Assembly (NCBI GenBank): GCA_902783555.1
Contig: CACZRB010000056.1
Span: 1 to 33,016 of the forward strand
Direction: 5' to 3'
DNA: 33,016 nucleotides
From: an uncultured Erysipelotrichaceae bacterium
Lineage (GTDB): Bacteria; Bacillota_I; Bacilli_A; RF39; UBA660
This document shows positions 1 to 33,016 of this stretch, piece by piece; the first letter of the stretch is position 1, and every line of letters starts with the position of its first letter. The notes under the pieces were generated by a model, which saw nothing but the letters and a program-made list of their open reading frames with translations, was not told where the DNA came from and made no database searches. Both the position numbers and the translations under genes were made by a program.

Positions 1-18
1 TTCATTTCATTCCTCCTA

Positions 19-957
19 TTAATCTAATATTTCTTTAAAGTTTACTGGAATTCCCATAATATCCATAATCTTATTAACTTTAATAGTTTTTAATTTACCA
101 GCTAAAATATCTAATTCATAACTAAATTCACTAAGTAATAATCTAAATTCATCTTTTCTAAGTAGACATTTTAAAATTATAAACAAAGCAAAAACATCTT
201 CCTTACCATATATATATTCTCCATCTAACATTGGAATATTTAATGATAAATGATATTTGGTATCACTAATCGGTTTTTGATTACGGTGATCATATAAAAT
301 ATCTTCATGCGCACATAAATTACGATAATTAGCAAGTATTGGTAAATATGTTATTAAATTTTCTACATTTACTTCATAAATATCTGCAATCTCTTCTTGA
401 TCCTCTCTTTTCATTATAGTATATAATTCACTAACAATACCAAAAGATAAAACTTTTACAACAACCCACAATGGAATATAACCATAATTATGAATATAGT
501 GACTTGTTGCAGAATGCTGAGCCCCATTTACTTTTATTTGCCTTTTCATTTTTCTAATCAAATCACTAATCTGTCTTTGCTTTTCTGGATTATTAGTAAA
601 ATTAGTAGGTTTTAAATAATCTTTTTCTTTATAACCATACTTTTTAGATAATTGATAAGAGAAAATACTTTTCATATTATTTTCTACAATAAGTAAATTT
701 TTAAAAATAATATTTCTAATTTGACGGTCAAAATTAAATAAGGCATAAAGTTCTGAAAAGTTGGTATTTGGTAGAAAGTAACGATCGTTTTTCGTCCTCA
801 AAAAAGGATGACGATATCCACTTATAAAAAAGTAGTTTTCTCTTATTAAAATATCACGTGCAAAATCAATATCATCTATAATAAGTCCTTTATTTTGAAG
901 GATTGAAATTTGCTCATCAATTGTTCTAAATACTTTTGCCTTAATATTTGCCTTCAT
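19..957 (-). CDS. Abi family protein (Abi_2/AbiD-AbiF type, HEPN)
   Basis: A 312-residue protein of the Abi_2 family (AbiD/AbiF-like), a group tied to abortive phage defence. The family signature near the N-terminus is visible (RENYFFISGYRHPFL), and the C-terminal half carries RNLCAHEDILYDHR, which fits the R-x4-H active motif of HEPN ribonuclease folds. I chose the second ATG at 957 because AGGTGG sits six bases upstream of it, whereas it touches the first ATG at 963. The gene lies just downstream, on the same strand, of the split amidase gene, outside the integrated element. It has no visible partner gene, as is usual for this family. RNA cleavage and phage defence are inferred from the family, not shown here. 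Confidence 0.85.
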   Translation of the reverse strand: MKANIKAKVFRTIDEQISILQNKGLIIDDIDFARDILIRENYFFISGYRHPFLRTKNDRYFLPNTNFSELYALFNFDRQIRNIIFKNLLIVENNMKSIFSYQLSKKYGYKEKDYLKPTNFTNNPEKQRQISDLIRKMKRQIKVNGAQHSATSHYIHNYGYIPLWVVVKVLSFGIVSELYTIMKREDQEEIADIYEVNVENLITYLPILANYRNLCAHEDILYDHRNQKPISDTKYHLSLNIPMLDGEYIYGKEDVFALFIILKCLLRKDEFRLLLSEFSYELDILAGKLKTIKVNKIMDIMGIPVNFKEILD

Positions 958-1025
958 AACCATCCACCTATTATAAAATTATATCACATATTGCGATTAA
1001 ATCATACCTTCCTTTTATGAAAATA

Positions 1026-1562
1026 TTATGAAAAATACTTAATTATTGCTTTAGTAATAGTTTTAACCAAGTTTTTTTGATATTCATCAGTAGATAATTT
1101 TTCTCTATCACTTACATTAGATAAAAAACCACATTCAATTAAAACACCTGATACATTAAGTTTATTATACATATAAGTACCTGTTATTATTTTAATTTTA
1201 CGATTTGATTTAGTAAATTTATTTAATTCTTCTTGCACAACTTTAGCAATATTTTCATTATCATTTATTTTAGGGTAATAAAATACTTGTGGCCCATAAT
1301 ATTTTTCATTACTATATATATTTTGATGAATAGATAAATACATATCTGCATGTGAATTATTAATAAGCTTAATTCTATTATCAAAATCACTTTTCTTACG
1401 ATATAAAGCATTTGGATTACTTAAATCATTAATATCTTTTCTTGTTAATAAAACATTAGCACCTTTCTTCTCTAATTCAGTTTTTAACTTAAATGTAATT
1501 TCTAAGTTAATCTCACTTTCATTAATATTTCTTATACTAGCTCCAAAATCTTTTCCTCCATG
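1026..1562 (-). pseudogene. N-acetylmuramoyl-L-alanine amidase (CwlD-like), 3' part split by element
   Basis: C-terminal about 178 codons of an Amidase_3 enzyme, which cleaves the bond between MurNAc and the stem peptide in peptidoglycan. The open frame starts at the integration junction with HGGKDFGAS, then shows the conserved zinc-ligand Glu region (NESEINLEI), LLTR, SIHQN (the second zinc His) and the catalytic Glu stretch (GVLIECGFLSN). Across the junction the frame runs 11 codons into element DNA and stops at TAG 1593-1595. The missing N-terminus is at 13680-13806; joined through CTCCATG the two give a protein of about 220 residues, the usual CwlD size. An internal ATG at 1343 could start a 105-residue product, but it would lack the first zinc ligand. 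Confidence 0.9.
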
Positions 1563-1587
1563 CCAAGGGTACTGATTGACAAGGTAA
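1556..1587. other. Left attachment site (att, recombinase side)
   Basis: Core CTCCATG (1556-1562) followed by an arm with GTAC (1569-1572) and ACAAGGTAA (1579-1587). Joined to the right arm it forms a near-symmetrical site of about 52 bp centred on the dinucleotide TG (1561-1562), the layout expected for a serine-integrase attP. The left flank is amidase coding DNA, i.e. half of attB. Confidence 0.85.
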
Positions 1588-3192
1588 CTAGTCTAAATTA
1601 ATAATATTCAAATGAATATCAATATCTCTGGTATTTAAATGATCGACCTTACCAACTTTGATAACATCAACAAATTCATCTACAATATCTTTTGATAATT
1701 TGTCTATATGCCTATATTTTTCAAAAACTGATTCGCTTATATTTATATGTTCTTCTTTGTCTTTTATGTTTTTGAGTTCATCTTCTATTATTGTTAATCT
1801 CTTTTTATATTCTTCAACTTCTTTAGAAAATTTAGTTCGAAACATAACAAATTCTTCTTGTGTAATAATTCCCTCTAATTTATCTTCATACAATTTTTTA
1901 TAATAATCATTTTTTCTTGCAATTTTTTCATTTAGACTTTCTTTTTCTTCATCATAACTTTTTACTTTGTTTATTGTTTCATCATCTAGAGCTGCTTTTT
2001 GCAATTTATAGTTTCTTTCTAATTCATTAAGATTATAGTAATTATCTAATTGCTTATTTATCTCATCTAAAATGTATTTTTCTATAATATCACATCTAAT
2101 TGATTCTTTATTAATACAATCCCTACTAGCAAGTATTCTACTTTTACATTTTAAATATGGAGTTTTACCATCTTTTGTAGTATAAAGCTGTCTAGTAAAT
2201 ACAGCACCGCACTCTTTACAATAAACTTTACAACTTAACATATATATTTCTCCAGTTGTTTTAAGAGGTTTTGTTCTTTTACTTTTTTTCTCTTGAACAC
2301 GGCGCCATGTTTCTATATCAATAATTGCTTCATGAGTTCCATAAGAATAAGTCCACTGTTCTTTTGGTTTTGATATTACTTTATGATTTTTATAACTCAC
2401 ATAAGTACTCTTTCCTTGTATAAGATTTCCAATATATACCTCATTTTGTAATATTTTTGCGATAGTATCTTGCGACCACTTTGTTTTTTCTTTATATTTT
2501 GCCTTTTTGCAAACAAATTTACTACCATTTTCTTTCTTATAATTTGTTGGAGTAGGTATCCCTTTATTATTTAAATTAGTAGCTATTTTGTGATATCCTA
2601 GTCCTGAAAGATATAATGCATAAATCTCTTTTACAACCTCAGCAGCGACAAGATCTATTATTAGTTTATTCTTATCATTAGGATCTTTCATATATCCATA
2701 TGGAGCAAAACTTCCCAAAAATAAACCATCTTCTCTTTTATTTTGTAAAGAATCTCTAATATCACGAGATAAATCTTCTAAATACCACTCGTTTATTAAG
2801 CCATTTATTTGTCTTGCTTTTTTATTTTCTCTTACATTTGTATCAGCATTATCAACGATACTAATAAAACGAACTCTCCACTCAATAAATTTATCATGAA
2901 GATATTTCTCAATAATTTCCATGTCTCTTGAAAATCTCGCTTGAGTTTTACATAACACTATATTAATTAAACCATTTTCACAATCTTGAATCAATTTATT
3001 AAACTGTGGTCTATTTCTATCTGCTCCAGACCAATCATCATCACTATAAATACCTACAACATTCCAATTTCTATTTAATGCATATTTTAATAACATACTT
3101 TTTTGATTTGCTATTGAATCACTATCATCGGATTTATCTCTTTTGTATCTATCTTCATCAGATAATCTAACATAAATACCAACATTATACAT
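1588..3192 (-). CDS. Large serine recombinase (TndX/TnpX-like integrase)
   Basis: A 534-residue site-specific serine recombinase that would integrate and excise the element. The resolvase domain spans about residues 1-150, with nucleophile Ser11 in YVRLSDED, the SIANQK segment and the active-site arginines of ARFSRD and DLSRD. A Recombinase domain follows (about 160-300; GYMKD, GIPTP, ILQNEVYIG), then a zinc ribbon with Cys325-x2-Cys328 and Cys349/Cys359, and a long coiled coil (about 385-480), all typical of large serine recombinases. AGGAGG lies eight bases before the ATG. The stop codon is within about 35 bases of the crossover site, the normal position for these integrases. The gene looks intact. 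Confidence 0.96.
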   Translation of the reverse strand: MYNVGIYVRLSDEDRYKRDKSDDSDSIANQKSMLLKYALNRNWNVVGIYSDDDWSGADRNRPQFNKLIQDCENGLINIVLCKTQARFSRDMEIIEKYLHDKFIEWRVRFISIVDNADTNVRENKKARQINGLINEWYLEDLSRDIRDSLQNKREDGLFLGSFAPYGYMKDPNDKNKLIIDLVAAEVVKEIYALYLSGLGYHKIATNLNNKGIPTPTNYKKENGSKFVCKKAKYKEKTKWSQDTIAKILQNEVYIGNLIQGKSTYVSYKNHKVISKPKEQWTYSYGTHEAIIDIETWRRVQEKKSKRTKPLKTTGEIYMLSCKVYCKECGAVFTRQLYTTKDGKTPYLKCKSRILASRDCINKESIRCDIIEKYILDEINKQLDNYYNLNELERNYKLQKAALDDETINKVKSYDEEKESLNEKIARKNDYYKKLYEDKLEGIITQEEFVMFRTKFSKEVEEYKKRLTIIEDELKNIKDKEEHINISESVFEKYRHIDKLSKDIVDEFVDVIKVGKVDHLNTRDIDIHLNIINLD

Positions 3193-3269
3193 ATAAGATA
3201 CCTCCTAACTGTAAACATATTACATCTTTAATAAAGATATCCCAACTGTGCAAATTTTTTATTTGTAGA

Positions 3270-3410
3270 TCAATTATTTGCATTATTAGTTTTTTCTTTT
3301 TTAATTATGATTTTGGCTAATTTTTGATTAAATATTTTTATAATATCTTCTTTATCTTTACAAGCTATATTTAAATAAGTCTTAACATTATATTTTATTT
3401 CTGAATTCAT
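3270..3410 (-). CDS. Small 46-aa protein, translationally coupled upstream of the recombinase
   Basis: A 46-codon ORF starting MNSEIKYNVKTYL and ending in a lysine- and asparagine-rich tail. Its ATG overlaps the TGA of the preceding gene as ATGA, which suggests translational coupling, and it ends 77 bases before the recombinase start. Small ORFs at this place in serine-recombinase elements are sometimes directionality factors or accessory proteins, but nothing in this sequence shows that. I do not recognise a family. Confidence 0.5.
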   Translation of the reverse strand: MNSEIKYNVKTYLNIACKDKEDIIKIFNQKLAKIIIKKEKTNNANN

Positions 3411-3706
3411 TTATGTTCTCCATTATAAAAATTATGTGGAGACTTATTAGAATATTCTTTTTTAGTTTTATTTATTTTACATTTTACTTCTTCTAATTGC
3501 TCACTATAAAGAATATCTATAAAACATTTAATGCTTGAATTATCTATATAAAGAGTATTTGTTAGATTTAATATAGAATTTGGTCGTATTTTTTTAAATT
3601 GCTTAACTTTAACATGATTTGATTTTGTTCTTCCTTTATATGAAACAGTTATTATTGGAATAACTTCAACCATTTCTTTATCATTGTTTAATACTAATAC
3701 TGGCAT
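3407..3706 (-). CDS. MazF/PemK-like protein, possibly truncated
   Basis: A 99-residue protein whose N-terminus (MPVLVLNND, then VEVIPIITVSYKGR and NHVKV) resembles the second strand block of the MazF/PemK endoribonuclease toxin fold, where families show RPVLVISND and IPITS. The usual first block with the G-D-I-Y/W motif is missing. The frame is open upstream only as far as a TGA about 33 bases before this ATG, and no good ribosome binding site is visible. It may therefore be a 5'-truncated toxin gene or a divergent relative. It lies between a truncated sigma-like gene and the 46-aa ORF in the recombination end of the element. The call is by motif only. Confidence 0.45.
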   Translation of the reverse strand: MPVLVLNNDKEMVEVIPIITVSYKGRTKSNHVKVKQFKKIRPNSILNLTNTLYIDNSSIKCFIDILYSEQLEEVKCKINKTKKEYSNKSPHNFYNGEHK

Positions 3707-3729
3707 AATTCTTTGATTATTGTCATTAC

Positions 3730-3897
3730 TTATAACTCAAACTTATCAAGTGCTTGATAAACAACTTCTGATATTTCAATTTTGTGAATAACTTTTAAGT
3801 TATCAACAAATTCTACTGTATAAGTATTTTTAATTTCATTAAATCCCAATATATATGGATTGTCTTTACTCTTATTTCTTTTTGGTATATTTACCAT
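3730..3897 (-). pseudogene. Sigma-70-like mobile-element regulator, N-terminal remnant
   Basis: A 55-residue ORF with the opening of a sigma-factor-like protein often found beside recombinases in Firmicute elements: IPKRNKSKDNPY, then a strand-rich stretch and a end at ALDKFEL. In relatives as I remember them the chain continues with a segment like EDISQ and a C-terminal helix-turn-helix region of roughly 100 more residues; here a TAA stops it. The start at 3897 is chosen because TAGGAGA lies seven bases upstream; a longer start at 3930 has no such site. If the assignment is right, this is a truncated regulator without its DNA-binding half. Confidence 0.55.
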
Positions 3898-3964
3898 TTT
3901 TTCTCCTATCAACTCGAAATAAAAATTCAATTTGATAGTTAAGATGGTAATCTACATTTTCTAA

Positions 3965-4093
3965 TTAAAGTTTTAAGGCAAACAAAAAAGAGCAGATATT
4001 TATACTTTCAAAAGCATAAGTATCTGCTCTTTTTACATAAGCGTTTTTTGGGGCAAGAAAAAGCATATAAGTAAATATGTTTTTTCTCATCAT
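3965..4093 (-). CDS. Possible 42-aa leader peptide overlapping a hairpin
   Basis: An ORF beginning MMRKNIFTYMLFLAPKNAY with GAGAGG seven bases before its first ATG. It runs straight through the strong terminator hairpin at 3985-4034, so a translating ribosome would cover the stem. That layout resembles attenuation leaders ahead of resistance or regulatory genes. The next genes downstream are the truncated sigma-like gene and the recombinase. The sequence is less AT-rich than its surroundings. It could be a chance ORF, or the scar of a lost gene. Confidence 0.3.
   Translation of the reverse strand: MMRKNIFTYMLFLAPKNAYVKRADTYAFESINICSFLFALKL
3985..4034 (-). terminator. Strong bidirectional hairpin (terminator or attenuator)
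   Basis: GAGCAGATA (3990-3998) pairs with TATCTGCTC (4021-4029); further pairing (ATACTTT with AAAGCAT) extends the stem, and A- and T-runs flank it on both sides. It can stop transcripts on either strand. It separates the recombination genes from the ABC transporter cargo. Confidence 0.85.
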
Positions 4094-4368
4094 TAGTCAG
4101 CCTCTCTCATATGAGCAAAGACCTTTTTATACGACAATTATGAAACATATAAAAAGTAACTAAATAATAAAGCAATTCTAATAGAATACAATACTACTTA
4201 ACTACAAAATTCTATTTATTTGCATTTTACTATTATAGCCATCCCAATGCTATTTTTTATAAATATTACAAATTTCGACATAGAAAACTCAAACAATAAT
4301 CTTAAATTCGAAATAATTATTGTTTAGTTAGTATTAATAATATTTTAAAAAATATAGAAGCATAAACA
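4035..4368. other. Intergenic stretch between cargo and recombination genes
   Basis: About 330 bases. The left end holds the start of the possible leader ORF and its ribosome binding site (about 4093-4110). A TATAAT-like box on the minus strand lies near 4232-4237 but has no convincing -35 partner. No other gene is seen. Confidence 0.5.
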
Positions 4369-5679
4369 CTATTTATTAAAAATTGGGAAAATTAAAGAGA
4401 ACACTAAAATAACAATTAGTATATAAACTAAAATGGAGAAGTAATCAAATATAAAAATTGATAGTATTCCAAGAATATAGCAACCAAAGATTGTTTTACT
4501 TTCATTTAATGAATAATTTATGGTTAATAATAAAAGTATTAAATATACAATTAAATCATATATTACAATTTTAGAAAAAGCAATGTAATTATATAATGGC
4601 AGTCTTAATATTATAATAATAAATATAAATGATATTATTTTCTTAATAATCCATATTTTTTTTGATATTCTTGTAAAAATAATACATGCGTTTTTCTTTA
4701 AATCTAAAAAGATAATTTTATTTAATATATAAATAATGCAAGATACAGAAATACATTTAGTTGCAAAACTAATTATTGATAATGATGCATAATTTGCACT
4801 ACATAAAATGTCATAATCATTTAACTCAATATCTTGACTATTTAAATATAATATGTTTATTATGTTTATTACTAAGTATAATAATAATGGTAAGTATATT
4901 TTTTTTATTATATTTATAATTTTATATATAATTAATTTTACATTTTTAAAAAATAAATTCCAATTAAATATACTAATTATTTTAGACAAGAATAATATAA
5001 AATAATACTTTGCAATATATGATATTATAAAATATGATATTTCATTTATTAAACTTCCATAATTTTTAAATAATAAAAATGATGGAAAGGAAACATAATC
5101 AACATTTGCCACAGGAATTAGTAAAAATCCATATATTAAAAATATTATAAAATTTAATGCATTTTTCTTTTTATAATTAAAGGATACATATGTTACAAAA
5201 TAAATAATAAAAAATATGAATATATAATTTCTTATTAATTCCCATATAATATATGAATATGTAGATATATTATATATAAAAAATATTTCGTTATTAATTA
5301 TAAATAAATGTTTAAAAATTCTAAATACAATTAAAGAAATTATATTAATAATATATATTAATGACATTAAACAAACTACATTATTAAAAATAAACTTTAG
5401 AAAACTTTCCTTATTAGAAAACCTAGTGATTAATTCTACACGATTTTTAAGGTTATTTATTAATTGCAATATGAAATATAGAATTATAGAAATCAACAAT
5501 ACCAAATAATAATTATTGCTTAGGTCAAAAGCAAGGTTATAAGAAAAGCCATACTTTTTTACTGTATTCATAATGCAATATAAATTTATAGCTAATATTG
5601 ATAAAATTAAATAAACAATATTTTGCTTTTTTAATATATTTTTTATAATGTAAAAATTATATTTAATCCTTTTTTTCAT
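4369..5679 (-). CDS. Polytopic membrane protein of the cargo ABC transporter
   Basis: A 436-residue protein made almost entirely of hydrophobic helices (about 11-12 predicted by eye), rich in Ile, Asn, Tyr and Lys with few charged loops. It is the last gene of the set 7570 to 4369. Its ATG lies inside the end of the ATPase gene (17-base overlap), so it is probably translationally coupled and acts as a membrane partner of that ATPase. I recognise no conserved domain. Asymmetric ABC systems with two unlike permeases are known for export of, or self-protection from, secreted peptides; that role is inference from context. Base composition is even more AT-rich than the neighbours. Confidence 0.75.
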   Translation of the reverse strand: MKKRIKYNFYIIKNILKKQNIVYLILSILAINLYCIMNTVKKYGFSYNLAFDLSNNYYLVLLISIILYFILQLINNLKNRVELITRFSNKESFLKFIFNNVVCLMSLIYIINIISLIVFRIFKHLFIINNEIFFIYNISTYSYIIWELIRNYIFIFFIIYFVTYVSFNYKKKNALNFIIFLIYGFLLIPVANVDYVSFPSFLLFKNYGSLINEISYFIISYIAKYYFILFLSKIISIFNWNLFFKNVKLIIYKIINIIKKIYLPLLLYLVINIINILYLNSQDIELNDYDILCSANYASLSIISFATKCISVSCIIYILNKIIFLDLKKNACIIFTRISKKIWIIKKIISFIFIIIILRLPLYNYIAFSKIVIYDLIVYLILLLLTINYSLNESKTIFGCYILGILSIFIFDYFSILVYILIVILVFSLIFPIFNK

Positions 5680-6301
5680 ATTTTAAATTACCACTATCTA
5701 ATTTATATAACTCATCAATTAAATTATCTATATCTTCTTTTATATGTGTAGCAATTATTATTATTTTATTATTTTTTAGTTTTTTTATTAAATCTCTCAT
5801 ATCATTAGCAGATTTATCATCTAACCCATTAAATGGTTCGTCTAATATTATCAAGTCCGAATCTTCCATTAAAACTTGGGCAATTCCTAATTTTTGCTTC
5901 ATTCCTAAAGAATAATCTTTGTATTTTTTGTTTTCTTCACCCTTTAGTCCAACTAATTCTAAAGTTTTTAATATTTTATTATCATCAATAACTTGCTGAA
6001 TAGAGGCTATTAATTTTAAATTATCAAAGCCAGATAATTCATTAATCATTTCGGGATTTTCAATTAAAGCTCTTGTTGATTTAGGAACCCCAAATTTCTT
6101 TATATAATTTTCGTTATCAAAAAGGACTTCACCTTTATCTGCATTGAGAATTCCACATATTATTTTTAATAAAACTGTTTTACCAGATCCATTTCTACCT
6201 ATTATTCCATATATTTTATTAGGTTTAAATTCAATATTTATATTATTAAGAATTGTTTGATTTTTAAAAGACTTAGATACATTATTTATTCTAACATTCA
6301 T
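5663..6301 (-). CDS. ABC transporter ATP-binding protein
   Basis: A 212-residue ATPase subunit that powers the two adjacent membrane proteins. Walker A is GRNGSGKT (about residues 36-43), the ABC signature is YSLGMKQKLGIAQ, Walker B is LIILDEPFNGLD, and the switch histidine is in IIATHIKED. The short length and LGMKQKLGIAQ-type signature fit the ABC-2/bacitracin-export class. It starts five bases after the upstream permease gene ends and overlaps the downstream one. The substrate is unknown; the secreted 132-aa protein encoded first in the same run is the obvious candidate for the protein exported or resisted. Confidence 0.95.
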   Translation of the reverse strand: MNVRINNVSKSFKNQTILNNINIEFKPNKIYGIIGRNGSGKTVLLKIICGILNADKGEVLFDNENYIKKFGVPKSTRALIENPEMINELSGFDNLKLIASIQQVIDDNKILKTLELVGLKGEENKKYKDYSLGMKQKLGIAQVLMEDSDLIILDEPFNGLDDKSANDMRDLIKKLKNNKIIIIATHIKEDIDNLIDELYKLDSGNLKYEKKD

Positions 6302-6306
6302 AATAT

Positions 6307-7146
6307 TTATACTCCCATTCTATTTAATATTTTTTCTTTATTTTTATAACTTAATAATAATATTATAAAGCTTATAATAAAATAAATTAAAGATGATAAT
6401 AAGTAATTATATATTGATATATTTGATAGATTATATATTCCAAATAACCAATAATTATATGGTAAGTTTTCAAGTATCATTTCTAAAAGAAAATAAACAA
6501 TTATAAATTCTACTATATTAAATATGAATTTTCTATTTTTACTTTGAATAATTAATGCTATGTTAATAAATGACAACCATATAAGCATAATATTTAAACC
6601 ATATAATACAATAAAAAATTTAGTATTGTAATGTATTTTTTCAAATGTTGCTATACGCATTATTTCAGTTAAAGAATTAGGTCCATGCGATGAAATAGAC
6701 AAAGAAAGTAAATAGGAAAAAGCAATTATAAATGGGACAATTAATACATATTTATACGAATTTATAATTACAGATTTTATTAAATCATAATATTTTTTTC
6801 TTTGAACATAATAATAGGTGTATTTTGATTTCATGATCCTATTTAATGTATAAGTTGAAAACACTAGTAGTAATATAGGTGCAAATAATGGTAAATTATA
6901 TAATATTTCGGATTGCATAATACTATAAAAAATCGTTAGATTATCAGGTGTACTAGGCAAATTGCTTACATCAATATTTTTACAATAATCCTCCATTTTA
7001 CTATCACTATTATAGGCACAAATACTACTAAATTCCTCTATTAGATTATTATCATTAACTGTTTTTTTGACTTCTAAATACGATAATAATACCATTATAA
7101 AAAATATAATAAATAATAATATTAAGCCTTTTTTACTTTCTTTCAT
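6307..7146 (-). CDS. ABC transporter permease-like membrane protein
   Basis: A 279-residue protein with one N-terminal membrane helix (about 9-26), an external loop of about 60 residues holding two cysteines (SSICAYNSD and EDYCKN), then about five more helices. This is an ABC-2 permease-like layout. AGGAGG stands nine bases before the ATG. It lies 25 bases after the secreted 132-aa gene and five bases before the ATPase gene, so the four genes very probably form one transcript. The call rests on topology and position, since no strong family motif is visible. Confidence 0.75.
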   Translation of the reverse strand: MKESKKGLILLFIIFFIMVLLSYLEVKKTVNDNNLIEEFSSICAYNSDSKMEDYCKNIDVSNLPSTPDNLTIFYSIMQSEILYNLPLFAPILLLVFSTYTLNRIMKSKYTYYYVQRKKYYDLIKSVIINSYKYVLIVPFIIAFSYLLSLSISSHGPNSLTEIMRIATFEKIHYNTKFFIVLYGLNIMLIWLSFINIALIIQSKNRKFIFNIVEFIIVYFLLEMILENLPYNYWLFGIYNLSNISIYNYLLSSLIYFIISFIILLLSYKNKEKILNRMGV

Positions 7147-7171
7147 AATCTATTTCCTCCTATATTAATTA

Positions 7172-7570
7172 TTAAATTGAATATTGCCAGTTAGAGCAAG
7201 AGTAATATGTATAAATAGACAAAAATGCATTTTTTATTTGAATTTTATAATTGCCAGTATTACTATAAGCTCCAGAATATGTATGGTCGTCGCCTGTTCC
7301 AAGTTCTACCCATTGACTATATGAATCATAATCAACATTATATAATCTGGCTTTTATATTAGTGTAATCACCATTATGATTACTAATAGTCCCAATATGA
7401 TAAACCTTTTGATTCGTACTATAATCTTTTGAAACCTGGCTAGACGTATAAGAACCACCAAGTTTAGGAATATCTACAGTTATTGAATATACTTGAGAAC
7501 TAGCAAAAACACCTGTTGTTATTATTCCCATACATAATACCAATGCAAACAATAGAATTCTATTTTTCAT
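7172..7570 (-). CDS. Secreted 132-aa protein, bacteriocin-like, first gene of the ABC operon
   Basis: A small exported protein. A signal peptide (MKNRILLFALVLCMG..., cleavage expected after GVFA near residue 23) is followed by about 108 residues rich in Tyr, Ser, Asn and Thr with alternating polar and hydrophobic residues, which suggests a beta-sandwich. A good site (AAAGGAG) precedes the ATG. It heads the run that continues with two membrane proteins and an ABC ATPase, the arrangement seen for secreted bacteriocins with dedicated pumps (for example the lactococcin 972 group, also beta-rich and signal-peptide-exported). I do not see the lactococcin 972 sequence motifs, so the antimicrobial role is inference. 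The shared promoter/operator motif lies about 90 bases upstream. Confidence 0.75.
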   Translation of the reverse strand: MKNRILLFALVLCMGIITTGVFASSQVYSITVDIPKLGGSYTSSQVSKDYSTNQKVYHIGTISNHNGDYTNIKARLYNVDYDSYSQWVELGTGDDHTYSGAYSNTGNYKIQIKNAFLSIYTYYSCSNWQYSI

Positions 7571-7653
7571 ACAATCTCCTTTCTAGAAAGCTCTGATTAT
7601 TTTTGCTTTCATCAAAAGATTAATAAATATTTTAAATATTTTAAATGCATAAT

Positions 7654-7673
7654 TTAGCGAATAATGTCGCTTA
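7654..7673 (-). promoter_or_regulatory. Shared cargo operator/promoter motif, copy 1
   Basis: On the plus strand AGCGAATAATGTCGCT; on the minus strand GCGACA, 15 bases, then TGC and an AT-rich -10-like region. It lies about 90 bases before the start of the secreted 132-aa gene. It matches the copies near 9214, 10127 and 11397. Confidence 0.65.
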
Positions 7674-7690
7674 TATAACGCAATTTATTT

Positions 7691-7957
7691 TTAGTTACAA
7701 AATTTATAACAATCTATTAGTATTTTATTAATTTCAAATAATTGTACAGGTTTGTTTTTGTCGCAAGAAATATTGGTAATTTCACGAATTTCATTAGTTG
7801 CTAAATATAATAAATATTTATGATTAATAGATACCAATCGCTTTATTTCAGCAATAAAATCTAAATCATTTTTATAATATGTATAAAACTGAGAATCCCA
7901 CTTTTTATAATAGTATAATAATTCCAAGATAATATCATTTGTTTTGTTTTTTTTCAT
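7691..7957 (-). CDS. Unknown 88-aa protein
   Basis: An 88-residue, probably cytoplasmic, mostly helical protein (MKKNKTNDIILELLYYYKKWD...). The start at 7957 is chosen because AAGGAG stands eight bases upstream; an in-frame upstream extension to 8020 has no such signal. It is divergent from the XRE-family gene at 8100, so the 142-base gap between them probably holds both promoters. I recognise no family. A TA-like or repressor/partner pair is possible but not shown. Confidence 0.6.
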   Translation of the reverse strand: MKKNKTNDIILELLYYYKKWDSQFYTYYKNDLDFIAEIKRLVSINHKYLLYLATNEIREITNISCDKNKPVQLFEINKILIDCYKFCN

Positions 7958-8099
7958 TTTAATTCTCCTTATCTTTTTTATTATTTTAAATATTACACAT
8001 AATAGAAAAAAACGCAACACTTTTCTTTAACATTTGTGCAAAAGACATTTATATTACAGTTGTATAAAATATATAAAAGTTATTGTTTAGGAGATTATT

Positions 8100-8375
8100 A
8101 TGAATAGTAAGGAAATATTATCAATTAATTGGAAATTTTATCGTAAAATTTATAATTTATCTCAAGAAAAATTTGCTGAAATTATTGGAAGTAATATTGT
8201 ATACATAAATCAGTTAGAAAATTGTAAAAGAAAGCCAACTATCGATATGTTGGACAAAATTGCAAATAACTTAAATATTTTTGATGCTTCATTAAATATT
8301 ACTGCAAGTGACTTAATAAAATTTGATGCAAAGCATATTACAAATTTTAGAAGAATTGATGAAAAAACAAAATAA
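8100..8375 (+). CDS. Small XRE-family DNA-binding regulator
   Basis: A 91-residue protein with a classical lambda-repressor-like helix-turn-helix at about residues 11-62: YRKIYNLSQEKFAEIIGS, then IVYINQLENCKRKPTIDMLDKIANNLN. The tail of about 30 residues is short and has no sensor domain. AGGAG is placed seven bases before the ATG. It is one of only two intact cargo genes on the plus strand side of the element's regulation and is transcribed away from the 88-aa gene. It probably represses its own divergent promoter region; the target is not visible. Confidence 0.85.
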   Translation: MNSKEILSINWKFYRKIYNLSQEKFAEIIGSNIVYINQLENCKRKPTIDMLDKIANNLNIFDASLNITASDLIKFDAKHITNFRRIDEKTK

Positions 8376-8401
8376 ATATAGTGAAATACTTATTTTTTTA
8401 A

Positions 8402-9151
8402 TTACCAACTACCTGACCATGTTGCAGTAGCAGTTGACATAGTATCAAAATAACTGGAAACTGAACTTTCATGTACTATCCCATTTGTTCCAATAGTATG
8501 CTTTTTAGCATTTGTTAAACTTATTGTACTTGTAGCATGTGCGTAATCACCAAATGCTTTTTGAGTCAATATAGTTGCATTGACATTCTTTTCTACATTA
8601 AAATATAATTTTGCACTTAACGAACTAATGCTTCCTGTAGGAAGTTGGAATGTAGCAGTTGTCCCTGTAGAAGAAGTATATATAGATGCAGATGAAGAAG
8701 TTTGATTATCGTAAGTTAATAAGAAGTTGGCATTGCCACTTAATTTAACACTTTGATAATGGCCAATTCCTATAATATCATAACTTCTAGTGGCTGGCAT
8801 TAATTTCCAATTTAATACAACTTGATACTTATATTTTGATCCATTTGCAGATATTGATGTAGTCATTTTTTTATATGTGGTTTCAGTGTACCCATTTCCT
8901 CTTAACAGAATATTATCTAATGTAGGTATTACAGAATTATACTCATCTTCAGATATTTCTTGAGTATAACTATAATTATTCTCAAGTGGATTATATACTA
9001 TAGAATTAGTATCACTAAAACCATAATTATATGTTATTGTCTTATAATATTTTGTTTCAGTAACAATATCTTCATTATTACTATTATCTGCAAAAACCAA
9101 ACATGGAAATATGGAAATAATTCCTCCAATAATAAATAATAACTTTTTCAA
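8402..9151 (-). CDS. Secreted protein A, paralogue of the protein at 10367-11320
   Basis: A 249-residue protein starting at TTG with a signal peptide (KKLLFIIGGIISIFPCLVFA, cleavage near residue 22). An N-terminal region of about 70 residues (possible propeptide) is followed by a beta-rich domain with MPATRSYDIIGIG near residue 118, HATSTISLTNAKK, and GTNGIVHESSVSSYFDTM near the end. The same signatures in the same order occur in the secreted protein at 10367-11320 (NPSTRSVDVLAI, HATTGVLLSTSK, GGVLVYNPSSYANYYDGM), so the two are homologous. AAAGGAG precedes the start by about 11 bases. The shared motif lies about 85 bases upstream. Function unknown; a secreted effector or antimicrobial is a guess from context. 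Confidence 0.75.
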   Translation of the reverse strand: MKKLLFIIGGIISIFPCLVFADNSNNEDIVTETKYYKTITYNYGFSDTNSIVYNPLENNYSYTQEISEDEYNSVIPTLDNILLRGNGYTETTYKKMTTSISANGSKYKYQVVLNWKLMPATRSYDIIGIGHYQSVKLSGNANFLLTYDNQTSSSASIYTSSTGTTATFQLPTGSISSLSAKLYFNVEKNVNATILTQKAFGDYAHATSTISLTNAKKHTIGTNGIVHESSVSSYFDTMSTATATWSGSW

Positions 9152-9213
9152 ATTTGCTTTTTCTCCTTTCTGTTTTAAGATTACTATAAAAGTTATAATA
9201 ATATAAGCACTTA

Positions 9214-9256
9214 TAAATAGATATTAGTCGCTTATTTAGCGACTAATATCTATTTA
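9214..9256 (-). promoter_or_regulatory. Perfect 19-bp inverted repeat; shared operator motif, copy 2
   Basis: Arms of 19 bases (9214-9232 and 9238-9256) pair without a mismatch around a five-base loop. The inner part is GTCGCT-tattt-AGCGAC, the same words as in the other three copies. On the minus strand GCGACT is followed after 16 bases by TGC and a TATATT-like box, about 85 bases before secreted protein A. It also contains the stop codon of the upstream regulator gene, so it may serve as terminator and operator at once. Confidence 0.7.
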
Positions 9257-9968
9257 AAGGCATTTCTATAATTATCTCTTGTTGATTATCATAATATTTT
9301 AAAACTAACTTAACATTTAAATCTTCGTTACAATTACGACTATTTTTATAAGAAAAACTTATATTATCTAATAAATCACTAATTATTACATTTTCATCAT
9401 TATCAATTCCTTTTTCTTCAATAAATTCATCATTTAAATATAATAATAAAGATATTTCTTTACTTTTTATTTCTTTATCAGTTCCAATGTATATATCATT
9501 ATAATTTATATCATCAATTAAAATCATTATATTATATGAATTATATATTAATGTTCCCAATATATCAAATCTATCATCACTGGATTTTAAAGAATAAATT
9601 TTATATTCATTTTTAGTTTTATAATTATAAAAAATTAAAAAAACTGATAGAATTGTAATAATAATAGTTATAAAAATAATTGTTATTTTATATTTATATT
9701 TATTATTATAATATTTTATTGTTGTAATAGTAGAAGAATTATTATCTTTATTATTATCTTCTATTTTACCATGCAAAATATCATTAACTGTTACTCCAAG
9801 ACTTTCTGCCAAAATATCTAAAACTGATATATCTGGGGCATAAACACCAGTTTCCCATTTTGATATTGTTCGTCTATCAACATTTATTAACTTTCCAAGT
9901 TGTTCTTGAGTCAAGTTTTTTTCTTTTCTTTTTTCAGCAATAAAACTCCCTATTTTGTTTAAATCCAT
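9243..9968 (-). CDS. Membrane-anchored XRE-family regulator
   Basis: A 241-residue one-component regulator. Residues about 5-62 form a helix-turn-helix (IAEKRKEKNLTQEQLGKLI, then RRTISKWETGVYAPDISVLDILAESLG). A linker follows, then one membrane helix at about 92-112 (ITIIFITIIITILSVFLIFY) and an outer domain of about 125 residues, strand-rich and acidic. DNA binding inside and a domain outside suggest direct coupling of an external signal to transcription. Its own upstream region carries copy 3 of the shared motif, and copy 2 follows it, so it is the leading candidate to bind that motif and to regulate itself and the secreted genes. Regulation is inference. Confidence 0.85.
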   Translation of the reverse strand: MDLNKIGSFIAEKRKEKNLTQEQLGKLINVDRRTISKWETGVYAPDISVLDILAESLGVTVNDILHGKIEDNNKDNNSSTITTIKYYNNKYKYKITIIFITIIITILSVFLIFYNYKTKNEYKIYSLKSSDDRFDILGTLIYNSYNIMILIDDINYNDIYIGTDKEIKSKEISLLLYLNDEFIEEKGIDNDENVIISDLLDNISFSYKNSRNCNEDLNVKLVLKYYDNQQEIIIEMPLNRY

Positions 9969-10126
9969 ACTACATCACCTGCTTGATATTATATAATATT
10001 CATTTATATAATAAAATAAATAATCAATAAAATCTATTAAAAAAATGTGAAACCAATTCACATAAGCAAATTATTTAATATAATAGTAAAATATAATTTC
10101 TATTACTCCCAAAATCTACATGCAAA

Positions 10127-10167
10127 AAGCGAATAATTTTGTCGCTAAATGCTAAATTTATTCGCTT
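10127..10167 (-). promoter_or_regulatory. Shared cargo operator/promoter motif, copy 3
   Basis: AAGCGAATAA (10127-10136) and TTATTCGCTT (10158-10167) are perfect inverted arms, with GTCGCT between them. On the minus strand GCGACA is followed after 15 bases by TGC and a -10-like region. It is about 165 bases before the membrane-anchored XRE gene, the only gene it can drive. Confidence 0.6.
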
Positions 10168-10193
10168 AAAAATTAATAATTTAATAATATATA

Positions 10194-10349
10194 CTAATAC
10201 CTTTCTTGAAGTGCTGTTGGAATATAAGAAATATCAGTAATATAGCTTATGTTAGTTCCTCCTGTTGCGTTTACAAGACCAACTGCAATAGCTCCACCAT
10301 CTACATCAAGTCTTGGTATAAAGACTGGGCTACTACTATCAGTAATACA
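10194..10349 (-). pseudogene. 3' remnant of a trypsin-like (S1 fold) secreted protease
   Basis: An open frame of 51 codons ending in TAG at 10194. It begins CITDSSSPVFIP and continues with GGAIAVGLVNATGG. This matches the C-terminal part of chymotrypsin-fold proteases, where the nucleophile motif GDSGGPVF is followed by a GxAVGLxSGG strand pair; here the motif reads TDSSSPVF. The frame is closed upstream by TGA within about 30 bases and has no start codon with a ribosome binding site. The rest of the gene is missing. It follows the stop of secreted protein B by about 20 bases in another frame, so part of an older gene was probably deleted here. Confidence 0.45.
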
Positions 10350-10366
10350 ATTAAAATAAATGATTT

Positions 10367-11320
10367 TTAACAATCAATATGACAGCCTGTTGCTACTGTA
10401 TCCTTTACTCCGGCCATGCCATCATAATAATTTGCATATGAACTAGGATTATAAACTAATACTCCACCAAGACCGTTACCAAAAGAATATGATTTTGATG
10501 TTGATAACAATACACCTGTTGTTGCGTGTTGATATGTAGCATAAACATACTCTCCAACGTATTGATCAAATTCTACATACATAGACATATCAAATTGTGA
10601 ACCAGTATCAAATAAATTCATTGACTCTCCGATTCCATAAGTTGTTCTTTTCATATTATTTCCGTCTAAACCGTAGCCTTGTTCATGTAAGCTATTAGAT
10701 TGCGTTGCATAATACCCAACCACATTATTTAATGGCTTAGATGTAGTCCAACGTATAGCTAAAACATCTACAGATCTAGTTGATGGGTTTGAATACCAAT
10801 GTACATCTACTAAAGCTAAGTAATTTGTATTTGTAGGATCATATGCAGATTCGCTATAAGATAATGTAATGCGTTTACTAGTTGTTGTATGCTGCCAAAT
10901 TGGTTCGCTTCTTAATCCATAACTAATAATTTCTTTAGAGGTGTCATGAAGTTTTCCATCAGAAAGAACATGTAAACTTTTATTATTAGCAACTGCTAAT
11001 GCTTCCTCTTCAGTAGCTGGTATAGTTATTGTACTTATAATATTTCCTAGATTATCTTTTACATCAGTAGTTATTGAATATGCTCTTTCTATGTTTATTT
11101 CATTTTGTTCATTGCTTAAATAATTTATTTGTGCTTGTGGTAAAATATTTATAGTAGTATCTGTAAATTTATCCGAAAGAACTTCATATTGTTCTGCAGT
11201 AATAGTTGCACCTTTTTTATTTATAAAGTCGCCATTATCATTTAAAGTAAGTGCATTTACTGATTTCATACTAAATAATGTAGTAATAGCAATACCTAAT
11301 ACAATTATTGTTTTTTTCAT
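10367..11320 (-). CDS. Secreted protein B, larger paralogue of secreted protein A
   Basis: A 317-residue exported protein. The start at 11320 is chosen because AAAGGATG lies just upstream and the signal peptide (KKTIIVLGIAITTLFSMKS, cleavage after VNA near residue 24) begins there; the longer frame from 11344 would spoil it. An acidic N-terminal region of about 110 residues looks like a propeptide. The C-terminal beta-rich domain has the motifs shared with secreted protein A: VHWYSNPSTRSVDVLAI, YQHATTGVLLS, GGVLVYNPSSYANYYDGM. The end has a Cys pair (GCHIDC). The shared motif is about 85 bases upstream. The function is unknown to me. Confidence 0.75.
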   Translation of the reverse strand: MKKTIIVLGIAITTLFSMKSVNALTLNDNGDFINKKGATITAEQYEVLSDKFTDTTINILPQAQINYLSNEQNEINIERAYSITTDVKDNLGNIISTITIPATEEEALAVANNKSLHVLSDGKLHDTSKEIISYGLRSEPIWQHTTTSKRITLSYSESAYDPTNTNYLALVDVHWYSNPSTRSVDVLAIRWTTSKPLNNVVGYYATQSNSLHEQGYGLDGNNMKRTTYGIGESMNLFDTGSQFDMSMYVEFDQYVGEYVYATYQHATTGVLLSTSKSYSFGNGLGGVLVYNPSSYANYYDGMAGVKDTVATGCHIDC

Positions 11321-11396
11321 ATTCTCATCCTTTCTAAGAAACATAATAATTTCTAATTAAAGAATATCATAAAAACAATTAATTATATGTAGCATA

Positions 11397-11416
11397 TTAA
11401 GCGAAATTTGTCGTTA
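11397..11416 (-). promoter_or_regulatory. Shared cargo operator/promoter motif, copy 4
   Basis: On the plus strand AAGCGAAATTTGTCGTT; on the minus strand ACGACA, 14 bases, then TGC followed closely by TATAAT. It stands about 85 bases before the start of secreted protein B. One arm has T in place of C compared with copy 1. Confidence 0.65.
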
Positions 11417-11436
11417 AAAGATAGCAACAAGCAAAT

Positions 11437-12225
11437 TTAATATGAAAGAGAGTTTAAAAAATCTTCTAAAATTGGTCTTCGATTATCTGGATTATCTACA
11501 ATAATAATGTTAATTCTATAAGCAATATTATCATAAACGAAAAGTATATCATAATACCCATTTCTTCTCATTTCAGTATTAAGAGTTAAAATATAACTAT
11601 CCGTTTTTAAATTTTCAATATAATAATTTTCATTTTTTAATGAATCACTAGATTTCCAGCCCACGTAAACGTCATTAGGATAAAATTTTGTTGCAAATGA
11701 GATATGCATATCAATTTTTTTAATCTTGTCATCTAAAACACCATTTACAATAAAGTGGGCAGAGGCTATTTTACCATTTTCTTTTGTTAATGAATATATT
11801 TTTATTTTGTCTGTTTTAAGAATTTTGCTTTTTAGTATTTTGGTATTTAACATTTCTTCTATTTCTGAAATTAAATAATCTTTACTATTTTCTCCTTTTT
11901 GAGGATCAATTTCAGGAAGATTAGCATCATAATTAATTACTTTTCTAAAATCTTCAGATTTTGCTTCAATAGTTTTTCTACCTTCTTTATTTACTGTAGT
12001 AGTTATTTTAATATTATTAATAAATTCTTTGATTTCATCTGCATAAACTATACTAATACTTAAAATAAATACTAAAAATATTGATGATATATATTTAAAA
12101 GTTTTTTTTCTTTTTTGATAAGCTGTATATTTATTTTGTATTTTTTGGCTTATTATTTTACTTTCATCTTCTGAAATATCTATTTTACTAAATTCCTCTT
12201 TGTAATAATCATTTATATTTCTCAT
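11437..12225 (-). CDS. Probable membrane-bound anti-sigma factor
   Basis: A 262-residue protein with a cytoplasmic N-terminus of about 42 residues, one membrane helix at about 43-62 (YISSIFLVFILSISIVYA) and an outer domain of about 200 residues. This is the topology of anti-sigma proteins paired with ECF sigma factors in Firmicutes (DUF4179-like group). Its ATG overlaps the TAA of the sigma gene by one base (TAATG), and GGAGGAG lies within the end of that gene. The cytoplasmic stretch would hold the sigma factor and the outer domain would sense an external signal. No zinc-finger HxxxCxxC motif is seen, so it is not of the ZAS class. Confidence 0.75.
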   Translation of the reverse strand: MRNINDYYKEEFSKIDISEDESKIISQKIQNKYTAYQKRKKTFKYISSIFLVFILSISIVYADEIKEFINNIKITTTVNKEGRKTIEAKSEDFRKVINYDANLPEIDPQKGENSKDYLISEIEEMLNTKILKSKILKTDKIKIYSLTKENGKIASAHFIVNGVLDDKIKKIDMHISFATKFYPNDVYVGWKSSDSLKNENYYIENLKTDSYILTLNTEMRRNGYYDILFVYDNIAYRINIIIVDNPDNRRPILEDFLNSLSY

Positions 12226-12686
12226 TAATTCTCCTCCATTTCTTTTTTTAAAATTTCTCTACCTCTAGATAGTCTCATTTTAATAGAAGATTCAGACTTA
12301 TGCATAATTTTAGCAATTTCTTTTACATTATATCCTTCGTAGTAATGTAAAAATAAGGGAACTCGATAATTCAAAGGTATACTTTTTAAAAAGTAAATTA
12401 AATCATTTTTTGTGTAATCTTCATTATTTATAATATTTTCTTCATTTACAAAACTTAATGTTTTAAATTTAAAAGTTCGTAATAAATCTTTGCAATCATT
12501 TATAGTGATTCTAAAAAGCCATTTTTTTATGTCATTACTTGAATTATTTACTTTTTTAATATTTTTATATAGTTTTAGAAACGATTTTTGCATTATATCC
12601 TCAGCATCTTGTTTATTTAGAACATAACTATATGCTAATCTATAAACATCTTTATAATAAGTCTTATATATTTGCTCAAATTCCAC
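12225..12686 (-). CDS. ECF-type sigma-70 family RNA polymerase sigma factor
   Basis: A 153-residue sigma factor with only regions 2 and 4. Region 2 is about residues 3-70 (YKTYYKDVYRLAYSY, DAEDIMQKSFLKLY, WLFRITINDC) and binds the core enzyme and the -10 element. Region 4 is about 100-150 (IPLNYRVPLFLHYYEGYN, KEIAKIMHKSESSIKMRLSRG) and binds the -35 element. The start is GTG at 12686, with AGAGGTG about 11 bases upstream. It is directly followed by its probable anti-sigma factor. A possible -10 TATTAT lies near 12755. The shared cargo motif is not found upstream of this gene, so simple autoregulation through that motif is not supported. Confidence 0.92.
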   Translation of the reverse strand: MEFEQIYKTYYKDVYRLAYSYVLNKQDAEDIMQKSFLKLYKNIKKVNNSSNDIKKWLFRITINDCKDLLRTFKFKTLSFVNEENIINNEDYTKNDLIYFLKSIPLNYRVPLFLHYYEGYNVKEIAKIMHKSESSIKMRLSRGREILKKEMEEN

Positions 12687-12937
12687 TAAAATTATTCACC
12701 TCTTTCTACTATTATTAAATAATTCTTATTTACCTTTCTATTTTTTAATAACTCCTTTCATTATAATAACGAATGAAACAATTAAAAAGTCACATTTTTA
12801 TTTATTATATCAGAAATTAAATCTTAACAATTTAAAAAATAATTGAATAGAATAGATAATGCTCATTTAATAGGCTAAATAATGTTACATTATCTGATAA
12901 TTTTTTGTAAATAAAACTAAGATAATACATATCTTAG

Positions 12938-13375
12938 CTAAATTTGCCTATTATTTTGGGAATTACTAAATATTAGGTCATTATATTCTTTTTTTATAAT
13001 TCCTTTAGTTTTTTCGTATATTTCATTTTTATAAATAATTCTTTCATCATAATATTCACAATAATTATTAAGTTCATAAAAAATATCTTCCACTTTTTTA
13101 TCATCAATTTTATACATTACATAGTTTAAATAGCATTCATAAGCTAACATACTTGCATAAGAATCTATAATTACTTTTTTACGATATAAGTCATCATCTA
13201 AAGCATTTTTTATCAATTCAACTACTTCTTTATAATCATTATCATTTAAAACAATTACATCTTTAATATGATCTAAATTATAGTATTCTTTTTCAATATA
13301 GCCAGATACTCCTAGGTCAAATAATCGCTTTTGTACTTTAATTAAATAGTTTTCTTCGAATATAAAAATAGTACA
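12938..13375 (-). pseudogene. Unknown gene fragment without a start codon
   Basis: An open frame of about 145 codons closed on the 5' side by TAA at 13376-13378. The only start-like codon is a TTG at 13216, without a clear ribosome binding site, and sensible-looking sequence continues upstream of it (FEENYLIKVQKRLFDLGVSG). The protein is helical, acidic and rich in Tyr (LAYECYLNYVMYKIDDKK). I recognise no family. A 5'-truncated gene near the element's right end is the simplest reading; translation of 92 residues from the TTG is possible. Confidence 0.45.
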
Positions 13376-13378
13376 TTA

Positions 13379-13619
13379 TATTAATTTTTGTACTACGATA
13401 AATCAATTTTCCAAATCTTAATCAACCGATATCGGTGCATATTATTGATTAATTTTTGCTTTCTTTTTGTTTTTCTTGTTTTCTTCTTTTTTCATAAATT
13501 TTTTTCCTTTCTTTTTCTATATATTTTTACTTTATTTATTTTTTTTGTCTAAAGTAAAAGACAAATGGTAATAATTCCTATTGCTATATTCTACATTTAT
13601 ATCACCCCTTTCAAGCAAT
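13379..13619. other. Right-end intergenic region of the element
   Basis: A stretch of about 240 bases without a recognised gene. It holds an inverted repeat at 13418-13452, and a 17-codon Lys-rich ORF at 13442-13495 (minus) with AAAGGA upstream that is too short to trust. On the minus strand a very good ribosome binding site (AAAGGGGTGAT) is followed by ATG and immediately by TAG (13591-13596). Confidence 0.4.
13418..13452. repeat. Nested inverted repeat with 12-bp palindrome
   Basis: The outer arms TTAATCAA (13418-13425) and TTGATTAA (13445-13452) enclose most of the perfect palindrome ACCGATATCGGT (13425-13436). It is GC-richer than its surroundings and could be a protein binding site in the right end of the element. 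Confidence 0.45.
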
Positions 13620-13652
13620 AAAAAAAGACCTAATCCATTGATTGAAGTCTTA
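13620..13652 (-). terminator. Terminator inside the right end of the element
   Basis: On the minus strand AAGAC..GTCTT (13625-13629 with 13647-13651) with inner pairing AATC/GATT, followed by a run of T. It would stop transcripts that enter the element from the amidase promoter. Confidence 0.65.
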
Positions 13653-13659
13653 TATTTAT

Positions 13660-13686
13660 TTACCTTGTTAAACCGTACTCTCCATG
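13660..13686. other. Right attachment site
   Basis: TTACCTTGT (13660-13668), six bases, GTAC (13675-13678), then core CTCCATG (13680-13686). It mirrors the left site arm for arm. The flank beyond 13686 is the 5' part of the amidase gene. Confidence 0.85.
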
Positions 13687-13806
13687 ACCAGCATCTATAA
13701 TAATAGTTTTACCAATTAGTGGAAATATACTATCACATGCATTAACCTTAAATATTGAAAATAGCGTTATTAAAATTATTAACAATAAAATAGAAATTCT
13801 TTTCAT
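13680..13806 (-). pseudogene. N-acetylmuramoyl-L-alanine amidase, 5' part split by element
   Basis: N-terminal 42 codons of the split amidase. After a start-like region comes a hydrophobic signal segment (ISILLLIILITLFSIFKVNA), then GKTIIIDAGHG, whose His is the first zinc ligand of Amidase_3 enzymes. Beyond the core the frame enters the element (EYGLTR) and stops at TAA 13660-13662. The only nearby ATG (13805-13807) is followed by five A, which puts it one base out of frame with the amidase. With four A the protein would start MKRISILLL, a normal signal peptide. So this part either has a one-base insertion or is misread here. The hydrolase gene to its right ends in a terminator, so the amidase had its own promoter. 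Confidence 0.85.
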
Positions 13807-13831
13807 AATAAATCATACTTTTAAATTAATA

Positions 13832-13856
13832 AAAAAATACCTATTTAAAGGTATTA
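13832..13856 (-). terminator. Terminator after the alpha/beta hydrolase gene
   Basis: On the minus strand AATACC/GGTATT form a stem overlapping the stop codon, followed by a run of seven T. It separates the hydrolase gene from the amidase gene. Confidence 0.75.
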
Positions 13857-14693
13857 ATCTAATGATTTATTATCTAATAATATATCAAGTAATTCTTTAT
13901 TAGGAAAAGCAGCTGCAATTGTATCATGAGTTTCTCCATTATATGTATTAATGAAAGCTTTCCCACCTAATTCATTAATTCTATTAACAGTATCAGTCAT
14001 TTTATTATTTACCGTTTTTTCAGGATAACCTCTATTTCCAGATATAGCGTATATTGGAACTTTAACTAAATTATTATAATTTAGTTCAGTAGTTGGATGC
14101 CAACTAATCGGACAAGCAGCAGAAAAATAATCTCCATATAAGCTAATCATATTCCAAACACCCATTGACCCACGAGATGCCCCCATAATTATTATTTTAT
14201 TTTTATTAATATGATGTTCATCTACAACACTATCAATTAATTCTTTTAAATTTAAACTAACACTTTTGCTTATCCAATCTCTTTTAGATCTATGAGGCGC
14301 TATAAAAATAAATGAATTATCCATATATGAATCTAAAATAAAATTATATAATGGAAGTTTAGTAATTGATTTCAAACTATATGTTTCACCATCACCATGC
14401 AAATAAACAATTAATGGCATATCATAAGTAGGATTATTAGATACTATTTTATAATAATTAATAGTCGTATTATTACTAGTTTTAAACTTTTCTAAACTCG
14501 CACCACTTTTTATATTTAATGTTGTTTTTAAAGTAAGTAAATCTTCTTTATCATCAATTTCTTCAAGATTATCAATAGATATTAATTCTATGCTTTCTAC
14601 TTTATCATTTAACTCATTTTTATTATTTAATAGTAATACTATAAATAAAAATATTATAATACTTAAAAATAAGAATAACTTCTTGATTGTCAT
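13854..14693 (-). CDS. Membrane-anchored alpha/beta-hydrolase (esterase-like)
   Basis: A 279-residue hydrolase tethered by an N-terminal helix (KLFLFLSIIIFLFIVLLLN) with the catalytic domain outside the cell. The oxyanion region is LIVYLHGDGE, the nucleophile elbow is GASRG (the G-x-S-x-G motif) in IIIMGASRGSMGVW, and the catalytic His is in GETHDTIAAAF. The layout resembles esterase/PHB-depolymerase-like or peptidase-S9-like hydrolases; the acid residue cannot be fixed by eye. The substrate is unknown, plausibly an acyl or ester group on envelope polymers or diet-derived esters. AGGTGG lies six bases before the ATG. It stands alone after the terminator of the leucine-rich-repeat gene. Confidence 0.85.
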   Translation of the reverse strand: MTIKKLFLFLSIIIFLFIVLLLNNKNELNDKVESIELISIDNLEEIDDKEDLLTLKTTLNIKSGASLEKFKTSNNTTINYYKIVSNNPTYDMPLIVYLHGDGETYSLKSITKLPLYNFILDSYMDNSFIFIAPHRSKRDWISKSVSLNLKELIDSVVDEHHINKNKIIIMGASRGSMGVWNMISLYGDYFSAACPISWHPTTELNYNNLVKVPIYAISGNRGYPEKTVNNKMTDTVNRINELGGKAFINTYNGETHDTIAAAFPNKELLDILLDNKSLD

Positions 14694-14756
14694 TTAAAAC
14701 CACCTGTAATTTTGTATTCTAACATAATAAAAATTAAATTAAAAGATTTTCAATAT

Positions 14757-14783
14757 AAAAAGCAATAATTAATTATCGCTTTT
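14757..14783 (-). terminator. Terminator after the leucine-rich-repeat gene
   Basis: AAAAGC..GCTTTT with inner ATAATTAATTAT pairing forms a hairpin over the stop codon on the minus strand, with T-rich ends. Confidence 0.65.
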
Positions 14784-16073
14784 ATCATATTTAGAAAATT
14801 CTTCACTTATATAGTTTTTCTTATGAAACATATCAATCATTGCATAATATCTTGGATGACTTCTCCATCCATTTTCTGTTGAACTTAAACTCCAAGCAGT
14901 ATTAACCTTAGCATTAGGATAGGCATTTTTTAATATTACTCTTTCTTTTTCGCTTATACCACCATTAACTAACCAAAATCTTTCTACACTATTGCCAAAC
15001 TTTAATAATTGATTAATATCTTTAACATTATTGTATCCAATATTTAAATCTACCAATTCATTTAAATTTTCAAGGGGAGAAAAATCACTAATCTTATTTA
15101 CAAATAATTCTAAATAATGCAAGTGTTTAAGATTCTTTAAAGGTGTAATATCTTTAATCTTATTATCAGCAAGAATTAAAACGCGAAGATCAGTTAAATA
15201 ATCACCTATCACTGATATATCATCTATTGCTTGATGACCTAAATCAAGAGCCTGTAAATTTGTACAATATTTTAATACTTCAATATCTTTTGTAGTTAAT
15301 CTAACATAGTTAATCTTTCCAACTAAAACCGAAAAAGCAACATCATTAGTCTTTAATGACCACTTGCCTAAATGTAGTTCCCATATAATATCAATATTAG
15401 GAAATAACTCCCTAAGTTTTCCAAGTTCTTCATTACTTAAATTTGAATTTGAAAAATCCGCCTTTCTTAAAGCAGGTAAAATAGTAAATAAATTTTTAAT
15501 ATCATCATAAATTAGACTCTTATCATTTTTAAAATCTAATTCTTCAGTATCTAATGAAATTTCCTTATCTTTATATTTAATAATCCATTTAAAGTTTATC
15601 TTAGGATATTTAATTGTCAAATTAGCCATTTGCTCTAAACTTAACATATTATTACCCATATTAACATCTTTTAAATTAGGAAAATATTCTAAATAATTAA
15701 TTAAATCATTATCAACAAATGAATTAGATAAATCTAAGGAAGAAGTATTTTCTGAAATATTTAAATTATATACATCATAAAAAACTTCTAAATTAAATTT
15801 TATATTAGGATAATTATTAATTAAATATTCTTTTTGTTTAATACTTATCTTTTGATTAGATAAATCAACCTCTTTTAAATTAGAAAAATCTTTAAGTTTA
15901 AGCATCCAATCCTTATCTAGTGTTAAATCATTATTAGATAAATCTATTATTGTAATTTTACTTAAATATTCTTCATTTCCAATAATAATCTTTTTATTTA
16001 AAAAATAAGTATAATAAAGAAAAAAAGAAGTAACAATAATAAATATAATTAAAATGTATTTCAAATATTTCAT
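14769..16073 (-). CDS. Membrane-anchored leucine-rich-repeat protein
   Basis: A 434-residue protein with one N-terminal membrane helix (about 3-24) and an outer part built of leucine-rich repeats. Early repeats have the form DLSNNDLTLDKDWMLKLKDFSNLKEVDLSNQ; later ones are the typical bacterial type (LQALDLGHQAIDDISVI, LRVLILADNKIKDITPL, LHYLELFVNKISDFSPL). A C-terminal stretch (NGWRSHPRYYAMIDMFHKK) follows the repeats. LRR proteins mostly bind other proteins; here the likely place is the cell surface. The start overlaps the TGA of the gene before it, whose end supplies GAGGAAT as ribosome binding site, so the two are coupled. Confidence 0.9.
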   Translation of the reverse strand: MKYLKYILIIFIIVTSFFLYYTYFLNKKIIIGNEEYLSKITIIDLSNNDLTLDKDWMLKLKDFSNLKEVDLSNQKISIKQKEYLINNYPNIKFNLEVFYDVYNLNISENTSSLDLSNSFVDNDLINYLEYFPNLKDVNMGNNMLSLEQMANLTIKYPKINFKWIIKYKDKEISLDTEELDFKNDKSLIYDDIKNLFTILPALRKADFSNSNLSNEELGKLRELFPNIDIIWELHLGKWSLKTNDVAFSVLVGKINYVRLTTKDIEVLKYCTNLQALDLGHQAIDDISVIGDYLTDLRVLILADNKIKDITPLKNLKHLHYLELFVNKISDFSPLENLNELVDLNIGYNNVKDINQLLKFGNSVERFWLVNGGISEKERVILKNAYPNAKVNTAWSLSSTENGWRSHPRYYAMIDMFHKKNYISEEFSKYDKSDN

Positions 16074-16074
16074 A

Positions 16075-17175
16075 TCATTCCTCTATTGTTCTCATATCAA
16101 TCATTTTATAATGACCATATTTATATAAAAAATAAAAAGTTTCATTTAATGTATCAGTCTTCTTTACTCCATTAGATAGAATCATATTTTTAGTTAATTT
16201 AATATCAACAGTAAAAAAATCATTACTATACATTTTAAAATTATTCATTTCTACATCAGTAAATGGATTATCTGATAAAGTATGTGGTGAAGTAAAATTA
16301 ATATCATAATATATTGACCAATTATAAGCTCTAGTATATAAATCAGTACCCTTAAGTAAATAAGGTTTTAATGTATAAAAACCATTTCTTCCATTTAAAT
16401 CAGCAGTTAAATATAAACTCCAATTCTTAGCTATTTCTAATGGATTAAAATCATCTTTAATATACTTTTTAGCTTCATCATATGAATCATAAGCATTTAT
16501 TTTAGTAGCATCAATAATATTATTGCTTTTTTGATACGTTACTAATTCTCCCAAAGAATTATATATATTAATAGTTGGTTTTTTTAACAGATTATTTACT
16601 TCATAATTTATTATTTGAGGAATATTTTCATTATCATATAAAGATTCTAACTCTGAATAATGAACTTTATCTACAATATTTTCATCAGTTAATAATACAT
16701 CATTAACATATACTTTATATGCACTATTAGCCTTTATTTTAACATCATATATCCCATCATTAAATGTAATATTAGCAACTTCAATAGGTGTATAATTAAG
16801 TAATCCTAATATAGATTCTTCTTTATCCTCCTTTAAAGTTAAAGTTCCTAACTTATTATTATCAGACAATAATTCATATACATTATTATCAACCTTTAAA
16901 TAGGTAATATTACCATCTTTAAATACTTTTACAAAAGCATCTAATTTAGAAATATCCTTTTCAAATTTATTATTAATTATTTCATCATTCATATATGAAT
17001 TTAAATATTCTTTATTTTTAAGATTAATTGTTACATTTGTAATATAGTTATCAATATCATTTTTTTCAAAATCACTTAAACTATTATATAAATGATGTAA
17101 AAAAATAGCCCCAATTATTAATAGTATTAATGCAAAAGTAATAATTGAATTCTTATATACAAAAACCCTTTTCAT
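16075..17175 (-). CDS. Membrane-anchored protein with TcaA/YvbJ-like features, unknown role
   Basis: A 366-residue protein with one N-terminal helix (about 8-27, IITFALILLIIGAIFLHHLY) and an extracellular part. The middle (about 140-170: YDVKIKANSAYKVYVNDVLL) looks like the small beta domains repeated in TcaA/YvbJ-type wall-stress proteins, and the last about 130 residues look like an NTF2-like alpha+beta fold. Both readings rest on general pattern, not on clear motifs. GTG at 17181 and ATG at 17175 are possible starts; the ATG has AGGTG at a workable distance and gives the usual MKR opening. It follows the glycosidase gene without a gap and overlaps the LRR gene. Confidence 0.6.
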   Translation of the reverse strand: MKRVFVYKNSIITFALILLIIGAIFLHHLYNSLSDFEKNDIDNYITNVTINLKNKEYLNSYMNDEIINNKFEKDISKLDAFVKVFKDGNITYLKVDNNVYELLSDNNKLGTLTLKEDKEESILGLLNYTPIEVANITFNDGIYDVKIKANSAYKVYVNDVLLTDENIVDKVHYSELESLYDNENIPQIINYEVNNLLKKPTINIYNSLGELVTYQKSNNIIDATKINAYDSYDEAKKYIKDDFNPLEIAKNWSLYLTADLNGRNGFYTLKPYLLKGTDLYTRAYNWSIYYDINFTSPHTLSDNPFTDVEMNNFKMYSNDFFTVDIKLTKNMILSNGVKKTDTLNETFYFLYKYGHYKMIDMRTIEE

Positions 17176-17181
17176 AAACAC

Positions 17182-18558
17182 CTACTTTGTAACAATAAAT
17201 GCATCAGGTAATCTCCATGAAGAATTACTATAATATAGTGTAACTGATGTCATTAAATATTCCCCATTATAATACATTGAAGAAGAAGAACCACCATCTA
17301 TATTAGCCGCATTTATAGCACCATTTTTACTCATAACATCAATTAAATCACTAGCAGTAGCTCCTAAATGTCCAGATATTCCCCTTCCATCAGTAACTAA
17401 AAGCAAAACAGTTCCATCTGCTCTTTGACCAATTGCAGTTCTTGGATTAGCTCCACTACCTAAACCAGTAGTTTTTCTATTTTCTCCATTAACTATTAAT
17501 TTAACAAAATGATTATTAGCATCACTATACTCTTCTTGAAAAGTAACTGCATCTCTAATTTTTTCTTTTTTAACAAGATTTACTACTCCGTCAGTATTTA
17601 ATCCTTCCATAGATAATATTCTAAGTTTATTATCAGTATCAAAACCAATTAAATAATAACCTTTACCATATGGACTATTATATTGAATTTGCTCATTAGA
17701 AACAACTACCCCAACAGGATATCCACCATGATTTCCAATAGATTCATATAATCCCCCATTAACTGCTCCAATCGCATCATTTAATTTAACTATTTCATTT
17801 AATTCTTTACCATATTTAGTAAATGGATAAGTAGTAGCAAGTTTAACTCTTGAAGGATCATGAACTATCATTAAAGTACCAAAGAAATTATTACCATATA
17901 CTTTTTTAATCTCTATTTCATCCTTATTTTCTTCTTTAACATCAATTTCTACTTTACTAGTATCAACATCTTCATTAAACTCTAATAACCCATTTTTATT
18001 GACTATTTCATTAATCTCTTTATCACTCATAATTAAACTTGGAATAAATTTCAAAGCACCTGTCTCTAAAAAAGTTGATACAAAAATATTTCTAGCTTTT
18101 AAAGAAGGTCCATAGCATATTATCTTAAGTGATAAAAATAAAGTAATCACAATAAAAATTAAAAAAGTCGACGCAAAAGATAAACCCTTTAAAAAAAGAT
18201 GTTTAGTTAAAATTTTATTATACTTATCTTCAAATTTTCTTTTAAAATCAGGATTTTTATCAAATAAAAATTTAAATATAAATTTATCTTTAACTTGAAT
18301 AGGAATACCACTTAAAGCATAAAAATCAGGTAATAAATAGATCTTACCTTTATATGATATCTTATGTTTTTTATATATATTTAAAGTTTCATTAATATTT
18401 TCTTTTACTAAAGCCATAAATATTTCAATAGACTTTTTATTAATATAACTTGGCTTAAGCTTAAATGGTAAGTTTTCACCTGAATTTACTAATTCATCAT
18501 AAGTAAAACTATTGTATTCTTGAATTAAATGTTCAACTTTTCTTTTACTTAACTTCAT
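17182..18558 (-). CDS. Phosphodiester glycosidase family protein (NAGPA domain)
   Basis: A 458-residue membrane-anchored protein. A cytoplasmic N-terminal region of about 120 residues (LIQEYNSFTYDELVNSGE... with YLLPDFYALSGIP) precedes a membrane helix at about 127-147. The outer C-terminal domain (about 215-458) is a NAGPA domain: GAVNGGLYES, NPRTAIGQRADGTVLLLVTD, GATASDLIDVMSKNGAINA and DGGSSSSMYYNGEYL. Members remove or rearrange sugars linked through phosphodiesters and in bacteria act on exopolysaccharide or wall polymers. ATG at 18558 is chosen over GTG at 18567 because AGGG lies eight bases upstream of it. It starts the glycosidase, anchored protein and LRR run. Confidence 0.92.
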   Translation of the reverse strand: MKLSKRKVEHLIQEYNSFTYDELVNSGENLPFKLKPSYINKKSIEIFMALVKENINETLNIYKKHKISYKGKIYLLPDFYALSGIPIQVKDKFIFKFLFDKNPDFKRKFEDKYNKILTKHLFLKGLSFASTFLIFIVITLFLSLKIICYGPSLKARNIFVSTFLETGALKFIPSLIMSDKEINEIVNKNGLLEFNEDVDTSKVEIDVKEENKDEIEIKKVYGNNFFGTLMIVHDPSRVKLATTYPFTKYGKELNEIVKLNDAIGAVNGGLYESIGNHGGYPVGVVVSNEQIQYNSPYGKGYYLIGFDTDNKLRILSMEGLNTDGVVNLVKKEKIRDAVTFQEEYSDANNHFVKLIVNGENRKTTGLGSGANPRTAIGQRADGTVLLLVTDGRGISGHLGATASDLIDVMSKNGAINAANIDGGSSSSMYYNGEYLMTSVTLYYSNSSWRLPDAFIVTK

Positions 18559-18643
18559 GATACTCACCCTACTATATAATATAGTATATCAAAAACGGCC
18601 AAAAAAATATAGACTATTAAACAATAATTATATTTTATATCAA

Positions 18644-18670
18644 GAAAAAAATACCTAATTTAAAGGTATT
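18644..18670 (-). terminator. Terminator after the hybrid kinase gene
   Basis: On the minus strand AATACCT/AGGTATT pair around a seven-base loop, followed by seven T. It divides the signalling genes from the glycosidase run. Confidence 0.8.
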
Positions 18671-20461
18671 TTATCCTAATAATTTTTCTGCTATTTCATT
18701 AAGTTCTTTTATATTTAATGGTTTTAATAAATAATTATCATATATATTATTTATATAACGTATATCCTTAGAAACAATTAAAGCTATAAATGGTGGAACT
18801 TCTGTAAATTTTTTTAAATTTTTAAATAATTGTCCAATCTCTACAAAATTAATATCTACTATATTATCATTTACAATAATTAAATCATAGCCTTCATCAC
18901 ATTTAATAATCTTAATAGCTTCTTTTCCACTTTTAACACATTTAGTAACAAAATTAAGTTTATTTAAAATACTAGAAAGTTTCTTAGCAGAGTAATCTTC
19001 ATTATCTAGAATTAATACTTTTTTATTATGATAATCTTTTACTTTAATATCTGATTGCATCATTGGAACTTGTGAAATTGGAATTCCATTATATATATTT
19101 TGTGGAATACTTACATAGAAAGTTGTCCCAGCTCCATAATGACTGTCAAAATTAATATTTCCATTTAAGGCTTCTACATTCTTTTTAATAAATGGTAATA
19201 TAGCATCTACATTATAATAACCATTATGATTATTTTTAAATACTTTATCAAAATCTTCTTCTTTAATACCTACACCAGTATCAGATACTTTAATATTTAA
19301 AATATAATTATCTTTTCGTCTTTCTCCAGATATAATTAAATTAATCTTACCTACATTAGTATACTTTAAAGCATTCATAATTAAATTAATTATAATTCTC
19401 TCAATAACTCTATAATTACCTACTAAAACTGATGGAATATTTGGATCAATACTATAAGCAAATTTAACTGCTTCATTACTAAGATTTAATTTAACAATTT
19501 TTTCAATATTCAAAACTAATTCATCAATTCGATATTTACTATTTTTTCCTCCATTATTTAAAACTAGCCCTAAATTATTACTAATATAATTTAAACAAAT
19601 AATATTATCCATTAACTCATCGTCAGTTAAATTGGTACTATTTTCTAACTTTTCATTAGCAATTCTAAAAGTTTTTAAAAAAGTTCCTAAATCGCATATC
19701 TGCTCATGTAAACGATTTAAATCCAAATCATTACTAACTGATAAATCTGTTTGATCCTGCTTTAACTTTTCAATTATTAAAAGGTCTTCATTTTCCTTAA
19801 AATAATATATTAAAATAAGTACTAAAGTAAATAATGTTGAATAAATTGATATTTCCGCATAATTATATTCAAATATTAAAGCAACTACAAACAATATAAA
19901 AGTACCAATTAGAACAATATAATCATTAATATCTGAATAATTATTCTTACTTTTTAGATAAAAAATATAAATATTATATAAAATAAATATTAAATATAAA
20001 AATAATAAGAAATTAATTGACTCATTAGTATAAAAATAAAACATTGTTAATCCTATTGGATAAGCTTTTACATAAACAATCGAAAATATAATTGATATAA
20101 CAAAAATAATAGTAAATATATTTTTAATTGTTAAAAACTTATGACTATCCCAAAGCAAATTTTCAATATTATCATTTTGATTCGTAGTAGTTACAAATAA
20201 ATAATAGAAATATGCTCCAACAAATAATACCATAAATATTGAATGTAATTTCCACATTAAATTAAAGATTATACTAATATTATAAACATATGAAATACCT
20301 TCTAATATTTCAGTTAATATTAAAATAAATGTAAAACGTATCATATAAACATATATTTTACTTCTAACCGAATTAGTATTTTTCTTGTATGAAAAATAAG
20401 TAATTGAAAAAATAATCATAAATAATATTGCTGATATACTAAATAATAAATGTGTTAGCAT
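18671..20461 (-). CDS. Hybrid sensor histidine kinase with seven-helix membrane domain
   Basis: A 596-residue hybrid kinase. About seven membrane helices fill residues 1-230. A coiled region follows with LHEQICDLG, the only candidate for the phospho-acceptor His box but without the usual P-L. The HATPase domain is intact: N box NLIMNALKYT, G1 DTGVGI, G2 GAGTTFYVSIP. The C-terminal receiver (about 480-596) has the acid pair LILDNED and the lysine of LLKPLN. At the usual phospho-Asp position the sequence is LIIVNDNIVD, which aligns best with Asn in place of Asp. AGAGGCGATA precedes the ATG. It follows the kinase-like gene by 14 bases. The signal and output are unknown. Confidence 0.88.
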   Translation of the reverse strand: MLTHLLFSISAILFMIIFSITYFSYKKNTNSVRSKIYVYMIRFTFILILTEILEGISYVYNISIIFNLMWKLHSIFMVLFVGAYFYYLFVTTTNQNDNIENLLWDSHKFLTIKNIFTIIFVISIIFSIVYVKAYPIGLTMFYFYTNESINFLLFLYLIFILYNIYIFYLKSKNNYSDINDYIVLIGTFILFVVALIFEYNYAEISIYSTLFTLVLILIYYFKENEDLLIIEKLKQDQTDLSVSNDLDLNRLHEQICDLGTFLKTFRIANEKLENSTNLTDDELMDNIICLNYISNNLGLVLNNGGKNSKYRIDELVLNIEKIVKLNLSNEAVKFAYSIDPNIPSVLVGNYRVIERIIINLIMNALKYTNVGKINLIISGERRKDNYILNIKVSDTGVGIKEEDFDKVFKNNHNGYYNVDAILPFIKKNVEALNGNINFDSHYGAGTTFYVSIPQNIYNGIPISQVPMMQSDIKVKDYHNKKVLILDNEDYSAKKLSSILNKLNFVTKCVKSGKEAIKIIKCDEGYDLIIVNDNIVDINFVEIGQLFKNLKKFTEVPPFIALIVSKDIRYINNIYDNYLLKPLNIKELNEIAEKLLG

Positions 20462-20475
20462 ATTATCGCCTCTTT

Positions 20476-21921
20476 TTAATTCATATTATAAAATAATTCA
20501 CTATCTTTAAAACCCTCTATTACAGTAAAATAATAGATTGTTTTATTATCATCTGTTTTAATATTAAGATTTGAATTTAACTGGTTTAATAAATCAATCG
20601 CTATAAGTAATCTTAAATCATATTTATTATAGTTTTTACTATTTTCAAGATAATCATTTACGCTAAATTTTGTTAAGTCAATTATTGGTTTACCATTACT
20701 TTTAATAGTAAAACTAAGTTCAATATCATTTAAAGAATTTAATTTACTTGTAATATTTAGATTGATATCTTCACCATTATCACAATTATTTATAACATAA
20801 TACATTATATTGCAAACTATTATTTCAACTTTTTTAATATCACCAATGTATTTTAAGAAACTATTTTGACCTACCGATACTTTAAAATTAATATTTTTAT
20901 TATTAACAAGTGGTAATAATTTATCATTAATACTTTTTATTAAAGTACTTAATTGATAATCATTATTAATAGATTTACTATATTCCATCATGTATGTATA
21001 TTTAATATCATCTAAATAATCTGTTATTTCATTAATCGTATTTTTAATATCCTTACTTTCTTTTTCAATTAATTCTTTATTATAATCATTATTTAAATAT
21101 AAATCATTATTAAATAAAACTATATCATTTGTTGATTCTCCAAAATAGTTATTAATATTACTTATTAACATATTTCTTCTTTTATTTACATTTTCTAAAT
21201 TATCTATTTTCATATTTAATACATTTACTAATTCTTTATCTTGATTAGATGTTGTATTAAATATGATAAGTACTAAAAGAGAATAAATAAATACTGATTC
21301 ATTTACCATATATCCAGTAAAATGTTTAAAAGCAAGAATACCAATATAAATTAAATACGTTACTATTGAAAGAAAACAAAATCCTTTAGGCATCTTTTTT
21401 CTAAATATTAAAATAATTAATAATAAGATAGAATTTGATGCTATAGCATATGCACGATAAATATTATTTAAAGCGCCTACTAATATATAAAACTTACCAT
21501 TATTTTCTAATGCTATATTAACATTTAGCGTCAAAGAAATAATAGTAACTATTACCATTAATAATATTTTTATTATTCCAAAAAATTTAATTTTTTCCTT
21601 ATCATTTACATAAATATAATTAATAACATAGAACATCATTAAAATATTCCAAAAAAATTTCAATAAAATATAAACTTTATATATTACGGTTTCATAAGGG
21701 GGATTATTATGCATTACAATATTTAAAAGATATTCTAAAGCATTTAATAAAATAGTTAAAAAATAGAGACTAAAAAATGGAGAATTTTTAATTGATTCAT
21801 TGCTTTCTTTATACTTAATAAAATATATTAATCCAACCATAATTAATACAATTGATGAAACCCACACCAATGATGTAGCTGATAAAAAAGAATCAATTTG
21901 TGAACCACTAAGCATATCCAT
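20476..21921 (-). CDS. Seven-helix membrane protein with degenerate kinase-like domain
   Basis: A 481-residue paralogue-like neighbour of the hybrid kinase: about seven membrane helices (residues 15-225), a coiled stretch, and a C-terminal domain of HATPase shape. The strand and helix pattern is kept (VEIIVCNIMYYVINNCDNG at the place of the N box), but the N-box Asn-rich motif, DxGxG and GxGxG boxes are absent and there is no His box. It is thus probably a pseudokinase that pairs with or regulates the kinase encoded 14 bases downstream. The start has a strong AAAGGGGTGAT site. What it senses is not visible. Confidence 0.7.
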   Translation of the reverse strand: MDMLSGSQIDSFLSATSLVWVSSIVLIMVGLIYFIKYKESNESIKNSPFFSLYFLTILLNALEYLLNIVMHNNPPYETVIYKVYILLKFFWNILMMFYVINYIYVNDKEKIKFFGIIKILLMVIVTIISLTLNVNIALENNGKFYILVGALNNIYRAYAIASNSILLLIILIFRKKMPKGFCFLSIVTYLIYIGILAFKHFTGYMVNESVFIYSLLVLIIFNTTSNQDKELVNVLNMKIDNLENVNKRRNMLISNINNYFGESTNDIVLFNNDLYLNNDYNKELIEKESKDIKNTINEITDYLDDIKYTYMMEYSKSINNDYQLSTLIKSINDKLLPLVNNKNINFKVSVGQNSFLKYIGDIKKVEIIVCNIMYYVINNCDNGEDINLNITSKLNSLNDIELSFTIKSNGKPIIDLTKFSVNDYLENSKNYNKYDLRLLIAIDLLNQLNSNLNIKTDDNKTIYYFTVIEGFKDSELFYNMN

Positions 21922-21934
21922 TTATATCACCCCT

Positions 21935-22696
21935 TTATTTTAATTTATATCCAAGCCCCTTTAGCCAATTTTTAATATTATCATCAGAACCGGTAACATC
22001 TACTCCATTAATTGCAAAACCATTTAATCCTTTATTATCTGGAGTGCCAATTAAATTAAATAATTTTTTATAAGTACCAGCACTACCTGAACCAGCATGA
22101 GTGTTAAAAGGTACAATTATTTTAGTTTTTAATATATTTTCATTATCTCTTACAAAAGTTTTAATTATTTGTGGATAAGATGCATGCCAAATAGGATAAC
22201 CAATAAATATTACATCATAGTTATCTAAATTGGTTATTTTATTTTTAATTTCTGGGTATATATTTTGATTATATTCTATTTTAGTAGCACTATATAATTC
22301 AGTTAAATCATCAGGATAAGGTACTAAAGATTCTATTTCATATAAATCTGCACTAATAAAACTTGCAATTTTTTTTGCTAATATTTTAGTATTACCTTCA
22401 GTTAAAAATTTTTTATTTTCAATGTTTAAATTTTTACCATAATTTTCCCCATCTTTAGAAAAATAAACAATTAAAGTTTTAGTATTTTCATTTATTAAAT
22501 TTGTATTATTAACCCCGTTTTTATTTTCTATAAATAAAGTTACAACTAAAACTAAAGTAATTAATGAAATCAAAGCAAAAACAATTAAAGGTGCATTTTT
22601 CTTTTGAGTAACAGGCGCAGAATCAATACTAGTTTGTTCATTTACACCTTCATTTGTTGATAAATTATTTACCTCATTAAAATTATTTTCTACCAT
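21935..22696 (-). CDS. Membrane-tethered flavodoxin-like protein
   Basis: A 253-residue protein. Residues 1-32 are polar and low-complexity, 33-55 form a membrane helix (APLIVFALISLITLVLVVTLFI), and about 75-253 a flavodoxin fold of the Flavodoxin_4 type. TLIVYFSKDGENYG is the FMN phosphate loop region, VIFIGYPIWHASYP the W/Y segment that stacks on the flavin ring, and FNTHAGSGSAGTYKKL the third FMN loop. Because the helix is N-terminal and the tail is short, the flavin domain may face outside, where such proteins would serve extracellular electron transfer; orientation is not certain. GGAGGG lies three bases before the ATG. It sits 13 bases ahead of the kinase-like gene. Confidence 0.9.
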   Translation of the reverse strand: MVENNFNEVNNLSTNEGVNEQTSIDSAPVTQKKNAPLIVFALISLITLVLVVTLFIENKNGVNNTNLINENTKTLIVYFSKDGENYGKNLNIENKKFLTEGNTKILAKKIASFISADLYEIESLVPYPDDLTELYSATKIEYNQNIYPEIKNKITNLDNYDVIFIGYPIWHASYPQIIKTFVRDNENILKTKIIVPFNTHAGSGSAGTYKKLFNLIGTPDNKGLNGFAINGVDVTGSDDNIKNWLKGLGYKLK

Positions 22697-22714
22697 TTTC
22701 CCTCCAAATGATAT

Positions 22715-23707
22715 TTATCTTGCTATATTAGTACAAAAAGGAGTATATCCAGCAGTTTTTTTACCATTAGACATATAAATTCCATCATTAGTATCATCAC
22801 CATCAGTTAATAATTTATAGTCACCAATTCCCCAACCATTACCTTCAGTATTTGAACCAAATATTTCACCATTCATATATTGATAATTATTACCATTACC
22901 AGTTGTTATAACATCATTTACAGTTAAAGAAGAAGCTAATACTCCATATTCCGTCCCTTTATCTACAATATAGTTTTTACCATCAGATAACGCTATATAG
23001 AAACTATTATCACTTTTGCCTATTCTAACCCATCCTGCAACTGGTTTTTGATTACTAATACCTAAATTAAGTTCACTAGCATCAGCTGTATTAATAAATA
23101 CATAGTAAAATGCATTACCACTATAAGCATCCTTATCAGACAAAGCTGATGGTTTTAATAATAAGCCTGGATTAATAGCATCTTGACAAACTAAAGCATC
23201 ATTATTCCATAACTCTTGTACTTTAGTTACATAACTATTTGCTAAAGTTAAAAATTCTTTTTTGCTATTATTAGAAGATGCTCTATTAGTATTTTTATTT
23301 ACACCACTAAATACTAAATAACACCCTATACCAATACCAACCAATAATATTGAAACAAGCAAAATAATAATTAATGATGTATTATTGGTTTTTGATCTTT
23401 GCTCCAAATTAGTTATCACTGGTTCTGGTTTATCACTTATTAATGACTCTGCAGAATCTATTCCTATAGATACTGGTTGTTCTTCATTTAAAACTGATGC
23501 ATTTCCATCTTGTTCTACATTAATTTGTACTTGACTATCTAAACCTGATTTGGCACTTTGCACTTGATTATCCAATCCTGATTCAGCACTAGGTTCTTTA
23601 TTTCCTGCTAATTCAGGCATTTCCTCATGAAGTTGTTCCTCATTAATTGGTGTCATTCCCTCTAAACCACCACTACTTAAATTATCATTTTCATTACCAT
23701 TATTCAT
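22715..23707 (-). CDS. Single-helix membrane protein with acidic repeat N-terminus and outer domain
   Basis: A 330-residue protein. The first about 110 residues are acidic and polar and hold a short tandem repeat (SAESGLDNQVQ, SAKSGLDSQVQ). A membrane helix lies at about 113-137 (SLIIILLVSILLVGIGIGCYLVF), and an outer domain of about 185 residues follows with AFYYVFINT, GWVRIGKSDNSFYIALSDG and a C-terminal Cys. Its Cys pair (LVCQDAIN and FCTNIAR) could form a disulfide. The outer domain resembles domains found in pilin-like and envelope proteins of gut Bacilli, but I cannot name it. ATG at 23707 is used because AAGGATGG stands upstream. It heads the signalling run. Confidence 0.7.
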   Translation of the reverse strand: MNNGNENDNLSSGGLEGMTPINEEQLHEEMPELAGNKEPSAESGLDNQVQSAKSGLDSQVQINVEQDGNASVLNEEQPVSIGIDSAESLISDKPEPVITNLEQRSKTNNTSLIIILLVSILLVGIGIGCYLVFSGVNKNTNRASSNNSKKEFLTLANSYVTKVQELWNNDALVCQDAINPGLLLKPSALSDKDAYSGNAFYYVFINTADASELNLGISNQKPVAGWVRIGKSDNSFYIALSDGKNYIVDKGTEYGVLASSLTVNDVITTGNGNNYQYMNGEIFGSNTEGNGWGIGDYKLLTDGDDTNDGIYMSNGKKTAGYTPFCTNIAR

Positions 23708-23823
23708 AACTACCATCCTTATCCTTATTCTATAAAAATTTTATAATATTATCATCCATTATGTCAATTGGTTTTGAAATAAAAATATAGATAATTATAT
23801 TTATAAATGATAATTAAATAAAT

Positions 23824-23848
23824 AAAAAAGGTTGGGAATTAACCAACC
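23824..23848 (-). terminator. Terminator after the HD/P-loop gene
   Basis: On the minus strand GGTTGG/CCAACC with a T-run. It closes the gene that ends at 23865. Confidence 0.8.
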
Positions 23849-23864
23849 AAATATCTTTTATAAA

Positions 23865-25184
23865 TTATTTTTCATTAACTCTATCATCTAAATATTTCTT
23901 TAATTTTAATACATACTCTTTTCTCATAACAGGCAATAATTTTTCTGCTACAATCAAAGAAGACTCTTTAATAGTTAACTTAGTTGTATCAACAACTGAT
24001 GAACTAATAAGTAATGATTCTAAATTCTTCATAGCTTCATTATATACCATTGGTTCATAAATTGTTGAAAGTTCATTTGACTTTAGATAATCCGAATAAG
24101 ATATAGTAGATCTAATTATCCTTTCTCTTACCATTTCAGGAGAAGTATAACAAATTACAACATGATTAATTAGTGTGTCCAAATCTTCTTTATAATAATT
24201 TACATAATTATCAAACTCTTCAACTGAAATACTTCCATTATCTAAAAGTATTTTAAATAGTACCAGCGTATCAAATAAAGAATTCTCAACTAACAAAACA
24301 TCTTTATCCCCAACAATATCATGCATTAAATCCTCTTCAATAGCACTAGATATCAATAAATTTTTTTCAACAGTTGAAACACTTGCTTTATTTCTAATAA
24401 AATCTTCTTTATATCGCTTCATACTTGGAACTTCTTCTAAAACTCTAACTTTAAATTCAGCATTTTCAAAAAAGTCTTTAAATATTTTAACGATAGATGA
24501 CTTACCACTTTTACTAGTTCCTGCAAATTCAATAATATAAGGTTTTGTTTCACCTATAATAGCTTTCAACTTCATTAAATCTTCCTGATAACCAGAAATT
24601 CTACTCATTCTTTCAAAATCATAATCATCTAAAAAATCAGCAGAATAATCAAATACATCACTAATTGAATTATATAATCTATCTATCATAGGATTATCTA
24701 TAATTTTAGATAATTCCTTATACATACTTTTAAAAAACCATCTTTGTTCATCTTCCGTACAATGGAAATTATTATAATCAATTTCACCATTTTTTCTTTT
24801 TTCAATTCTTAAATCTTCAATATTAGCAATTTTATCAGCGCATACAACTGCTGCATTTCTTTCTGGTAAATTAGCAACTGCCTTAATTTGCTGGGTTTTT
24901 CTTTCTTTCCAAGATAAAGATGAATCAGCCTCTGTAGCAGTCATAACTAAACTTGCCACTTCACCACCAAATATCCTAGCAATATCATCTATCGTATACT
25001 CAGTTTGCTCTACTACATCATGTAAAAATCCTGATGCTACAACTGCATCATCATATCCATATTTTTTTAAAATCATTCCTACTAAAATAGAATGAATTAC
25101 ATATGGTTTATCTGGTTCACATTTACGTTTTTGTCCATTATGAGCTCTAATTGCAAAATTAAGTGCTCTTTCACTTAATGTCAT
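23865..25184 (-). CDS. HD-domain hydrolase fused to a P-loop kinase-like domain
   Basis: A 439-residue two-domain protein. Residues 1-180 are a RelA/SpoT-type HD domain: AHNGQKRK (His15), PYVIH (His31), GFLHDVVEQT (His55-Asp56) and ADKIANI (Asp117), the metal site of (p)ppGpp hydrolases and related nucleotide phosphohydrolases. After a linker, residues about 216-439 form a P-loop NTPase with GTSKSGKS (222-229), a central VLLVENSLFD stretch and a helical C-terminus, resembling deoxynucleoside/thymidylate-kinase-like folds. No RelA synthetase domain is present. The start at 25184 has AGAAGGTGAT upstream; the in-frame extension to 25241 has none. The fusion suggests nucleotide turnover or signalling in one polypeptide, substrate unknown. 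Confidence 0.85.
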   Translation of the reverse strand: MTLSERALNFAIRAHNGQKRKCEPDKPYVIHSILVGMILKKYGYDDAVVASGFLHDVVEQTEYTIDDIARIFGGEVASLVMTATEADSSLSWKERKTQQIKAVANLPERNAAVVCADKIANIEDLRIEKRKNGEIDYNNFHCTEDEQRWFFKSMYKELSKIIDNPMIDRLYNSISDVFDYSADFLDDYDFERMSRISGYQEDLMKLKAIIGETKPYIIEFAGTSKSGKSSIVKIFKDFFENAEFKVRVLEEVPSMKRYKEDFIRNKASVSTVEKNLLISSAIEEDLMHDIVGDKDVLLVENSLFDTLVLFKILLDNGSISVEEFDNYVNYYKEDLDTLINHVVICYTSPEMVRERIIRSTISYSDYLKSNELSTIYEPMVYNEAMKNLESLLISSSVVDTTKLTIKESSLIVAEKLLPVMRKEYVLKLKKYLDDRVNEK

Positions 25185-25248
25185 GCTAATCACCTTCTGT
25201 AATTCATTTATTATATATAAAAAGGAATAAAAAGTAAACACATTTTAA

Positions 25249-25779
25249 CTATTTGTTTAAATAACGATGCCCTTCAATTCCTTTCTTCTTAGTATTTGGA
25301 TCAACATATATTTCCCCCTTACCAGGTATAATAGTTGCTATTAAAAAATATCCATAAATTCCTATCATTATTAATACACTAAAATAATTAAAAATATATG
25401 GTAAATCATTAATACCTAAAAATAAATAAGATAGATACTGCCCTAATCCAACTGCTACATAAAAAATTAAAATATCCACTATTAAAATATTCTTCTTAAA
25501 AATGTATTTAAACAAATAAAATAAAGTAGGAATTACGAGTACCATAACTATTAAAGAAATACACTTAGCTGTTAAAAAATTAGGATTATTACCAATAAAA
25601 GGCACTTCAATCAAAAGCCAAATTAAAGAAGGGAATACAACTAATTTCATATGTTCCCATATACTTTCATTAACACTAGAAAGTAATGATATATATTTAT
25701 CATGATTACTCCAATCATAAGCAAAATGTAAAATTGTTCCTACTATAGATATAAAAATAAAGCCCCAAAATTCAAACAA
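25249..25779 (-). CDS. DUF6512-like membrane protein
   Basis: A protein of about 176 residues with five to six membrane helices. The N-terminal part (FWGFIFISIVGTILHFAYDWS, then LLSSVNESIWEHMKLVVFPS) has the family pattern of a conserved His, an NESIWEHxK motif and Trp/Phe-rich helices seen in small membrane proteins annotated DUF6512 in Clostridia and Bacilli. No function is known for the group. The start is uncertain: TTG at 25779 has GGTGA six bases upstream, a longer frame begins at 25791. It is divergent from the gene at 25870, so the space between them holds two promoters. Confidence 0.75.
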   Translation of the reverse strand: MFEFWGFIFISIVGTILHFAYDWSNHDKYISLLSSVNESIWEHMKLVVFPSLIWLLIEVPFIGNNPNFLTAKCISLIVMVLVIPTLFYLFKYIFKKNILIVDILIFYVAVGLGQYLSYLFLGINDLPYIFNYFSVLIMIGIYGYFLIATIIPGKGEIYVDPNTKKKGIEGHRYLNK

Positions 25780-25869
25780 AATAATCACCAATAAATTATA
25801 TTAAATAATTATAGTTATATTCCCAAACCAAAATTTAAATCCATCATAATATATATTAGGAGGAATTTT

Positions 25870-26241
25870 ATGTACGAAAAACTTAAATTAAAAGAATGTT
25901 CAAATATAATTCAGAATAAAAATAAAGCTATTTTATCTGTGTATAACGGAAAAACACCATATCAAGAACTAGTTTGGTACGATTATGATTGTTTTTGCGG
26001 TTGTATAACTCTTTACTTTAAGATATGTAAATGTGGTGAACTATCTAATATTATATGTGATAACGAAGAAGCAAGCCTATTAATTACTAATAATAGTAAT
26101 AGTGTAGAAACCGTCTTACTTACTGGTACATTAGATATTTTAGATAATGAGATTAATTGTTGCTGCAAAGAAAATAAAACCTGCTTTAAAAACGTAAGAT
26201 TTAATATAGATAGAGTTAGTGGTAAAAGATATTGTAAATAA
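25870..26241 (+). CDS. Small Cys-rich protein with flavin split-barrel-like pattern
   Basis: A 123-residue protein with AGGAGG seven bases before its ATG. The order of strands (KAILSVYNGKTPYQELVWYDY, ITLYFKICKCGELSNII, ASLLI, VETVLLTGTLDIL) resembles the pyridoxamine-5'-phosphate-oxidase/NimA-type FMN split barrel, though shorter than usual (most are 140-160). It has clustered cysteines (CFCGC, CKC, CCCKE, C), enough for a metal or disulfide site and unusual for that fold. Family membership is tentative; a metal-binding small protein is the alternative. A terminator follows. Confidence 0.55.
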   Translation: MYEKLKLKECSNIIQNKNKAILSVYNGKTPYQELVWYDYDCFCGCITLYFKICKCGELSNIICDNEEASLLITNNSNSVETVLLTGTLDILDNEINCCCKENKTCFKNVRFNIDRVSGKRYCK

Positions 26242-26247
26242 TAATTT

Positions 26248-26271
26248 AAGACCTTAAATATGGTCTTTTTT
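26248..26271 (+). terminator. Terminator after the Cys-rich gene
   Basis: AAGACC (26248-26253) pairs with GGTCTT (26262-26267), followed by T-rich DNA on the plus strand. Confidence 0.75.
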
Positions 26272-26276
26272 AAAAG

Positions 26277-26296
26277 AAAAAAGGCTATAAAGCCTT
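26277..26296 (-). terminator. Terminator after htpG
   Basis: On the minus strand AAGGCT/AGCCTT (26281-26286 with 26291-26296) over the stop codon, followed by a T-run. It faces the terminator of the convergent gene. Confidence 0.75.
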
Positions 26297-28175
26297 ATGA
26301 TAATAAATCACAAATAATATTAGAAATCTCAGTTGGATTATCAACAGATAATCCTTCAATTAATCTAGAAGAAGAATATAGTATTTTAGCATATTTCTTT
26401 AATTCATCTTTATCTTCTTTATATAATTTTTTTAATTTATCCACAATTTTATGTTTTTCATTAATTTCAAGAACCATTTTAGCTTTAACATTTTCATCAG
26501 TTGGCATTGCATTAATAACTTTTTGCATTTCTACACTTATTTCACCATCAGTTGTTAAACATACTGGATGATTAGTAAGTTTATTAGTAAGTCTTACATC
26601 TATTACTTCTCCATCTAATGCATCTTTAATAAATGAAAGCATTTCTTTATTATCATCATTAGCTTTCTTTAAAGCTTCTTTTTCTTCTTTAGTATCCAAA
26701 TCTAAACTACTATCAGAAACATTCATAAATTTTTTACCATTAAATTCACCAAGTACATTAATTACAAACTCATCTAAATAATCAGTTAAATATAAAATAT
26801 CATAATTCTTATTTCTTACTTGTTCAACTTGTGGTAGCATTTTTATTTTATCAATGGTTTCTCCTGATGCATAGTAAATATTTTCTTGATTTTTTTCTAG
26901 GCTATTAACATACTCCTCTAATGTTATAAAATCTTCTTTTTTAGCAGAATAGAAGATAAGTAAATCCTTAAGTTTATCCTTATTCATACCATACATATTA
27001 TATACACCATATTTAATTTGAGAGCCAAATGCAGTAAAGAATTTTTTATAATCATCGTAAGAATTCTTTAACATATCTAATAATTCATTATGAATTTTAG
27101 TTTCTAATGTTTTAGCAATAGTTACTAAATGTCTATCATTTTGTAAAGTTTCTCTTGATATATTTAATGATAAATCAGATGAATCTACAACTCCCTTTAC
27201 AAAACTATAATAATCAGGTAATAATTCCTCACACTTATCCATAATAAGTACGCCATTAGTATAAAGTTCTAAGCCCTTTTTATAATCTTTATAATAATAA
27301 TCAAAAGGAGCATGACTTGGAATAAACATAAGTGATTTATAAGAAACTGTTCCTTCCACATTAGTATGTATTACTCTTAATGGTTTTTCATAATCAAAAA
27401 ATTTATCAGTATAAAAATTATTATATTCATCTTCTGTAATATCTTTTTTATCTTTTTTCCATAAAGGAGTCATTGAATTTAAAGTTATAGTTTCTTTGAC
27501 TGTTTCATATTCATCTTTTGATCCATCTTTAAGACGAGAATTAGAAACCTCCATCTTAATTGGATATCTTAAATAATCACTATATTTTGATACTAAATTT
27601 CTAATAGTATGTTCTTCTAAATAATCACTATATTTTTCATCATCAGTATCATCTTTTAAATATATCTTAATTTCAGTACCAATATCTTTTTTATCTACTT
27701 TAGTAATAGTATATCCATCAGCACCTTCACTTTCCCATAAATAACCACTTTCTTCATTATATTTACGAGATAATACTTCTATTTTTTTAGCTACCATAAA
27801 AGCTGAATAGAATCCTACTCCAAATTGACCTATAATTTCAGCACTTTTTTGATCTTTATTATCTTCTTTAAATCTTAATGAATCTGATTCTGCTATAGTA
27901 CCTAAATTATGTTCAAGTTCTTCCTCATTCATACCAATACCATTATCTTTAATAATTAGTATTCTTTCTTTTTCATCTCTTATAATATCAATCTCTTCTT
28001 CATCTCTATTTATATCAATAGAGCCATCTGTTAATGCAAGATAATTTAATTTATCTAAAGCATCACTTGCATTTGATAATAATTCCCTTAAAAATATTTC
28101 TTTATTAGTATAAATAGAGTTTATCATCATATTTAACAATTTCTTAGATGATGATTTAAATTCTTTCTTTTTCAT
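26295..28175 (-). CDS. htpG: Chaperone protein HtpG (Hsp90)
   Basis: A 626-residue full-length bacterial Hsp90, an ATP-dependent chaperone acting as a dimer in the cytoplasm. The GHKL ATP site is clear: FLRELLSNASDALDKL near the N-terminus, IKDNGIGMNEEEL, and GQFGVGFYSAFMVA. The middle domain has the conserved RGVVDSSDLSLNISRE region (here KGVVDSSDLSLNISRE) followed by ETLQ. The start at 28175 is set by AGAGGAAT upstream; an in-frame 18-residue extension to 28229 would run through the promoter and operator. A CIRCE operator lies 38 bases before the ATG, so HrcA control is expected, unlike B. subtilis where htpG is not a CIRCE gene. Confidence 0.97.
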   Translation of the reverse strand: MKKKEFKSSSKKLLNMMINSIYTNKEIFLRELLSNASDALDKLNYLALTDGSIDINRDEEEIDIIRDEKERILIIKDNGIGMNEEELEHNLGTIAESDSLRFKEDNKDQKSAEIIGQFGVGFYSAFMVAKKIEVLSRKYNEESGYLWESEGADGYTITKVDKKDIGTEIKIYLKDDTDDEKYSDYLEEHTIRNLVSKYSDYLRYPIKMEVSNSRLKDGSKDEYETVKETITLNSMTPLWKKDKKDITEDEYNNFYTDKFFDYEKPLRVIHTNVEGTVSYKSLMFIPSHAPFDYYYKDYKKGLELYTNGVLIMDKCEELLPDYYSFVKGVVDSSDLSLNISRETLQNDRHLVTIAKTLETKIHNELLDMLKNSYDDYKKFFTAFGSQIKYGVYNMYGMNKDKLKDLLIFYSAKKEDFITLEEYVNSLEKNQENIYYASGETIDKIKMLPQVEQVRNKNYDILYLTDYLDEFVINVLGEFNGKKFMNVSDSSLDLDTKEEKEALKKANDDNKEMLSFIKDALDGEVIDVRLTNKLTNHPVCLTTDGEISVEMQKVINAMPTDENVKAKMVLEINEKHKIVDKLKKLYKEDKDELKKYAKILYSSSRLIEGLSVDNPTEISNIICDLLS

Positions 28176-28212
28176 ATATTCCTCTTTTCTATTAAATAGT
28201 TTAATACTAATA

Positions 28213-28239
28213 TTAGCACTTGTCAACATTAAGTGCTAA
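28213..28239. promoter_or_regulatory. CIRCE operator (HrcA site) before htpG
   Basis: TTAGCACTT, nine bases, AAGTGCTAA: a perfect 9-9-9 inverted repeat that differs from the CIRCE consensus (TTAGCACTC-N9-GAGTGCTAA) by one base in each arm. On the minus strand the -35 TTGACA lies within it, with a TAAACT -10 candidate 17 bases on, so HrcA binding would block the promoter. Confidence 0.92.
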
Positions 28240-28305
28240 TATTATAAAAAATATACTAATGGCTTTAAATATATACTATAATTATTTAGAAAGGATTTGA
28301 TACCC

Positions 28306-29013
28306 ATGAATAATCCAATTGGAATCTTTGATTCAGGTATTGGTGGAATTACTATTCTTAATGAAATTAGAAAATTACTACCTAACGAAAATATTATTTA
28401 TTATGCTGATTCTAAAAATAATCCATATGGCCCTAAAACAGATAAAGAATTATTAAAAATAACTAATAATATTGTTAATTATTTAATAAATAAAAACTGC
28501 AAAATCATTGTTATCGCCTGTAATACAGCAACTACTAGATGTATTAAATCTTTAAGGGAGAACTATCCTAATATATCCTTCATTGGAACTGAGCCGGCTA
28601 TTAAACTAGCATGTGATAACAATCATAAAAATATTTTAGTTCTAGCAACACATGCTACTATAAACTCTATTAGCGTTCAAAAACTTATTACTAATAATAA
28701 AAAGGAAAATCAAACTATCTACTTACAAGACTCCGAAGGACTTGCAAATGCCATTGAAATGTCCAATTCTGAGTTGATAAGTAAATTATTAGATGAATTT
28801 TTAATACCTTACCAAAATAAAAATATAGATTCAATCGTATTAGGATGCACTCACTATCCTTATGTAAATAAACAAATATCTGCTTATTTTAATAATGCCA
28901 CTATTTATGATTCATCCATTGGAGTAGCTAAAGAAACTAAAAGAAAATTAAAAGAATTAAACTTATTAAATAATTCAAAAGAAAAAGGACTAGTCAATAT
29001 AATAAAATCTTAA
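28306..29013 (+). CDS. murI: Glutamate racemase
   Basis: A 235-residue MurI, which converts L-glutamate to D-glutamate for peptidoglycan. The N-terminal IGIFDSGIGGITIL loop, YYADSKNNPYGPK, the first catalytic Cys72 in IACNTATT and the second in LGCTHYP near residue 180 are all present. It is slightly shorter than the usual 260-270 residues at the C-terminus but all active-site blocks are intact. ATG at 28306 has GAAAGGA ten bases upstream; an in-frame TTG at 28297 is too close to that site. It is divergent from htpG. A TATAAT box at 28277-28282 could be its -10. Confidence 0.97.
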   Translation: MNNPIGIFDSGIGGITILNEIRKLLPNENIIYYADSKNNPYGPKTDKELLKITNNIVNYLINKNCKIIVIACNTATTRCIKSLRENYPNISFIGTEPAIKLACDNNHKNILVLATHATINSISVQKLITNNKKENQTIYLQDSEGLANAIEMSNSELISKLLDEFLIPYQNKNIDSIVLGCTHYPYVNKQISAYFNNATIYDSSIGVAKETKRKLKELNLLNNSKEKGLVNIIKS

Positions 29014-29025
29014 ACTTTATTTTAC

Positions 29026-29055
29026 TTGATAAAATCTAACATGTTGTGCTAAAAT
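29026..29055 (+). promoter_or_regulatory. Promoter of the antitoxin RNA
   Basis: TTGATA (29026-29031), 18 bases, TAAAAT (29050-29055) just downstream of murI. A transcript would begin near 29062. Confidence 0.6.
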
Positions 29056-29061
29056 ATAAAT

Positions 29062-29140
29062 TGAAAGAGATGAGAATTAATTTCCCATCACCTTTCGGTT
29101 GGTGAGATCACTATCTTATTAAAGATAGTGATTTTTTGTT
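29062..29140 (+). ncRNA. Probable antisense antitoxin RNA of a type I toxin-antitoxin locus
   Basis: A short transcript of about 80 bases is predicted from the promoter at 29026-29055 to the hairpin terminator ending at 29137. It contains the stem CACC/GGTG (29089-29104) and ends by overlapping the last six codons of the toxin gene on the other strand, so the two RNAs converge and are complementary at their 3' ends. This is the arrangement of txpA/RatA-type and Fst-type type I systems. No ORF of note is inside. Boundaries are estimated from sequence signals. Confidence 0.6.
29107..29137. terminator. Shared bidirectional terminator of toxin mRNA and antitoxin RNA
   Basis: ATCACTATCTT (29107-29117) pairs with AAGATAGTGAT (29122-29132); T follows on the plus strand. 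The stem includes the toxin stop codon. Confidence 0.85.
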
Positions 29141-29226
29141 ACATATTCTAGGAGTTTTAATACTATTTGTGCTAAATATCCTATTATAAGCAAAAGAATA
29201 ATTATATAGATATGCAATACATCCAT
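29119..29226 (-). CDS. Type I toxin-like small hydrophobic peptide (holin-like/TxpA/Fst type)
   Basis: A 35-residue peptide: MDVLHI, a membrane helix (YIIILLLIIGYLAQIVLKLL) and a short tail EYVTKNHYL with Lys. AGGAGG stands seven bases before the ATG, and a perfect consensus promoter is about 95 bases upstream, giving a long leader. Size, single helix and charged end are those of Firmicute type I toxins (TxpA, BsrG, Fst), which damage the membrane when made in excess. A convergent small RNA overlapping its 3' end is the expected antitoxin. Sequence identity with a named family cannot be judged by eye. Confidence 0.75.
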   Translation of the reverse strand: MDVLHIYIIILLLIIGYLAQIVLKLLEYVTKNHYL

Positions 29227-29319
29227 ACTTCTTCCTCCTCTCAAAATTCCAAAACCCACTGATTAAGAGTCTGAACTATCGAAAGGCAAAAATAATTTAA
29301 CTTCTCATCTCAAATATTT

Positions 29320-29348
29320 ATTATAAATTTATATCTTTTAAATGTCAA
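29320..29348 (-). promoter_or_regulatory. Consensus sigma-A promoter of the toxin mRNA
   Basis: On the minus strand TTGACA (29343-29348), exactly 17 bases, TATAAT (29320-29325): a full match to the vegetative consensus. Transcription should start near 29313. Confidence 0.85.
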
Positions 29349-29351
29349 CAT

Positions 29352-29392
29352 AAAAATGCAAGCAATCCCTTTATTTATCTAGGCTTGCTTGC
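29352..29392 (-). terminator. Terminator after clpB
   Basis: On the minus strand GCAAGCAA pairs with TTGCTTGC (29385-29392 with 29358-29365), then ATTTTT. It ends immediately before the toxin promoter. Confidence 0.8.
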
Positions 29393-29413
29393 AAATTTTA
29401 AATATCTTAAATT

Positions 29414-31516
29414 TTAATTTTTGGTATCAACAATTATACCATTATCATAAGAAACTTCTACTACTGAATTTTCTTTTATATTACCTTCAATTAATTCTTT
29501 AGCAAGTTTAGTTTCTAATGTTTTACTAACTAATCTTTTTAGTGGTCTTGCTCCATAAAATTCATCATATCCATTACTTAAAAAATAATCTCTGGCATTT
29601 TCACTTAAATTAATTTTAATATTATATTCTTTTAATCTGTTTTCAATCTCATGTATTATTTTATCTAATATTTCAGACAAAGCTTCTTTAGTTAATTTCT
29701 TAAATAATATTACTTCATCAATACGGTTAATAAATTCTGGTTTAAAATAATTATGAAGTTCTTCTATTACTTTTTCATCATGTCCTTCTAAAATATGTTC
29801 TGCACCAACATTACTTGTCATAATAATTATAGTATTTTTAAAATCAACAGTTCTTCCATTAGAATCAGTAAGTCTACCTTCATCTAATATTTGTAAAAGT
29901 AAATTTAATACATCAGGATGAGCCTTTTCTATTTCATCAAATAAAACAATTGAATATGGATTTCTTCTAACAGCTTCAGTAAGTTGTCCACCTTCTTCAT
30001 AGCCAATATATCCTGGAGCTGCTCCAATTAATCTTGATACAGAATATTTCTCCATATACTCTGACATATCAATTCTAATCATATGATGTTCATCATCAAA
30101 CAACTCATAAGCAAGGCTTCTAGCAACTTCAGTTTTTCCTACTCCAGTTGGTCCTAAAAAGATAAATGAACCAATAGGCTTATTGGGATCCTTAATGCCA
30201 CTTCTAGATCTTAAAATAGCATCACTTACTAAGCTTAATGCTTCATCTTGTCCTTTTACTCTTTTCTTTAAATTACTTTCTAAATTTAATATTTTATCTT
30301 TTTCACTACTAACAAGCTTCTGAATAGGTATATCCGTCCATTTACTAATTACCTTCGCAATTATTTCTGGAGTTACAACATCACTTAGCATTTTATTATT
30401 TGCTTTTTCTTTTAATTCACTAAGTTCTTTTTCTAAATTAGGAATTGTTCCATGTCTAAGTCTTGCTGCTGTTTCTAAATCATAATTATTTTCAGCATTA
30501 TTTAAATCAAATCTTGCTCTTTCAATTTCCGCTTTTTTTCTTGAAATATTTTCACTAATACCCTTTTCTTCATTCCAGATTTTCTTCAAATCAGTTTCTT
30601 TTAATTTCAAAGCATAAAGTTCTTTATCTAAATCCTCTAATCTTCTTTTAGACAAATCATCTTTTTCTTTTTTTATAGCTTCTCTTTCAATTTCTAAACG
30701 CATAATTTTACGTGTTAATTCATCAAGTTCAGTAGGAACACTATCCATTTGAACTCTAATAGTTGCACAAGCTTCATCAATTAAATCAATAGCTTTATCA
30801 GGCAAATATCTATCAGTTATATACCTATTAGATAAAGATGCAGCTGCGATTAGTGCCTTATCTTGAATAGTTACTCCATGGTATATTTCAAATCTTTCTT
30901 TTAAACCACGAAGAATTGTAATAGCATCCTCAACTGTAGGTTCATGAACAATAATTTTTTGAAATCTTCTTTCTAAAGCTCCATCTTTTTCAATATATTC
31001 ACGATATTCTTTCAAAGTAGTTGCACCAATAACTTTAATTTCACCTCTAGCTAAAAGAGGTTTTAAAATATTAGCAGTATCCATTGCGCCTTCCGCACCA
31101 GTTCCAACTATCATATGAATTTCATCAATAAACATAATTATTGAGCCTTCACTTTTCTTTATTTCTTCAAGAACTTTTTTAAGTCTTTCTTCAAATTCAC
31201 CACGATATTTAGCACCAGCTACTAAAGCGGCCATATCAAGTTCCCAAATTTCTTTATTTTTTAAAGCTTCTGGAACATCCCCACTAACTATTCTCTCAGC
31301 AAGTCCTTCTACAATTGCAGTTTTACCTACACCAGGTTCACCAATTAAAACGGGATTATTTTTGGTTTTACGAGAAAGTATTCTTGTAATACTACGAATT
31401 TCCTCATCACGGCCTATAACAGGATCAACTTTATGATTCTTAACAGCATCCGTAATATTTCTACCAAATTTCTCTAATACATTAATATTTTCTTCTTCAG
31501 GATTCATATTAAACAT
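29414..31516 (-). CDS. clpB: ClpB disaggregase, form lacking the N-terminal domain
   Basis: A 700-residue AAA+ unfoldase that works with DnaK to pull proteins out of aggregates. The first ATPase module has GEPGVGKT and [10 protein letters not shown]; the second has GPTGVGKT and [13 protein letters not shown]. Between them (about residues 300-420) is the long coiled M domain ([18 protein letters not shown] to KELSELKEK), which marks ClpB rather than ClpC. The usual about 140-residue Clp N-domain is absent: the chain begins at [13 protein letters not shown], equivalent to the linker after it. No N-domain code is found upstream, where the promoter stands, so the short form is the real one. ATG at 31516 has AAAGGGTGG five bases upstream. 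Confidence 0.95.
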
Positions 31517-31542
31517 AATTACCACCCTTTCTTTCTAATATT

Positions 31543-31583
31543 ATTATACGCATTTTTTAGCACTTGTCAATACAGAGTGCTAA
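31543..31583 (-). promoter_or_regulatory. clpB promoter with CIRCE operator
   Basis: TTAGCACTT (31557-31565), nine bases, GAGTGCTAA (31575-31583), one base off the CIRCE consensus. On the minus strand TTGACA (31565-31570) overlaps it and TATAAT (31543-31548) follows after 16 bases. Repression by HrcA is expected. Confidence 0.92.
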
Positions 31584-31601
31584 TTATTGACATAAAAAAA
31601 A

Positions 31602-32051
31602 CTATAAATATTTATTAAAAGAATCTTTAGTATTTATAGTTTTCCAAAATAAATTATTTATAGTCTCTAAATCTTCAATATTTCTTTCACAAGTATTAAA
31701 ATCATTAATAATTTTTTTAAATAAAGAAACATTTTCAGGTTGTTTATATAAAATTGCAATTTCTAAAGCCGTATGTTTTGCAACTCCAACTCCAAAAGCT
31801 AATAATACAATAGGTAAATTATTAACACTAAATGGTGATGTTGTAAAATCATTTAAATTCATTGCAATTAATGATTCAGATATTTCAATAGCTTTATCAA
31901 AATCTATCATTAATTCTTCAAAATACTCTATAGCATTTTCACCATAATGTTCTCCATGACGAGACATTAAATTCTTCTCTGTTTTAGTAAGATTATTATA
32001 TTCGCATCTAGTTTTAGCACCGATACTTCTTTCACTTCTAATCATATTCAT
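31602..32051 (-). CDS. Unknown 149-aa protein, paralogue of its neighbour (copy 2)
   Basis: A helical, probably cytoplasmic protein of 149 residues. Compared with the neighbour at 32054-32503 the same positions are kept: EYNNLTKTEKN, then ENAIEYFEELMIDFDKAIEISESLI, and LLAFGVGVAKHTALEIAIL. The conserved run E-Y-x-E-E/L-x-I-D-(F/Y)-x-K-A and the G-V-(A/S)-K-x-T-x-x-E-I segment define the pair. I know no family for it. It starts two bases after its neighbour ends, so the two are in one transcript. Confidence 0.7.
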   Translation of the reverse strand: MNMIRSERSIGAKTRCEYNNLTKTEKNLMSRHGEHYGENAIEYFEELMIDFDKAIEISESLIAMNLNDFTTSPFSVNNLPIVLLAFGVGVAKHTALEIAILYKQPENVSLFKKIINDFNTCERNIEDLETINNLFWKTINTKDSFNKYL

Positions 32052-32053
32052 AA

Positions 32054-32503
32054 CTAAATCCCATAATTTTTTCTTTTATTGTTGTTTTTTTCATTTAAAT
32101 TTAAGAATTCATAAACTTTATCACATATTTCTTCAAGATTATTACCATAAGTTTCTAATAAATCTTTTTTATTAAAATCTAATACTTTTTCATAAACGCC
32201 ACTTACAATTGATATTTCTTTGCTAGTTCTTTTAGAAACTCCAATACCACAGAATAATAATATTTTAATTAAATCTTGATAATTAATATCAAAATCCAAA
32301 TTAAAAATTACACTATTTGCTATCTTAAAAGCCTTTTCATAATCAATTAAAATTTCTTCTAAATACTCAAATTTTGTAGCACCAATACTTTTAGAAGCCT
32401 TCTTTAATTTTATTTTATCTTCTTTAGGTAAAAAATTATATTCCTCACGTAATTCAGCATTAACAGGTTTAGTATACCAAGTTGAAGAATTAAACTTATC
32501 CAT
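32054..32503 (-). CDS. Unknown 149-aa protein, paralogue of its neighbour (copy 1)
   Basis: A 149-residue protein once the start is set at ATG 32503, where GGGAGTGAT lies four bases upstream; the frame is open to 32557 but without such a site. That gives it exactly the length of the downstream paralogue. Matching segments are EYNFLPKEDKI, SIGATKFEYLEEILIDYEKAFKIANSVI and LLFCGIGVSKRTSKEISIV. It has a Lys/Asn-rich C-terminal tail. The function is unknown; a gene duplication is the clear message. Confidence 0.72.
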   Translation of the reverse strand: MDKFNSSTWYTKPVNAELREEYNFLPKEDKIKLKKASKSIGATKFEYLEEILIDYEKAFKIANSVIFNLDFDINYQDLIKILLFCGIGVSKRTSKEISIVSGVYEKVLDFNKKDLLETYGNNLEEICDKVYEFLNLNEKNNNKRKNYGI

Positions 32504-32559
32504 TAATATCACTCCCTCACGAGCAACTATTGTACCTTCTTTTATATTAAATATCAATA

Positions 32560-32979
32560 TTAATTTGCACTTATATTTTTATTAGTAAATAAATAGTTTA
32601 AAACTTCAATAATTTCATCGGTAATATTTTGTACTCTAGGATTATTATATCTTTGATTATCTAAAAAAATAATTATTTTATTAATATCTAACCATTCAGT
32701 ACTATCAATCATAATATTATCTTTTACTAAATAATAATTATTAATTGTTAAACACTTATCACCAATAAAAGGATAATCTAAATCATAAACCTTTTTTATC
32801 AAAAATAATTTACTATTATACTTATTATTTAAATCATCATCATGAATAAAATAATAAGAATTATGATGTTTTTTTAATAATACTTTTCCCTCATTTATAA
32901 AAATATAATTATTTATAATTCTTTTATCTGTAATTTCATCATTTTTAATCATATCAGGATTAATAATAATTTCTTTCAT
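32560..32979 (-). CDS. Nudix-like protein without a Nudix box
   Basis: A 139-residue protein with a strand pattern like small Nudix hydrolases (INNYIFINEGKVLLKKHHNSYYFI, later NNYYLVKD and STEWLDINKI) and a C-terminal helix with PRVQNITDEIIEVLNYLF. The signature GX5EX7REUXEEXGU is absent: where it should stand the sequence reads HDDDLNNKYNSKLFLIKKVYD, with no REXXEE. It is thus either a degenerate Nudix fold used for binding or a chance resemblance. ATG at 32979 has GGTGA in front; a longer frame reaches 32991. It is the first of a three-gene run with the two paralogues, and the window ends shortly beyond it. Confidence 0.5.
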   Translation of the reverse strand: MKEIIINPDMIKNDEITDKRIINNYIFINEGKVLLKKHHNSYYFIHDDDLNNKYNSKLFLIKKVYDLDYPFIGDKCLTINNYYLVKDNIMIDSTEWLDINKIIIFLDNQRYNNPRVQNITDEIIEVLNYLFTNKNISAN

Positions 32980-33016
32980 CAAAATCACCAAAATTTCTTA
33001 ATAAATATACCATAAA

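What the first reader, a model, noticed from the sequence alone, without database searches (positions are those of the whole stretch)
1556..1587. Rebuilt attP is an almost symmetrical site of about 52 bp
Joining the element ends gives TTACCTTGT, six bases, GTAC, the core, GTAC, six bases, ACAAGGTAA, with the centre of symmetry exactly on the TG dinucleotide of the core (1561-1562 and 13685-13686). Non-palindromic TG is what a serine integrase needs for direction. This defines the integrase, its attB and attP from sequence alone.
Basis: partly seen in the sequence, partly recalled or inferred. Interest (0 to 1): 0.6.

Follow-up and report, generated by a model that had tools for sequence, protein, structure and literature searches.

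The report
Integrase element splitting a spore gene
A 12-kb mobile DNA element has inserted itself, by a textbook site-specific integrase reaction, into the exact codon for a zinc-binding histidine of a predicted spore-wall enzyme gene in an uncultured bacterium, and other elements hit the very same codon in many sister genera, so the gene may be switched back on whenever the element leaves.

Summary
Joining the element ends gives a 52-bp attP, TTACCTTGT-6-GTAC-6-TG-6-GTAC-6-ACAAGGTAA, 18/25 symmetric about TG (next-best centre 11; shuffled arms 7.0 +/- 2.2). The adjacent ORF (1588-3192, -) is a large serine recombinase; its stop codon abuts the attP arm. The joined flanks restore a complete 218-aa Amidase_3 protein closest to the sporulation amidase CwlD, cut at the His codon of DAGHGG. 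Comparison independently supports the crossover: in same-genus G002 another element sits in the same codon, the two halves share only CA (=TG), and its rebuilt attP is again symmetric about it. The same codon is broken in 18 genomes of 16 genera; integrases 53-55% identical use it in cwlD and in a second amidase gene. The host genome carries Spo0A and SpoIVA, so this is a candidate sporulation-gene intervening element (like skin, SPbeta, gin, yin) in a target, cwlD, for which I found no report. Developmental excision is plausible but untested; no excised circle was found.

The parts
1563..13686 (.). inserted element, 12,124 bp between the two crossover points (one copy of TG counted)
   Evidence: joined flanks restore an intact gene; intact in relatives G001, G003, G010 and others
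1556..1562 (+). shared core CTCCATG, left copy; crossover TG at 1561-1562
   Evidence: crossover pinned by G002
13680..13686 (+). shared core CTCCATG, right copy; crossover TG at 13685-13686
1563..1587 (+). attP arm next to the integrase: CCAAGG GTAC TGATTG ACAAGGTAA
   Evidence: abuts the integrase stop codon at 1588-1590
13660..13684 (+). attP arm at the far end: TTACCTTGT TAAACC GTAC TCTCCA
1588..3192 (-). large serine integrase, 534 aa (Resolvase, Recombinase, zinc beta-ribbon domains)
1026..1562 (-). C-terminal part of the interrupted CwlD-like amidase, from the His codon of DAGHGG to the stop
13687..13806 (-). N-terminal part of the interrupted CwlD-like amidase, MKRIS...IIIDAG
3407..3706 (-). 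element ORF, weak PemK/MazF-like match (below cut-off)
5663..6301 (-). cargo: ABC transporter ATPase, best NCBIfam match lantibiotic-protection type (below cut-off)
12225..12686 (-). cargo: ECF-type sigma factor

Best explanation
The 52-bp sequence is the attP of a 12.1-kb integrative element whose large serine integrase (1588-3192, -) inserted it into a CwlD-like N-acetylmuramoyl-L-alanine amidase gene. An integrase dimer binds each site; the recombinase domain probably reads the GTAC boxes and the zinc ribbon the outer TTACCTTGT boxes; strands are exchanged at the 2-bp TG (CA on the coding strand, the first two bases of the zinc-ligand His codon of DAGHGG). The TG sets the orientation of the element, while arm layout plus a directionality factor would set integration versus excision. 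Precise excision would restore an uninterrupted 218-aa amidase. Shown here: site anatomy, crossover dinucleotide by comparison, restoration of the reading frame, repeated use of the same codon by other elements, presence of Spo0A and SpoIVA in the host genome. Inferred: domain-to-box assignment, binding, activity, existence of an RDF. Speculative: that excision is timed to sporulation.
For: Symmetry centred on TG. Pfam domains of a large serine recombinase. Joined flanks give a complete Amidase_3 protein (E 5e-42), best NCBIfam model TIGR02883 spore_cwlD over its full length (185.6 bits). Same-genus G002: different ~3.6-kb element, related 711-aa integrase, same His codon; halves share only CA; attP symmetric 16/25 about CA. 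In G002 the element lies the other way round and, read from the integrase-proximal arm, its dinucleotide is TG where the window's is CA: orientation follows the dinucleotide. Type A elements, whose 46-72-bp ends are nearly identical in 7 genera, are symmetric 19/25 about CA in the three that could be rebuilt; type C (G179) 15/25. The gene is broken at this codon in 18 genomes of 16 genera; no other break cluster among the listed matches. L148-L151 (integrases 53-55% identical to the window's) sit at the same codon, in cwlD (L149) or in a second Amidase_3 gene.
Against: No excised circle (attP) or read-level evidence of activity: the window attP was absent from 59 genomes, and the type A attP from 386 genomes and from the viral collection, each tested as one pattern. 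The zinc-ribbon motif shifted 5 bp inward, expected in attB from the A118/LI model, is not visible in this attB (3 of 9 matches in each arm). For L149 the rebuilt attP is only weakly symmetric (10/25, mainly the outer TTGGGT boxes). The CwlD model score is below its equivalog cut-off. No RDF was identified.
Confidence: 0.93

Rival explanations
1. It is a sporulation-gene intervening element in the functional sense: excision is triggered during sporulation and rebuilds cwlD when it is needed, as for skin (sigK), SPbeta (spsM), gin (gerE) and yin (yabG).
For: Interrupted gene is closest to spore_cwlD; the genome has Spo0A and SpoIVA; order RF39 is predicted to sporulate by PMC10868615, though membership of the window in RF39 is my inference; the C halves of cwlD in the split genomes keep an open frame, normal length and, with a few motif variants, the catalytic motifs; spoIVA is also split in G005 and G024 and probably G033; gin likewise has an inverted repeat in its excised site and none in attB (PMC5595907).
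Against: No sporulation-type promoter was shown upstream of the integrase (only sigma-70-like sites, no more than chance, were scanned), no RDF, no data on expression or excision. Recent insertion alone would also leave intact halves. Near-identical element ends in several genera point to recent spread rather than long domestication.
Confidence: 0.35
2. An ordinary mobile or mobilizable element that merely uses the strongly conserved DNA of an amidase zinc motif as a landing site; cwlD disruption is tolerated and never repaired on purpose.
For: The L148-L151 integrases (89-100% identical to one another) use the same codon in a second, LysM-type amidase gene as well as in cwlD, so the target is the motif DNA, not one gene; L148-L150 carry what reads by eye as a MobV-type relaxase; intact halves are also explained by recent insertion.
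Against: Other elements of the family split spoIVA, a spore-specific gene, at other sequences, which a common amidase motif does not explain.
Confidence: 0.5
3. The symmetry is chance or belongs to another kind of feature, and the split gene is an assembly artefact.
For: The region is AT-rich (window 23% GC), which raises chance matches.
Against: 1 in 10^4 of random arm pairs and none of 20,000 arm shuffles reach the score; independent assemblies show the same junction; no transposase was recognised in the element ORFs scanned.
Confidence: 0.01

Closest known systems
A118/LI serine integrase attP (Rutherford et al. 2013, PMC3783163)
   Same: pseudo-palindromic attP with about 25-bp half-sites and a central 2-bp crossover; recombinase domain and zinc ribbon each read part of the half-site
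   Different: box sequences differ (GTAC and TTACCTTGT); the 5-bp inward shift of the zinc-ribbon motif in attB is not detectable here
gin element in gerE of Bacillus cereus ATCC10987 (PMC5595907)
   Same: element without phage genes, with a serine recombinase, interrupting a sporulation gene; excised site carries an inverted repeat, attB is not symmetric
   Different: target gene is gerE, 28.6 kb, three recombinases, excision shown in sporulating cells; here cwlD-like gene, 12.1 kb, one recombinase, excision not shown
yin (yabG, C. botulinum; PMC10747680), skin (sigK), SPbeta (spsM), vfbin (spoVFB)
   Same: serine-recombinase element splitting a sporulation gene so that excision restores it
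   Different: different target genes; yin was reported as unique to one strain, whereas the cwlD codon is hit in at least 16 genera
TndX-type and other large serine recombinases of integrative elements
   Same: domain layout; about 31-32% identity to TndX annotated on Enterococcus plasmids
   Different: target site; closest relatives found (53-55%) are in uncultured Bacilli

Membership tests
large serine recombinase integrative element | integrase with resolvase, recombinase and zinc-ribbon domains | tested here: met
   PF00239, PF07508, PF13408 above cut-off
large serine recombinase integrative element | attP about 50 bp, pseudo-symmetric about a 2-bp crossover, next to int | tested here: met
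   52 bp, 18/25, TG; arm abuts the integrase stop codon
large serine recombinase integrative element | joined flanks give an intact, uninterrupted host locus | tested here: met
   218-aa Amidase_3 ORF; intact homologues in relatives
large serine recombinase integrative element | integrase recombines attP x attB | not testable with these tools
   needs a bench assay
large serine recombinase integrative element | zinc-ribbon motif 5 bp closer to the centre in attB (LI/A118 model) | tested here: inconclusive
   3 of 9 matches in both attB arms at that position
[quoted passage not shown]
   best model spore_cwlD over its full length but under the equivalog cut-off; Spo0A and SpoIVA in the genome
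sporulation-gene intervening element (skin/SPbeta/gin/yin) | excision and circularisation | tested here: inconclusive
   no attP-bearing contig in the genomes searched; reads not available
sporulation-gene intervening element (skin/SPbeta/gin/yin) | excision timed to sporulation, with RDF | not testable with these tools
   no expression data; RDF not identified
sporulation-gene intervening element (skin/SPbeta/gin/yin) | prophage or prophage-like content | tested here: inconclusive
   no phage structural gene among the element ORFs searched with Pfam; gin shows this feature is not required (PMC5595907)
CwlD amidase (TIGR02883) | full-length match above the curated cut-off | tested here: not met
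   185.6 bits against 221.55, positions 1-189 of 189; hence CwlD-like

The most novel reading that the evidence does not exclude
A whole family of uncultured, genetically spore-forming Bacilli uses several lineages of serine-integrase elements as switches in sporulation genes: cwlD at its zinc-ligand His codon (18 genomes, 16 genera), spoIVA at TPW|Y, a LysM-type amidase at two motifs; the elements leave during sporulation and rebuild the genes.
Probability: 0.3. Interest if true: 0.78.

Novelty: new member of a known kind. Interest (0 to 1): 0.55.

Why it matters
It gives a fully defined attP/attB/integrase set with comparative support for the crossover dinucleotide, a candidate recombination tool. 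More broadly, one codon of a predicted sporulation amidase is a repeated landing site for several element types across a bacterial family, so the open question of how common gene-splitting, excisable elements are in sporulation genes of uncultured bacteria becomes directly testable on existing metagenome reads.

Tried and rejected
Contigs that end 46-72 bp past the core first looked like a mixed integrated/excised population; the near-identical element ends in seven genera make a shared-repeat assembly break the simpler reading, so I do not use them as evidence of excision. Contigs that begin exactly at the core (G014, G196, G198) remain compatible with either. The search for rebuilt attP circles found none, and the type A end was absent from viral contigs. 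Zinc-ribbon shift in attB: not seen. Automatic search for N halves by symmetry in L148-L150 failed; only L149's N half was placed, from its tblastn match and DPGH motif. Viral, phage and plasmid collections hold only distant integrases (identity at most about 40% in the rows listed), giving no sign that this is a phage. G145 has a type A end on the N half and a different element on the C half, possibly two elements in tandem or a binning mixture; not used in the symmetry argument. A check of the G017 and G024 sites with one fixed register gave no clear symmetry (8-9 of 25), so their crossovers are not placed.

Full report
Observation. The two ends share CTCCATG (1556-1562, 13680-13686). Rebuilding attP from the right end up to 13686 and the left end from 1563 gives TTACCTTGT TAAACC GTAC TCTCCA TG CCAAGG GTAC TGATTG ACAAGGTAA, 52 bp. 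It is symmetric at 18 of 25 positions about TG; the next-best centre scores 11; random arm pairs from the window score 8.0 +/- 2.4 and 1 in 10^4 reach 18; 20,000 shuffles of one arm never do. attB, attL and attR score 7, 7 and 9. The arm on the left ends at 1587 and the integrase stop codon begins at 1588.

What is interrupted. Joining the flanks (up to 1562, then from 13687) gives a single open frame on the minus strand, 218 aa, with an N-terminal hydrophobic stretch and a complete Amidase_3 domain. The best NCBIfam model is TIGR02883 spore_cwlD, matched from its first to its last position at 185.6 bits, under the curated cut-off of 221.55; I call it CwlD-like. The crossover lies in the codon of the His in DAGHGG, a zinc ligand in this family (established knowledge). 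The Pfam profile of the ORF at 1588-3192 is that of a large serine recombinase.

Independent support for the crossover. Same-genus genome G002 has another element, about 3.6 kb, in the same codon. Its N half reads ..GCAGGG CA TGGC and its C half ..GCTGCA CA CGGT: the only contiguous bases common to both at the junction are CA, the complement of TG. Its attP is symmetric 16/25 about that CA. The G002 element lies in the opposite orientation to the window's, and its dinucleotide, read from the integrase-proximal arm, is TG where the window's is CA. This is a natural illustration of the rule that the non-palindromic dinucleotide sets insertion orientation.

A repeatedly used site. In 386 genomes of the family, 317 have a match to the joined amidase. 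Among the roughly 155 matches printed, 17 genomes start at residue 37-41 of the query; G007 makes 18 genomes of 16 genera. In 15 of these, element DNA is seen joined to the C half at CA; three contigs begin exactly at the core. Several kinds of element end are present. One (type A) is nearly identical in seven genera over the 46-72 bp available; in the three where both ends could be joined it gives an attP symmetric 19/25 about CA. Type C (G179, about 9.4 kb, N half on the same contig) gives 15/25. In GTDB contigs the closest integrases (53-55%) are in uncultured Bacilli: in L149 the element splits a cwlD-like gene next to a gene that reads like the Abi_2 gene beside the window's; in L148, L150 and L151 integrases 89-100% identical to L149's split a second amidase gene at the same HGG codon. 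So the integrase reads the DNA of the amidase motif. L149's rebuilt attP is only weakly symmetric, 10/25.

Could it be a sporulation switch? The genome itself has Spo0A and SpoIVA, and so do most of the family members searched; among the 14 control genomes only one passed the SpoIVA cut-off and only B. subtilis matched Spo0A_C. PMC10868615 predicts sporulation in order RF39; that the window belongs there is my inference from genome size, composition and relatives. The C halves in the split genomes are open, of normal length (175-182 aa after the crossover) and keep the amidase motifs apart from pattern variants that I did not examine (one each in G195, G196, G198 and L149). spoIVA is split as well: in G024 with a serine integrase immediately beside the C half, in G005 with both contigs ending at the same TPW|Y codons, and in G033 it breaks at the Walker A motif. 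Known elements of this sort interrupt sigK, spsM, spoVFB, gerE and yabG (PMC10747680, PMC5595907). My literature searches found no report for cwlD or spoIVA, within an open-access library only. Nothing here shows excision: no rebuilt attP was found, no RDF is identified, and the promoter scan is uninformative. I therefore put regulated excision at about one in three.

Mechanism and correction. Following PMC3783163, a half-site of about 25 bp is read by the recombinase domain and the zinc ribbon; by position the GTAC boxes (7-10 from the centre) fit the former and TTACCTTGT (17-25) the latter. A palindromic dinucleotide would let the element insert both ways round; it would not by itself make integration reversible.

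Verdict. The att site is real and ordinary in kind; its biology (a recurrent insertion codon in a predicted spore gene across a family) is the interesting part.

Noticed in passing
L142 (G024:C12), L143 (G024:C25), L144 and L145 (G005), L146 and L147 (G033): spoIVA is interrupted at TPW|Y in G024 (serine integrase adjacent) and G005, and broken at the Walker A motif in G033.
   Followed up: partly
L045 (G017), L038 (G022), L041 (G011), L051 (G010), L151: A LysM-type Amidase_3 gene is broken at its second zinc motif, SNHINxGG, in several genomes; in G017 both halves flank a different serine integrase. L151 appears to be hit at both motifs.
   Followed up: partly
L062:2441-4573, L118:1367-3517, L131:709-2619, L129:3289-5199: Several cwlD-site integrases are 637-717 aa long, with an N-terminal extension before the resolvase domain whose role is unknown.
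   Followed up: no
L131:4453-5511 and L129:415-1458; L137:1471-2259: Elements at the cwlD site in G179 and G361 carry a protein that by eye resembles a rolling-circle Rep (LTINNPQ, HIHLFIYSK motifs) and a sortase-like protein; not searched against a library.
   Followed up: no
window 3730-3930: A 66-aa ORF is similar to the start of a 158-aa ORF in the G361 element (L138:330-803); it may be a truncated copy.
   Followed up: no
L132 (G145:C22) and L118 (G145:C35): In G145 the N half is joined to a type A element end and the C half to a different element: tandem elements or mixed bins.
   Followed up: no
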